DNA from: an uncultured Bacteroidota bacterium
GTDB taxonomy: Bacteria; Bacteroidota; Bacteroidia; Bacteroidales; P3
Assembly: GCA_902778925.1 (NCBI GenBank)
Contig: CACYZN010000013.1
Span: 1 to 47,960 of the forward strand
Direction: 5' to 3'
Length of the DNA stretch: 47,960 bases
Shown here piece after piece: positions 1-47,960 of this stretch; the stretch's first letter is position 1, and every line of letters begins with the position of its first letter. The notes below the pieces were generated by a model. The model did not search any database. It was not told the origin of the DNA and saw only the letters and a list, made by a program, of their open reading frames with translations. A program made the position numbers and the translations under genes.

Positions 1-1
1 G

Positions 2-352
2 CCCGCCGAGGTCCAGGAAGTCATCGCCCACGAGTTGAACATGCCCGTGGCCAAGGTCTATGGTATCGTCTCCTTCTACAGCTTCTTCACCATGGAGCCC
101 AAGGGCGAGCACCCCATCGACATCTGCCTGGGTACCGCCTGCTACGTGCGCGGCGCCGAGAAGGTTCTCGATGCCTTCCAGCGTAACCTGGGCATCCAGG
201 TCGGCAAGTGCACCCCCGACGGCAAGTTCTCCCTGAACACCCTCCGTTGCGTCGGTGCCTGCGGTCTGGCCCCCGTCGCCATGATTGGCGAGAAGGTCTA
301 CGGCCGTCTCACCCCCGACCTTGTCCCCGGCATCCTCGCCGAGTACAAATAA
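2..352 (+). CDS. NuoE/HndA-like [2Fe-2S] subunit, 5'-truncated by the window edge
   Basis: The reading frame is open from the first bases, so the true start lies upstream. The visible 117 residues carry the thioredoxin-like ferredoxin fold of the NuoE / HndA family (24 kDa subunit of NADH dehydrogenase or of NAD(P)-linked [FeFe] hydrogenases). Its four cluster ligands are visible as CLGTAC (C-x4-C) followed about 35 residues later by CVGAC (C-x3-C). This subunit passes electrons between the flavin subunit and the rest of a cytoplasmic complex. In anaerobic Bacteroidales the usual partners are a NuoF-like flavoprotein and an [FeFe] hydrogenase, but they are not in this window. The gene is the last of its transcription unit here: a strong hairpin terminator follows 22 bp after the stop. 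The hydrogenase reading is inferred; the family is clear. Confidence 0.9.
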   Translation, partial: PAEVQEVIAHELNMPVAKVYGIVSFYSFFTMEPKGEHPIDICLGTACYVRGAEKVLDAFQRNLGIQVGKCTPDGKFSLNTLRCVGACGLAPVAMIGEKVYGRLTPDLVPGILAEYK

Positions 353-373
353 GTCAACAACTGACTTAACAGT

Positions 374-410
374 AGAGCGGGGCATCCATTCGGATGCCCC
401 GCTCTTATAT
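374..410. terminator. Bidirectional intrinsic terminator between convergent genes
   Basis: A near-perfect 14-bp inverted repeat (AGAGCGGGGCATCC against its complement at 392-405) has a short loop and is followed by a T-rich stretch. It sits between the convergent NuoE-like gene and the S66 peptidase, so it probably ends both transcripts. Confidence 0.85.
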
Positions 411-427
411 TTGATGTCTATCAGGTT

Positions 428-1528
428 CTACAATATCTTTCCGGCCCGTCGCATGCGGTCGGTAAGGGGTGTCGGGGTGGCTATCAGGGGCGAGGTGGTG
501 ACGTCGCGTTGTTCGCCATCTATGTTGAACGTCAAGGTAGCTCCGTCATTGCGCACGTCGATGGTTACGGGAGCGCCCATGACAAGGGGCAGGTTCACGT
601 CACCATGGCCCGCAGGGAATCCGCAGAGCAGCGGTATGCCGTAAGGCTCCACCAGCTGGCGTATCATCTCTTCGACATTCTCATAGGTGAACTCCGAGCC
701 ACAGCCCTCGAACTCGCCCAGTATGATTCCCTTGCAGCGGTCAAGCACGCCGTTCATCTGCAGGATGCGCATCTGACGGTCGATGTTGTGCATCGACTCG
801 CCGACCTCTTCGACAAAGAGGATCAGGTCCTGGCCCATCGTGGCATCGGCCTGCGTGCTCACGTTGGGAGCGATGGTGCAGAGGTTGCCTCCCACCAGCA
901 CGCCGCTGGCCATTCCAGTTATGTTCTGGGCATGGGCGGGCAGGTGATAGCAAGGGACCTGTCCCATCAGCAGGTCGCGCATCATGGTGCTGGTCTCGTC
1001 GGTTCCGCCATTTGCCAGATATGAACTCATGGTGCCGTGGACGCTCATCACTCCGGCGCGGCTCAGCAGGCCGTGCAGGGTACTGATGTCGCTGAAGCCG
1101 ACGAGCCATTTGGGCGAGGCGGACAGTTCAGCAAGCGGAATGTGGTCGATAAGCTGTATGGTGCCGTAGCCGCCGCGGTTGCAGATAATGGCCTTGATGC
1201 TCGGGTCGTTGAACGCCCAGAGGATGTCGCTGGCGCGCTCGTCGACGGTACCGGCATATTTTCCGTCGATTATCTTACCAACATTGGGGCCGATGACGGG
1301 CACTAGGCCCCACGATCGCAGCACGTTGGCGGTAGCCTCTACATTCTCCATCGGGGTGTAATAGGCCGGAGAGATAAGTGCCACGGTGTCGCCGGTATTC
1401 AGATAGGCCGGTTTCACGCAGTTGAGCACCACGTTTCCGTCGGGTGTAGGCTCTGGCCGGACCTCTTCCTTTCCGCACGACGCAAAGAACAACGTCGCAA
1501 TAGTCAGTAATAGCAGTGTTTTTCTCAT
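428..1528 (-). CDS. LD-carboxypeptidase-like peptidase S66, lipoprotein
   Basis: A 366-residue protein of the S66 family (LdcA / MccF). These serine peptidases cleave the L,D-bond of tetrapeptide stem peptides during murein recycling, or inactivate microcin C-like compounds. The start is chosen at the signal peptide: a hydrophobic segment ends in a lipobox with Cys18 (FFASC), so the protein is probably anchored in a membrane facing the periplasm. That differs from the cytosolic LdcA of E. coli. The triad is recognisable: Ser146 in GFSDIS, Glu240/241 in FVEEVGE and His308 in PAGHGD. The oxyanion-region motif NRGGYG is at 117-122. Length suits the family with a short leader. A Bacteroidota promoter lies just upstream. 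Substrate cannot be told from sequence. Confidence 0.88.
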   Translation of the reverse strand: MRKTLLLLTIATLFFASCGKEEVRPEPTPDGNVVLNCVKPAYLNTGDTVALISPAYYTPMENVEATANVLRSWGLVPVIGPNVGKIIDGKYAGTVDERASDILWAFNDPSIKAIICNRGGYGTIQLIDHIPLAELSASPKWLVGFSDISTLHGLLSRAGVMSVHGTMSSYLANGGTDETSTMMRDLLMGQVPCYHLPAHAQNITGMASGVLVGGNLCTIAPNVSTQADATMGQDLILFVEEVGESMHNIDRQMRILQMNGVLDRCKGIILGEFEGCGSEFTYENVEEMIRQLVEPYGIPLLCGFPAGHGDVNLPLVMGAPVTIDVRNDGATLTFNIDGEQRDVTTSPLIATPTPLTDRMRRAGKIL

Positions 1529-1551
1529 AATAGTTGTGTTTTTTTAGAATG

Positions 1552-1582
1552 CAAAGATATAAATAAAATGGTTCTCCGCAAA
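1552..1582 (-). promoter_or_regulatory. Bacteroidota-type promoter for the S66 peptidase gene
   Basis: Reading the minus strand, TTTG (1582-1579) is followed by a 19-nt spacer and TATCTTTG (1559-1552). This matches the primary sigma consensus of Bacteroidota (TTTG, N19-20, TAnnTTTG). The start codon lies 23 nt further on. Confidence 0.75.
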
Positions 1583-1620
1583 TAAATTTCACATCTATTG
1601 TGTCGAATTTGCCAAGCCGA

Positions 1621-1644
1621 CGGCACACCACAGTGAAGTCTCGT
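1621..1644 (+). repeat. 24-bp direct repeat, left copy
   Basis: The sequence CGGCACACCAC-nnn-GAAGTCTCGT recurs at 2117-2140, with only the three central bases different. Both copies are followed shortly by an ACTAACGCATT repeat word. The pair brackets about 470 bp of repeat-rich spacer between the S66 peptidase gene and the restriction operon. No open reading frame between them looks real. Confidence 0.6.
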
Positions 1645-1662
1645 TAGCGTTTCGAAAAGATA

Positions 1663-1700
1663 CTAACGCATTTCCACATTTACGCATTAACACATTTAAA
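1663..1700 (+). repeat. Short CGCATT/CACATT 8-bp-type repeat array
   Basis: Degenerate copies of the word CRCATTWA (for example CTAACGCATT, TACGCATTAA, CACATTTAA). Further copies of the same family lie at 1941-2036 and 2149-2172 in this spacer and elsewhere in the window, both between and inside genes. Confidence 0.65.
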
Positions 1701-1709
1701 CTTATTATT

Positions 1710-1890
1710 CCTTCGGTGATCCTTCGGCAATCCCTCGGCGATCCCGGCTCGTTGCGCCGCTATACTGTCCCATATCTCCACCATATCTCCACCATATCTC
1801 CACCATATACTCACCATATACTTACCATATAGTTAGCATATACAAAACATATAGAAAGCATATACAAAACATATACAAAGCATATACAAG
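1710..1890 (+). repeat. 11-bp-period intergenic element (copy 1)
   Basis: Three GC-rich 11-mers of the type CCTTCGGTGAT (1710-1742) and a less regular stretch are followed by eleven consecutive AT-rich 11-mers at 1770-1890. These begin as CCATATCTCCA and drift to GCATATACAAA. The 11-nt spacing is exact over the eleven units. The architecture (GC-rich words at an edge, AT-rich words in the middle) matches the elements at 19632, 30007 and 37204. It is non-coding and lies in the spacer downstream of the restriction operon. Confidence 0.8.
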
Positions 1891-1940
1891 GCTCTGGCGG
1901 CCGTTATCGGCCGCCATGAATCTTGAATCTTGAACCCTTA

Positions 1941-2036
1941 ACCATTCACACGTTCACGCATTCTTAAAGCGCATTCCCACTAACGCATTTACACGTTAAC
2001 GCATTTACGCATTTTTTAAAGCATTCCCACATTTCC
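1941..2036 (+). repeat. Degenerate CGCATT / CACGTT repeat array
   Basis: Repeated words such as ACGCATT, ACACGTTAACGCATT and AAAGCATTCCCAC, irregularly spaced by about 8-10 nt. It is preceded at 1917-1935 by two copies of AATCTTGA, related to the TTGAAC array at the right end of the window. Nothing here looks coding. Confidence 0.55.
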
Positions 2037-2081
2037 ATCGCCTTCTGAGGAACATTTTTTTTACTACAATGTTTCACGGAG

Positions 2082-2125
2082 GTCGGCACCAAGTCAGCAC
2101 CAAGTCGGCAAGAAGTCGGCACACC
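2082..2125 (+). repeat. Four 11-bp tandem units (GTCGGCACCAA type)
   Basis: Four consecutive 11-mers: GTCGGCACCAA, GTCAGCACCAA, GTCGGCAAGAA and GTCGGCACACC. The word differs from the other 11-bp arrays but the period is the same. The last unit runs into the right-hand copy of the 24-bp direct repeat. Confidence 0.7.
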
Positions 2126-2140
2126 ACGTCGAAGTCTCGT
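2117..2140 (+). repeat. 24-bp direct repeat, right copy
   Basis: Partner of 1621-1644; identical except for three central bases. An ACTAACGCATTAA word follows within 20 nt, as in the left copy. Confidence 0.6.
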
Positions 2141-2184
2141 GTATTCCCACTAACGCATTAACACATTCTTTACGCCTTCTATAA

Positions 2185-4701
2185 TTACCCCACCAACGCC
2201 TCTATCGGCACGGTGCTGTCCATCAAACCGATGCGGGTGTCCGAAGCGTGACGGTTCACGCCGGTATAGGCTAACGAGGCATCCTCGTAGCGGCGGAACT
2301 TCAAGATGGCATCGTTCATCTGGGCACGGTTGAAGACACCAATGCGCAGTAGCAGGTCGAAGTCGTCGATGGTCAAGCCTGTAACCCGCTCGAACAGCGA
2401 GGGCTCCAATTTGCGGATGACATCTTCAAGGCTCTCCTCGCGGTAGTCGGTGAGGTACATGAAGATGGGGATGCGCGTGGCAAACTTCATCAGTTTCTCC
2501 TGCACCTCGCGCCGTTTGGAGCGGTATTCTTTCTCCTCTGCCGTCAGTTCTTTCTTCTTTTTTGGATTATCGCTGGCCTCGCGTTTCAGTTTCTTTATTC
2601 GTTCCGCGCGGTTGACGATATTCTCGATGATGTCGCTGCCCAAGGCGCGGAAGCCCTCTATCTTCATGATGGTGGCTAAGGCCTCGGGGTTGTCGAGTAC
2701 CCTCTGCAAGGTGGCGTTGTCGACGTTGACCAGCTGGGCGCTGTTCCATCGACGTGCCAACAGGGTGCCGCTGGTGCCGTTATCCACAAAATCGAGTATC
2801 TCGGTGGCGTCCACCCGCTTCATCGAGCTGCCGTCGAACTGGAGGATTGGCAGGAAGTTGATAAAGTCGTTCACCTTGTCGGTGATGCGGCGGTTGCTGT
2901 CGACGTCCAATTGGTTGGCGTAGGTCACCACCTCGCGCAGGGCACGGTTGGGCGCAAAGTCGAAGACATAGCAGGTGGGCTTCAGGATGGTCTTCTTCGT
3001 GGGGTCGTCCTTGTCGGTGGCCGTCCAGGGACTCTGCACGCGGAAAGCTGTCTGGAAATAGGTCTCGGGCGAAGAGCAATTGCGCAGCATCAGCAATCCG
3101 CCCAGCGGGCGAAGGGTGACGCCTGTGGTCAGCTTGCCACAGGTGAGGGTGATGGTGCGTGTCGTCAACGGGTTGTCGCCCATGGCTTTGCGTACAGGGC
3201 CGAGAGCATCCACGCCGATGCCAGCCTTGCTGCCGCTGCAGTTGATGATTTGATAGGTCTGGTAGAATCCGTTGGCTGGACGTCGCAGCAGTGCCTCCAT
3301 AGCGTCGCACGAGGCCACATTGGGCAGGAACCACATGGTGTGGGCGCAGAGGTCAAGCAGACGCGTGTCCTCGAAGGGCAGGGGCGGATGCTCGTTGAGC
3401 GGCGAACTACTGTCGCCATAGATGGGTGTCTCGCCTCGGATGATGTCGAGCCATTTCTGCACCGCCTTCTCATGGACGAAAGTCTTGCCCTCGGCCCGGA
3501 AGAACTCGTTGAGGTCAAATCCGTCCATGTCCCACTGCTCTATCATGGCGCCGAGGTCCTGTGGCATCTGGTAGGTCATCATCACCATGGTGGGCATCTC
3601 CAGATAGGGGCCGCCGACGTCCTCTTTCCGTTTCTGCTCGTCCTGATAGGTCCAGTTGAATATCTGGTTCTCCATAAACTCGCCTGTGGCGAGGGCGCGG
3701 AAGGGCGTGCCGCTGAGGTAGAGGAAATGCTTGCCGGTGATGGGGATGTCCTCGTCGTCCCACGCGCGGCCGTTCTCCACGTCGATGCCGCTCTCGCTCA
3801 TCACCTCGTCCTCTTCCGCCTGCCGCCGTTTGGCATCGGCATCGCCGAGGTCAAGCAGACTCTTGGCGTTGTCGTTCCAGGCACCGAAATGGTACTCGTC
3901 CAAAACGATTAAATCCCAGTCGATGCTGTGCACCCACTCGTTCTTGGTCTTGATGTTGCCGTAGCGATCTCTGCCAAGATAGTCTTGGAACGAGCCAAAG
4001 ACAACCAAAGGAAATGCGTTATTGAGGGAGTGCGTTAATGCGTTAGTAGCATCCGCGTCGCGGCTACTATAATACCGCCACCCTTCGAAGTCTCTATGCC
4101 GCAGCAGGTCGTCCCTCCACGAGTCCTCCACGGCGGGCTTGAAGGTGAGCACCAGAACCCGCTTAGCCTTCATCCGCTTGGCCAGCTGGTAGGTGGCAAA
4201 GGTCTTGCCGAAGCGCATCTTGGCATTCCACAGGTAGTGGCTGGGGCGGTCAGGCTCTTCCTTGTCCATCTGTGCAAAGTATTCCACTGTCTGATTTACG
4301 GCCTGCTCCTGTTCATCGCGCATCTTATAATCAAGGTCGCGCACCGTCTCAACCTGTGTATCGCGGTGACGCACCGCCACATAAGCGGCCTTCGCCTCGC
4401 GAAGCGAGCAGCGGCACCACTCCCCTATCAGTTCTTTCCCCATACGGCGCAGCATCTCATGCAGGTCGTGATCGGAAAAACTCTCGCCGCTGCCATCGGC
4501 ATAGAAGGCGTTGTCGTGCCACAGCAGGTGGTAGGTCTTGTGAGGCTCCGTGATGGGGTGCTGCTCGTCGATGCGTTTCCGCACGTCGGCACGTGTCGTC
4601 TGCCCTATCTTTATCCAGCCGGGGAACGACGTGTCATCATACATATAAATCTGCGGCACCGCGCGCCGCATGGTGGGGAGTATCTGTTCTGTCGTCTGCA
4701 T
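2185..4701 (-). CDS. GIY-YIG (T5orf172-like) nuclease-helicase, restriction subunit
   Basis: An 838-residue protein that probably forms the translocating/cutting part of the adjacent restriction-modification system. Residues about 18-105 resemble a T5orf172/GIY-YIG nuclease domain (IYMYDD, then WIKIGQTTR). A superfamily 2 helicase core follows: Walker A AKMRFGKT at 160-167, motif II DEYH at 268-271, motif III SGTPFRA at 330-336 and a motif VI-like QTAFRVQSP at 550-558. The last about 200 residues are charged and may contact the methylase or DNA. It is the third gene of the leftward operon, 75 bp behind the second methylase gene. Residues 216-229 (NALTHSLNNA and flanks) are encoded by a CGCATT-type repeat inserted in frame between helicase motifs Ia and II. 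Type (III-like or other) is not certain. Confidence 0.82.
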   Translation of the reverse strand: MQTTEQILPTMRRAVPQIYMYDDTSFPGWIKIGQTTRADVRKRIDEQHPITEPHKTYHLLWHDNAFYADGSGESFSDHDLHEMLRRMGKELIGEWCRCSLREAKAAYVAVRHRDTQVETVRDLDYKMRDEQEQAVNQTVEYFAQMDKEEPDRPSHYLWNAKMRFGKTFATYQLAKRMKAKRVLVLTFKPAVEDSWRDDLLRHRDFEGWRYYSSRDADATNALTHSLNNAFPLVVFGSFQDYLGRDRYGNIKTKNEWVHSIDWDLIVLDEYHFGAWNDNAKSLLDLGDADAKRRQAEEDEVMSESGIDVENGRAWDDEDIPITGKHFLYLSGTPFRALATGEFMENQIFNWTYQDEQKRKEDVGGPYLEMPTMVMMTYQMPQDLGAMIEQWDMDGFDLNEFFRAEGKTFVHEKAVQKWLDIIRGETPIYGDSSSPLNEHPPLPFEDTRLLDLCAHTMWFLPNVASCDAMEALLRRPANGFYQTYQIINCSGSKAGIGVDALGPVRKAMGDNPLTTRTITLTCGKLTTGVTLRPLGGLLMLRNCSSPETYFQTAFRVQSPWTATDKDDPTKKTILKPTCYVFDFAPNRALREVVTYANQLDVDSNRRITDKVNDFINFLPILQFDGSSMKRVDATEILDFVDNGTSGTLLARRWNSAQLVNVDNATLQRVLDNPEALATIMKIEGFRALGSDIIENIVNRAERIKKLKREASDNPKKKKELTAEEKEYRSKRREVQEKLMKFATRIPIFMYLTDYREESLEDVIRKLEPSLFERVTGLTIDDFDLLLRIGVFNRAQMNDAILKFRRYEDASLAYTGVNRHASDTRIGLMDSTVPIEALVG
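4015..4056 (-). repeat. In-frame CGCATTA repeat inside the helicase gene
   Basis: On the minus strand this stretch reads ACTAACGCATTAACGCACTC-like words of the same family as the intergenic 8-bp arrays. It keeps the frame and encodes NALTHSLNNA at about residues 220-229. A near-identical peptide, DALTQSHNNA, is found in the PhzF protein of this window. Confidence 0.7.
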
Positions 4702-4721
4702 GGGTTCTATGTGGGTTTTAT

Positions 4722-4754
4722 GATCCTTCGACGGTCCTTCGGCGATCCTTCGAC
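4722..4754 (+). repeat. Three 11-bp units between methylase and helicase genes
   Basis: GATCCTTCGAC, GGTCCTTCGGC and GATCCTTCGAC fill much of the 75-bp gap between the second methylase gene and the helicase gene. The words match the GC-rich edge words of the element at 1710. Confidence 0.7.
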
Positions 4755-4776
4755 GAAATTGAGTGGAAACAGCTCC

Positions 4777-6318
4777 TCACTCCATCGGGCGTATCATACT
4801 TTCGATAAAGGCAATCTCATCCTCCGTCAGGCCGTATTTCTTGTACAGCATCTCGTCCGTCCACGGGTGGGAGAAGTCAACCAAAGGTATAAGTCCAAAA
4901 ACATCTTTTGAAACTCTCACCGTTCCATGCCCATGGTAAAGGAGAAAAAGGAAAAACGAGGTTTGCATATATGTCTTGCAGTAATCTCTCTCCTCTCGTG
5001 TATTAAATGGACCAATCATCAAGAATGTTTCGGTACATATTTCGCCTTTATTACCGTCTATTGATGCAGGTGGTATTGTGGCATTTGTTGAATAACTCGT
5101 AGTAAAGAAGATTTTATACTTTTCGATTGTATCCTTGCCTTCAGGGATTGCGTTTGGATTTACGTAACCAATCTGTCTTCTAGCACCGCCCTTTAACCCC
5201 TTTACTCCGTATATTTTAATTTTTCCATTCTCATATTGTTCACATAACTGTAATTCTGGGTATCTATCTGGTTCATTGAATAGTGACCCTCTAATTCCAT
5301 ATGGTTTAGTAGAGGATACAATATTTTTGAATTTTGCCACTGTGCCGATTTTATCGAGTATTGATATAATTCGTCCGTCCCTAATTATATAGTCGAAAAA
5401 AGTATTGTTAAGTTTTCGCAAGGATGTTGTTATTTCACCGCTATTGGATTTAAATGTATAGTTTACTTTTCCTGAATAAGATCTATCCCACATAAAATAA
5501 CAGACCCCACCATCAATGTGTGTTCCAGCAAAACATTGAGAGGCATCTTCAAAATCGTATAATATTCTGATATGACTATCATAAATCATATTGTCTCGAA
5601 ACTTGCTAAGATTTCTGCCTCCGACCATCCATTTTGACGGGATAATCATTATTAAATAGATAGGGGTTAATTTCAAGGATTGCTCTACAAATTTGTTATA
5701 AATAGGCATGGCAGCATCTGTACTACCACCACCACCGTCACTCATCTGATACGGTGGATTTCCTATGATTACATCGAATTGCATATCTTTTTTGAATATT
5801 TCTTTGATTGTTTTATGGATAAAGGGATAGGCGTATGTCTCGCGGCTGTCAGTACGGAGGTATTCGCCTTTGCTGGCGCCGCAGTACTCGCAGCGGCCTT
5901 GCGCGTTCCAAGTGTGCTGGCAGCGGTCGTACAGCAGGTTACCTTGCCCGTCGCGGAAGGCGGTGCTGACGCTATACTCGCCATTGGCCTGTTTGGAGCA
6001 ATAGAGCGTCCTACGGCTCATCTCGGCCGTAAGGTCGGTACAAGCGATGCCGAAGACCTGCTTGGTCATCACGTGGTCAATCCGATCCTGTAGGTCGGGC
6101 ATTTGCTCTTCGAGTCCTGCAAGCAGGCGCTTGGCAATCTCACGCAGAAAGACACCACTCTTGCTACAGGGGTCTAAGAACCGCGTCTTCGGGCTGCGAA
6201 ACAGCTCCTGTGGCAGCAGGTCGAGCATCCGGTTGGCCAGCTCCGGCGAGGTGAAGACCTCGTCACTGCTGAGGTTGGCCAAGCAGTTGAGAATATCAGG
6301 ACTATAATTATTCTTCAT
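4777..6318 (-). CDS. Eco57I-like N6-adenine DNA methylase with specificity region
   Basis: A 513-residue second methylase polypeptide. The start MKNNYSPD at 6318 is chosen because upstream in-frame residues are low complexity and overlap the preceding gene heavily; this start overlaps it by only 11 bp. SAM-binding motif I is FLDPCSKSGVFL (47-58). The catalytic motif IV is NPPY (187-190) in DVIIGNPPYQM. A Cys-rich segment C-x9-CEYC at about 133-146 and the TYAYPFIH stretch (161-168) are typical of this group. The C-terminal half should recognise the DNA target. Codon use changes sharply: residues 1 to about 168 are GC-rich, whereas from just before NPPY to the end (about 4890-5815) the gene is AT-rich. 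This suggests that the specificity part was exchanged. It acts with the upstream methylase-like gene and the downstream helicase. Confidence 0.85.
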   Translation of the reverse strand: MKNNYSPDILNCLANLSSDEVFTSPELANRMLDLLPQELFRSPKTRFLDPCSKSGVFLREIAKRLLAGLEEQMPDLQDRIDHVMTKQVFGIACTDLTAEMSRRTLYCSKQANGEYSVSTAFRDGQGNLLYDRCQHTWNAQGRCEYCGASKGEYLRTDSRETYAYPFIHKTIKEIFKKDMQFDVIIGNPPYQMSDGGGGSTDAAMPIYNKFVEQSLKLTPIYLIMIIPSKWMVGGRNLSKFRDNMIYDSHIRILYDFEDASQCFAGTHIDGGVCYFMWDRSYSGKVNYTFKSNSGEITTSLRKLNNTFFDYIIRDGRIISILDKIGTVAKFKNIVSSTKPYGIRGSLFNEPDRYPELQLCEQYENGKIKIYGVKGLKGGARRQIGYVNPNAIPEGKDTIEKYKIFFTTSYSTNATIPPASIDGNKGEICTETFLMIGPFNTREERDYCKTYMQTSFFLFLLYHGHGTVRVSKDVFGLIPLVDFSHPWTDEMLYKKYGLTEDEIAFIESMIRPME

Positions 6319-6979
6319 ATCTGTAAAGTTGAGTATAATGCAAAGGTGGATAGGTACGCACAGGCTCGTCGAAACTCTGTGCTTCGCCCTGCTCGTCGAA
6401 GAGGGAATACTGGTGCGTCTGGTTGACAAGGAAGTCAAACTGGAAGTCGCGCCGCGAGAACTGCATGCTGCCCGCGATAGGTGTCCACTCGCAAAAAGTA
6501 ATCGGCTTGCCGTCGGCAGTACGATAAGTCAGAGCATCGCCACAGACGATATTCTTCTGCAGCATATACCGTAAGCTCTTCCCATAGTCGCCCAAATCGC
6601 CCATTCGACCCATTCGACCCACCACCTCACCATACAGCCTCTCCCTGCAAGCCTCTGCATTGTCCTCCAACAGTTCAATACCATAGCAAGAGCCTACGGC
6701 AATAAGGCTCTTGAATTCCCATTCCGTCGGAGATTTGATGTCTTTCACTAGGGAGAGTTTGCGGCGTAGAATCTCTATAAGGAAATTCCCGTCGCCACAG
6801 GCGGGCTCAAGGAAACGGCTGTCGAGCCGGAACGACTCATCCCGCACCAAGTCAAGCATGGCATTCACCTCGCGCGGATTGGTGAACACCTCGCCATGGT
6901 CGGCCACCCTCTGGCGGCTCTTAATCTGTTGCTGCAGGCTGGCAGCCTGCGTACCATTTGTGTTTTCGTTGCTTGGCAT
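6308..6979 (-). CDS. Methylase N-terminal-type protein, first gene of the R-M operon
   Basis: A 223-residue protein starting with GEVFTNP-x-EVNAMLD, the same opening as many Eco57I-type methylases (its neighbour has DEVFTSPELANRMLD). It has a strong SAM-binding motif I, FLEPACGDGNFL (56-67), and a KNIVCGDAL motif. There is no NPPY catalytic motif: after QFDFLVNQ the protein ends, exactly where D-V-I-x-G-N-P-P-Y would be expected. It may therefore be a SAM-binding or regulatory partner, or the remnant of a full methylase split from its second half. A 9-bp period at 6588-6623 gives the low-complexity GRMGRMGDLGDYG in frame. Its stop overlaps the start of the next methylase gene by 11 bp, implying translational coupling. 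Confidence 0.75.
   Translation of the reverse strand: MPSNENTNGTQAASLQQQIKSRQRVADHGEVFTNPREVNAMLDLVRDESFRLDSRFLEPACGDGNFLIEILRRKLSLVKDIKSPTEWEFKSLIAVGSCYGIELLEDNAEACRERLYGEVVGRMGRMGDLGDYGKSLRYMLQKNIVCGDALTYRTADGKPITFCEWTPIAGSMQFSRRDFQFDFLVNQTHQYSLFDEQGEAQSFDEPVRTYPPLHYTQLYRYEE
6588..6623 (-). repeat. Four 9-bp units inside the first methylase gene
   Basis: TCGCCCAAA, TCGCCCATT, CGACCCATT and CGACCCACC on the plus strand. On the coding strand they give the Gly/Met/Asp-rich run GRMGRMGDLGD. The period is a multiple of three, so the frame is kept. Confidence 0.55.
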
Positions 6980-7206
6980 AAAAAATCGTGGAACTTTTCT
7001 TACGCCTACTTAGGTGTTCCACGACCTGCCAAGCAAGTAAGTAAAGCCCACGATTCCTCGCAGGCGTTTACCGCTTTACTATTGCTTGGCTTGTTTGTGG
7101 AACTTCAAGTAGGCAAGTTAGAGCGAAAACGCTTTATAATGTGTTATTTATTATCCTTAAATTCTTTCTATATCAATTTGTTATTTATTAGTTCAACATT
7201 TGTTTC
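6980..7206 (-). other. Long untranslated leader of the R-M operon with inverted repeats
   Basis: About 230 nt lie between the predicted promoter and the first methylase start codon. They hold an inverted repeat TCGTGGAAC (6986-6994) / GTTCCACGA (7015-7023), and the word GCCAAGCAA (7026-7034) with its complement TTGCTTGGC near 7083 and again near 6970. No open reading frame in it is convincing. Such a leader could carry a regulator site or an attenuating RNA structure; that is inference. Confidence 0.45.
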
Positions 7207-7213
7207 AATGCTA

Positions 7214-7244
7214 CAAAGATACATAAATTGTGCAATATATCAAA
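7214..7244 (-). promoter_or_regulatory. Promoter of the restriction-modification operon
   Basis: On the minus strand, TTTG (7244-7241), a 19-nt spacer and TATCTTTG (7221-7214). This is an exact Bacteroidota-type match, 50 bp from the divergent promoter of the HD/GHKL gene. Confidence 0.7.
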
Positions 7245-7272
7245 AATATTTTTTTATTTCAAAAAAAATACA

Positions 7273-7280
7273 TATCTTTG
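7273..7280 (+). promoter_or_regulatory. -7 element of the HD/GHKL gene
   Basis: TATCTTTG followed by GC, 40 nt before the chosen start codon. The -33 region is a T-run without a clear TTTG, so the promoter may be weak or use another factor. Confidence 0.6.
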
Positions 7281-7319
7281 CAAAAAGAAAAACAAATTGT
7301 CAATAAAAGGAATAATGAT

Positions 7320-10300
7320 ATGGAAAAAAATTATACTTTAGAAAAACATCTTAAAACTCTCGCTTCGGAAGATCATGATTATGATATTTTAGCTTCGATT
7401 TGGGAATTGAACCGGTCGAATTTGAAAGAAGGGTTAGCCACAATAAAGAGCAATTATCCACATTTTAGTGATCACGGTATCGCTCATTCAAACAAAATAA
7501 TTGATAAGATTCAATGTTTTCTTGGAGAGCAACGCATCAAAGAACTTGGAGCAACCGATACATTTTTGCTTTTGATGGCAGGACTTACACATGATGTTGG
7601 TATGATTTTGACATATAAAATGATTGAAAAAGTATGGAGTAGTGAGGAGGCAAAAAATATTGTTGAATCTCTGACTCAAAATGAAGACGAAAAAATATCT
7701 GATGCGGCAAAGCTAATTTTAAAGGGAAGAGAGTCTATAAGAAGGGAGAATGAAGACAATCTAATTTGGGCGTTAGAAGTAAAAAATGCAGTGACAATAA
7801 TTACGTCAGAGTTTTTCAGAGGAAATCATGCACTTTTGGGGAGTTCATATTTGTCAGGGCAAGAAGAATTCTCCAAATTGGCTTCTGGATTCCATGCAGA
7901 AAAATTACCACGACGATATATGGATATGTTAGCTTTAGTTGCCTACCTGCATGGTGCTTCTACAAATGAAGTGATGGATAAATTATATCAAAGAGCAGAT
8001 GGATGGAAAGGAGATTATATTCATCCTCGTTTTATTGCTTGCATGATTCGGCTAGGTGACTTATTGGACTTTGATAGTGATAGATTTGACTTGTATTCAC
8101 TCTCATTACTGAAAGATATTCCAGATTCATCAGTAGTCCATAAAGAAAAACATTCATCAGTACGACATATGTTAGTTTCTCCCACATCAATTGAGGCTGA
8201 ACTTAATTGCAAGACTGATGCAGTTTATAGAGTTGCCAGAAAATGGTTTGATTGGCTGGAAGATGAAGTGTCTTTTCAAAGTAGGGAGTGGTCAAATATT
8301 GCACCGGAAGATTTAAGTGGGTTGCCACCAATGATTAGTAAAGGAAATATCAAGATCTTGTTTAATGGATTAAGAGTAAAACCGGAATTAATGAATCTTA
8401 AATTTGCCATGTCTCAACAGAAAATATTTAATATTCTTAGAGGCGGTGGCATCTATAGAGATCCTGGGTTCGTTTTTATTCGTGAAATTGTTCAAAATGC
8501 ATTTGACGCAAGTAATATTCAATTGTGCAATGATATTCGTATGGGGACACATTCATATGCGTTGCATGGAAAAAAAATATTTGATTTGCAGTTTCCTGAC
8601 GACATTCCGACAGAAGTGTACAACCAATATCCTGTAAATTTAACTGTCCAATGGAAAGATAATCAAAAAAACACAATAGTCGTCATTTGTGAAGACAAAG
8701 GGACAGGTATTTCCGAAGAGGCATTATTGCATATGACTCAAAAAGTTGGAGAAAGCAACAGAAATAGAATTGATAAAGATATTCCGTATTGGCTAAAACC
8801 AACGGGAACCTTTGGCGTAGGTTTACAGTCTATTTTCTTTGTGGCAGATTCGTTTATTGTAGAAACGAAATGTATCGGAGAAGACTCGAAACGGATATTG
8901 TTCAGATCCGCAGAACATGGACAGTATAGTACGATATTGGAAAATGGGACGAATATTATTCGTGGTACACGTGTGATTGTTGAGATTGACCGTAGCCGTT
9001 TTAAAACATTGTATGATGATCAATGTCGTTGGGAAATAAGAAGTCAGATAGATCGCATTTTGAATGATAATGATGATAGATACATCTCGATGATTGACGC
9101 ATATGTTTCATCGACCTTCAAGTCAAATGGAACAAATAGACTGTCATACCATTCTGTAAATCCAGGTGCAGAAATTGAAGCAGTATCTATGCATTTCCCT
9201 GAATATAAAGATTGTCAAGAGAAATATAAAATGAGCTGTGAGGTTGAAAAGAATATTTTGAGATTTCATTTTATGGAAAGGGAAGTTGGGTCAAGAATTT
9301 CAATTTCATTTATAAATGAGCCTGTTACCATTCATCGGTATCCTAATGTTCAGTTTTTAGTAAGAGGTATCGCCGTAAAAAATGCAGACTACTCTATGCC
9401 AGAATTGAGTTTGGCTTCTATTTCATGGGATTTATATAGCGAAGAAAGTGACAAAATAGTTGATATTTCAAGAGATAACATTACATTGCAGGGCTTCTCT
9501 ACAACGAAAGGATTATTGTTTGATAAAATTCTACCTGCAATTTTTACACCCATACAGAAAGAATATGAAGAAAGAATTGGTAAAAATAATGGTAATGAGA
9601 ATACATCGGTGGATTTGCAATATTTACACTATATATTAACTTGTATAGGATTAGGATACAAATATTCAGAAACAACATGCTTTCATAATATCAGATTGCC
9701 AAAGTCATATGCACAAGATGGTCGAAAACAAGTTTCTCTTCAAAGATTATTGGATGCAACTTCTGTTGTTTTTTTATTCAATCCCGAGGCTGATGAAAAA
9801 ATCACAGGGAAAGTACTGAAAAAAACAAAAGAAAAAATTATAATAACAAGTTATAATTTGAGAGAAATAATAACACAAGATAAAGTACTAGAGAAATTGG
9901 TTTTTATGGAAGATGGTCAACGACTTTATTTTTACACTAAAAAAGAAGATCAAATAGCCCCAGTAGTCGAGTGCAATGACATAATGAAGTATCATGAGAT
10001 GTATGCAGAACATGAGGTTTTTTATGATGATGAGATGAGAGGATCTGTCTTGGCCATAAAAGATTATAATGATTTGGCAGTAGTAGTCAAAAGAAGTGGT
10101 AAAGAGAAAAATGATGAAGTGAGAATCATTTCACCTTTTACACGGTTGTTTGATTTCTCACAATACACATCTGATATTATCGGCACAACAATATGCGATG
10201 TTCAAAAATATGTAATGGAACATACGGAATCATTGTTGTCTGAAGCTTTAATAGAATATGTTAAAAAGAATAATGTAAACAAAAGAATCACAAGAGAACG

Positions 10301-10403
10301 CATCGTAAAATGTTATCAATACTTTATCTCAAATTATTTGTATGTAAAGAATGGTGGAATTATAACAAATCAAAACACGTCGGATAATGATAAAGAATGT
10401 TGA
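7320..10403 (+). CDS. HD-domain plus HSP90-like (GHKL) ATPase protein, candidate defence gene
   Basis: A 1027-residue protein. The ATG at 7320 is chosen because an AAAAGGA ribosome site precedes it and upstream in-frame sequence overlaps the promoter. The N-terminal 330 residues form an HD hydrolase domain: His52/His56 in DHGIAHS, the His-Asp pair 91-92 in LTHDVG, and Asp247/250 in RLGDLLDFD. A GHKL/HSP90-type ATPase follows, with the N-box REIVQNAFDAS (Glu389, Asn393, Asp396), G1 box EDKGTGIS (458-465) and G2 box GTFGVGLQ (496-503). The remaining about 500 residues are unassigned. HD (HD-CE type) plus HSP90-like ATPase fusions are known from computational surveys of bacterial conflict systems; the biochemical activity is inferred. 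The gene is strongly AT-rich, stands alone and diverges from the restriction operon. Confidence 0.8.
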   Translation: MEKNYTLEKHLKTLASEDHDYDILASIWELNRSNLKEGLATIKSNYPHFSDHGIAHSNKIIDKIQCFLGEQRIKELGATDTFLLLMAGLTHDVGMILTYKMIEKVWSSEEAKNIVESLTQNEDEKISDAAKLILKGRESIRRENEDNLIWALEVKNAVTIITSEFFRGNHALLGSSYLSGQEEFSKLASGFHAEKLPRRYMDMLALVAYLHGASTNEVMDKLYQRADGWKGDYIHPRFIACMIRLGDLLDFDSDRFDLYSLSLLKDIPDSSVVHKEKHSSVRHMLVSPTSIEAELNCKTDAVYRVARKWFDWLEDEVSFQSREWSNIAPEDLSGLPPMISKGNIKILFNGLRVKPELMNLKFAMSQQKIFNILRGGGIYRDPGFVFIREIVQNAFDASNIQLCNDIRMGTHSYALHGKKIFDLQFPDDIPTEVYNQYPVNLTVQWKDNQKNTIVVICEDKGTGISEEALLHMTQKVGESNRNRIDKDIPYWLKPTGTFGVGLQSIFFVADSFIVETKCIGEDSKRILFRSAEHGQYSTILENGTNIIRGTRVIVEIDRSRFKTLYDDQCRWEIRSQIDRILNDNDDRYISMIDAYVSSTFKSNGTNRLSYHSVNPGAEIEAVSMHFPEYKDCQEKYKMSCEVEKNILRFHFMEREVGSRISISFINEPVTIHRYPNVQFLVRGIAVKNADYSMPELSLASISWDLYSEESDKIVDISRDNITLQGFSTTKGLLFDKILPAIFTPIQKEYEERIGKNNGNENTSVDLQYLHYILTCIGLGYKYSETTCFHNIRLPKSYAQDGRKQVSLQRLLDATSVVFLFNPEADEKITGKVLKKTKEKIIITSYNLREIITQDKVLEKLVFMEDGQRLYFYTKKEDQIAPVVECNDIMKYHEMYAEHEVFYDDEMRGSVLAIKDYNDLAVVVKRSGKEKNDEVRIISPFTRLFDFSQYTSDIIGTTICDVQKYVMEHTESLLSEALIEYVKKNNVNKRITRERIVKCYQYFISNYLYVKNGGIITNQNTSDNDKEC

Positions 10404-10518
10404 TTTGGAATCCTATAAGAGGTCTTTCAGAAACGGTCCTATTTGCGCATCACCCTAAGATTTCATACCCTTAATTCACATAAAGATACAAATCTTTTCT
10501 TGTTTGGCAAAATAATCT
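10404..10518. other. Gap between convergent genes
   Basis: 115 bp between the HD/GHKL gene and the convergent lipoprotein gene. No gene and no strong terminator hairpin were seen; composition shifts from AT-rich to GC-rich here. Confidence 0.5.
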
Positions 10519-11112
10519 TTAGTGAATACTGAAGCCAATCTGTATGGTATGGCTCTCTTTTTCTTTGGGATACATTTCTTCGGTCACAACGGGCAGGATA
10601 ATGGAGAAGCGCTGGCCGCCGCCGATGGTGAAACTCTCCTCGTCGTAGTTCGGGCCGAAGAACATGTTGTCGCGGATGGAATACATCGTGTAGTCGTCGC
10701 TGCCCAGGATTCTAATGTCGACCAAGTCGTCGCTGCCGACGGTTCGATTATGGACAAACTCCGGTTTCCCACCAGTATACGACAGGCCACCTCGCTGCAG
10801 GGTTATGCTTTTGCCCAAGGGAACGGAATCTTCCAGAATGATAAAAGTGTTCTTTACCAGCTTGCCGACTGCACCTATCAGGTTCTCCGACTCCACTTGG
10901 ACGACCTTCGCGGTGCCGTAATTGCTCGTCGCTGTTAGTTGCATGGTGCTGTCGTGGTCGGCAGTAAAGCTGACCGTGTAGTCGATGGCGTATTCTATCT
11001 TGTTGCTGTTGTCCCAGTCGAACGAGGCCGATTTAGACTCACCGATGTTCTGGCTGCAGCTAGACAATGCCAATAGTGCGCCAAATGCTATAAATATGAT
11101 TATGTTTCTCAT
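10519..11112 (-). CDS. Lipoprotein of unknown function
   Basis: A 197-residue protein beginning MRNIIIFIAFGALLALSSC, a clear lipoprotein signal with the modified Cys at about 19. Longer upstream starts are rejected because they run through the promoter. The mature part is rich in beta-forming residues, with a repeated SDD motif near the middle (GSDDLVD, GSDDYTM), and ends in the beta-rich TIQIGFSIH. It looks like a small periplasm-facing or outer-membrane-anchored beta protein. I recognise no family. It is transcribed alone from its own promoter, back to back with the DUF5714 gene. Confidence 0.75.
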   Translation of the reverse strand: MRNIIIFIAFGALLALSSCSQNIGESKSASFDWDNSNKIEYAIDYTVSFTADHDSTMQLTATSNYGTAKVVQVESENLIGAVGKLVKNTFIILEDSVPLGKSITLQRGGLSYTGGKPEFVHNRTVGSDDLVDIRILGSDDYTMYSIRDNMFFGPNYDEESFTIGGGQRFSIILPVVTEEMYPKEKESHTIQIGFSIH

Positions 11113-11142
11113 CTTTCTTTCTGTTTCTTTAGAATGACGATG

Positions 11143-11173
11143 CAAAGATACGTGTTTAGTCGAACACTGCAAA
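11143..11173 (-). promoter_or_regulatory. Promoter of the unknown lipoprotein gene
   Basis: Minus strand: TTTG (11173-11170), 19-nt spacer, TATCTTTG (11150-11143). Start codon 30 nt downstream. Confidence 0.75.
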
Positions 11174-11202
11174 ATATTTCTTCTCAATTTAGAGAAAAGG
11201 TG

Positions 11203-11210
11203 TATCTTTG
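11203..11210 (+). promoter_or_regulatory. -7 element of the DUF5714 operon
   Basis: TATCTTTG, followed by CATCCC and then the start codon 22 nt further on. No clear TTTG lies 19-20 nt upstream. It faces away from the promoter at 11143-11173, so the two genes share a 100-bp control region. Confidence 0.6.
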
Positions 11211-11232
11211 CATCCCAAAACAATTTGAAAGG

Positions 11233-11913
11233 ATGAAGAGATTATTGACAATAATCGTTATAATGGCGGAGATGGCCATTGTCGGCATATCTTGCAAGGA
11301 GGCACCGAAAGAGAGCGCACCCGCCGCTGAGGCCATTACAGAATCAGCGGTCGACCCCGTGGTGGCGCTGTGTCTGGCGGAGACCTCGCGCAACCCGATA
11401 GAGGTGCTTGAGAAGCTTATGTCGCAGCCGGATTGCCCCATGCACGGCCCCACACACCACGTGCTGGTGGGCGCGGCCCTGCTGACGGCCTACAACAACT
11501 GTCTGCCCGACAGCGCCAAGCTAGACCTCGAAGAAGCCCTCGCCGAGATGCGGAAGCGCGGCGAACAGGTGCCCGGCGGTGCCTGCGGATATATGGGTGC
11601 CTGCGGCGCGAGCATTAGCACCGGCATCTTCCTCTCCATCGTCACCCGCAACACCCCCTTCTCCACCGACACCTGGCGCCTGTGCAACCTATGCACTGCC
11701 CGCGCACTGGAACAGGTGGCCCTCAACGGCGGCCCACGCTGCTGCAAGCGCGACTCCTACCTCTCGGTGCTTACGGCCATCGACTTCGTCAAAGAAAACC
11801 TCGGCGTGGAGATGGTGAAGCCCGAAGTCGCATGCACCCGCAGCAAAATCAACGAACAATGCATCGGAAAGAAGTGCCCTTTTTCATCACAAAAAAATAA
11901 TTCAAAGATATAA
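11233..11913 (+). CDS. DUF5714 domain lipoprotein
   Basis: A 226-residue protein. The start MKRLLTI at 11233 follows an AAAGG site and gives a lipoprotein signal ending in GISC. The mature protein matches the DUF5714 family, with its run of conserved motifs: CPMHGPTHHVLVGAALLTAY, GGACGYMGACGASIS, GGPRCCKRDSYL and a C-terminal CIGKKCPF. Ten or more Cys and several His in conserved positions point to metal or cofactor binding. The domain also occurs fused to radical SAM or methyltransferase-like proteins (recalled, not checked). Export as a lipoprotein is unusual for such a Cys-rich domain. It is followed after 4 bp by a small winged-helix-like gene and then phzF, so the three probably form one operon. 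Function unknown. Confidence 0.8.
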   Translation: MKRLLTIIVIMAEMAIVGISCKEAPKESAPAAEAITESAVDPVVALCLAETSRNPIEVLEKLMSQPDCPMHGPTHHVLVGAALLTAYNNCLPDSAKLDLEEALAEMRKRGEQVPGGACGYMGACGASISTGIFLSIVTRNTPFSTDTWRLCNLCTARALEQVALNGGPRCCKRDSYLSVLTAIDFVKENLGVEMVKPEVACTRSKINEQCIGKKCPFSSQKNNSKI

Positions 11914-11917
11914 AACC

Positions 11918-12091
11918 ATGAAAGACCAAGTACTGAAAGCAATGCGCGAAGCTGGCAAGCCTCTGTCGGCAGGCGATGTGACCAAGATGTTGAACGCCGA
12001 CCGCAAGGAGGTCGACAAAGCCTTCGATGCCTTGAAGAAAGAAGGCGCCATCGTGTCGCCCGTGCGCTGCAAATGGGAGCCGGCAAAGTAA
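11918..12091 (+). CDS. Small (57 aa) winged-helix-like conserved protein
   Basis: The frame ATG 11918 to TAA 12091 encodes MKDQVLKAMREAGKPLSAGD and on to CKWEPAK. The pattern (helix, G-K-P-L, helix, DRKEVDKAFDALKKEG, then I-V-S-P) fits a minimal winged helix like those of MarR/ArsR-type proteins, where the second and third helices would contact DNA. Similar stand-alone proteins with an identical ending (SPVRCKWEP) are familiar from Bacteroidota and related anaerobes. The gene starts 4 bp after the DUF5714 gene and stops 2 bp before phzF. A small regulator is plausible; no target is known. Confidence 0.75.
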   Translation: MKDQVLKAMREAGKPLSAGDVTKMLNADRKEVDKAFDALKKEGAIVSPVRCKWEPAK

Positions 12092-12093
12092 CC

Positions 12094-12978
12094 ATGCGCT
12101 ACTATATCGTCGACGCTTTCACCGACCGCCCTTTCGGCGGCAACCCTGCCGGAGTGGTGCTGTTGGGAGACGAGCCGTTCCCCGACGAGGGGCTTATGCT
12201 GCAGGTGGCGGCAGAGTTGCGCTATTCCGAGACGGCCTTTGTGCGAAGGCTGTCGGCGGCGGAATACCACGTGCGCTACTTCACGCCTGCGGTCGAGGTG
12301 GAACTCTGCGGACACGCCACCGTGGCCGCCTTCGCTCTGTTGCACCGCCTCGGGTTGGCCACAGGTCATTGCATCTGCCACACGCTGGCCGGCGACCTGA
12401 CAATAGAGGCCGGCGAGCGTGTGATGATGCAGATGGCCACACCACGCATCGTCAAGACGATTGCCGACACCGGGGATATATACAAAGCTATAGGGCTGAA
12501 CTATTCAGAATTCAAAATACAGAATTCAAAATTCGACTTGCCTGTACAAATTGCCTATGCCGGCCTTAAGGATATCATGATCCCCATTCCCGATGTGGCC
12601 ACTCTCAATGCGCTGCAGCCCGACATGGAGGCCGTCGCCGCAATCACCAAAGAGTACGCGACCACCAGCTTCCACGTCTTCACCCTTCCCACTGACGCAT
12701 TAACGCAATCACACAATAACGCAATCACCGCCTATGTGCGCGACTTCGCGCCACTCTACGATATCCCCGAGGAGTCGGCTACAGGTACCGCCAACGCGGC
12801 GCTGACACACTATCTGGCCGTCAACGGTGTCATCCCCTCGCAGGGCGACTTTGCCTTCCTGCAGGGCGAAGCGATGGGGCGCCCCTCGGTGGTGGCCACC
12901 CGCATCGCCCCCGATGGTACCGTCTACGTAGGCGGCACCGCCGCTATCGTCGCCGAAGGCGAATTACTAACGCAATAG
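12094..12978 (+). CDS. PhzF family isomerase/epimerase-like protein with repeat-derived inserts
   Basis: A 294-residue member of the PhzF family (diaminopimelate epimerase fold; PhzF isomerises a phenazine precursor, most relatives have unknown substrates). Family motifs: FGGNPAGVV near 14-22, catalytic-type Glu46 in YSETAFV, LCGHATVAAF (71-80) and the C-terminal EESATGTANAAL. The start at 12094 lies 2 bp behind the small regulator gene. Two stretches look foreign to the fold and consist of repeat-type DNA: residues 137-148 (YSEFKIQNSKFD, from AATTCAAAA words) and 199-212 (PTDALTQSHNNAIT, from CGCATTAA words). The final LLTQ and stop codon also lie in a CACAATAA array. The frame is intact, so the gene is probably still functional. 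Confidence 0.85.
   Translation: MRYYIVDAFTDRPFGGNPAGVVLLGDEPFPDEGLMLQVAAELRYSETAFVRRLSAAEYHVRYFTPAVEVELCGHATVAAFALLHRLGLATGHCICHTLAGDLTIEAGERVMMQMATPRIVKTIADTGDIYKAIGLNYSEFKIQNSKFDLPVQIAYAGLKDIMIPIPDVATLNALQPDMEAVAAITKEYATTSFHVFTLPTDALTQSHNNAITAYVRDFAPLYDIPEESATGTANAALTHYLAVNGVIPSQGDFAFLQGEAMGRPSVVATRIAPDGTVYVGGTAAIVAEGELLTQ
12502..12537 (+). repeat. In-frame AATTCAAAA repeat inside phzF-like gene
   Basis: Two copies of AGAATTCAAAAT-type words separated by about 19 nt, encoding YSEFKIQNSKFD. The GC content drops sharply against the flanking gene. A related word pair lies just before the tRNA-Gln gene (40827-40850). Confidence 0.6.
12688..12729 (+). repeat. In-frame CGCATTAA repeat inside phzF-like gene
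   Basis: GACGCATTAACGCAATC and ACACAATAACGCAATC are copies of the intergenic 8-bp family. They encode DALTQSHNNAIT, which resembles NALTHSLNNA in the helicase and DALTHS in Ugd. Confidence 0.7.
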
Positions 12979-13002
12979 CACAATAACACAATAACGCATT
13001 CC
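12966..13002 (+). repeat. 8-bp repeat spanning the phzF stop codon
   Basis: ACTAACGCAATAG, then CACAATAA twice and CGCATTCC, up to the next ATG. The array begins inside the coding region, provides the TAG stop and fills the whole gap to the DUF1295 gene. Confidence 0.65.
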
Positions 13003-13950
13003 ATGAAGAAAATGAATATCCCCTTGATGGCAACCCTGCTGGTTCTGTCCATCGTCGTCTGTCCGATACTCTATTTTGCTGTTGGGCCTACACTGGACGC
13101 GAGCCAACTGGAGGTGCTCAAAGTCTTGGGCATTATCGCGGCCTGTAGTGCATTGTTCTGCTTCGTCGTGGGCGAAGCCTCAGGCAACAACAGCCAGATG
13201 GACAAACTGTGGAGCCTGCTCCCCATCGCCTACACTTGGGTCATAGCTGTCGCCGGAGGCATGAGCACACGCCTGGTGGTGATGGCCGTGTTGGCTACGC
13301 TGTGGGGCATCCGCCTCACCGTCAACTTCGCCCGCAAGGGCGCCTACCGCCTCAAGTTCTGGGAGGGCGTGGAGGATTACCGCTGGGCTGTCGTCCGCTC
13401 GGGCCCTGCCTTCAAGAGTCGCTGGGCATGGGCGGCCTTCGACCTGGGCTTCATCTCCATCTACCAGAACGCACTGGTGCTGATGACCACCTTCCCGGCG
13501 CTGGTGGCCATGAGGTCCAATCGGCCATTCGACTGGATGGATGCCGTGGCCGCCGTACTGATGCTGGCGTTCATCGTGTGGGAGACGGTGGCCGACGAGC
13601 AGCAGTGGCGCTTCCAAACGCGCAAATGGGCCATGATCAATGAGGGCAGGAAGCTGGAGGAGCTCCCCGCGCCCTACAACAAAGGTTTCAACACCATAGG
13701 CCTCTGGAGCTGCAGCCGACACCCCAACTACTTCGCCGAGCAGGCCATATGGGTGTGCTTCTACCTCTTCTCCATAGCCGCCGGCATGGGTATCGTCAAC
13801 TGGAGCGTCATCGGTGCGCTGCTGCTGGTGGTTCTGTTTCAAGGTAGCTCGGCTCTGGCCGAAGAGATCAGCGGCGGCAAATACCCCGAATACGAGCAAT
13901 ACTGCCGGAGTGTACCGCGCTTCTTCCCCGTCTGCAAAAGAAACAAATAG
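13003..13950 (+). CDS. DUF1295 / steroid 5-alpha-reductase-like membrane protein
   Basis: A 315-residue integral membrane protein with about seven to eight hydrophobic segments. The C-terminal part has the DUF1295 signature: RKWAMINEGRK, GLWSCSRHPNYFAEQ with the conserved R-H-P-N-Y, then SGGKYPEYEQYCRSVPRFFP. Relatives are related to steroid 5-alpha reductases and isoprenylcysteine methyltransferases and are presumed to bind NAD(P)H or SAM at the membrane. Many are unassigned. It sits in a run of same-strand genes, with the rhodanese-MBL gene 9 bp downstream, so co-transcription is likely. Substrate unknown. Confidence 0.85.
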   Translation: MKKMNIPLMATLLVLSIVVCPILYFAVGPTLDASQLEVLKVLGIIAACSALFCFVVGEASGNNSQMDKLWSLLPIAYTWVIAVAGGMSTRLVVMAVLATLWGIRLTVNFARKGAYRLKFWEGVEDYRWAVVRSGPAFKSRWAWAAFDLGFISIYQNALVLMTTFPALVAMRSNRPFDWMDAVAAVLMLAFIVWETVADEQQWRFQTRKWAMINEGRKLEELPAPYNKGFNTIGLWSCSRHPNYFAEQAIWVCFYLFSIAAGMGIVNWSVIGALLLVVLFQGSSALAEEISGGKYPEYEQYCRSVPRFFPVCKRNK

Positions 13951-13959
13951 AAAAACACC

Positions 13960-14991
13960 ATGAAACGGATACTTATGATGACCATGTTTGCGGCCCTCAT
14001 TGGCGGCTGCGAAAACAAATCTATAAAAACCATTGGCTCCGACGAGTTCGCCGAAGTCATGACACAGAAGAATGTGCGTCTCATCGACGTGCGCACGCCG
14101 GAAGAATACGCCGAAGAGCATCTCGTCGGTGCGGAGAACATCGACGTGAAGGCCGCCGACTTCGCGGAGCGCATCAAAGGCATCGGAGGCACGGTTGCTG
14201 TATACTGTCGCGGTGGAAAGCGTAGCCTAACTGCTGCCAAGCAGCTCGCTGCCATCGGCTGTACGGTGTATAACCTCGACGGAGGCATCCTCGCATGGCA
14301 GAAGGCCGGCAAGCCGACGACCTCCAAGGAGACCGACAACTTCGTCACCACCGCCGGCGAGCTGGTGAAACTCCATGCGCTGATGCACTCCAGCATACGC
14401 ATCGAGTACGGTGGACGGAACCTCTACGTCGACCCCTGCAGCAACCTGTGCGGACGCACAGTGGACTACTCCACAATGCCCAAGGCCGACATTATCCTTG
14501 TCACCCACGAGCACTTCGACCATTATGACACCGCCGCCATCCGCCAGCTCACCGCCGACGGGACGCAGCTCATCATGAACCCGCGTTGCGTGGAACTCTA
14601 TGGCTCTGGCACCTCGATGGCCAACGGCGACCAGCGGCAGCTCGCCGCTGGCATCACCCTCGAGGCCGTACCCGCCTACAACACCACCGCCGAGCACCTG
14701 CAGTTCCACCCCAAGGGGCGCGACAACGGCTATATCCTCACCCTCGACGGTTTACGCATCTATATTGCTGGCGATACCGAAGACATTCCCGAGATGGCTG
14801 ATGTCAAGGACATCGATATTGCTTTCCTCCCCTGCAACCAGCCCTACACCATGACCCCCGAGCAGCTGGTCCGCGCCGCAAAAATGGTCAATCCCAAGGT
14901 GATTTTCCCCTACCACTACGGCGAGACCGACGTCACAACTATCCCCGCCCAGCTCCCCGCCATCGACGTCCGCATACGCCATTATGAGTAG
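13960..14991 (+). CDS. Rhodanese-metallo-beta-lactamase-fold fusion lipoprotein
   Basis: 343 residues. The lipoprotein signal ends at Cys17 (LIGGC). Residues 22-118 form a rhodanese domain with active-site Cys83 in the loop CRGGKRS, expected to carry persulfide sulfur. Residues about 130-343 form a UlaG-like metallo-beta-lactamase-fold hydrolase with the metal motif HEHFDHYD (183-190), later ligands near AGDTED and the final HYGETD. Rhodanese plus MBL pairs are known in persulfide dioxygenase systems, but this MBL part looks like the UlaG branch rather than the ETHE1 branch. The order (rhodanese first) and lipid anchoring are unusual. It is the last gene of the rightward run; the next gene is convergent after 7 bp. 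Confidence 0.85.
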   Translation: MKRILMMTMFAALIGGCENKSIKTIGSDEFAEVMTQKNVRLIDVRTPEEYAEEHLVGAENIDVKAADFAERIKGIGGTVAVYCRGGKRSLTAAKQLAAIGCTVYNLDGGILAWQKAGKPTTSKETDNFVTTAGELVKLHALMHSSIRIEYGGRNLYVDPCSNLCGRTVDYSTMPKADIILVTHEHFDHYDTAAIRQLTADGTQLIMNPRCVELYGSGTSMANGDQRQLAAGITLEAVPAYNTTAEHLQFHPKGRDNGYILTLDGLRIYIAGDTEDIPEMADVKDIDIAFLPCNQPYTMTPEQLVRAAKMVNPKVIFPYHYGETDVTTIPAQLPAIDVRIRHYE

Positions 14992-14998
14992 GGTGTGA

Positions 14999-15784
14999 CT
15001 ACTGCTTCAACATCTTCCAGATGCCCAACTCCAGCCGATCGGGTAGGAGTTTTATCAAGGCGGGCAGTATGTAGTTCATGAGGCCAGGCTTCACCACATG
15101 GCGGTGGCGCAGCATGCCACGTAGTGCATGTCTCACCAGCGATTGTGGTGTGCGGATAAGGCCTATGGCTACTCCGAGTTTCATCAGTCGTGGGTTGATG
15201 CTGTAGAGTGGTGTGGCTACGGCCGCAGGCAACACGGTAGTCACTATGACCCCGTATGGCCGCATCTCGTAGTACATCGACTTCGAGAAACTCTTGAGGT
15301 AGGCTTTTGTTGCGGCATACATTGTTATCCCTGGCGCAGGTATTTGGGCCGTCATCGACGACATGTTGACTATGTATCCCCGGTGCCGCTGTTTCATGGC
15401 TTCGCCAAAGAGCATCGTCAGTCGGGTGGGGGTAGATATGTGTAGCTGTAGCATGGTGAGGGCTTTCCCCTGCGTGGCTGCATCTATCTCGTGGAAGAAG
15501 AACATGCCGGCGTTGTTGACTAGTATGTCTATCTCTATCTGATGTTGCTGGCAGTAGGCCCAGACCTCGTCGGCTGCCGAGGTTAGGGAAAGGTCCATGT
15601 ACAGTCCCCACGACATCACTCCGTACTCTTCAACCAGAGCTTTCGGTAGGGTCTCGAGCGGCTCTTTCTGGTTCGACACCATCAGAATATTGCAGCCCAT
15701 GGCAGCCAGCTGCCGACAATACTCCCAGCCCATGCCCGACGAACCACCGGTTACCAGCGCAGTGTATCCTCTTATGTCTTTCAT
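14999..15784 (-). CDS. Short-chain dehydrogenase/reductase
   Basis: A 261-residue classical SDR. The cofactor motif TGGSSGMG is at 12-19, NNAG at 90-93, catalytic Ser142/143 in NMSSMT and Tyr156-x3-Lys160 in YAATK. The C-terminal about 60 residues are hydrophobic and basic, which resembles SDRs acting on lipids (DltE-like / 3-ketosphinganine-reductase-like); this is only a hint. It overlaps the upstream ogt gene by 4 bp (ATGA), so both are translated from one message. Confidence 0.88.
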   Translation of the reverse strand: MKDIRGYTALVTGGSSGMGWEYCRQLAAMGCNILMVSNQKEPLETLPKALVEEYGVMSWGLYMDLSLTSAADEVWAYCQQHQIEIDILVNNAGMFFFHEIDAATQGKALTMLQLHISTPTRLTMLFGEAMKQRHRGYIVNMSSMTAQIPAPGITMYAATKAYLKSFSKSMYYEMRPYGVIVTTVLPAAVATPLYSINPRLMKLGVAIGLIRTPQSLVRHALRGMLRHRHVVKPGLMNYILPALIKLLPDRLELGIWKMLKQ

Positions 15785-16254
15785 CTATGGTATGTTTTGT
15801 TCTCTATTTGTAGTAGGTGCCGTTTGAGTTCCACGCCGTAGGCATAGCCAGTCAGTGAGCCGTTGCTGCCGACGACGCGATGGCAGGGAACGATGATGGC
15901 CACAGGGTTGCGTCCCACGGCCTGCCCGATGGCCTGTGCCGAGCGGCATCCGATGCGGCGGGCGAGCGCGCCATAGGTGGTGGTGTAGCCGTATGGAATT
16001 TCCAGCAGGGCTTGCCATACGCGCTGCTGGAAAGCGGTGCCGTGTAGCGATAGGGGAGGGGTGAAGTCGGGCTTGTGGCCCGAGAAGTAGAGGTCTAGCC
16101 AGCGGCGGGTTGATTGGAAGAGGGGTATGGTCTCTATGGGAACTATGGTGCCTATAGTATCTATAGGACTGAAGGCGAGCTTTGTCAGGGCTTCGCCGTC
16201 GGTGGTCAGCGCAATAGGGCCGAGGGGACTATGGTAAAGGGCGGTGCGGGTCAT
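15781..16254 (-). CDS. ogt: Methylated-DNA--protein-cysteine methyltransferase
   Basis: A 157-residue O6-alkylguanine DNA alkyltransferase (Ogt/Ada-C type), which removes methyl groups from O6-methylguanine to its own Cys in a suicide reaction. The acceptor is Cys124 in PCHRVVG. The helix-turn-helix region before it (GYTTTYGALARRIG) and the following GSNGSLTGYAYG are standard. Length matches the single-domain family. It is first in a two-gene unit with the SDR. Confidence 0.93.
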   Translation of the reverse strand: MTRTALYHSPLGPIALTTDGEALTKLAFSPIDTIGTIVPIETIPLFQSTRRWLDLYFSGHKPDFTPPLSLHGTAFQQRVWQALLEIPYGYTTTYGALARRIGCRSAQAIGQAVGRNPVAIIVPCHRVVGSNGSLTGYAYGVELKRHLLQIENKTYHR

Positions 16255-16334
16255 TTCTCCGGCGCGGTAAATAATCGCTTTAACAACGCACTCTCCTCGG
16301 GTTTATTGTGAAAACGTGCAATTTATAACATTTG

Positions 16335-16366
16335 TTTGGCTGTATGTCGGGAAAGTAGTATTTTTG
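16335..16366 (+). promoter_or_regulatory. Promoter of the dus gene
   Basis: TTTG (16335-16338), 20-nt spacer, TATTTTTG (16359-16366). It lies about 100 nt before the dus start codon. Confidence 0.65.
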
Positions 16367-16381
16367 CAGCCGAAAACAGTG

Positions 16382-16461
16382 ATAACCCACCACCAAGAAC
16401 CGACGGCCCGATGGTATACCGCCTTCACCGCCGACTGCAGCACCTCTGGTGGTTCTGTTAT
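16382..16461 (+). other. Stem-loop in the dus leader
   Basis: Complementary arms ATAAC (16382-16386) with GTTAT (16457-16461), and CCACCA (16390-16395) with TGGTGG (16447-16452), can form one long interrupted hairpin ending 8 nt before the start codon. It could influence translation. No known riboswitch family is recognised. Confidence 0.35.
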
Positions 16462-16469
16462 AGTCCACG

Positions 16470-17363
16470 ATGTGCTCTAACCCAGATACCTCTTACATAG
16501 CCTTTGCGCCGCTGCAAGGGTACACCGACGCTGTCTATAGGCGGGCGCACTGGGAGTGCGTCGGTGGCGTGGACGAGTACTACACACCTTTCGTCAGGAT
16601 TGAGAAGGGTGAGGTGCGGAAGAAAGACCTGCGCGACACCGACCCCGTGGCCAACGCCGGCGTGCCCACTGTGCCGCAGGTGATAGCCGTCGGCGGCGAC
16701 GAGTTCGCCCGCCTGTGCGACGCACTGCAAGGGCAGGGCTGGCGGCGCATAGACCTCAATGTGGGCTGTCCGTTTCCCATGCAGGTGCGGGCCGGACGCG
16801 GCAGCGGACTGCTGCAGCACCCCGACCGTATGGAGGAGATACAGCATGAGATGCTGCGGCGGCCCGAGGTGCAGTTCTCGGTGAAGATGCGCCTTGGACA
16901 GGAGAGCGAGGCCGAGGGGCTGGCGGCGATGCCGATAGTCAACGCCATGCCGCTGGTGCATGTCACTCTGCATCCGCGCCTGGGGCGGCAACAGTACAAG
17001 GGCATGGCCGACCGCGAGGCCTTCGCTCGTTTCGCCGAGGTGTGCCGCCATCCGATGGTCTACAATGGCGATATTGAGGTGGTTGAGAATTGGACAGGCT
17101 TAAAGCTCAGGGGGGTGATGCTGGGGCGTGGCCTGTTGGCGCGGCCGTGGATGCTCGGCGACAAAGACCCTCGCGAGGTGCTGAGGGCGATGCACTCAAT
17201 TGTCTATCGCCATGCCACCTCGGCGCTGTGCGGCGACAGCCAGATGCTCGCGCGGCTGCATGCCTTCTGGGAATACGTAGACCTGCCGTACAAGCAGAAG
17301 AAGGCCATCATGAAGGCCACCACTTTGCGCCGCTACGACGAAGCCGTCGCCGCAGCGCTTTAA
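16470..17363 (+). CDS. tRNA-dihydrouridine synthase
   Basis: A 297-residue flavoprotein of the Dus family, which reduces specific uridines in tRNA to dihydrouridine using FMN and NADPH. Motifs: FAPLQGYTDAVYR at the start of the TIM barrel, DLNVGCPFPM with the catalytic-type Cys of GCP, SVKMRLG, and GVMLGRGLLARPWML with the FMN phosphate-binding GRG. The family's helical tail is present. The protein is slightly shorter than DusB. Which uridine it modifies cannot be told; it resembles the compact Dus proteins of Bacteroidota. It is a single gene with its own promoter and its stop overlaps that of guaD on the other strand. Confidence 0.9.
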   Translation: MCSNPDTSYIAFAPLQGYTDAVYRRAHWECVGGVDEYYTPFVRIEKGEVRKKDLRDTDPVANAGVPTVPQVIAVGGDEFARLCDALQGQGWRRIDLNVGCPFPMQVRAGRGSGLLQHPDRMEEIQHEMLRRPEVQFSVKMRLGQESEAEGLAAMPIVNAMPLVHVTLHPRLGRQQYKGMADREAFARFAEVCRHPMVYNGDIEVVENWTGLKLRGVMLGRGLLARPWMLGDKDPREVLRAMHSIVYRHATSALCGDSQMLARLHAFWEYVDLPYKQKKAIMKATTLRRYDEAVAAAL

Positions 17364-17830
17364 TACTCTTTTCTGTCGCTTTTGGCCATCCACAGGCGGA
17401 AGCTCTCCTGCGCCTCGTCGTGCAGCAGGGACCGTATGGGCAGCCGGCGTTGGTCGAGGGGGCGTGACAGCTCCTCGTAGATGAAGTCGTCGGCAAAGCC
17501 GATGTCGGCGGCGTCGCGGCGTGTGTTGCCGTAGTAGATGCGCTTGATGCCGGCCCAGTAGATGGCGCCGAGGCACATGGGGCAGGGCTCACACGAGGTG
17601 TATATGGAGCAGTCCTCGAGGTGGAAGGTGCCCAGGCGACGGCAGGCCTCGCGTATGGCCGTCACCTCGGCGTGGGCCGTGGGGTCGCCCTGCAGGGTGA
17701 CGCTGTTGGTGCCCTCGGCCACTATGTCGCCATTGCGCACGACGACGGCGCCGAAGGGGCCGCCGCCGCGCTGCACGCTCTCGTTGGCCAGCGCTATGGC
17801 CCGCCGCATGAAGACCTTATCTTGCTCCAT
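17360..17830 (-). CDS. guaD: Guanine deaminase, cytidine-deaminase fold
   Basis: 156 residues, the same length as B. subtilis GuaD, and similar along the whole chain as I recall it, including the C-terminal Lys-Glu-Tyr that reaches into the active site of that enzyme. Zinc ligands: His53 with catalytic Glu55 in TAHAEVTAIREA, and Cys83/Cys86 in SCEPCPMC. It converts guanine to xanthine. A tRNA adenosine deaminase (TadA) is less likely because of the GGPFGAVV start and the KEY tail. It is the last gene of a leftward operon and overlaps the DUF3089 gene by 14 bp. Confidence 0.87.
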   Translation of the reverse strand: MEQDKVFMRRAIALANESVQRGGGPFGAVVVRNGDIVAEGTNSVTLQGDPTAHAEVTAIREACRRLGTFHLEDCSIYTSCEPCPMCLGAIYWAGIKRIYYGNTRRDAADIGFADDFIYEELSRPLDQRRLPIRSLLHDEAQESFRLWMAKSDRKEY

Positions 17831-18770
17831 TGTGGGTCGGGCTTTGTCTCATGGCTGCTGCGCGAAGGGCTATGTTGTGGCGCAGGCTTTCGGCGTAGAG
17901 CGAGAGTTCGAGGCAGTGGTAGTTGCCCTCGACGCCGACGAGCGGCAGCATGTAGTCGTCGCGGCGGTAGCCGTCGACCAGGAGCAGCAGCGAGGCGGTG
18001 TCGAGTGTGACGGTCAGTGTGTCGCCCCGGTAGACCAGGGTGGCCGGTGTGGCGTCGGTGCGCCAGTTGAGCGGGTTGATGGCCACCCGGTTGCCCTCGC
18101 TGAGCATGGGCAGGGCGCATTCTGGAGCGCGCACGCTGTTGTAGCAGATGGTCGCCCCGAGGTCGGCGCTGTCGCGTGCGGCGCGTATGGTGGTGGCGGC
18201 AAGGTCGTCGTCGGTCACCTTCCAGCCAATGGCATAGGCGGCCACCATGCGGCTGTAGGTCTCGTCGTCCATGGCCTTGAGCAGTTCGACCACGCCGATG
18301 GCCCCTTGGCTGAAGCCGGCCAGCACGAAGGGACGGCCGCCGTTGATGTGCGCCAGGTAGTAGTCGAAGGCCGCTCGCACATCGCCCATGGCCAGCGGCA
18401 TGCGCTCGCTGACGAGGCTGTCGGCGGTGAAGGTCTCCATGGTGCATTGGCGGTAGTAGGGCGAGTAGAAGTTGAGGCTGCCGGACAGCAGGTGGTCCAC
18501 CCCCTGCATCTCGCCGAGCAGCAGGGCGCGTATGCTGTCGCGCGAGGGGTCGGCGAAGTGCATCGTGGTGCCGTCGATGGTGTAGTCGTCGGTCTCGGTC
18601 GAGGTGATGTAGAACAGGTCGACGTCGGCGCTGCGGTCGACGATGAACCAGCTGGCGCTGTCGGCATAGTCGGGCGCGGCCGGCACGTCGGCGGGCTTGT
18701 GGTGGCAGGCCGCCAGCGCGAGGCTCAGCGCCAGCCCGACGGCAATGGTTTTGGTGGTCAGGGCAGTCAT
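17817..18770 (-). CDS. DUF3089 alpha/beta-hydrolase-like lipoprotein
   Basis: A 317-residue protein with a lipoprotein signal ending LALAAC (Cys22). The mature part matches DUF3089, an alpha/beta-hydrolase-like family: WFIVDRSADVDLFYI at the N terminus and the nucleophile elbow GFSQGA. The rest of the triad is not certain from reading. Members are secreted or periplasmic and of unknown substrate. Start and stop overlap its neighbours (4 bp with the dipeptidase gene, 14 bp with guaD), so all three are one operon. Confidence 0.83.
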   Translation of the reverse strand: MTALTTKTIAVGLALSLALAACHHKPADVPAAPDYADSASWFIVDRSADVDLFYITSTETDDYTIDGTTMHFADPSRDSIRALLLGEMQGVDHLLSGSLNFYSPYYRQCTMETFTADSLVSERMPLAMGDVRAAFDYYLAHINGGRPFVLAGFSQGAIGVVELLKAMDDETYSRMVAAYAIGWKVTDDDLAATTIRAARDSADLGATICYNSVRAPECALPMLSEGNRVAINPLNWRTDATPATLVYRGDTLTVTLDTASLLLLVDGYRRDDYMLPLVGVEGNYHCLELSLYAESLRHNIALRAAAMRQSPTHNGAR

Positions 18771-19516
18771 TGTTCAGCTTTCAGTTCGCGTATGGGTATG
18801 TTGAAGTAGGTGTCGGGGAAGGGCTCTTCCTTCAGCGTGAAGTGCCACCACTCGCAGTCGTAGGGCTTGAAGCCGTGGCGCATCATGGCCTGTCGCAGCA
18901 GCATGCGGTTGGCAAACTGGGTGGCGGTGATGGTGTCGTTGGGGCGGTAGGTGCCGGTAGCGGGGTCGCCGCCGCAGTCGGGGTGGCTCTCGCGGCCGAA
19001 CCAGTCGAAGGTGCCGCCCATGTCGACCTCCTTCTCGGTGCGCATGTCGAAGAGGGTCAGGTCGAGCGTCGAGCCGCGCGAGTGGCCGCTTCGGGTGGCT
19101 ATGTAGTCTTTTATGAAGAGGCTGTCTTTCGACTCGTTGGGGTAGAAGTATTGCTTCATGAGGGTGTCGGCGAGGTCGTGGCCCCAGCGCACAAAGTGGT
19201 CGACGGCCTGCTGCGGACGGTAGGCGTCGTATATCTTCAGGCGGTAGCCCATGGCCTTCAGCTCGTCGCTGACGGCGCGCAGGCTGTCGGCGGCCTCGCG
19301 CACCAGCAGTGCGGTGGGCTGCAGGTAGCCGTCGATGCGGGCGCCGACAAAGTTGTAGGTGCCGAAATAGCGTATCTCGAGTATGGCGTCGGGCACCGCG
19401 TCGGTCAGGTTGACAAAGTGCCGCTCGTCGCCGGCCACGGCATCGGAAGTGTTGCTTTTCGAGCATGCCGCCAATGTCAGACATGCCGCCACGGTGAGGA
19501 TAAGTGCTTTTCTCAT
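18767..19516 (-). CDS. ddpX: D-alanyl-D-alanine dipeptidase, VanX/DdpX type (peptidase M15)
   Basis: 249 residues with a lipoprotein signal (TLAACS, Cys18). The zinc site is typical of M15D: S-x-H-x2-G-x4-D seen as SGHSRGSTLDL (His145, Asp152), then EWWHF with catalytic Glu222 and His225. YDAYRP (96-101) carries the conserved substrate-binding Arg. The enzyme hydrolyses free D-Ala-D-Ala. Chromosomal lipoprotein forms outside van clusters probably serve cell-wall dipeptide recycling; no vanH/vanA genes are present here, so resistance is not implied. It is first gene of the operon with DUF3089 and guaD. Confidence 0.9.
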   Translation of the reverse strand: MRKALILTVAACLTLAACSKSNTSDAVAGDERHFVNLTDAVPDAILEIRYFGTYNFVGARIDGYLQPTALLVREAADSLRAVSDELKAMGYRLKIYDAYRPQQAVDHFVRWGHDLADTLMKQYFYPNESKDSLFIKDYIATRSGHSRGSTLDLTLFDMRTEKEVDMGGTFDWFGRESHPDCGGDPATGTYRPNDTITATQFANRMLLRQAMMRHGFKPYDCEWWHFTLKEEPFPDTYFNIPIRELKAEQ

Positions 19517-19554
19517 TGCTGTTTACGTTTTGTTGTCTTGTCTTGTCAATGTTG

Positions 19555-19562
19555 CAAAAATA
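19555..19562 (-). promoter_or_regulatory. -7 element upstream of the dipeptidase operon
   Basis: TATTTTTG on the minus strand, 39 nt before the start codon. No convincing TTTG is found 19-20 nt upstream. Confidence 0.5.
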
Positions 19563-19631
19563 CGCTTTTTCCCCCGATTGGCCGCACTTTTTTTGCCCTT
19601 TTCGTATAGGCCTGACAATCAGCTCCGCCAG

Positions 19632-19752
19632 CTATCCTCTCCGGTTCCCCTCCGGTAGTTCTTATGTACTTCTTATGTATTTCTTATGTATTTCTTATGT
19701 TTTAAACATAAATACAACATAAGATATACATAGCAATAAAACGGGGCGGATG
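19632..19752 (+). repeat. 11-bp-period intergenic element (copy 2)
   Basis: Eleven successive 11-mers. Two are GC-rich (CTATCCTCTCC, GGTTCCCCTCC), four contain TTCTTA (for example TGTATTTCTTA), a central unit is TGTTTTAAACA, then come words with CATAAG sense (TAAGATATACA) and a GC-rich last unit. Left words CTTATG and right words CATAAG are complementary, so the element is roughly palindromic around TTTAAA. It is closely similar to the element at 37204-37346. It lies between the divergent dipeptidase and symporter genes. Confidence 0.8.
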
Positions 19753-19791
19753 GCGTTATGACGGTGTTGAACACAATCATACTGAGACTAT

Positions 19792-21363
19792 ATGGAAACG
19801 ATGATGGACTGGCTGACGCGGGCCGTGGTGACGGTGAACGGGTGGGTGTGGAGTCCGCTGCTGGTGGCGTTGTGCCTGGCCACCGGCCTTTATTTCAGTT
19901 TCCGCACCCGCTTCGTGCAGGTGCGCCGCTTCGGCGAGATGTTCCGGCTGCTTTTCGGCAGTGCCGGCAAGGACAAGAAGAAGACCGGCATCTCGTCGTT
20001 CCAGGCGTTTGCCATGGCTCTGTCGGGGCGTGTGGGTACGGGCAACATCGTGGGTGTGGCCACGGCCATAGGCTTCGGTGGGCCGGGGGCCATCGTGTGG
20101 ATGTGGATCATAGCCTTCTTCGGTGCCGGCAGCGCCTTTGTCGAGGCCACGCTGGCCCAGATATACAAGGAAGACCACAACGGGCAGTTCCGCGGCGGCC
20201 CGGCCTACTACATCGAGAAGGGCTTGCGGAGCCATTTCTTCGGCAGCCTCTTTGCCGTGCTGGCGGCGGTGGCCTGCGGCTTCCTGTTGCCCCCCATACA
20301 CAGCAACAGCATCGCTATCAGCTTGGGCCGCACCTTCGGCGTGCCGGCATGGGTGATAGGCATCGGCGTGGCGGTGCTGATAGGGCTGGTCATCATAGGC
20401 GGGGTGAAGCGCATAGCCAGCGTGGCGCAGGTGGTGGCTCCGGTGATGGCCATGGTCTACATACTGCTGTCGCTGGTGGTGCTGGCCGTCAACTGGCAGG
20501 TGGTGCCCGACGTGTTGATGCAGATGCTGCGTGGCGCCGTGGGGGTGAACGAGGTGGGCGGAGCCCTGATAGGCAGCACCATAGCATGGGGCGTGAAGCG
20601 AGGCATCTACAGCAACGAGGCCGGCCAGGGCACCGGCGCCATCGTGGCGGCCGCCGCCAAGGTGAGCCACCCCGTGAAGCAGGGTCTGGTGCAGGCCTTC
20701 TCGGTCTATATCGACACACTGCTCGTATGCACCGCCACGGCCATGATGATACTGGCCTGCCGCACCTACAACATCATCGACAGCGTGCAGCAGACCGGCG
20801 CGGGCGCCGTGGTGACCTACCTGCAGCAGAACCCCCTCGCCCCCGAGGGCGAGCCCGGCGTGTTCTACACCACCAACGCCCTGGGCACCGTGGTGGGGCC
20901 GCAGACGGGCAACACGGTCATCTCCATAGCCCTCTTCTTCTTCGCCTTCACCACCATCATGGCCTACTACTACTATGCCGAGACCAACCTGGTGTACCTC
21001 TTCAACCGGTGGCGCCGCCGCCAGTACCGCCGCCATCCCGAGCAGCTGGACCAGCTGGAGCGGGCCGACGCCGCCTTCGGCGACGACCGGAACGAGAAGG
21101 TGGTGGTGTGGGTGCTGAGGGTGGCCACCATCTCGTCGGTCCTCATCGGGTCGCAGATGGGCAGCGGCATAGTGTGGACACTGGGCGACATCGGCGTGGG
21201 CACCATGGCGTGGATCAACGTGGTGGCCATACTGCTCCTATCGCCCAAGGCATTGCGGGCGCTGAAAGACTACGAGCGGCAGAAGAAGCAACACCGCGAG
21301 CCCCGCTTCGACACCAAGGCCCTAGGCATCGAAGGGGCCGAATATTGGGAAGGTGAAAGGTGA
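19792..21363 (+). CDS. Sodium:alanine symporter family (AGCS) transporter
   Basis: A 523-residue inner-membrane protein with about ten hydrophobic helices, of the AGCS family, which imports alanine or glycine with sodium. Family marks: GYFSFRTRF-like LYFSFRTRFVQ near the N terminus, ALSGRVGTGNIVGVATAI with the typical G-T-G-N-I, KRGIYSNEAGQGTGAI and the late ETNLVYLFNRW. The start ATG 19792 gives METMMDWL; an alternative Met three codons on is possible. The last codons GER and the TGA stop are made by the first units of a 7-bp repeat array. Confidence 0.9.
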   Translation: METMMDWLTRAVVTVNGWVWSPLLVALCLATGLYFSFRTRFVQVRRFGEMFRLLFGSAGKDKKKTGISSFQAFAMALSGRVGTGNIVGVATAIGFGGPGAIVWMWIIAFFGAGSAFVEATLAQIYKEDHNGQFRGGPAYYIEKGLRSHFFGSLFAVLAAVACGFLLPPIHSNSIAISLGRTFGVPAWVIGIGVAVLIGLVIIGGVKRIASVAQVVAPVMAMVYILLSLVVLAVNWQVVPDVLMQMLRGAVGVNEVGGALIGSTIAWGVKRGIYSNEAGQGTGAIVAAAAKVSHPVKQGLVQAFSVYIDTLLVCTATAMMILACRTYNIIDSVQQTGAGAVVTYLQQNPLAPEGEPGVFYTTNALGTVVGPQTGNTVISIALFFFAFTTIMAYYYYAETNLVYLFNRWRRRQYRRHPEQLDQLERADAAFGDDRNEKVVVWVLRVATISSVLIGSQMGSGIVWTLGDIGVGTMAWINVVAILLLSPKALRALKDYERQKKQHREPRFDTKALGIEGAEYWEGER

Positions 21364-21450
21364 GAGGTGAAAGGTGAGAGGTGGAAGGTGAGAGGTGAAA
21401 GGACAGCATAGAATGTTGTTTCACCTATCACCTATCACCTTTCACCTCAC
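21351..21450. repeat. 7-bp repeat array with inverted partner arm between convergent genes
   Basis: Seven contiguous units of AGGTGRA (21351-21399). After a 19-nt gap comes an array of the opposite sense, with CACCTAT/CACCTTT words (21419-21450). The arms can pair into a long hairpin, placed exactly between convergent genes, so it could serve as terminator. The left arm encodes the end of the symporter gene, including its stop codon. Confidence 0.7.
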
Positions 21451-21451
21451 T

Positions 21452-22429
21452 CTATAGGTTCTTTTCGTCGAGCACCTGGCCGCTATTGCTGCGCACAAAG
21501 CATTCTGACAGGAAGCCCAGGCCGTAGCCGAACTGCTGCACGAAGGTGGTGACCACCGAGAGGGCGGCGACGTGCAGGTCCTTGTTCAGGCGCAGCGAGT
21601 CGGCAAAGATGACCAGGATGAGCAGTAGCAGCGGCGCAAGCGAGATGCCGTAGGTGAACGGCGCCGCCAGCAGCAGCACTATGGTGCCCAGTGCGAAGGC
21701 TGTGGGCAGCAGGTGTATCAGCTTCAGTGTGGACGGGTGCAGGCGGTAGAGGCAGATGCGGGCCTGGCCGAAATGGTGCACCTGGCGGTAGAAGCTGGCA
21801 ATGGTGTTGCGGCGCTTGTGCCACACCCAGGCGTCGCGCAGCAGCAGCACGCGGTAGCCGGCCTCCTTCAGGCGGATGCTGAAGTCTATGTCCTCGCCGT
21901 AGCGCATCTGGGCAAAGCCGCCCAGCTTGTGCCACACCGGGGTGCGCACGCCCATGTTGAAGCTGCGGGGGTGGAACTTGTCGGCCTGCTTCATGCCGCC
22001 GCGTATGCCGCCGGTGGTGAGGAACGACGTCATCGAGTAGTTGATGGCCTTCTGCGTGGCGGTGAACGAGGGGTTGGCGCGGTCGGGGCCGCCGAAGGCG
22101 TCGATGCTGCCGTCGGCCAGGCCCTGGGCTACCGTGGAGAGGTAGTTGTCGGGCAGTATCACGTCCGAGTCGAGCACCACTATGTAGTCGCCTTTGGCGT
22201 GCTGTGCACCGTAGTTGCGGCTCTGGCCGGGACCCGAGTTCTCCTTGTAGTAGTAGGCCAGGTCGAAGCGCTCGGCAAAGGGGGCTATCTCGTTCTTGCA
22301 GGTGCGGGTGGAACCGTCCTCGACCACTATCACCTCGAAGTCGCGGTAGTCTTGGCGGTCGATGCTCTGCAGCAGTTCCACTATCTCGTCAGGCCGGTTG
22401 TATACCGGTACCACTATGGATATTTTCAT
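21452..22429 (-). CDS. Family 2 glycosyltransferase with C-terminal membrane segments
   Basis: A 325-residue GT-A fold enzyme. It opens MKISIVVPVYNRPDEI, with the nucleotide-binding VVEDGSTR and the acidic metal motif LDSDVIL near 95. A later GEDIDFSIRLKEAG (the ED-x-D-x-S-x-R motif) is expected to hold the catalytic base. Residues about 240-290 are two or three hydrophobic helices, so the enzyme is membrane-attached. It probably adds a sugar to a lipid-linked or cell-surface glycan. It stands alone, not in a polysaccharide cluster. Donor and acceptor are unknown. Confidence 0.88.
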   Translation of the reverse strand: MKISIVVPVYNRPDEIVELLQSIDRQDYRDFEVIVVEDGSTRTCKNEIAPFAERFDLAYYYKENSGPGQSRNYGAQHAKGDYIVVLDSDVILPDNYLSTVAQGLADGSIDAFGGPDRANPSFTATQKAINYSMTSFLTTGGIRGGMKQADKFHPRSFNMGVRTPVWHKLGGFAQMRYGEDIDFSIRLKEAGYRVLLLRDAWVWHKRRNTIASFYRQVHHFGQARICLYRLHPSTLKLIHLLPTAFALGTIVLLLAAPFTYGISLAPLLLLILVIFADSLRLNKDLHVAALSVVTTFVQQFGYGLGFLSECFVRSNSGQVLDEKNL

Positions 22430-22456
22430 CGCTGGTATGCTGTTTTAAAATCGATG

Positions 22457-22464
22457 CAAAGATA
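22457..22464 (-). promoter_or_regulatory. -7 element of the glycosyltransferase gene
   Basis: TATCTTTG on the minus strand, 28 nt before the start codon; the -33 box is not clear. Confidence 0.55.
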
Positions 22465-22539
22465 CACATAAATCCTGAATTGCAGCACTTGGGGAGAAAA
22501 AAAGTTGCGCCAGGGTGCGGTGCCATTGGTTTTATTTCG

Positions 22540-22547
22540 TATATTTG
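22540..22547 (+). promoter_or_regulatory. -7 element of the Cthe_2159-like gene
   Basis: TATATTTG followed by CTGCGG, 25 nt before the start codon. It faces away from the glycosyltransferase promoter. Confidence 0.5.
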
Positions 22548-22571
22548 CTGCGGAAAAAGATAATATACAGA

Positions 22572-24266
22572 ATGATGAAAAGGACTGTTTCTCTTGCGAT
22601 TGTCGTTGCGGCGATGCTGGTGTCGTGTGGCAAAGACAAAATAGAGACGCTGAGTGGCAGCAGTGCCACCGACCCCGCCGAGAGCTACGAGGACGTGTCG
22701 TTCGACCGCACGGTGGGCATTGTTTTCTCGGCTACGGGAGCTGCCACGGTGTCGGGCATCGGCAGTGGCGACAGCATCGAGGCTACGGTGAACGGCAACG
22801 GCGTCACGATAGTCAATAGCGGCACCGCCAAGGTGCAGTACACCCTCAGCGGCTCCACGTCAAACGGCTACTTGAAGATATACAGCGCCAAGAAGCAGGC
22901 ACTGCTGCTCGACGGGGTGAGCCTCGCCAACAGCGACGGTGCCGCCATCAATGTGCAAGGGCCTCAGGCCTCGCCCAACAGTGGCAAGGCCACCTATGTG
23001 GTGGTCGAGGGAACCAATACCTTGGCCGACGGAGGCACCTACAGCCGCACACCTTCGACCGAAGACGAGAAGGCAGCCCTCTTCAGCGAAGGCCAGATCA
23101 TAATCAGTGGCAGTGGCAGTCTGACAGTGACTGCTACCGGCAAGGCAGGCATTACGTCGGACGACTACCTGAAGATAGCCGACGGCACGGTGCAGCTTGC
23201 CGTCAGCAGCACGGCGGGGCACGGCCTGCGGGGCAAGGACTCGGTGCCGGTGTGTGGCGGTACCACGACCGTCAACGTCAGCGCCAACGGCAAGAAAGGC
23301 ATCTCGACCGACGGGCCGTGCCGCATAAGCGGAGGCAGCACCACGGTGCAGACCAGCGGCAACACCGTGGTGGAGAGTGGCGACACCAGCAAGGTGGCCT
23401 GCCTCAAGTGCGACGGCGACTTCTCGATTACCGCCGGCAGCCTCACCCTCGCGGCCACGGGCATAGGGGCAAAGGGCCTCAGTGCCGACGGCACGGGCAC
23501 CTTCAGTGGCGGCACCGTGAGTGTCAGCGCCACGGGCAGCAACTTCGGCACGTCGGGTGGTGGCGGTGGTGGACATTGGGGGCCGCAGAGCAGTTCCAAC
23601 AGCGTGGCCTCGAAAGGCATCAAGTGCGAAGGCAACATCACCGTCGACGGTGGCACCGTCATGGTGACCCAAGCCACGCACGAGGGCATAGAGACCAAGG
23701 GCGCTCTGACGGTAAGCGGCGGCCATGTGTACAGCTACTCTACCGGCGACGACGCCATAAACTCGGCAGGCAAGATGCTGATAAGCGGCGGCTACGTCTG
23801 TGGCTGGAGTGACAAGAACGACGGCCTCGACGCCAACGCCGACTTCACCATACAGGGCGGCGTAGTCTACGCTATCTGTACCTGTGGCGGTGCCGAGGTG
23901 GCCCTCGACGCCATGGAACAGTGCACCCTCTCCATCGCTGGCGGTACCCTTGTCGCCATAGGTAGCCTGGAGCGTGGCGCCTCGATGACGCAGGCTTGCT
24001 ACAGCACCTCGTCGGTGTCGGCCAGCACATGGTACACGATGACCGTGGGCAATACCTCTTACGCCTTCAAGACCCCCACCGGCGGCAGTCCGCTCGTGGT
24101 GTCGGGCTCGTCGAAGCCCACGGTCATGAAGGGCGGCACCTACAGCGGAGGCACCGAGTATTTCGGCGGCATAATGGTGTCTGGCGCAACGGTGAGTGGC
24201 GGTACCGAGGTGCAGCTCTCCACCTACAGCAATAGCGGCGGTGGTCATGGCCCGGGAGGCTGGTAG
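22572..24266 (+). CDS. Carbohydrate-binding domain lipoprotein, Cthe_2159-like beta-helix
   Basis: A 564-residue lipoprotein (MMKRTVSLAIVVAAMLVSC). The whole mature part is made of short beta turns rich in Gly, Ser, Thr and Asp with recurring phrases such as ISGG, TVSGG, GIxTDG, GIKCEGN and DDAINSAGKMLISGGYV. This is the pattern of the Cthe_2159 family, right-handed beta-helix proteins reported to bind cellulose-like and acidic sugars. The GDDAIN and KNDGLDANAD stretches are conserved calcium-type turns of that family. A Gly/His-rich loop (SGGGGGGHWGP) lies near residue 335. Probably surface exposed. The DUF2490 gene follows 34 bp downstream, likely in one unit. Confidence 0.82.
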   Translation: MMKRTVSLAIVVAAMLVSCGKDKIETLSGSSATDPAESYEDVSFDRTVGIVFSATGAATVSGIGSGDSIEATVNGNGVTIVNSGTAKVQYTLSGSTSNGYLKIYSAKKQALLLDGVSLANSDGAAINVQGPQASPNSGKATYVVVEGTNTLADGGTYSRTPSTEDEKAALFSEGQIIISGSGSLTVTATGKAGITSDDYLKIADGTVQLAVSSTAGHGLRGKDSVPVCGGTTTVNVSANGKKGISTDGPCRISGGSTTVQTSGNTVVESGDTSKVACLKCDGDFSITAGSLTLAATGIGAKGLSADGTGTFSGGTVSVSATGSNFGTSGGGGGGHWGPQSSSNSVASKGIKCEGNITVDGGTVMVTQATHEGIETKGALTVSGGHVYSYSTGDDAINSAGKMLISGGYVCGWSDKNDGLDANADFTIQGGVVYAICTCGGAEVALDAMEQCTLSIAGGTLVAIGSLERGASMTQACYSTSSVSASTWYTMTVGNTSYAFKTPTGGSPLVVSGSSKPTVMKGGTYSGGTEYFGGIMVSGATVSGGTEVQLSTYSNSGGGHGPGGW

Positions 24267-24300
24267 GCCGATGGAAAAAAACAACTAAAAGAGACAAAGC

Positions 24301-25125
24301 ATGAGAAAGATACTTGCATTGATGGCTGCGGTGGTGCTGGCATTGCCGCTGGCTGCGCAGGACGACGTGGATCTCGACAACGAGTTTGGTGGCCGAGTGT
24401 CTGTGGAGCTCGACAAGAAGCTACGCAAGGGGCTGCATGTCTCCCTCGAGGAGGAGGTGCGCCTCGACAACAACTTCGGTGCCTTCGACCGTTTCCACAC
24501 CACCCTTGGCCTCAGCTACAAGGTGCACCCCAACGTAAAGGTTGGCGTGGGCTATGCCTTGATTAATCCCTATAGTAGCACCAATGCGGCCTTCAAGAAC
24601 GCCCGTCACCGTGTGATGGTAGATGCCAGTGCCAACTGCAAGGTTGGAGCCTGGACTTTCTCGCTCAAGGAGCGGGTGCAGCTCACCTATCGCACGGGCG
24701 ATATGAACGAGTACCAAAACCCCCGCGCCGCTTTCTCCCTCAAGAGTCGCCTCAAGGCACAGTATCGCGTCTCGGCAAGTCTTACCCCTTATGCCTACGT
24801 CGAGCTGCGCAACACCCTCAATGCCCCGGTGATAGCGGCCTACCGCGACGAGGACGGAACCTATGTGACCGAGGACGGCTATGAGACTGGCAATGCCGGC
24901 TGGTTCATCAGCGGCTGGAACGGCGTGTATGTAAACCGCCTGCGCGGCTCGGTGGGTGTGAATTACAAGTTCGACAAGCACAATACCCTGAACCTATACA
25001 TCCTGGCCGACCGGGTGATGGACAAGGTGGTCGATGCCAATGCCGAGGGAACAAAACTGAAGAGCTACACCCGCGAGACCGGCTTCATCGGGCAGGTAGG
25101 GGTAGCCTATACTTACTCGTTGTAG
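24301..25125 (+). CDS. DUF2490 family outer-membrane beta-barrel protein
   Basis: 274 residues with a cleavable signal peptide ending LPLAAQ. The mature sequence alternates hydrophobic and polar residues in about ten amphipathic strands and ends with an aromatic-hydrophobic pattern (GVAYTYSL), as expected for an outer-membrane barrel. The pattern of EEEVRLDNNF, HTTLGLSYKVHPN and ERVQLTYR fits DUF2490. Function unknown; members often accompany envelope or metabolic genes. It lies between the Cthe_2159-like gene and the TIGR02757 gene. Confidence 0.8.
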   Translation: MRKILALMAAVVLALPLAAQDDVDLDNEFGGRVSVELDKKLRKGLHVSLEEEVRLDNNFGAFDRFHTTLGLSYKVHPNVKVGVGYALINPYSSTNAAFKNARHRVMVDASANCKVGAWTFSLKERVQLTYRTGDMNEYQNPRAAFSLKSRLKAQYRVSASLTPYAYVELRNTLNAPVIAAYRDEDGTYVTEDGYETGNAGWFISGWNGVYVNRLRGSVGVNYKFDKHNTLNLYILADRVMDKVVDANAEGTKLKSYTRETGFIGQVGVAYTYSL

Positions 25126-25131
25126 AAAGAT

Positions 25132-25878
25132 ATGGTAGATAGAGAGACAGCCCTTTTGCTACAGACCCTTGCCGCCCGCTACGAGACGGCCGAGTTTATA
25201 GTGGGCGACCCCTCGTGGTGGATGCACCAAGTGAGTGGCGACCGCAACCGCGAGGCCGTGGCTTTTGTGGCATCGGCTCTGAGCTATGGCAGCCGCAGTC
25301 AGTTCATGCCCAAGATAGGACAGCTGCTCGACTATGCCGGCGGCGATATGGACATCTGGCTGCGCGAGAGGAGATATGGGCAGCACTTCGATGCAGCCGG
25401 CACATCCTGCTTCTATCGCCTATACAACGAGGCTGCTATGTGGCACTTCTTCGAGGCCTACCATGTGCTGCTGCAAGAGTATGATACATTGGGCGACTAT
25501 GTGGCCGCGCATGCCTCCGACGGTCTCGGCGCTGTAGATGCTGTATGCCACTGGTTCGCCACCCACGGTGCCGGTACGGTGGTTCCAAAGGACACCACGT
25601 CGGCCTGTAAGCGTGTATGTATGTTCCTGCGGTGGATGGTGCGCGACGGCTCGCCGGTCGACCTTGGACTGTGGCGGTCGTTCATCGACAAGCGAACCCT
25701 CATCATGCCGATGGATACCCATGTGCTCAGCGAGGCCGTAAAGCTTGGTCTGCTGCAGAGCCGCACTGCCTCGATGTCGGCGGCGCGTAGGCTCACGGCG
25801 GCCTTGGCTGAGGTGTTCCCCGACGACCCGTTGCGGGGCGACTTTGCCCTCTTTGGCTACGGGGTTGATCCGCGATAG
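25132..25878 (+). CDS. TIGR02757 (DUF2400) family protein
   Basis: A 248-residue protein of the conserved TIGR02757 family found across Bacteroidota and other anaerobes. Recognisable stretches: ALSYGSRSQFMPKI, SACKRVCMFLRWMVRDGSPVDLGLW and MPMDTHVLSEAVKLGL. The arrangement recalls the helix-hairpin-helix glycosylase fold (R-x3-MFLRWMVR, then L-I-x-P-x-D-T-H), but no enzymatic activity is established to my knowledge. It starts 6 bp after the DUF2490 gene and its stop touches that of the convergent comEC gene. Confidence 0.85.
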   Translation: MVDRETALLLQTLAARYETAEFIVGDPSWWMHQVSGDRNREAVAFVASALSYGSRSQFMPKIGQLLDYAGGDMDIWLRERRYGQHFDAAGTSCFYRLYNEAAMWHFFEAYHVLLQEYDTLGDYVAAHASDGLGAVDAVCHWFATHGAGTVVPKDTTSACKRVCMFLRWMVRDGSPVDLGLWRSFIDKRTLIMPMDTHVLSEAVKLGLLQSRTASMSAARRLTAALAEVFPDDPLRGDFALFGYGVDPR

Positions 25879-27156
25879 CTACAACTTCAGTACTGCTCCA
25901 GGAAGGCTTGCCACCAAGGCGGTGAGCCAGTCGGTGCATTGCAGCACCAGGTCGAGTGGCCATGCCGTGGCGGCACAAGGCAGCGCCATGTAGACGAGCG
26001 AGAGGAAAAGCATTGTGCCGGCCAAAGGCACTATCAGGATGTTGGCTATGAGGAAGTAGGGATAGAAACGGTGGAAAGTGGCGAGCGACACCGGCAGGGT
26101 GGCGGCGGTGGCTGCTATGCTCACCATCGATGCTTGCCACACCTTGTTGCGGAAAGCCGCAATGAGCGGCCTGCACAGCAGTATGCCGGCTATGGCGCTG
26201 TAGGACATCTGCCAGCCTACATCGAAGAGCAGCAAGGGCTTGGCTACGAGTGTGGCGATGGCCGTCGCCGCCAGAAGGTTGAATTTTGGCGTGCGGCGCT
26301 CGGATATGTTGGCCACGATGAAAAGGCTGAACATCAAGGCAGCCCGTATGGCCGAGGGTGCAAGGCCGGTTATGAGGGTGAAAAGCCATACTGCTAGCAT
26401 CTGCGCCACGCCACGCACGGTGCGTCCGCGTCGCTCGTTGCCAGTCCAGAATAGCAGCGCGCCCACGATGGCGGCTATCAGGCCTACATGCAGTCCACTC
26501 ACAGCCAGCAGGTGCGCTATGCCGGCGCTGCGGTACAAGTCTTGCGTCGCTGGGTCTATGTCGGCCCGCCATCCTAGGGTGAGAGCCTCGGCCACACCCG
26601 CATGGCGCAACGGACCGCTTTGCATGCGACGCACCAGACGCATGCGCAGGGCCTCGCTCCGTGCGCGTAGCGAGCTACTGTCGCGCTCGACCACAATATA
26701 GTGGTCCGAGGTGATGTAGATTGACTGCCGCTCGCGGTCGGGGTAGCCATGCAGAAGCAGACGGTCGCCGTAGCGTAGGGCGGCGGACGTGCTGTCGGCA
26801 CGCAGATAGACTGTTATGTCGCCCTGGCCGGGTACATGGCCCTTGGCGCGGTAGCTCTTGGTGCGGGGCTGCGGGGTCTCGTCCAGGTGCACGGTCAAGA
26901 AAGCGTGGTCGGCGCAATGGTGGCTCCAGTGTCGCTGTTCGCTGTGGGTGGTCAGTATTCCGCCCACCATGCCGCAGAGCAGTACTGCACCCACGGCGGC
27001 CATCCGAGGACGCACATGGATGTAAATGCCCATCACCACGGAACAAGCGGCCATGAGCCACAGCCATGTGGCGATGGTTATCGAAGGCACATGGTGCGCC
27101 AGCAGGATGCCAGCTATGATGGCAACCGCTGGCGCTGCCAGTGGTGCTTTACGCAT
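25879..27156 (-). CDS. comEC: ComEC/Rec2-type competence membrane protein, short form
   Basis: 425 residues with an N-terminal OB-like segment (about 85-160), the signature HLLAVSGLHVGLI near 219 and at least seven following helices of the competence domain, including LITGLAPSAIRAALMFSLF. In transformable bacteria ComEC forms the inner-membrane channel for incoming DNA. This form ends after the membrane domain and lacks the C-terminal metallo-beta-lactamase nuclease domain of long ComEC proteins (600-800 residues). Such short forms are common in Bacteroidota. A ComEA-like gene lies 1.7 kb away. Its start overlaps the nitroreductase-like gene by 8 bp. Confidence 0.88.
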   Translation of the reverse strand: MRKAPLAAPAVAIIAGILLAHHVPSITIATWLWLMAACSVVMGIYIHVRPRMAAVGAVLLCGMVGGILTTHSEQRHWSHHCADHAFLTVHLDETPQPRTKSYRAKGHVPGQGDITVYLRADSTSAALRYGDRLLLHGYPDRERQSIYITSDHYIVVERDSSSLRARSEALRMRLVRRMQSGPLRHAGVAEALTLGWRADIDPATQDLYRSAGIAHLLAVSGLHVGLIAAIVGALLFWTGNERRGRTVRGVAQMLAVWLFTLITGLAPSAIRAALMFSLFIVANISERRTPKFNLLAATAIATLVAKPLLLFDVGWQMSYSAIAGILLCRPLIAAFRNKVWQASMVSIAATAATLPVSLATFHRFYPYFLIANILIVPLAGTMLFLSLVYMALPCAATAWPLDLVLQCTDWLTALVASLPGAVLKL

Positions 27157-27793
27157 GGTTCAGTATCAGTTCGTCGATGCGGACTTTTGGCACGTAGTGT
27201 ATGCCGTCCTTGCGGTAGTAGGCGCGTGGTGTGTCGGCATCCGATGGCACCAGCTCTATGCGGTCGGTGCCTTTGCCCACGGCCATCAGCATGAGCGGGG
27301 GGTAGGGGAGGCCGAGCTCTTCCTGCAGCTTGGCCTGGTTGAAGGCTCCTATCATGAGTGCGTTGAGGCCCATCTCGACAGTCTTCAGTGCCATGCTCTG
27401 CAGGGCAATGCCGAGGTCGAGGTCTACCAGCTTCGACTCTTTTACCGTCGAGCAGCACACAATGAAGGCTTCGGGTTCGGTGCCGGGCAGTGGCAGGTGC
27501 AACTCGGGCAGGGCGGCGCCGAGGCGTATGTTGCGTAGCACGATGTCGGCCCCGCTGTCGCGTGTGACGAGCCAATAGCGCAGTACCTGCTGGTTGCAGC
27601 CGCTGGGCAGTTTGGTGCATACCGACACTATGCGCTCCAGTTCGGCGCGGCTTACGACATAGGCCTTGTTGTAGCCGCGATGGCTGCGGTTGCGCAGCAG
27701 CAGTTGGTCCATGGTGTGGCCTATGCGTTTCACTTTCGGCCGGTTGCTTCCGAGGGTCTCTTCGTAGCGTTTCTCGAGATAGTTGTCTGCCAT
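27149..27793 (-). CDS. Nitroreductase family protein
   Basis: 214 residues from MADNYLEKRYEE; longer upstream starts lack coding character. The FMN-dependent nitroreductase fold is indicated by RRS-H-RGYN near the N terminus, PSGCNQQVLRYWLV (substrate/FMN loop), the central LDLGIALQSMALKTVEMGLNALMIGAF and the closing AVGKGT. Enzymes of this fold reduce nitro groups, quinones or other acceptors with NAD(P)H. Physiological substrate unknown. Followed by comEC with an 8-bp overlap, hence probably one operon. Confidence 0.85.
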   Translation of the reverse strand: MADNYLEKRYEETLGSNRPKVKRIGHTMDQLLLRNRSHRGYNKAYVVSRAELERIVSVCTKLPSGCNQQVLRYWLVTRDSGADIVLRNIRLGAALPELHLPLPGTEPEAFIVCCSTVKESKLVDLDLGIALQSMALKTVEMGLNALMIGAFNQAKLQEELGLPYPPLMLMAVGKGTDRIELVPSDADTPRAYYRKDGIHYVPKVRIDELILNHA

Positions 27794-28025
27794 ATCGTTT
27801 TTGGTTGTATGAAAGTGGTCAAATTTTCTTAAATTGATGTGCCGGGAATGCTGTTTTTTAGTATTGCCGGGCTTGTTGCAGATGCCTTGTTGCACCGACT
27901 TGTGCCTGTAGGGCCTATAGTTGTGTATGTGTTATAGTATATTGATTATTAATACTGTCGTTCATGTTTTGTCTGTCGCATTGGCTCCTGCGTGCACTGC
28001 AAAGATACATTTTTTTGAAAAAAGA
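27794..28025. other. Spacer between nitroreductase gene and tRNA-Val promoter
   Basis: No gene is seen. It contains a minus-strand -7 word TATCTTTG (28007-28000) that could start a long-leader transcript into the nitroreductase-comEC operon. It also holds AT-rich sequence around 27930-27960. Confidence 0.4.
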
Positions 28026-28057
28026 TTTGGCCGGTTTCAAAAATGTTTGTACTTTTG
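28026..28057 (+). promoter_or_regulatory. Promoter of tRNA-Val(GAC)
   Basis: TTTG (28026-28029), 20-nt spacer, TACTTTTG (28050-28057), followed by CACCCGATTTCGAGAGA. The same -7 and downstream leader recur before the other two tRNA genes of this window. Confidence 0.75.
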
Positions 28058-28081
28058 CACCCGATTTCGAGAGAGAAACAC

Positions 28082-28156
28082 GATCTGCTAGCTCAGTTGG
28101 TTTAGAGCGCTTGCTTGACAGGCAAGAGGTCACAAGTTCAAATCTTGTGCAGATCA
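28082..28156 (+). tRNA. tRNA-Val, anticodon GAC
   Basis: Full cloverleaf: acceptor GATCTGC/GCAGATC, D-arm with GCTCAGTTGG, anticodon stem CTTGC/GCAAG with loop TTGACAG (anticodon GAC), T-arm with GTTCAAATC. Discriminator A, and CCA is encoded (28157-28159). A terminator follows at once. Confidence 0.95.
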
Positions 28157-28749
28157 CCAGGAAAGGCGCTCCATTCAGGGCGCCTTTTTGTTGTGCCGGC
28201 CGTGGCGCCGTCGATGTCTTTCGTGGCTTCGCCGTCGTCGGCCGGACGCAGTTCGCTGCGTTTTATATGCACCACAATTGAGATATTCATTACCGATATG
28301 TTCACTGCGAAGTTGCCGTCGGCGTCGCCTTTGATTAGCACCCCCTCCATGCCGGCGAACTCGCCGCTGAGTATCGTGGCGCGGTTGCCTTTCACCAGCT
28401 TGGCGGTGTCGCGCAGGTACACCTTGCGCCGCGTGACCTCAAACATGCGCACTGCCTCTATCTCCTTGTCGGGCACCCTGATGATGCTGCGCTGGCTGCT
28501 CACAATGTAGATTACCCCTTTGGTGGTGCGGGTCTGGTAGATTTGCTTGTCGGTGATGCGGGCGAAGATATAGCACGGAAACATGGGCCTTTCGGCCATG
28601 CCGTTTACCTTGCGCCGACGGTCGCGCTCGTAGATCATCGGCAGGTAGTACTCTATCGTGGGTTCGTCGTTGGCGAAGTGATTGGCTACAGTCTGTTCGG
28701 CATTGGGGTAGGTCATCACGGCTACCCATGCGGGCTTGGAGTCTAACAT
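28138..28749 (-). CDS. UpxY-type NusG-family transcription antiterminator
   Basis: 203 residues. The N-terminal NGN domain is recognised from WVAVMTYPNAEQTVANHF and the RRRKVNGMAERPMFPCYIFAR stretch. A KOW-type segment follows (LVKGNRATILSGEFAGMEGVLI, about 118-139). UpxY proteins bind RNA polymerase early in capsule operons of Bacteroides and stop premature termination in the long leader. Here no capsule operon follows; the next gene downstream is a convergent tRNA. The last 17 codons run antisense through the tRNA-Val terminator and the tRNA 3' end, giving an odd tail rich in Gly, Lys and Arg. Its target may lie elsewhere, for instance in a surface-glycan gene such as ugd (inference). Confidence 0.85.
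   Translation of the reverse strand: MLDSKPAWVAVMTYPNAEQTVANHFANDEPTIEYYLPMIYERDRRRKVNGMAERPMFPCYIFARITDKQIYQTRTTKGVIYIVSSQRSIIRVPDKEIEAVRMFEVTRRKVYLRDTAKLVKGNRATILSGEFAGMEGVLIKGDADGNFAVNISVMNISIVVHIKRSELRPADDGEATKDIDGATAGTTKRRPEWSAFPGDLHKI
28162..28190 (+). terminator. Terminator of tRNA-Val(GAC)
   Basis: Stem AAAGGCGC (28162-28169) / GCGCCTTT (28180-28187) followed by TTTG. It lies inside the 3' part of the antisense UpxY-like gene. Confidence 0.85.
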
Positions 28750-28806
28750 GGCAGTAGTTTGTTTGGCGGTATAACGGCACGGTCCCCAAATTATTGTGTC
28801 CGTATT

Positions 28807-28835
28807 GCCATAGCCTGCCTTTTTCCGACTATGGC
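28807..28835 (-). other. Hairpin between ComEA-like and UpxY-like genes
   Basis: GCCATAG (28807-28813) / CTATGGC (28829-28835) with a 15-nt loop, 13 bp behind the ComEA-like stop codon. There is no U-run on the minus strand, so it is a weak terminator or a leader structure for the antiterminator gene. Confidence 0.4.
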
Positions 28836-28847
28836 CGTCGTGGAACG

Positions 28848-29558
28848 CTATTCCCGCTCCTGGAGTCTCAGGTCGAGGTACGGCAATATCCGCTCGAGGG
28901 TGGTGTCGGCCATCGAGGGCACCGCACGCAGGTCGTCGGTCGAGCGGAACCGCACCCCGCGGTTGCGCAACGCTATGATGTCGCGAGCCTGATAGTATTC
29001 TATATATGGATGGCGCAGAAGTTGTTTGAGGCTTACCGTGTCGAGCACAATGGTGCGCACCAGCGTGGTGTCGACCGAAAGCTGGCTTTCTATGCGGTCC
29101 AACACCGATTGGCTGATGCCGTATACCTCGAGCAACTGGCTGCTGGAGCGAAAACCGCCCAACCGCTCGCGGTAGCGCACTATGCGGCGCGCCAACGTGG
29201 GACCAATGCCGTAGAGCAACTGCAGCGTCAGCGTGTCGGCACTGTTCAGCTCGACCGCCAGTGGCTGCCGCATAGCCGGCGGTGGGGTGGGCGACGACGA
29301 TGCCGCAGGCAACGGCTGTTCGCGGCGCTGATACTGGGTCCGGCCGTGTTGCCGATGGATGCGACGTTGTGTGTAGACCGAGTCCTCTTTCGAGGTCAAA
29401 AAAACCGTCAAACTGTCGGCTTCAGCCCCCTGGTCGCTCCGGTTGTCGGCCTTGCCGGCCGAAAAAATTATTGCCCCCACTGTCAAGAGCAATGCCGCTG
29501 AAAAACAGACGATACCGAGTATCTGTGTATGTGTTGGCCTATGCCTTTCGTTGCCCAT
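28848..29558 (-). CDS. ComEA-like helix-hairpin-helix membrane protein
   Basis: 236 residues from MGNERHRPTH; upstream starts overlap the promoter of the divergent tRNA. One transmembrane segment (13-34) is followed by a polar, Pro/Gln-rich linker to about 98. Two helix-hairpin-helix regions follow: VELNSADTLTLQLLYGIGPT-LARRIV (about 102-127, the classic N-x-A-x3-L-x2-L-x-G-I-G motif) and a second around 175-225. This is the layout of the DNA receptor ComEA, with a second HhH unit as in many Bacteroidota homologues. It would hold DNA outside the inner membrane; the ComEC-like channel gene lies nearby. Confidence 0.85.
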   Translation of the reverse strand: MGNERHRPTHTQILGIVCFSAALLLTVGAIIFSAGKADNRSDQGAEADSLTVFLTSKEDSVYTQRRIHRQHGRTQYQRREQPLPAASSSPTPPPAMRQPLAVELNSADTLTLQLLYGIGPTLARRIVRYRERLGGFRSSSQLLEVYGISQSVLDRIESQLSVDTTLVRTIVLDTVSLKQLLRHPYIEYYQARDIIALRNRGVRFRSTDDLRAVPSMADTTLERILPYLDLRLQERE

Positions 29559-29571
29559 TTTGAAGAAAAAT

Positions 29572-29602
29572 TTTGCCGTATTGAAAAATGTTCGTACTTT
29601 TG
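29572..29602 (+). promoter_or_regulatory. Promoter of tRNA-Val(CAC)
   Basis: TTTG (29572-29575), 19-nt spacer, TACTTTTG (29595-29602), then CACCCGCTTTCGA, as for the other tRNAs here. Confidence 0.75.
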
Positions 29603-29637
29603 CACCCGCTTTCGACCGAAAGAAAGCCCACCGCAAT

Positions 29638-29712
29638 GGTCTGTTAGCTCAGTTGGTTCAGAGCGCTTCCTTCACACGGAAGAGGTCGAGAGTTCGAATC
29701 TCCCACAGACCA
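29638..29712 (+). tRNA. tRNA-Val, anticodon CAC
   Basis: Acceptor GGTCTGT/ACAGACC, D-arm GCTCAGTTGG, anticodon stem CTTCC/GGAAG with loop TTCACAC (anticodon CAC), T-arm GTTCGAATC. CCA is encoded (29713-29715). A second valine isoacceptor 1.5 kb from the GAC gene, on its own promoter. Confidence 0.95.
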
Positions 29713-29717
29713 CCATC

Positions 29718-29741
29718 AGCCCCTCGTGAGGGGCTTTTTTG
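29718..29741 (+). terminator. Terminator of tRNA-Val(CAC)
   Basis: Stem AGCCCCTC (29718-29725) / GAGGGGCT (29728-29735) followed by a run of T. Confidence 0.9.
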
Positions 29742-30006
29742 TTGCCATAAAGTGCTGCGTCTTAGCATTGTGTTGTGTCTTTCTTTTTGATTTCGCTTTT
29801 GGTTAGGCGACCGTGCCGAGGCCGCTTGGGGGACATTTTTGCCCTCGGTTTGTCACTCTCTCCCGTTCCTGCGCCGGTCTTTGTTTGTACAAACGGGAAA
29901 CTGCATGATATAGTACTGAAGCCTGGAAAAAAGTTTGTCCCGTTGTCGTATTTGTCTTGTAGCCATCCGCTTGCGGGCTTCTAGTGCACCGGTGGCTTTA
30001 CGGTCC
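29742..30006. other. Gene-free spacer with a 12-bp palindrome
   Basis: No supported gene. It contains the perfect palindrome GTTTGTACAAAC (29883-29894), overlapped by an AACGGGA (29892-29898) / TCCCGTT (29938-29944) inverted pair. These could be an operator or hairpin, but no gene is obviously controlled by it. Confidence 0.4.
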
Positions 30007-30138
30007 GCTTCCGGATCGCCCGTTCTTATGTATTTCAACGATACTTCAACGATAGTTCTTATGTTTTTTATCGTTGAACTATCGTTGAAGTATCGTTGAA
30101 GTACATAAGAACGACCGGAGGGGATGGGGAGGGGATGG
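30007..30138 (+). repeat. 11-bp-period intergenic element (copy 3)
   Basis: Twelve successive 11-mers: GC-rich first unit GCTTCCGGATC, words with TTCTTA, words with TTCAAC (GATACTTCAAC), the centre TGTTTTTTATC, complementary words with GTTGAA, then TAAGAACGACC and two identical GC-rich units GGAGGGGATGG. It is palindromic around the T-rich centre. The inner words differ from those of the 19632 and 37204 copies but the frame of 11 is kept throughout. Confidence 0.8.
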
Positions 30139-30193
30139 GGCTGTGGGGTTGAGGGTGGCATGGGATTGGGTGGCTGCGCCGTGGGGCAACAAA

Positions 30194-30215
30194 AAAGCCC
30201 CTTTGCGGGGGCTTT
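30194..30215 (-). terminator. Terminator of the acyltransferase gene
   Basis: Stem AAAGCCCC (30194-30201) / GGGGCTTT (30208-30215); read on the minus strand it is followed by a T-run. It lies 25 bp beyond the stop codon. Confidence 0.8.
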
Positions 30216-30239
30216 CTGTTTCCGTTGGGTTGTGGCGGT

Positions 30240-31640
30240 TTACTCGTTGGCCGGGTACAGGCGGGCGACGGTGGCGTCGATGTCGTCGGCCAGCTTTCGG
30301 ATTGCGTCGGGTTTGGCGAGGCGTAGCAGCCAGTAGTGGCAGCTGTGCAGTGTGTCGCGCAGCCAGGCGGTGACGGGACCCGCAAGTCTGGCCATGAGAA
30401 TGACGACGGCCACGGCCAGGAGGCCCCACCAGGCACCGAGGTCGACCCAGCGCCCCATCCAAGCGCCGCCGCAGCAGGCCATGGCGATGCCGATGGCGAG
30501 GGTGTAGAGTAGCGAGAAGAAGAAGCGGACGCCGAAGTTGAAGGAGCTGCGGAATTGTGGGTCGGCGACTTTGCGCTTGACGATCAGGTGGGTGGGTATT
30601 ATTGCCATGGGGTAGCACAGCAGGCAGAAGAGTATGGCCTGGCGCACGGCGGGCAGCAGAAAGGCCGCGGCCAGCAGCGCCGCGGGGGGCAGCAGGGCGA
30701 GCAGGGTGGCGGCCAGGCTCCAGTGCTCGGACACGGTCTTTTCGGCCAGGTGCAGCCGGCGGCATTGCTCGCCGAGTGAGCGGCTGGCCGCCACGAGTTG
30801 CCCGAATACGGGGTTGCCGTCGTCGTTGGCCAGGGCGTCCATGCGGTTGGAGATCGACTGCCTTGTGCGGAAGCGGTTCCAGACAGTGTTCTTCAGCCCG
30901 TTGCGGCGACGCACGCGGCGGTTCAGGATGTTGCAGAGGGTCATTATCTCGTCGTAGTGCTCTTCGTCGCGTATGTCGTGCATCTGCGGCAGGAGAGCTT
31001 TGGCGAGGGCGTCGCGCATCTGGTTCAGTGCCACGGGTTCGTTGTCGCGATAGGTGTCCATGAAGGGCTGCAGCGGGATGGGAGCGCCGATGTTGACGAC
31101 CACGTTGCTGTAGGGTTGCTCGTATTCGTCGAAGTCGATGCCTGTGGGGACGATGTAGAGCGGGTGGTCGCCGAGGCGCTGCTGTGCGTCGCCGGCTATG
31201 CGGAACATGCCTTTGCCCATGTTCAGCAGGTGGTGGCGGTTGTTGTGGCGCCCTTCGGCCATGAGGCAGAGGGGGTAGCCGTCGAGCAGCACACGGCAGC
31301 TTTGCTCGAAGATGAGCTGGTTTTTGCCTATGTTCTTCTGTCCGTCGCGGATGCGGTATACGGGCATGATGCGCAGGAAGGTGAGAATGGCCCGCAGGGT
31401 GGGCTTGGCAAAGATGTCGGCGCGTGCCAGGAACACCGGCGGCTTGGGGGCGATGCGCAGCACGGCCAGGGGTTCCATCAGGGCCTGCTGGTGGCAGGGG
31501 GCTATGATGTAGGCGCCGTCGGTGGGCAGGTGCTCAAGGCCTCGCACACAAAAGTGGTTGTAGTGGCATCGGGTGCCGAACTGCACCAGTGGGCTCAGGA
31601 TGTTGTACAGGGTGTTGTTGGCTTGTATCTCTTTCGACAT
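30240..31640 (-). CDS. PlsC-like 1-acylglycerol-3-phosphate acyltransferase with membrane C-terminus
   Basis: 466 residues. The N-terminal 230 form a glycerolipid acyltransferase domain. The block-I motif is CHQQALME, with the acidic residue six positions after His (spacing HX5E, where many related Bacteroidota and fungal enzymes have HX5D). The block-III-like motif is MAEGRHNN, and GID-like PTGIDFD follows. About 200 residues with at least four hydrophobic helices are then fused on (about 320-420), which is typical of the large Bacteroidota members. It probably acylates lysophosphatidate or another glycerol lipid at the membrane. The Asp-to-Glu change may matter for activity. Single gene, own terminator. 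Confidence 0.83.
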   Translation of the reverse strand: MSKEIQANNTLYNILSPLVQFGTRCHYNHFCVRGLEHLPTDGAYIIAPCHQQALMEPLAVLRIAPKPPVFLARADIFAKPTLRAILTFLRIMPVYRIRDGQKNIGKNQLIFEQSCRVLLDGYPLCLMAEGRHNNRHHLLNMGKGMFRIAGDAQQRLGDHPLYIVPTGIDFDEYEQPYSNVVVNIGAPIPLQPFMDTYRDNEPVALNQMRDALAKALLPQMHDIRDEEHYDEIMTLCNILNRRVRRRNGLKNTVWNRFRTRQSISNRMDALANDDGNPVFGQLVAASRSLGEQCRRLHLAEKTVSEHWSLAATLLALLPPAALLAAAFLLPAVRQAILFCLLCYPMAIIPTHLIVKRKVADPQFRSSFNFGVRFFFSLLYTLAIGIAMACCGGAWMGRWVDLGAWWGLLAVAVVILMARLAGPVTAWLRDTLHSCHYWLLRLAKPDAIRKLADDIDATVARLYPANE

Positions 31641-31705
31641 AACTGCTTGATAATATTGTTTCCTAATGCAGTATAACGCCTTCGGCGGCCTACTTTTTAT
31701 TGGTG

Positions 31706-31713
31706 CAAATATA
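31706..31713 (-). promoter_or_regulatory. -7 element of the acyltransferase gene
   Basis: TATATTTG on the minus strand, 66 nt before the start codon. No clear -33 box. Confidence 0.5.
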
Positions 31714-31761
31714 CGAAAAATTCCTTTTTGCAGTTATTTATGCCAAAAATAGTTGGACGAC

Positions 31762-33141
31762 ATGACTTCATTTGCAGACCTTTCGGCATGGACTTGGCTC
31801 ATCCAGTTTTTCATTATTGTGGTGGCACTGCTTGTGGCCAACCTGATACGGTGCAATGTGCCGCTTTTCAGGCGTAGCTTGCTACCGTCGGCACTTTTGG
31901 CGGGGCTTCTCATACTCTGCCTGAAGCCGCTCGGCTTTTTCTCGACGATGGTCGACAAGCACGTCATGGAGATAGTCACATACCACGCGCTCGGCCTCGG
32001 CTTTGTGGCCATGGCGTTGCGGAACAAGAAGATCAAGAGTGCCACCTCGACCATGAAGGTCGTCGAGACCGGCGCCGTCACCGCCAGCACCTACATCCTG
32101 CAGGGGTTGGTGGGGTTGCTCATCACAGTGCCCCTGTTCCTCTGGTGGAACAACACCGACTTCTTCTACGCCTCAGGCCTGCTGCTCCCCATGGGTTATG
32201 GCCAGGGGCCGGGACAGGCACTCAACTTCGGCGTCACCTTCGCCTCGTGGGCCGAGGGGCAGGGACTGGTGTTCCACGGCTCCGATTTCGGACTGAGCAT
32301 CGCCGCCACAGGCTTCGTCATCGGAAGCCTTGTGGGGGTCGTCTACATGAACATGTTGCGCCGGCGCGGCAAGCTGAAGGTCCGCGAGCGGGCCGAGGCC
32401 GAACACTACACCCTGGCCGACTACGAGTCGGAGGGGGAGATACCGCACTCCGAGTCCATCGACAAGCTCACCGTCCAGCTCAGCCTGGTGCTGCTGGTCT
32501 ATGCCCTGGTGTTTGTGCTGATGTACGGCATACAGCAGCTCGACCTGGGCGATTTCGGCGTGAAGACCCTCAAGCCGCTCGTCTGGGGCTTCAACTTTCT
32601 GTGGGGCACACTGCTGGGCGTGCTGGTGCGCTGGGTGATAGGCCGTCTGCGCAAGAGCAACCTCATGCAGCGAGAGTATATCAACAACTACACGCTCGAC
32701 CGCATCGCCGGCACCTGCTTCGACTTCATGATTGTGGCAGGTACCGCCGCCATCGACTTCAACAACCTGCGGGGACTCTGGCTGCCGCTCGTACTTGTGT
32801 GCACTGTCGGTGCGGTATTCACCTTCTGGTATGTGCTGCGTTGCTGCAAGAAACTCTATCCCGACTACCAGTACGAGGGCTTCTTCTCGATGTTCGGCAT
32901 GCTCACCGGTACCGCCAGCAACGGTATGATACTGCTGCGCGAGATAGACCCCCGCTTTGAGACTCCCGCAGCAAACAATCTGGTGCTGCAGACCATCCCA
33001 GCCCTTGCTTTCGGCTTCCCGGTGCTGCTGCTCATGGGCTTTGCTCCCCAGAGTCTGGGCAATACGCTCATCACCATGGGCATCATGGTGCTGGCCTTGC
33101 TGCTGTTTGCGTGGTTCATCTTCCGCAAGCGGAAGAAATAG
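31762..33141 (+). CDS. gltS: Sodium/glutamate symporter (GltS family)
   Basis: 459 residues from ATG 31762 (a TTG three codons upstream is possible). About ten to twelve hydrophobic helices in two halves. GltS-type re-entrant motifs are clear: GYGQGPGQALNFG in the first half and GMLTGTASNGMILLREIDPRFETPAANN in the second. A hydrophilic central loop (about 195-240) links the halves. The protein imports glutamate with sodium; relatives with this longer central loop may carry other dicarboxylates. The outer-membrane protein gene follows after 28 bp. Confidence 0.85.
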   Translation: MTSFADLSAWTWLIQFFIIVVALLVANLIRCNVPLFRRSLLPSALLAGLLILCLKPLGFFSTMVDKHVMEIVTYHALGLGFVAMALRNKKIKSATSTMKVVETGAVTASTYILQGLVGLLITVPLFLWWNNTDFFYASGLLLPMGYGQGPGQALNFGVTFASWAEGQGLVFHGSDFGLSIAATGFVIGSLVGVVYMNMLRRRGKLKVRERAEAEHYTLADYESEGEIPHSESIDKLTVQLSLVLLVYALVFVLMYGIQQLDLGDFGVKTLKPLVWGFNFLWGTLLGVLVRWVIGRLRKSNLMQREYINNYTLDRIAGTCFDFMIVAGTAAIDFNNLRGLWLPLVLVCTVGAVFTFWYVLRCCKKLYPDYQYEGFFSMFGMLTGTASNGMILLREIDPRFETPAANNLVLQTIPALAFGFPVLLLMGFAPQSLGNTLITMGIMVLALLLFAWFIFRKRKK

Positions 33142-33169
33142 CATTGTTACCTTAATAGATACAGTTTAT

Positions 33170-34504
33170 ATGAAGAAGGTTATCTTAGTTTCGTTGCTTG
33201 TTGCCTATGCAGTGACCCTCTCTGCCCAGGATAGCACCCGCCACGTGAGGCGGGGCTGGACCTTCGGCGTGCTGCCCAGCGTGGCCTACGATGCCGACCT
33301 CGGTCTGCAATACGGCGCATTGACCAATATCTATTACTTCGGCGACGGCTCCACCTATCCCGAGTACCTGCACTCGTTCTATGCCGAGGCAGCCTATACC
33401 ACCAAGCACTTCGGCATCTTCCGTACCTCCTACGACTCGAAGCACCTCATCCCGGGACATCGGCTGAGCGTCGACCTCACCTACCTGCCCGACCAGATGT
33501 GCGACTTCTACGGATTCAACGGCTATGGGGCCAAGTATGTCGCCGCCTACTCCGACCCTGACGATGCGGCCTATATTACTCGCGCTTTCTACAAATATCG
33601 GCGCGATTTGTTCCGCTTTTCAGCCGACATACAGGGCGAAATCCGCAAACCGTGGTTCTGGAATGCGGGCATCGGCGTGCTCCATTTCGGCGTTGGCCCC
33701 GTCGACATCGACCGCCTCAATTCCTACACCCAAAAGGAGGAGAACAAGCTGCCCGACACAACAACGCTCTTCGACCACTACGTCTCCTATGGTTATATCG
33801 GTGCCGGCGAGGCTTCCGGCGGTACGCATCCTTACCTGCACGGCGGTGTCACCTACGACACCCGCGACCGCCTGCAGAACCCCACACGCGGCATCCATGC
33901 CGACGCCTTCCTCACCTACTATGCCGGACTGGGCAATATGAGCGGCTACAACAACCTCAAGCTCAATGCCAACTGGCGGCAGTATGTCACGCTTCTTCCC
34001 AACCGCCTCATCTTCGCCTACCGCCTCGGCACCCAGCTCACCCTTGCCGGCAACAGTCCCTTCTACCTCAACACCTACCTCAACCAGTTGTATATGCAGC
34101 GCGTGGTGTACGAGGGCTTGGGTGGTGCCAACTCGGTGCGAGGCATCATGCGCAACCGTATACTCGCCCCCGGCGTGGCCTTCGCCAACCTTGAACTTCG
34201 CCTGCAGCTGCTCTCCTTCAAAGTGGGCAAGAATATGTTCTATGTGGGACTCAACCCATTCCTCGACGCCGGTATGGTTGTCCAGCGTTACGACCCCGTG
34301 GTCGATGATCCCATTGCCAACCCCTATGTCACTGAAATCTTCTACTATTTGCGCATCTACCGCCCTCACCCCTCGGGCGGCTGCGGACTCAAGGTGGCCA
34401 TGAACGACAACTTCGTCCTCAGCGTCGACTGGGCCACGGCCTTCGACAAGAATGACAACGGCAAGTTCAGCAACCTCTACATCAAAATGGGATATATGTT
34501 CTAA
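33170..34504 (+). CDS. Omp85/BamA-like outer-membrane barrel protein
   Basis: 444 residues with a signal peptide ending TLSAQD. There are no POTRA repeats: the barrel starts at once (FGVLPSVAYDADLGLQYG). Omp85 features are the GGANSVRGIMRNR segment (the VRG-type lid-loop motif), the strand pattern with THPYLHGGVTYDTRDR-NPTRG (repeat typical of surface-antigen D15 barrels), and a C-terminal strand ending in GYMF. In Bacteroidota such short relatives occur widely with unknown cargo; they may insert or secrete a partner, or be simple barrels. It follows gltS and precedes the radical SAM gene by 5 bp. Confidence 0.82.
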   Translation: MKKVILVSLLVAYAVTLSAQDSTRHVRRGWTFGVLPSVAYDADLGLQYGALTNIYYFGDGSTYPEYLHSFYAEAAYTTKHFGIFRTSYDSKHLIPGHRLSVDLTYLPDQMCDFYGFNGYGAKYVAAYSDPDDAAYITRAFYKYRRDLFRFSADIQGEIRKPWFWNAGIGVLHFGVGPVDIDRLNSYTQKEENKLPDTTTLFDHYVSYGYIGAGEASGGTHPYLHGGVTYDTRDRLQNPTRGIHADAFLTYYAGLGNMSGYNNLKLNANWRQYVTLLPNRLIFAYRLGTQLTLAGNSPFYLNTYLNQLYMQRVVYEGLGGANSVRGIMRNRILAPGVAFANLELRLQLLSFKVGKNMFYVGLNPFLDAGMVVQRYDPVVDDPIANPYVTEIFYYLRIYRPHPSGGCGLKVAMNDNFVLSVDWATAFDKNDNGKFSNLYIKMGYMF

Positions 34505-34509
34505 TCACT

Positions 34510-35280
34510 ATGATACGCGAAGAAACTGTTTTTGGACCTATTTTCAGCCGGCGCCTAGGCTCGTCGCTCGGCATCAACCTGCTGCCCGAGAAGGGCAAAA
34601 TCTGTAACTTCGACTGCATCTACTGCGAATGCGGCTGGAACCGCGACGGACGCAACGACACTGTGCTGCCCACCGCCGAGAAGGTGCGCACCGACCTGGA
34701 GCGCATGCTCGTCAAGCTTGCCAAGGATGGCACGCCGGTCGACAGCATCACCTTCAGCGGCGACGGCGAGCCCACGCTCAACCCCGAGTTCCCCCGCATC
34801 ATCGACGACACGCTGAGCCTGCGCGACCGCTACTACCCCCAGGCCAAAGTCAGCGTGCTCAGCAACGCCACCCGGGTGCACCTGCCCGAGGTCTTCGCCG
34901 CCCTGCGCAAGGTGGACAACCCGATAATGAAGATCGACGCCCCCACCAATGCCCTGGCCGAAAGGATAAACCACCCCGCACCGGGCTACGACGTGCAGCG
35001 CGTGGTCGAGGCACTGAAGACCTTTGGCGGCGACTTCGTGCTGCAGACCTGTATGCTGCGTGGCAACGGCTTCGACTCGGCCAGCCCCGAGGTGATAGGG
35101 CCGATGCTCGACATCGTACTCGAGCTGCGTCCGCGCGAGTGGATGGTCTACACCATCGACCGCCCCACGCCGATGCAAGGCCTGCAGAAATTCAGCCCCG
35201 CCGAGATGCAGGCACTGGTGCGCCCCGCCGTCGAGGCCGGCATAGCCGTGCAGGTCAAGGGCGCTGTGGAAGACAACTGA
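34510..35280 (+). CDS. Radical SAM protein of the COG0731 (Tyw1-like) group
   Basis: 256 residues. The [4Fe-4S] SAM motif is CNFDCIYCE (Cys-x3-Cys-x2-Cys) near 33-40, preceded by SRRLGSSLGINLLP, a hallmark of this group. Also present are TFSGDGEPTLNP (the SAM-binding GGEP-type loop) and late strands VSVLSNAT and MKIDAP. These small radical SAM proteins resemble the catalytic core of wybutosine synthase but lack the flavodoxin part, and their bacterial substrates are unknown. Its 3' end overlaps the convergent oxidoreductase gene by 26 bp. Confidence 0.85.
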   Translation: MIREETVFGPIFSRRLGSSLGINLLPEKGKICNFDCIYCECGWNRDGRNDTVLPTAEKVRTDLERMLVKLAKDGTPVDSITFSGDGEPTLNPEFPRIIDDTLSLRDRYYPQAKVSVLSNATRVHLPEVFAALRKVDNPIMKIDAPTNALAERINHPAPGYDVQRVVEALKTFGGDFVLQTCMLRGNGFDSASPEVIGPMLDIVLELRPREWMVYTIDRPTPMQGLQKFSPAEMQALVRPAVEAGIAVQVKGAVEDN

Positions 35281-36817
35281 AGATAGCGTCGACGCAACGT
35301 ATTCCGTCCAACGCCGAGCTCACTATGCCGCCGGCGTACCCTGCCCCCTCGCCACAGGGGTAGAGGCTGGCCAGCTGCGGGTGCTGCAGCGTGTCCCTGT
35401 CGCGCGGTATGCGCACCGGCGACGAGGTGCGGCTCTCCACGGCCAGCAGCAGTGCCTCGTCGGTGATGAACCCCCGCATCTTGCGGTCGAAGTGCCTGAA
35501 GGCCTCGGCCATGCTCGTTGCCACGAAGGGTGGCAGCAACTCGTGCAGCGGTGCCGCCACGGTGTCGCCCAGGTAGCTGCTCTTGCGCAGGCGCGACGAC
35601 TGGCGGCCGCGCAGGAAGTCCACCAGGCGCTGCGTGGGGGCGTTTATCGTGTTGCCACCGGCGGCGAAGGCGTCGGCCTCGATCTGCTGCTGAAAGCGCA
35701 GCAGCGCCAGCGGGTCGTCGCCCCCCACATCGTCCAGACCCACCGTCACGGCGATGCCGCTGTTGGCGAAGGGCGAGTTGCGGTGCGAGTTGCTCATGCC
35801 GTTCACCACCTGCTGCCCGTCGGCGGTGGCGGCCGGCACAATCACGCCGCCCGGACACATGCAGAACGAGAACACGCCGTGCCCCGCGGCCTGGGTGGTG
35901 AGGCTGTAGGCCGCCGGCGGCAGGTGTTTGGAATACCCGCTGCCGTGGTATTGTATTTCATTGATCAGCAGTTGCGGATGCTCGACCCTGACGCCCACGG
36001 CGAACGGCTTGGCCTCGAGCAGCCAGCCCTGCCGGGCAAAGAGGGTGTAGATGTCGCGAGCGGAATGGCCGGTGGCCAGCACCACGGCGTCGGCGTCGAC
36101 CACCGCGCCGTCGGCCGTCAGCACGCCGCGCACGCGGCCGTCGGCTACCTTCAGGCCTGCCATGCGGGTGCCGAAGTGGTACTCGCCGCCATGCTCCAGC
36201 ACGGTGTGGCGCATCTGGGCCACGATGCCGCTCAGGCGGTCGGTGCCGATATGTGCATGGGCGTCGAGCGTGATGGCAGGGTCGGCGCCATGGGCCACGA
36301 AGGTGCGTAGCACCGCGCCCACGTCGCCCCGCTTGGTGGAGCGGGTGTAGAGCTTGCCGTCGCTGTAGGTGCCGGCACCGCCCTCGCCGAAGCACCAGTT
36401 GCTTTCGGGGTCGACGCGCTTCTCGCGCGCCAGCGTCGCCACGTCGCGCCGCCGCTCCTCGACCGGCTTGCCGCGTTCCAGCACCAGGGGGCGCAGGCTC
36501 AGCTCCAGACAGCGCAGGGCGGCGAAGAGGCCCGCCGGGCCGGCGCCCACGATGGCCACCCTCGGCGCCTCGGCGCCCACGTGGCGATAGCGGTCCATCC
36601 ACCCCTGCACCTCGTCGGGCGGCAGCTGCTCGCCCACGGCACACAGCTCGAAGGTGGTGTGGTACAAAGGCTTGCGTCGGCAGTCGAGCGTGCGCCTCAC
36701 CTCGCGCACCTCGCCCAGGTCGCCCTCGGCCATGCCCGCCGCGCGTGCCACCGCACGCCGCCGCAGCCCGGCCTCGTGGTATTCCTCGGGCGTAAGGTCT
36801 ATCTGCAACTGTTTCAT
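35255..36817 (-). CDS. FAD-dependent oxidoreductase (COG2509-like)
   Basis: 520 residues. The dinucleotide-binding motif VAIVGAGPAGLFAALRC starts at about 87, after an N-terminal 80-residue domain typical of this group. The active-site-like stretch NWCFGEGGAGTYSDGKLYTR follows, then the second nucleotide motif VVLATGHSARDIY, and a final YPCGEGAGYAGGIVSSALDG that closes the FAD site. Such proteins are annotated as NAD(P)/FAD-dependent oxidoreductases and related to electron-transfer or geranylgeranyl-reductase-like enzymes; the true substrate is unknown. Single leftward gene. Confidence 0.85.
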   Translation of the reverse strand: MKQLQIDLTPEEYHEAGLRRRAVARAAGMAEGDLGEVREVRRTLDCRRKPLYHTTFELCAVGEQLPPDEVQGWMDRYRHVGAEAPRVAIVGAGPAGLFAALRCLELSLRPLVLERGKPVEERRRDVATLAREKRVDPESNWCFGEGGAGTYSDGKLYTRSTKRGDVGAVLRTFVAHGADPAITLDAHAHIGTDRLSGIVAQMRHTVLEHGGEYHFGTRMAGLKVADGRVRGVLTADGAVVDADAVVLATGHSARDIYTLFARQGWLLEAKPFAVGVRVEHPQLLINEIQYHGSGYSKHLPPAAYSLTTQAAGHGVFSFCMCPGGVIVPAATADGQQVVNGMSNSHRNSPFANSGIAVTVGLDDVGGDDPLALLRFQQQIEADAFAAGGNTINAPTQRLVDFLRGRQSSRLRKSSYLGDTVAAPLHELLPPFVATSMAEAFRHFDRKMRGFITDEALLLAVESRTSSPVRIPRDRDTLQHPQLASLYPCGEGAGYAGGIVSSALDGIRCVDAIFSCLPQRP

Positions 36818-36913
36818 ACCTTGTAAAAACGCCGCGCCGTCCGATTTATTGTGTGCCCCGATTCCGACCCCCTAAACACCCCCTAAACACCCCCTGGACA
36901 CCCCCTCCGCCCC

Positions 36914-37088
36914 CCACTCTCCACTCTCCACTCTCCACTCTCCACTCTCCACTCTCCACTTTCCACTCTCCACTCTCCACTCTCCACTCTCCACTTTCCA
37001 CTCTCCACTCTCCACTTTCCACTCTCCACTCTCCACTCTCCACTCTCCACTCTCCACTTTCCACTCTCCACTCTCCACTTTCCACTTC
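36914..37088 (+). repeat. Perfectly phased 7-bp array, 25 units of CCACTCT/CCACTTT
   Basis: Twenty-five contiguous heptamers, all CCACTCT or CCACTTT apart from the last. Open in all frames, it yields low-complexity reading frames on both strands (STLHSPL on plus, VESGEWR on minus) that have no start context and are not taken as genes. A four-unit version is inserted inside ugd at about 42700-42733. Preceded by C-rich CCCCTAAACAC words (36870-36910). Confidence 0.85.
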
Positions 37089-37203
37089 CCGTTTTACACA
37101 TTCCACCCTCCATCTCCCCTCCGATTTAACTTAATTTAAATCAACTGGCCGTTTTTTAACAATTCGGCATCCTTTCCAACCGCCTGGAAACCAGTGCCCC
37201 TGG

Positions 37204-37346
37204 CCATCCTCTAGGGATCCCCTCCGGTACTTCTTATGTATTTCTTATGTATTTCTTATGTTTTAAACATAGATAGTACATAAGATATACATAAGAACGA
37301 TATAAGAACGATCCTACCGGAAGGCCACCGGAAGGGCAGGGGAGGG
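37204..37346 (+). repeat. 11-bp-period intergenic element (copy 4)
   Basis: Thirteen successive 11-mers: CCATCCTCTAG, GGATCCCCTCC, three TTCTTA words, the centre TGTTTTAAACA, TAGATAGTACA, TAAGATATACA, two TAAGAACGAT words, and GC-rich CTACCGGAAGG, CCACCGGAAGG, GCAGGGGAGGG. Several words are identical to the copy at 19632. It is palindromic around TTTAAA and ends 73 bp before uvrB. Confidence 0.82.
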
Positions 37347-37419
37347 GGTGCGGACGCGGCGGCTGTTTTTCTGGTGGGCGATGCAATATCGTGCGGGGTG
37401 GCCGCGTTATAGGGTTACG

Positions 37420-39512
<2,093 letters not shown>

Positions 39513-39516
<4 letters not shown>

Positions 39517-40790
39517 CAAAGACAATCACACAAGGGATGAAGTGGTACGACTGGCTGCAATACGGCGCCATGCTGGTTATGTCGGCAGCCGTGCCGGTCA
39601 GCATGAATATAGGCCTGTGGACGGCGGCACTGCTGGCGCTCGCGTCGCTGGTGAAGCTCGCGGCCACGCGCCGTCTGGGCAACCCGGCACTCGGCCGCGG
39701 CGGCACGATCGCCATGTGGACGCCGGTGCTGTACTGGGTTGTGATACTGGTGTCGGCTCTCCTGGCTTCCGACCGCGCCACGGGCATGGGTCTGGTCGGG
39801 CTCAAGGCCACACTGCTCATCTTCCCGCTCAGCATGCTTGTCACCGACACCTCGTACCTCAAAGGCCTGCACCTGCGTCTGCTGTTCTATGCGCTCTGGG
39901 CGTCGTGTCTGGGGGTGTTCCTCTACTTCTGCGGCAACGCGGTGGTCAGGCTCGTAGGGGGCAGCACCCTGGCCTCGGTGGTGAACTACACCTTCGACCC
40001 GCGTCACCACGCCTACACGGCCATGTATGCGGTGTCGGCACTGGTGTTCGCCTTTTTGGAACTGCGCAACCACTGGCGGGGATTGAGGCCGTGGCTGCGG
40101 TGGCTGCTGCTGGCCTCGCTGCCGCTGCTGATGCTGTATATCGTCATAGTCAACTCGCGGGCAGGGATGCTCATCCTGTGGGCGGTCATAGGACTCGCCT
40201 TTGTGGCCAGCATCAGGCGCAGCTGGTGGAAGTCGCTCTTGTTTACTGCCTTGGCTGTCGCTTGGGTACTGGGCGCGCAGACCGTCCTGCCAAACCACCA
40301 AGACCGTGTGAAAGCAACAATAAGTGCTGTGGTCGACGCGGCCGACGACGACGCGGTCGACGGCGATGCTCGTATCAGCATCACCAAGTCGGCGTTGCAC
40401 AGGGTCATGGAGAACCCCCTCACAGGCTACGGCACCGGCAACTATCGCGACAGCCTGGTGGAGCAGTACGACCGCGACGACTTTGAGAATGGCACAAAGG
40501 CTCGCTACAATGCCCATAATCAGTACATCGAGTCGATGCTTTCGGCCGGCATTATAGGCCTGATAGCCTTGCTGCTGTTCGTCTTTTCTCCCTTGGTGTT
40601 CGCCTTGCGGCGAGCACCGAATGCGGTGCTCCCAGTGCTGTTTGCCACCGGCATCGTGGCGGGCAACCTGCTGGTGGAATCAATGCTCGAGAGGCAGATG
40701 GGACTGCTCTTCATTGGCTGGTTTATGGTGGTGATGATACTGGTAGTCAGTAAGGAACAAAATAAATTTGGTCAGGACGCAAAAAAGTAG
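39513..40790 (+). CDS. O-antigen ligase / polymerase-like membrane protein (Wzy/WaaL type)
   Basis: 425 residues with about ten to twelve hydrophobic helices and one large external loop (about 275-345) holding ARISITKSALHRVMENPLTGYGTGNYRD and HNQYIESMLSAG. The N-P-L-x-G-x-G and H-N-x-x-x-x pattern is the hallmark of the O-antigen ligase/polymerase (Wzy_C) domain, whose members join sugar chains to lipid or polymerise repeat units. The actual acceptor is unknown. It is translationally coupled to uvrB, an odd functional pair. The stop codon immediately precedes the -7 box of the tRNA-Gln promoter, so the -33 box lies in the coding region. Confidence 0.83.
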
Positions 40791-40798
40791 TACTTTTG
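40767..40798 (+). promoter_or_regulatory. Promoter of tRNA-Gln
   Basis: TTTG (40767-40770), 20-nt spacer, TACTTTTG (40791-40798), then CACCCGCTTTCGAGAGA. The -33 box is inside the last codons of the upstream gene. Confidence 0.75.
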
Positions 40799-40854
40799 CA
40801 CCCGCTTTCGAGAGAAAAGAAACCAATTCATAACTCACAATTCAGAATTGACTT

Positions 40855-40925
40855 TGTCCCATGGTGTAATGGTAGCACATCAGATTTTGGTTCTGCTTGC
40901 CAAGGTTCGAATCCTTGTGGGACAA
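40855..40925 (+). tRNA. tRNA-Gln, anticodon TTG
   Basis: Acceptor TGTCCCA/TGGGACA, D-arm with GGTGTAATGGTAGCA, anticodon loop with TTTTGGT (anticodon TTG), T-arm GGTTCGAATCC. Discriminator A; CCA is not encoded, in contrast to the two valine tRNAs. Confidence 0.93.
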
Positions 40926-40928
40926 CAG

Positions 40929-40953
40929 AAAACGCCTCAAACGGGGCGTTTTC
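40929..40953 (+). terminator. Terminator of tRNA-Gln
   Basis: Stem AAAACGCC (40929-40936) / GGCGTTTT (40945-40952) followed by CTTTTG. Confidence 0.85.
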
Positions 40954-41106
40954 TTTTGTTTTCTGAAGGATTATCTTCAGTAATCTCTTTTACAATGGTA
41001 AATGTTTGTTGAAAGAGAGGCTGTTTTTCGATATGCCTAATATGTGGATTGTCACATGGTTGCGGTGGAAACGGGTTCGTGGCTATTAATATGTATTATA
41101 AATAAA

Positions 41107-41138
41107 TTTGGCTAAATAAAAAATAATTCTTACTTTTG
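41107..41138 (+). promoter_or_regulatory. Predicted promoter of ugd
   Basis: TTTG (41107-41110), 20-nt spacer, TACTTTTG (41131-41138), followed by CATTTGG. It would give a leader of about 375 nt before the ugd start codon. Confidence 0.65.
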
Positions 41139-41144
41139 CATTTG

Positions 41145-41410
41145 GAAAATTAGGCCTAAAACATTCTTGGAATGTTGCTTTCTAGAGAGTTAAAGTGTCT
41201 TGAAAAGCAACGTTTTAAAGTGAAAGCGGGCAGGCTTTCGCCGTGAACAAAAGTCTTGTTTGAATATTATATAATATTGATAATCAATCGTCATCAATCC
41301 GCCAATTTCGATAATATAGCCTATCGTACAATTCATTGGGGTAACGAGTGGAGAGGCGAATTTGTTCAACCCCCAAGTCATAACAAACCCCAATTGCGTC
41401 AGCCCACTCC
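41145..41410 (+). other. Long ugd leader with hairpins
   Basis: The untranslated stretch between the predicted promoter and the 8-bp array. It contains a hairpin AACATTC/GAATGTT near 41160-41176, GAAAGC/GCTTTC near 41222-41240, and ATTGGGGT (41335-41342) / ACCCCAAT (41387-41394). No gene is supported. Long leaders before surface-glycan genes are where UpxY-type antiterminators act in Bacteroides; a link to the UpxY-like gene here is inference. Confidence 0.4.
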
Positions 41411-41514
41411 CACATCAACGCATTAACGCACTAACACATTAACGCATTAACGCATTAACACATTAACACATTAACGCATTAACACATTAACGCATTAACA
41501 CATTAACGCATTAA
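41411..41514 (+). repeat. 8-bp tandem array directly before ugd, 13 units
   Basis: Thirteen contiguous octamers, CGCATTAA or CACATTAA with two single-base variants, running up to 7 bp before the ugd ATG. The array occupies the place of a ribosome-binding site. Unit count could vary between strains and change ugd expression (inference). Confidence 0.85.
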
Positions 41515-41521
41515 CGATTTT

Positions 41522-43012
41522 ATGAAGATTTCCGTAGCAGGTACCGGCTATGTCGGTCTCAGTATCGCCACCCTGTTGGCACAGCATAACGACGTCACTG
41601 CTGTTGACGTGGTCCCTGCACGGGTCGACCTCGTCAACAACAAGAAATCCCCCATCAAGGACGACTATATCGAGGACTATCTGGCCAACAAGCCCCTCTC
41701 GCTCAAGGCCACCCTCGACCAGGAGGCCGGCTATCGCGACGCAGAATTTGTGGTCATAGCTGCTCCTACCAACTACGACAGCCAGAAGAACTTCTTCGAC
41801 ACCAGCGCTGTCGAGTCGGTTATCGATGCGGTGCTGAAGGTCAACCCCGACGCCGTGATGGTCATCAAGAGCACCATCCCCGTAGGCTACACCCGCAGCC
41901 TCTACGTAAAATACTACAAGAAGTTTCTTCAATTAAAGGAAGAATCACTCACGCATTTACGCAATAACGCATTCCCGCATTTTAATCTGTTGTTCAGTCC
42001 TGAGTTTTTGCGCGAGAGCAAGGCCCTATACGACAACCTCTACCCCAGCCGTATCATTGTCGGCATTCCCAAGATGATGCCCGGCCCTGAATACCAGGAG
42101 GAGAACGAAGCTATCAAGACTTTGACCGACATCGACTGGCTCACCGAGAAAGCCCACCAATTCGCCGACCTCCTCGTCGAAGGAGCCATCGGCCCTTCGA
42201 AAGATTCACTTACACATTTACACATTGACGCATTAACGCAATCGCCATTAGGCGACGGTGCCATCGGCCCTTCGAAAGATTCACTTACGCATTTACACAT
42301 TGACGCATTAACGCATTCGAATTCCAAGGGAATTCCCACGCTTTTCATTGGCATGAAAGAAGCCGAGGCAGTGAAGCTCTTTGCCAACACCTATCTGGCC
42401 CTGCGCGTCAGCTACTTCAACGAGCTTGACACCTACGCTGAGATGAAGGGCCTCGACACCCAGGCCATCATCGACGGCATCGGCCTCGACCCCCGCATCG
42501 GCACCCACTACAACAACCCCAGTTTCGGCTACGGTGGCTACTGCCTGCCCAAGGACACCAAGCAGCTCCTCGCCAACTACGAGGACGTGCCCCAGAACAT
42601 GATGAGCGCCATCGTCGAGAGCAACCGCACGAGGAAAGACTTTATTGCCGACCAAGTCCTCAAAATGGCCGGCTACTATTCGTATACCGAAAACAATGAG
42701 TTCTCCACTCTCCACTCTCCACTCTCCACTCCTACTATTGGCGTGTACAGGTTAACGATGAAAAGCAACTCCGACAACTTCCGTCAGTCCGCCATCCAAG
42801 GCGTCATGAAGCGCATCAAAGCCAAGGGTGCCCAGATTATTATTTTCGAGCCTACTCTAGAAGATGGATCTACTTTTTTCGGAAGTAGAATTGTCAATGA
42901 CTTAGACGACTTTAAACGTCAAAGTCAGGCCATCATAGCAAATCGCTATGACACCTGCCTCGACGATGTAATCGATAAAGTGTATACAAGAGACATCTTT
43001 CGCAGAGATTAG
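41522..43012 (+). CDS. ugd: UDP-glucose 6-dehydrogenase with repeat-encoded insertions
   Basis: 496 residues, against 388 for E. coli Ugd, which it resembles closely. The enzyme oxidises UDP-glucose to UDP-glucuronate with NAD for surface glycans. Motifs: GTGYVGLS (7-14), [38 protein letters not shown], catalytic Cys341 in [14 protein letters not shown] and the terminal [12 protein letters not shown]. The extra length is largely low-complexity insertions encoded by repeat DNA: residues 140-154 ([14 protein letters not shown]), 221-270 (a 25-residue tandem duplication with [12 protein letters not shown]) and 389-404 ([11 protein letters not shown]). Each falls where the E. coli protein has a short linker, so activity may be kept. 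The segment from about residue 445 to 478 is AT-richer than the body, and the last 57 bases are repeated exactly downstream. Confidence 0.92.
41939..41983 (+). repeat. In-frame CGCATT repeat in ugd (insert A)
   Basis: ACTCACGCATTTACGCAATAACGCATTCCCGCATTT-type words (each 7-9 nt), encoding [13 protein letters not shown] between TR-SLYVK and the conserved [11 protein letters not shown]. Confidence 0.75.
42182..42331 (+). repeat. 75-bp tandem duplication with CGCATT words in ugd (insert B)
   Basis: Two nearly identical 75-bp units (42182-42256 and 42257-42331), each containing CACTTAC-GCATTTACACATTGACGCATTAACGCA-type words. They encode [19 protein letters not shown] twice. The unit starts at the conserved EGAI and duplicates it. 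Confidence 0.85.
42686..42733 (+). repeat. In-frame 7-bp CTCCACT repeat in ugd (insert C)
   Basis: Four CTCCACT heptamers encode [10 protein letters not shown] immediately before the conserved IGVYRL strand. The word is the same as in the 25-unit intergenic array at 36914. Confidence 0.8.
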
Positions 43013-43121
43013 CTAATATCTATTGTCATTATTTATGACCAATTGTGCAAGTCAAACGAGCAGAAGCGGAAAGCTTGCTTTCAGATTATGCCATGACGTA
43101 GCCAATTGCGGACGAAGTCAG

Positions 43122-43283
43122 CCCACCCTCGAAGACGGCACCACCTTCTTCGGCAGCCTCGTCGTAAATGACCTAAAGAAATTCAAAGAGATGTCCCAAG
43201 CGATTATAGCAAATAGATACGATTCCTGCCTCGACGATGTAATCGATAAAGTGTATACAAGAGACATCTTTCGCAGAGATTGA
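43122..43283 (+). pseudogene. Second copy of the ugd 3' end
   Basis: It encodes [17 protein letters not shown] and on to [12 protein letters not shown] plus stop, matching the last about 53 residues of Ugd. The final 57 bp (43225-43281) are identical to 42954-43010, while the upstream part is diverged and more GC-rich, closer to the codon use of the main gene body than the attached 3' end is. An open frame extends back to 43023 but its first about 33 codons match nothing I know. It looks like a displaced original 3' end or a recombination product, not a working gene. Confidence 0.75.
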
Positions 43284-43296
43284 TCGAAGATGTAAG

Positions 43297-43749
43297 ATGT
43301 CAGAAATAGGAGATATAATACAAGGTAAGTGCTTGGCTTTTGGCGATAGGGTAATCAAACTCAACGACTATCTGCTGGAACAGGCTGCTAACGCAAAGCC
43401 CCATTACACCATAATAAAAGGCAAGCGCGTTTACGAAAAGCCGATTCCGGTATATTTGCAGGCTGTCTCGAACCTCTGCAACCAACTTCTGAGAGCAGGT
43501 ACCTCAATAGGCGCTAATAATGCGGAAGCAACAAATGCCATAAGCAAAGCGGACTTCAAAAGCAAAAGCTTTATAGCTTTGAAAGAAGCCAGAGAATCCC
43601 TGTACTGGATTGAATTGTTGTATAGGAACAAATACTTGGACGAAAAACAGTATGCATCTATTCAAGCAGACTGTGAAGAATTGGTAAAAGTTTTAACTCA
43701 TAGGTGTAAGAAGCTCGATGAAAATGATGATAAAGCAGGAAGGAAATAA
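43297..43749 (+). CDS. Four-helix bundle protein (S23 / IVP family)
   Basis: 150 residues. The family pattern is clear: KPIPVYLQAVSNLCNQLLRAGTSIGANNAEATNAISKADFKSK split over helices two and three, then ALKEARESLYWIELLYRNKYLD and a final long helix. These proteins were first seen in 23S rRNA intervening sequences. They are structurally related to Avd, the accessory protein of diversity-generating retroelements; most chromosomal members have no known role. It starts 13 bp after the ugd-tail copy. Its last 40 bp and the sequence behind it are repeated twice more downstream. AT-rich relative to the backbone. Confidence 0.85.
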   Translation: MSEIGDIIQGKCLAFGDRVIKLNDYLLEQAANAKPHYTIIKGKRVYEKPIPVYLQAVSNLCNQLLRAGTSIGANNAEATNAISKADFKSKSFIALKEARESLYWIELLYRNKYLDEKQYASIQADCEELVKVLTHRCKKLDENDDKAGRK

Positions 43750-44030
43750 TAGACAACATCATCTACCCTACATCTTCCATCTTCCATCATACATCAGTTG
43801 GTCTACACCCGCAGAAGCTCGATGAAAATGATGATAAAGCAGGAAGGAAATAATAGACAACATCATCTACCCTACATCTTCCATCTTACATCTTCCATCA
43901 TACATCAGTTGGTCTACACCCGCAGAAGCTCGATGAAAATGATGATAAAGCAGGAAGGTAATAATAGACAACATCATCTACCCTACATCTTCCATCTTAC
44001 ATCTTCCATCATACATCAGTTGGTCTATAC
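43710..44030 (+). repeat. Three tandem copies of four-helix-gene 3' end plus VYTR word
   Basis: Units start at 43710, 43814 and 43925 (spacing 104 and 111 bp; the 7-bp difference is one CATCTTA heptamer). Each holds the last codons of the four-helix gene (KLDENDDKAG), heptamer words of CATCTTC type, and TTGGTCTACACCCGC or TTGGTCTATACAAGA, which reads as the Val-Tyr-Thr-Arg of the ugd C-terminus. The open frame created across units is not considered a gene. Confidence 0.8.
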
Positions 44031-44055
44031 AAGAGACATTTTTAGAAGAGACTAA
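44023..44055 (+). pseudogene. Third ugd tail copy ([10 protein letters not shown] and stop)
   Basis: GTC TAT ACA AGA GAC and on to TAA encode exactly the last ten residues of Ugd, with synonymous differences from the first two copies. It closes the tandem repeat block. Confidence 0.75.
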
Positions 44056-44086
44056 AAAAAACTTAACGAAAACCATAACCTTAACT

Positions 44087-44350
44087 ATGGGTGGGGCAAG
44101 AGATTTTAGAAAATACAGCGTTTGGAAAGAAGCGGTGGATTATGCCACCTATGTTTATGAGGCACATTTTCTCGATTTCGCTTTAGGTTCGGCGTTTGAG
44201 GTTGAAACCCAGTTGACAATAGCAAAGAATATAGGTTATTTTGATAACACTGACGTTAGTCGTGACATTAATTTCCAAGTGTTAATGGATAGGATACATA
44301 GTATTGAACGACAGTTGAATGGTTTGATAACCTCCATCCGTAAAAGTTAA
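44087..44350 (+). pseudogene. Four-helix bundle protein with internal in-frame deletion
   Basis: 87 residues where the family has about 115-120. The start DFRKYSVWKEAVDYATYVYE is the usual first helix. It then jumps directly to AHFLDFALGSAFEVETQLTIAKNIGYF, which is the end of helix three. The expected middle, with the SNIAEG-type turn, is missing. The frame is intact and ends RKS, with the TAA stop inside a 6-bp repeat array. It could still fold as a shorter bundle, but decay is the simplest reading. It is not a close copy of the 150-residue neighbour but another member of the family. Confidence 0.65.
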
Positions 44351-44405
44351 CGTCAAGGTTAAAGTTAAGGTCAAGGTTAAGGTCAAGGTTAAGGTTAACG
44401 TTAAC
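44346..44405 (+). repeat. 6-bp array of GTTAAG/GTCAAG, ten units
   Basis: Ten contiguous hexamers GTTAAC, GTCAAG, GTTAAA or GTTAAG. The first unit contains the stop codon of the four-helix remnant. The array fills most of the gap to the DUF3990 gene. Confidence 0.8.
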
Positions 44406-44431
44406 GTATCGCCTGAAAAAATTTTCCACCC

Positions 44432-45109
44432 ATGTCTGATTCAATAGATATATATCACGGTTCTGACCATATTATTGAGCAGCCGGTTTTCGGTGAAGGC
44501 AAGACATACAACGACTATGGACGAGGCTTTTACTGTACCGAACATGTAGAACTGGCTAAGGAATGGGCTTGCTCGTCAGATAGTGATGGCTATGCCAACC
44601 ACTATCGGCTTGATATGACCGGACTAGGTGTGCTAAATCTCAATGGACCTGGATACAATATCTTGAATTGGCTTGCCATACTGCTTGAAAATCGTAAGTT
44701 CAACGTTGCAGAAGGTCTGCCTCAGCGAGCAAGGACCTATCTCTTAGAGAATTTCAATGTTGAATATAAGGAATATGACGTTATTATCGGCTATCGAGCC
44801 AATGACTCCTATTTCTCTTACGCTGGTGATTTTGTGAATGGTACACTCTCGTTGTCCGACTTGTCGGAAGCAATGCGTTTAGGAAAGTTGGGTGAGCAGG
44901 TGGTGCTGAAGTCTAAGAAAGCCTTTGAGGCACTCACTTTCGTTGAGGCGATAGAGGCTCCCCGTCAGGAGTATTTTGCCAAATACAAGACACGTGACGA
45001 TGAGGCTCGTGCAAAATATCGCGATATTGCGTCCAAACCTATGGCAGAGGATGAAATATATATGATTGATATCATCAGAAACAATATTAGAAATGGCCAG
45101 GGCATATAA
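44432..45109 (+). CDS. DUF3990 family protein, ADP-ribosyltransferase-like, possible toxin
   Basis: 225 residues. The N terminus IDIYHGSDHIIEQPVFGEGK followed by NDYGRGFYCTE (28-38) is the DUF3990 signature. Its arrangement (H-G-S strand, then D-Y/F-G-x-G-F-Y-x-T) resembles the NAD-binding core of ADP-ribosyltransferases; assignment to that clan is from memory. A later DVIIGYRANDSYF fits the family. Such genes occur next to small partner genes in many gut bacteria and look like toxin-antitoxin or abortive-infection modules, though I know of no proof. The downstream gene overlaps by 17 bp, so the two are coupled. Confidence 0.75.
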   Translation: MSDSIDIYHGSDHIIEQPVFGEGKTYNDYGRGFYCTEHVELAKEWACSSDSDGYANHYRLDMTGLGVLNLNGPGYNILNWLAILLENRKFNVAEGLPQRARTYLLENFNVEYKEYDVIIGYRANDSYFSYAGDFVNGTLSLSDLSEAMRLGKLGEQVVLKSKKAFEALTFVEAIEAPRQEYFAKYKTRDDEARAKYRDIASKPMAEDEIYMIDIIRNNIRNGQGI

Positions 45110-45539
45110 GAAGACATACCTTAACGGTGCGATGCGCAATCTTGCCGTGATGTTGGATTGTGGTGTGCGGAAGTATGGCTATCCTATAGAGGATTTCTAT
45201 ATGATGTTTCTGTCGAGCGAAGTGTCTCGTCAGTTTTCGAAAGGTAATCCTCGTTATCTGGTGGGCATGTCGGGTGCCGAGTTAGCCGACAGTGTTGTGG
45301 AGGCCTCCGGTGGGATAGTGAAGAGTGATAATGATGGGACCTATTCTGTCGGTCCCGAGTATTGGGCTGGATGGGTGATGGCATACTATCAGTGGTTTTC
45401 GCGTCGTAGTTTCGCTTATATGCACAGTATGGGCTTGGGTATTAGTGAGGTTGTGAGTATGTATTATCCGCTTCATGAGGCCGACATCTCAAAATTCGCC
45501 GCCGCCGCTGACAGCATTATCGAAAGAAACAGAAAGTGA
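45093..45539 (+). CDS. Partner protein of the DUF3990 gene, unknown function
   Basis: 148 residues from MARAYKKTYLNGAM; this start overlaps the DUF3990 gene by 17 bp and is preferred to one nine codons upstream. The region YPIEDFYMMFLSSEVSRQFSKGNPRYLVGMSGAELA, with F-L-x-S and the S-G-x-E-L-A motif, is typical of proteins found beside DUF3990 genes in Bacteroidota. The second half (YWAGWVMAYYQWFSRRSF) is aromatic-rich. I cannot assign a Pfam name with certainty (a DUF3791-like role is possible). Likely antitoxin or accessory partner by context. Confidence 0.65.
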   Translation: MARAYKKTYLNGAMRNLAVMLDCGVRKYGYPIEDFYMMFLSSEVSRQFSKGNPRYLVGMSGAELADSVVEASGGIVKSDNDGTYSVGPEYWAGWVMAYYQWFSRRSFAYMHSMGLGISEVVSMYYPLHEADISKFAAAADSIIERNRK

Positions 45540-45852
45540 ATATGAAACATTGTGCCGCAAGCTGCTAACACCTTTGAGGCAAATTAAATGCAGCGAATCA
45601 GCTTTATGAGGCAACACCGCTGAAAACAATCAGAAGAAGAGAGTCAGCACCGCTGAATAAAATTAAATGTAGCAAATAAGCAACTTATAGTTTATATCTT
45701 TAAATTTGAGCGAAGTGAACCCTCTACTTATATCTTTTTTATCGAAAAACTATCGTTTGGAAGTTGATATTTAACATTTTAAGTAATCTGACAATAGAAA
45801 AAACACAAAAAGTTGTAACAATCACCGTCAATAGTACAACCTCAAAAACGGA
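45540..45852. other. AT-rich spacer without gene
   Basis: 313 bp. It holds two loosely similar stretches around CACCGCTGAA-AA (45617 and 45650) and GCGAAGTGAAC. No promoter of the usual form, tRNA or open frame of substance is seen. The downstream three-gene operon must be transcribed from within it. Confidence 0.4.
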
Positions 45853-46479
45853 ATGTATATGAAATTACAAAACAGATATGATACATTGATCATTATTGGA
45901 GCCTGGAACAGGGCTATTTTCACTCCTGATTGGGTGGGCAAGTTCATTTTTCCAGGAGAAGAAATGACTGTCGAGATTCCAGTTGACAATTTTGAGGCTT
46001 CACCTAGGTATAGTTCCAATGGATTGTCAGTGAACATTCTGAATCAGAAACTTATTTTTACAATAAATAATCCATCGCAAGAAAGTTTTCAGCAAATTGG
46101 TTTAAAGGCTTTGTCAGTATGCAGGGCTTTGGCTCATACCCCTTTATTGTGTTTCGGAATCAATCATTTTTTTCAGTGCGATAAGGATGAAATAGAGAAA
46201 ACCAACGTGTTTGATTTCTCAAATTATGAATTGTTGAAAGAAAAAGGGTACGAACTGAAAGCGATGAAAAACCAACAATCGTTACAATTTGGACACCACA
46301 TTTTGAATGTGATATGGTCGTTGGAAAACGAAAAAGTGACATTGGAATTCAACAACCACTATGATGTGGCCGGTGTGGAATCATTTGTCAGTGTGTTTGA
46401 TGAGAATTTACTCTACGACAGATTGAATAATTCTATTGGCTACATTAAGAATATCTATGATTTGAATGTTGAGTCATGA
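45853..46479 (+). CDS. Unknown protein, first gene of the Panacea operon
   Basis: 208 residues (or 206 from the second Met). No family is recognised. It is a soluble, mixed alpha/beta-looking protein, with LSVNILNQKLIFTINNPSQESFQQIGLKALSVCRALAHTP divided between strand and helix segments and a C-terminal helix with NNSIGYIKNIYDL. Its stop codon overlaps the start of the Panacea gene (ATGA). Position and coupling suggest it belongs to the same conflict module, either as a toxin or as a third component. AT-rich. Confidence 0.7.
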   Translation: MYMKLQNRYDTLIIIGAWNRAIFTPDWVGKFIFPGEEMTVEIPVDNFEASPRYSSNGLSVNILNQKLIFTINNPSQESFQQIGLKALSVCRALAHTPLLCFGINHFFQCDKDEIEKTNVFDFSNYELLKEKGYELKAMKNQQSLQFGHHILNVIWSLENEKVTLEFNNHYDVAGVESFVSVFDENLLYDRLNNSIGYIKNIYDLNVES

Positions 46480-47081
46480 ACAATTTAGATATTGCACAAG
46501 ATACCGAATATAAGCCCATCAAAGAGGTACAGACCTATAAGCCTGATGCTATTATAGAAGCCAATGCCATGCAGGCAAGTTTAGGTTCATCAGAAACCAA
46601 TGTGGTGTTTACCTCCGAGACTCAGGAAACGATAACAAGAGATGTACGTGTTTCGGCATTGGACGTCGCGGCTTATATCTTGGAAAAAATCGGGAAGTGC
46701 ACAACGATGAAATTACACAAATTACTTTATTATTGTCAGGCATGGTCACTGGTGTGGGACGAGAGACCATTGTTTGACGACAAAATAGAGGCTTGGGCTA
46801 ATGGCCCTGTGATAAGGCGACTTTTCGTATATCATAAAGGTTTGTATGAGGTAACAGTTGGTGATTTTTCACTTGGCAATTCGCAATTGCTGAATCAAAC
46901 CCAACGTGATACCGTTGACAGTGTTTTGAACTTTTATGGCGACAAATCAGCACAGTGGCTCATCAATCTTACGCATAACGAAACGCCATGGATAAATGCC
47001 AGAAAAGGCTTGGATCCGTCTGAGAGAGGCTGTGTTGAAATCAAATTGTCAGACATGGCCGATTACTACAGCGCCTTATGA
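46476..47081 (+). CDS. Panacea-domain (SocA/DUF4065-like) protein, probable antitoxin
   Basis: 201 residues. From about residue 57 it shows the Panacea/DUF4065 pattern: ALDVAAYILEKIG, TMKLHKLLYYCQAWSLVWDERPLFDD, KIEAWANGPVIRRLFVYHKG and a final ETPWINARKGLDPSERG. Panacea domains are described as antitoxins that neutralise many unrelated toxins encoded beside them; SocA of Caulobacter is a member that acts as a proteolytic adaptor. The first 56 residues are an extra, low-conservation segment that could confer toxin recognition. It is translationally coupled to both neighbours by 4-bp overlaps. Confidence 0.85.
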   Translation: MNNLDIAQDTEYKPIKEVQTYKPDAIIEANAMQASLGSSETNVVFTSETQETITRDVRVSALDVAAYILEKIGKCTTMKLHKLLYYCQAWSLVWDERPLFDDKIEAWANGPVIRRLFVYHKGLYEVTVGDFSLGNSQLLNQTQRDTVDSVLNFYGDKSAQWLINLTHNETPWINARKGLDPSERGCVEIKLSDMADYYSAL

Positions 47082-47731
47082 ACAAAACGCCCAAAATTTC
47101 TGTTGCACCTGATGTTTCAAAGAACCCTAAAGCAGGAGACGCGACCAATTATAAACAGAAAAAACCTGTTTGGCAAATAGGGATCCTCGATATTGAAGGT
47201 AAATGGGGTTACAGGGCGTTTAGTCAAAATATCGTTTTTGAATACTCTGATGATTTATTAGCTTTTCTTGTGGAGCATAATCTAAACAAACTTTCGGATG
47301 GTTTAGATAGATTAAAAACAAAAAAAAATCTCACCCTTCAAGGATTGTTTTCTTTTGTTAGCACATTAGATAACACAGAATGTCCAAACGAGGTGTTGAA
47401 GCTTATTGTAAGCGATATTAAACAACGGTTTTTTCTGGACAAACTGTACCCCAAGCTAAAAGAATACGAAAAACTCACCTGGGACGAAATAGAAAATCAG
47501 AAATATGGTTCGGAAGGCAAAACAAAAAATCATCCAATACCAAAGAGCTCGTTGATAAAGGAGGCTCAAGACAGACTGAAAGAATTGAAGCAAGACGATA
47601 TTGATGAGGTTTATTCTTTGCGACTTGAGGGTAAATTGAGAGTTTTTGGCATAAGAGAGGACAATTGTTTAAAAATAATATGGGTTGATACTAACCATGA
47701 GGTTTGCACATCTAATAAGAAACATACATAA
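47078..47731 (+). CDS. Probable toxin partner of the Panacea protein
   Basis: 217 residues. Residues 1-149 are unassigned. The C-terminal 68 residues (PIPKSSLIKEAQDRLKEL, VYSLRLEGKLRVFGIR, LKIIWVDTNHEV and the terminal KKHT) resemble small stand-alone proteins common in bacteria that end in a W-x-D-x2-H-x-V...K-x-H-T pattern. I recall these as uncharacterised, RelE-like in appearance, but cannot name the family. Coupled to the Panacea gene by ATGA overlap, it is the best toxin candidate of this operon. An N-terminal domain fused to such a module would be unusual. Confidence 0.7.
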   Translation: MNKTPKISVAPDVSKNPKAGDATNYKQKKPVWQIGILDIEGKWGYRAFSQNIVFEYSDDLLAFLVEHNLNKLSDGLDRLKTKKNLTLQGLFSFVSTLDNTECPNEVLKLIVSDIKQRFFLDKLYPKLKEYEKLTWDEIENQKYGSEGKTKNHPIPKSSLIKEAQDRLKELKQDDIDEVYSLRLEGKLRVFGIREDNCLKIIWVDTNHEVCTSNKKHT

Positions 47732-47802
47732 ATAGTGGTCAGTTGGCAACGGCTTTTAGTCTTTCCGCACAGCCGGGGAGTTGCGAAAAGCGAGCGAAGT
47801 TG

Positions 47803-47878
47803 ACTTGGAACTTTGAACCTTTGAACCTTGAACTTTGAACCTTGAACTTTGAACCATGCACCTTGAACCTCTTGAACA
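47803..47878 (+). repeat. 7/8-bp TTGAACC/TTGAACT array
   Basis: About nine units of CTTTGAAC, CTTGAAC or CATGCAC following one another after the last gene. Less regular copies continue at 47895-47945. Related words stand at 1917-1935. Confidence 0.75.
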
Positions 47879-47960
47879 AACCTGCCGTAAAGGCACATTG
47901 AACCCCTTAAACCATCTCGCCAAAGGCGACTTGAACATTTTAAACATAGCGAGATATGGC

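Follow-up and report, generated by a model that had tools for sequence, protein, structure and literature searches.

What kind of repeat keeps a fixed step of 11 bp when its letters change? This question is raised by a spacer next to uvrB in the window, the whole stretch of 47,960 nucleotides that was analysed here, in which thirteen words of 11 bp follow one another without a break. Bacterial intergenic repeats are normally recognised by a shared sequence, whereas here the genus shares the unit length and the sequences turn over. The initial annotation had described this place and three others as one family of intergenic elements built in an 11-bp frame. The periodicity was recovered at all four places: the match at a lag of 11 bases was 0.55–0.74, compared with a best value of 0.39–0.42 among 2000 letter shuffles per place, and the lags from 5 to 23 other than 11 and 22 gave 0.19–0.38. 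When the window was scanned in segments of 110 bases at lag 11, only these four places reached a match of at least 0.55. Smaller 11-bp arrays also occur in the window according to TRF, including the three listed below with the other features.

Coordinates of the 11-bp arrays and associated features in the 47,960-nt window
Feature	Position	Strand	Evidence
Named element, 13 consecutive 11-mers	37204..37346	+	Sequence, lag-11 match 0.64
Imperfect inverted arms (hairpin) inside the 37204 element	37231..37297	+	DNA fold z -5.65
Second 11-bp array, ACCCCCTAAAC x 3.6, same spacer as the 37204 element	36867..36906	+	TRF
7-bp array, CCACTCT x 24.7, adjoining the 37204 element	36914..37086	+	TRF
uvrB, downstream neighbour of the 37204 element, anchor for the cross-genus comparison	37420..39516	+	Pfam UvrB domains
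Second copy of the 37204 family	19632..19752	+	Sequence, lag-11 match 0.61
Composite copy, long hairpin with T-rich loop	30007..30138	+	Lag-11 match 0.55, DNA fold
Direct-repeat array, little inverted symmetry	1709..1889 (1710-1890)	+	TRF, lag-11 match 0.74
11-bp array, GTCGGCACCAA x 3.7, same spacer as 1709-1889	2082..2122	+	TRF
11-bp array, GATCCTTCGAC x 3.2	4722..4756	+	TRF

In the element at 37204–37346, the words are GC-rich outside and AT-rich inside, around the centre TTTTAAACATA, and its spacer separates uvrB from a divergent FAD-dependent gene (Pfam). The copy at 19632–19752 has words in common with it, as had been described, and sits between divergent genes for an M15 peptidase and a Na:alanine symporter (Pfam). 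The composite copy at 30007–30138, with a tRNA on one side and the end of an acyltransferase gene on the other, carries CTTATG words outside and TTCAACGATAC / GTATCGTTGAA words inside, so that the reported swap of inner words is also found as described. The array at 1710–1890 lies between two same-strand genes, its words being first GC-rich (TCCTTCGGCGA) and then AT-rich (CACCATATCTC, AGCATATACAA). The inverted symmetry ascribed to three of the copies is borne out by DNA folding, with z-scores of -5.65 (37204), -5.2 (19632) and -14.4 (30007) and with 0 of 200 shuffles folding as well; the fold energy of 30007–30138 is -39.1 kcal/mol. When the window was compared with Rfam at gathering cut-offs, three tRNAs only were found, and no structured-RNA family matched the arrays. 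In an alignment, a word much like GATCCTTCGAC is present in another species (L182), at the orthologous site, which lacks the palindrome. Furthermore, 7-bp arrays (CCACTCT, ACTCATC and similar) abut several 11-bp elements, both at 36914–37086 of the window and at loci L049, L052, L053, L057, L031 and L034, and the two repeat lengths of 7 and 11 bp seem to be linked.

The core of the 37204/19632 family, searched as a 19-base pattern with at most one mismatch, gave 114 matches in the 2.23-Mb assembly of its own genome (61 forward and 53 reverse) and was absent from all 119 other genus genomes searched. The same pattern read backwards was found nowhere in the own assembly and once in one of the 119 other genomes. 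The own copies were examined in the regions at 40 scored places (156 first-look candidates) and in two 20-kb samples. Here, the 45 copies that have a 15-base core can be aligned outward from the centre in a single register, each word meeting its counterpart, and all 45 carry the word array. After the 15-base core, every one of the 45 places reads AATA or GATA and never the mirror image, which suggests one progenitor. By crude ORF calls, 43 of the 45 cores are not spanned by an ORF of at least 100 aa and two are; in four more copies the stop end of an ORF falls within 10 bases of the centre. An intergenic family with further copies in the 11-bp frame, as initially proposed, is therefore what the genome contains, and the proviso that there might be no further copies, or only ordinary slippage, is answered by these 114 cores together with the sharp peak at 11 in the genus reported below.

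The inner ~100 bases of the own copies are conserved, and the outer GC-rich 11-mers decay. On the left side the copies end at different words, and on the right side they often enter 7-bp arrays. Compared with the consensus core, local alignments of the 45 copies contain 129 substitutions and indels of 1, 2, 5, 5 and 9 bases, and one tandem doubling in the genome is spaced by 56 bases instead of 55, indicating that the 11-bp register is not absolute. The description of the words as strictly 11 bp long thus holds for the thirteen unbroken words at 37204–37346 and fails for the family, given these indels and the 56-base doubling. Further left, the block CTGAxAACCAGCTCC is present in 25 of 45 copies compared with 23 of 450 random places, and in most of the 25 it precedes the core by 84 bases. 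A stretch of the form TTTAACTTAAA...CTTAAAG...TTAAGATTT is common to several copies (e.g. L011, L035, L039, L041, L031) some 60 bases upstream of this block; given this stretch, the repeated unit may exceed 200 bp.

Three loci were sought in the sister genome: L241 and L247 are common to both sister genomes, and L238 is replaced by different DNA. One further orthologous site has no palindrome and keeps about two and a half GC-rich 11-mers. No clean empty site was found, either at L238, L241 and L247 as compared between the two sister genomes or at the further site. The own genome (93% complete) has no match to PF01797 (Y1/RAYT transposase), of which 73 of 120 genus genomes have one, and mobilisation of the RAYT/REP type in this genome is rejected on these 0 matches. 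As candidates for phage or plasmid cargo, exact patterns of two word families were compared with IMG/VR; no viral contig matched in this search, which had no positive control, and the idea was dropped.

The comparison was then widened to 78 stretches of at most 20 kb, each from a different one of the other genus genomes, mostly near uvrB and partly orthologous to each other, with an outgroup of 80 uvrB regions among the matches listed, mostly from other Bacteroidota and several from Pseudomonas. Among these listed uvrB matches none belonged to the genus, and the best, at 66%, came from an uncultured Bacteroidales record, on which the assignment to this order rests. An array was defined as a 33-base stretch with at least 72% match at a given lag within a spacer of 60–1000 bp. 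The genomes are draft assemblies, genes were called crudely as ORFs of at least 120 codons with ATG starts, the thresholds were chosen by us, and several tests were made. A lag-11 array is held by 48 of 487 genus spacers, compared with 3, 0 and 0 at lags 10, 12 and 13, and 439 spacers have none; at lags 7, 8 and 22 the counts are 16, 7 and 26, respectively. Arrays are present in 40 of the 78 genus stretches. In the outgroup, only 2 of 558 spacers pass at lag 11 (Fisher p = 2e-14 for genus versus outgroup), while 7-bp arrays do not differ clearly between genus (16/487) and outgroup (13/558; p = 0.35). Outside the ORFs of the first 38 stretches, TRF reported a unit length of 11 bp 35 times, 10 bp three times and 12 bp never. 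Isolated two-copy duplications in the genus sample, small in number, show no peak at 11 (4, 8, 10 and 5 cases for units of 8, 9, 10 and 11 bases), which speaks against a mere 11-bp mutation bias; in three own stretches, four of five such duplications are at 11.

The same plan recurs in other species with other words. Genome G007 holds at least 14 copies of a cognate family, 73–76% identical to the query over ~85 bases (14 of 51 candidates scored); its words differ, the plan is the same, and the 14 copies are mostly near-identical. Nine of these 14 copies (L045–L058) lie within ~230 bases of a contig end, so that the repeats seem to break the assembly and copy numbers from drafts may be underestimates. 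Palindromes are built of GGTAGTATTAC words around TTTAAA in G012 (L161), of ATATCAACGAT words over 112 bp in G025 (L172) and of CCTACCAACNC words in G009 and G064, with other word sets in G108, G023 and G126. The G025 words have the core TCAACGATA in common with the copy at 30007 of the window. A palindrome with this core is present in 31 of 120 genus genomes, and G025 gave 87 first-look candidates; seven near-identical 112-bp copies were displayed there, at which no target-site duplication was seen by eye, three of the seven having at most 15 bases of right flank. Since the words turn over between species, a single shared word set fails at the scale of the genus.

Some details of these palindromes were also recorded. 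The edges CCGGTA on the left and TACCGG on the right recur in the families of three species (G025, L172 and L231–L236; G023, L296 and L297; and the own genome), possibly as a recognition end. The composite palindromes L205 (at about 12509–12690), L296 and L297 (G023) have CAACGAT words in one arm and TTCTTCAGTAG in the other, with matching GC-rich edges CCGGTACGGC; in these three, words are exchanged as units, as in the copy at 30007 of the window. At the end of L235 (contig C98 of G025), the inverted repeat runs past the element into the contig-end flank, perhaps by an assembly fold-back.

Orthologous spacers show what stands at one place in different species. Among genus and own spacers, both species carry an array in 14 of 462 orthologous pairs against 3.9 expected given how frequent arrays are overall, and for spacers of at least 200 bp in 11 of 145 pairs against 4.8 expected. 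When labels were shuffled within similar spacer length, a mean of 3.9 same-group pairs was obtained compared with 13 observed (p = 0.004). The words of these same-site arrays are mostly dissimilar, with a best 22-mer identity of 0.50–0.82 and a median of about 0.62, against a median of 0.55 and a 95% level of 0.68 for shuffled 22-mers. Five of the 14 pairs reach at least 0.68, so some may have diverged by descent. Upstream of uvrB, five of 30 genomes (the own one and the best uvrB matches, the best 30 of 120) have arrays, with five word sets. The spacer downstream of uvrB also holds 11-bp arrays with different words at L149, L164 and L165 (G004, G009 and G002, respectively). In 57 of the 71 orthologous pairs with an array, only one species has it, indicating that arrays come and go. 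The orthologues L240 and L244 differ by one 11-base gap, i.e. one whole word, in agreement with the expectation that word number varies between relatives. Between the sister genomes G023 and G008, four orthologous pairs of array segments show 26 differences in 439 aligned sites, and their flanks show 154 in 1923, which suggests that constraint is slight, if any. Direct observations are the pitch, its spread through the genus, the change of words within one spacer, the placement between genes and mostly upstream of promoter-like boxes, and the single palindromic version at 114 places of the own genome. In our leading explanation, given below, the arrays keep a unit length of 11 bp, and their unit sequence would become uniform inside each array and be exchanged from one species to the next.

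Inverted arms are a property of part of these arrays. With equal numbers of 22-mers tried in the test and its controls, 15 of 48 genus arrays were found to have, within ~160 bp, an inverted 22-bp arm that agrees at no fewer than 20 positions. Three draws of foreign words gave 0 of 48 each and mirror copies gave 1 of 48; 33 of 48 arrays have no inverted arms at this cut. At 18 of 22 positions, the count was 18 of 48 against 1, 0 and 2 for the foreign-word draws and 10 for the mirror copies. Hairpins of ~100 bases occur, with 52 unbroken pairs at L161 and a nearly unbroken stem at L172. L242 and L249, which form a pair, differ from each other in one arm and in the centre, and these changes are uncompensated.

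The words themselves are not quite arbitrary. When one word per genome from 43 genomes, with the own genome excluded, was aligned over rotations and strands, 5.50 bits were obtained compared with 5.01 ± 0.16 for permuted words (maximum 5.44 of 60). This run gives the weakest signal and is the one relied on; an earlier run with 48 words including related ones gave 6.11 against 4.89 ± 0.14 bits, and one with a single word per stretch, in which some genomes counted twice and one own locus was kept, gave 5.60 against 4.97 ± 0.12 bits. A model from half of the genomes scores the other half above permuted words in 30 of 30 splits, and among own words outside the training set 3 of 9 reach the 0.05 level. 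The consensus is degenerate, changes from run to run and does not point consistently one way with respect to hairpin centres. In a set of 123 arrays, filtered for low complexity and with several arrays per locus, 104 chain into 24 clusters at no more than two mismatches, the largest having 40 and 26 members. Either shared descent or a loose binding preference would yield such a weak common word preference.

The suggestion that the words face one side of the helix does not stand in its simple form. A strict step of 11.0 bp drifts against the 10.5 bp of B-DNA, and A and T have a more even distribution within the 11-mer than permutation of its letters would give (first harmonic, combined z = -3.5), which means that the words are not phased bends. 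Curved DNA of the A-tract type was set aside on the ground that the A/T first-harmonic amplitude is below that of permuted words. As a separate observation on the 48 genus arrays, the words are skewed between the strands in purines and pyrimidines (mean imbalance 2.04 compared with 1.35 for random 11-mers), and A/T is in excess at the sub-periods 3.67 and 2.75 (combined z of 2.7 and 3.2, respectively).

With respect to genes, arrays are found in 21 of 115 divergent, 8 of 79 convergent and 19 of 293 codirectional spacers (divergent versus codirectional, p = 0.0007). For spacers of 250–400 bp, the respective counts are 12 of 34, 3 of 16 and 5 of 61 (divergent versus codirectional, p = 0.002). 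Taking the 48 genus and 8 own arrays together, 71 gene starts are preceded by a spacer that has an array, and a TAnnTTTG box, which we take to be the Bacteroidetes -7 element, was looked for within 260 bases. At 36 of the 37 starts with a box, the array lies upstream of it, compared with 28.5 expected if arrays were placed at random (p about 0.0008), and at one it lies between box and gene; 34 of the 71 starts have no recognisable box. Where the box is visible, its position suggests that the array is probably outside the downstream transcript. A 5′ UTR or transcribed leader hairpin was considered and is disfavoured, with only 1 of 37 boxed starts having the array between box and gene.

In the open-licence literature we found no account of 11-bp word arrays in Bacteroidales, although this does not prove priority. 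The nearest description found is that of the BrickBuilt elements of Porphyromonas gingivalis, which, like MITEPgRS (MITE464), are minisatellite-bearing MITEs (PMC4596501). As far as the available part of that account goes, these elements are intergenic, species-restricted and have tandem repeats in a dispersed element, all of which is also true of the 11-bp family; BrickBuilt has 19 copies in one strain, and segments of it show promoter activity (PMC4596501). In the same excerpt, the unit of BrickBuilt and MITEPgRS is 23 or 41 nt long, and there are a leader, a tail and terminal inverted repeats of the IS5 type (PMC4596501). In contrast, the 11-bp family has an 11-bp unit, a body that may be wholly inverted and ends that vary; no target duplications were seen, and across the genus the pitch is kept as the words change. 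High-copy intergenic palindromes that differ between species are also a feature of the REP/BIME class, and the arrays described here include such palindromes. REP/BIME sequences are described, in the part of the source available, as species-specific extragenic palindromes linked to RAYT (PMC2267715), whereas the palindromes here are built of 11-bp words and the own genome lacks a Y1 transposase. Dinucleotides can show a similar period: AA/TT recurs at ~11 bp genome-wide, mostly in intergenic DNA, in E. coli according to the accessible text (PMC516772); unlike that signal, whole words repeat here and A/T is unphased.

A protein that reads an 11-bp pitch would have an analogue in plasmid segregation. 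In the available part of one account, ParR binds the 11-bp direct repeats of parC and builds a higher-order assembly on the DNA, at least two 11-bp repeats are required by ParR of plasmid R1, and the parC repeats of different systems are very unlike one another (PMC9426499). Adjacent 11-bp direct repeats are also found in the arrays here. However, parC adjoins parM and parR, while the 11-bp family occupies 114 sites, the window copies lying near uvrB, transport and peptidase genes, and its arrays are often inverted, unlike parC. No parM or parR domain was found by Pfam in ten window genes, chiefly the neighbours of the four places. By analogy and not by membership, ParR indicates that a pitch-reading protein would be possible for these arrays, and a polymerising protein, as the initial annotation had imagined, is possible.

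Our leading explanation, to which we give somewhat less than an even chance, is that these satellite arrays of turn length serve as multivalent docking or structural sites behind promoters, and that their palindromic versions have spread as species-specific families. In this docking model, the arrays would act at the DNA level, with one putative protein unit per 11 bp, and tandem or facing arrays would label the DNA behind promoters or set it apart, particularly where genes diverge. Regular spacing would be what the putative protein needs, with no more than a loose preference for words, so that words and protein may drift in step. The palindromic versions would be a by-product, in which inverted arrays spread by copying to many genomic places as dispersed families. 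A constant unit length, words that turn over while their places stay, and a position behind promoters are in better agreement with sites counted by spacing than with sites read by their letters. The model is weakened by the failure to identify a binding protein among the neighbouring genes in the window, by the 34 of 71 gene starts without a recognisable box, by substitution rates that show no clear constraint on the arrays, by the majority of spacers that lack an array and of orthologous pairs that have one in a single species only, by the clustering of arrays, through which the word preference may be shared descent, and by the place behind promoters, which may merely reflect tolerated insertion. 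The latter point belongs to the main rival, a selfish spread of MITE-like or template-switch hairpin elements with slippage and no host function, in which promoter-upstream spacers would be where insertions survive; we regard it as a serious contender, if on balance doubtful. Dispersed families fit it well: the core that is abundant in one genome and missing from 119 relatives, the near-identical copies in G025 (seven) and in G007 (mostly so among 14), the sign of a single progenitor after the core and the recurrent CCGGTA/TACCGG edges would all be expected. Yet target-site duplications were not seen by eye at the seven G025 copies, three of them with a short right flank, the own copies end at different words without a fixed end, and the only transposase type sought, Y1/RAYT, is missing from the own genome. 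Moreover, ordinary slippage leaves the direct arrays at single sites and the sharp 11-bp peak unexplained.

A further rival, which we hold to be unlikely, is DNA that responds to supercoiling, inverted arrays extruding as cruciforms or 11-bp-periodic DNA writhing when negative supercoiling accumulates between divergent promoters. It would account for the enrichment in divergent spacers, the long hairpins at L161 and L172 and the inverted arms of about a third of the arrays, and the accessible parts of two sources tie the ~11-bp period of bacterial DNA to negative supercoiling (PMC4132750) and describe the intergenic periodicity of E. coli (PMC516772). However, most arrays lack inverted arms at the cut used, the phasing of A/T letters from which bending usually arises is weaker than chance, the arm changes of L242/L249 are uncompensated, and a bending role for such periods is disputed in the available portion of another source (PMC7537859). 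More improbable still, in our judgement, is a pure mutational by-product, in which a polymerase or repair enzyme of the genus duplicates in 11-bp steps, for example by stepwise nuclease processing of hairpins, and the arrays are unselected. The change of word number by a whole step in one orthologous pair, the different words at one site in different species and the duplications at 11 in the own stretches agree with such an enzyme; against it, the two-copy duplications of the genus, few as they are, are commonest at 10 and 9, and the position behind promoters is non-random. Returning to docking sites, a more specific version appears to us rather unlikely: the unit length of about one helical turn would be selected and the sequence free to drift, with an undescribed genus-specific protein polymerising behind promoters. 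On this same version, the arrays would parallel, in prokaryotes, the eukaryotic satellites whose unit length tracks the footprint of a protein.

Should a protein read the pitch, bacterial chromosomes would be marked here in a new way, and the arrays would offer a tractable model of satellite evolution. If they are selfish or mutational, some enzyme is needed to account for the 11-bp bias itself. In both cases, the arrays provide a concrete and testable case. Apart from them, the window contains other tandem repeats at 41411–41516, 42178–42319, 43709–44027 and 44343–44407, with units of 8/24, 75, 111 and 18/6 bp, respectively.
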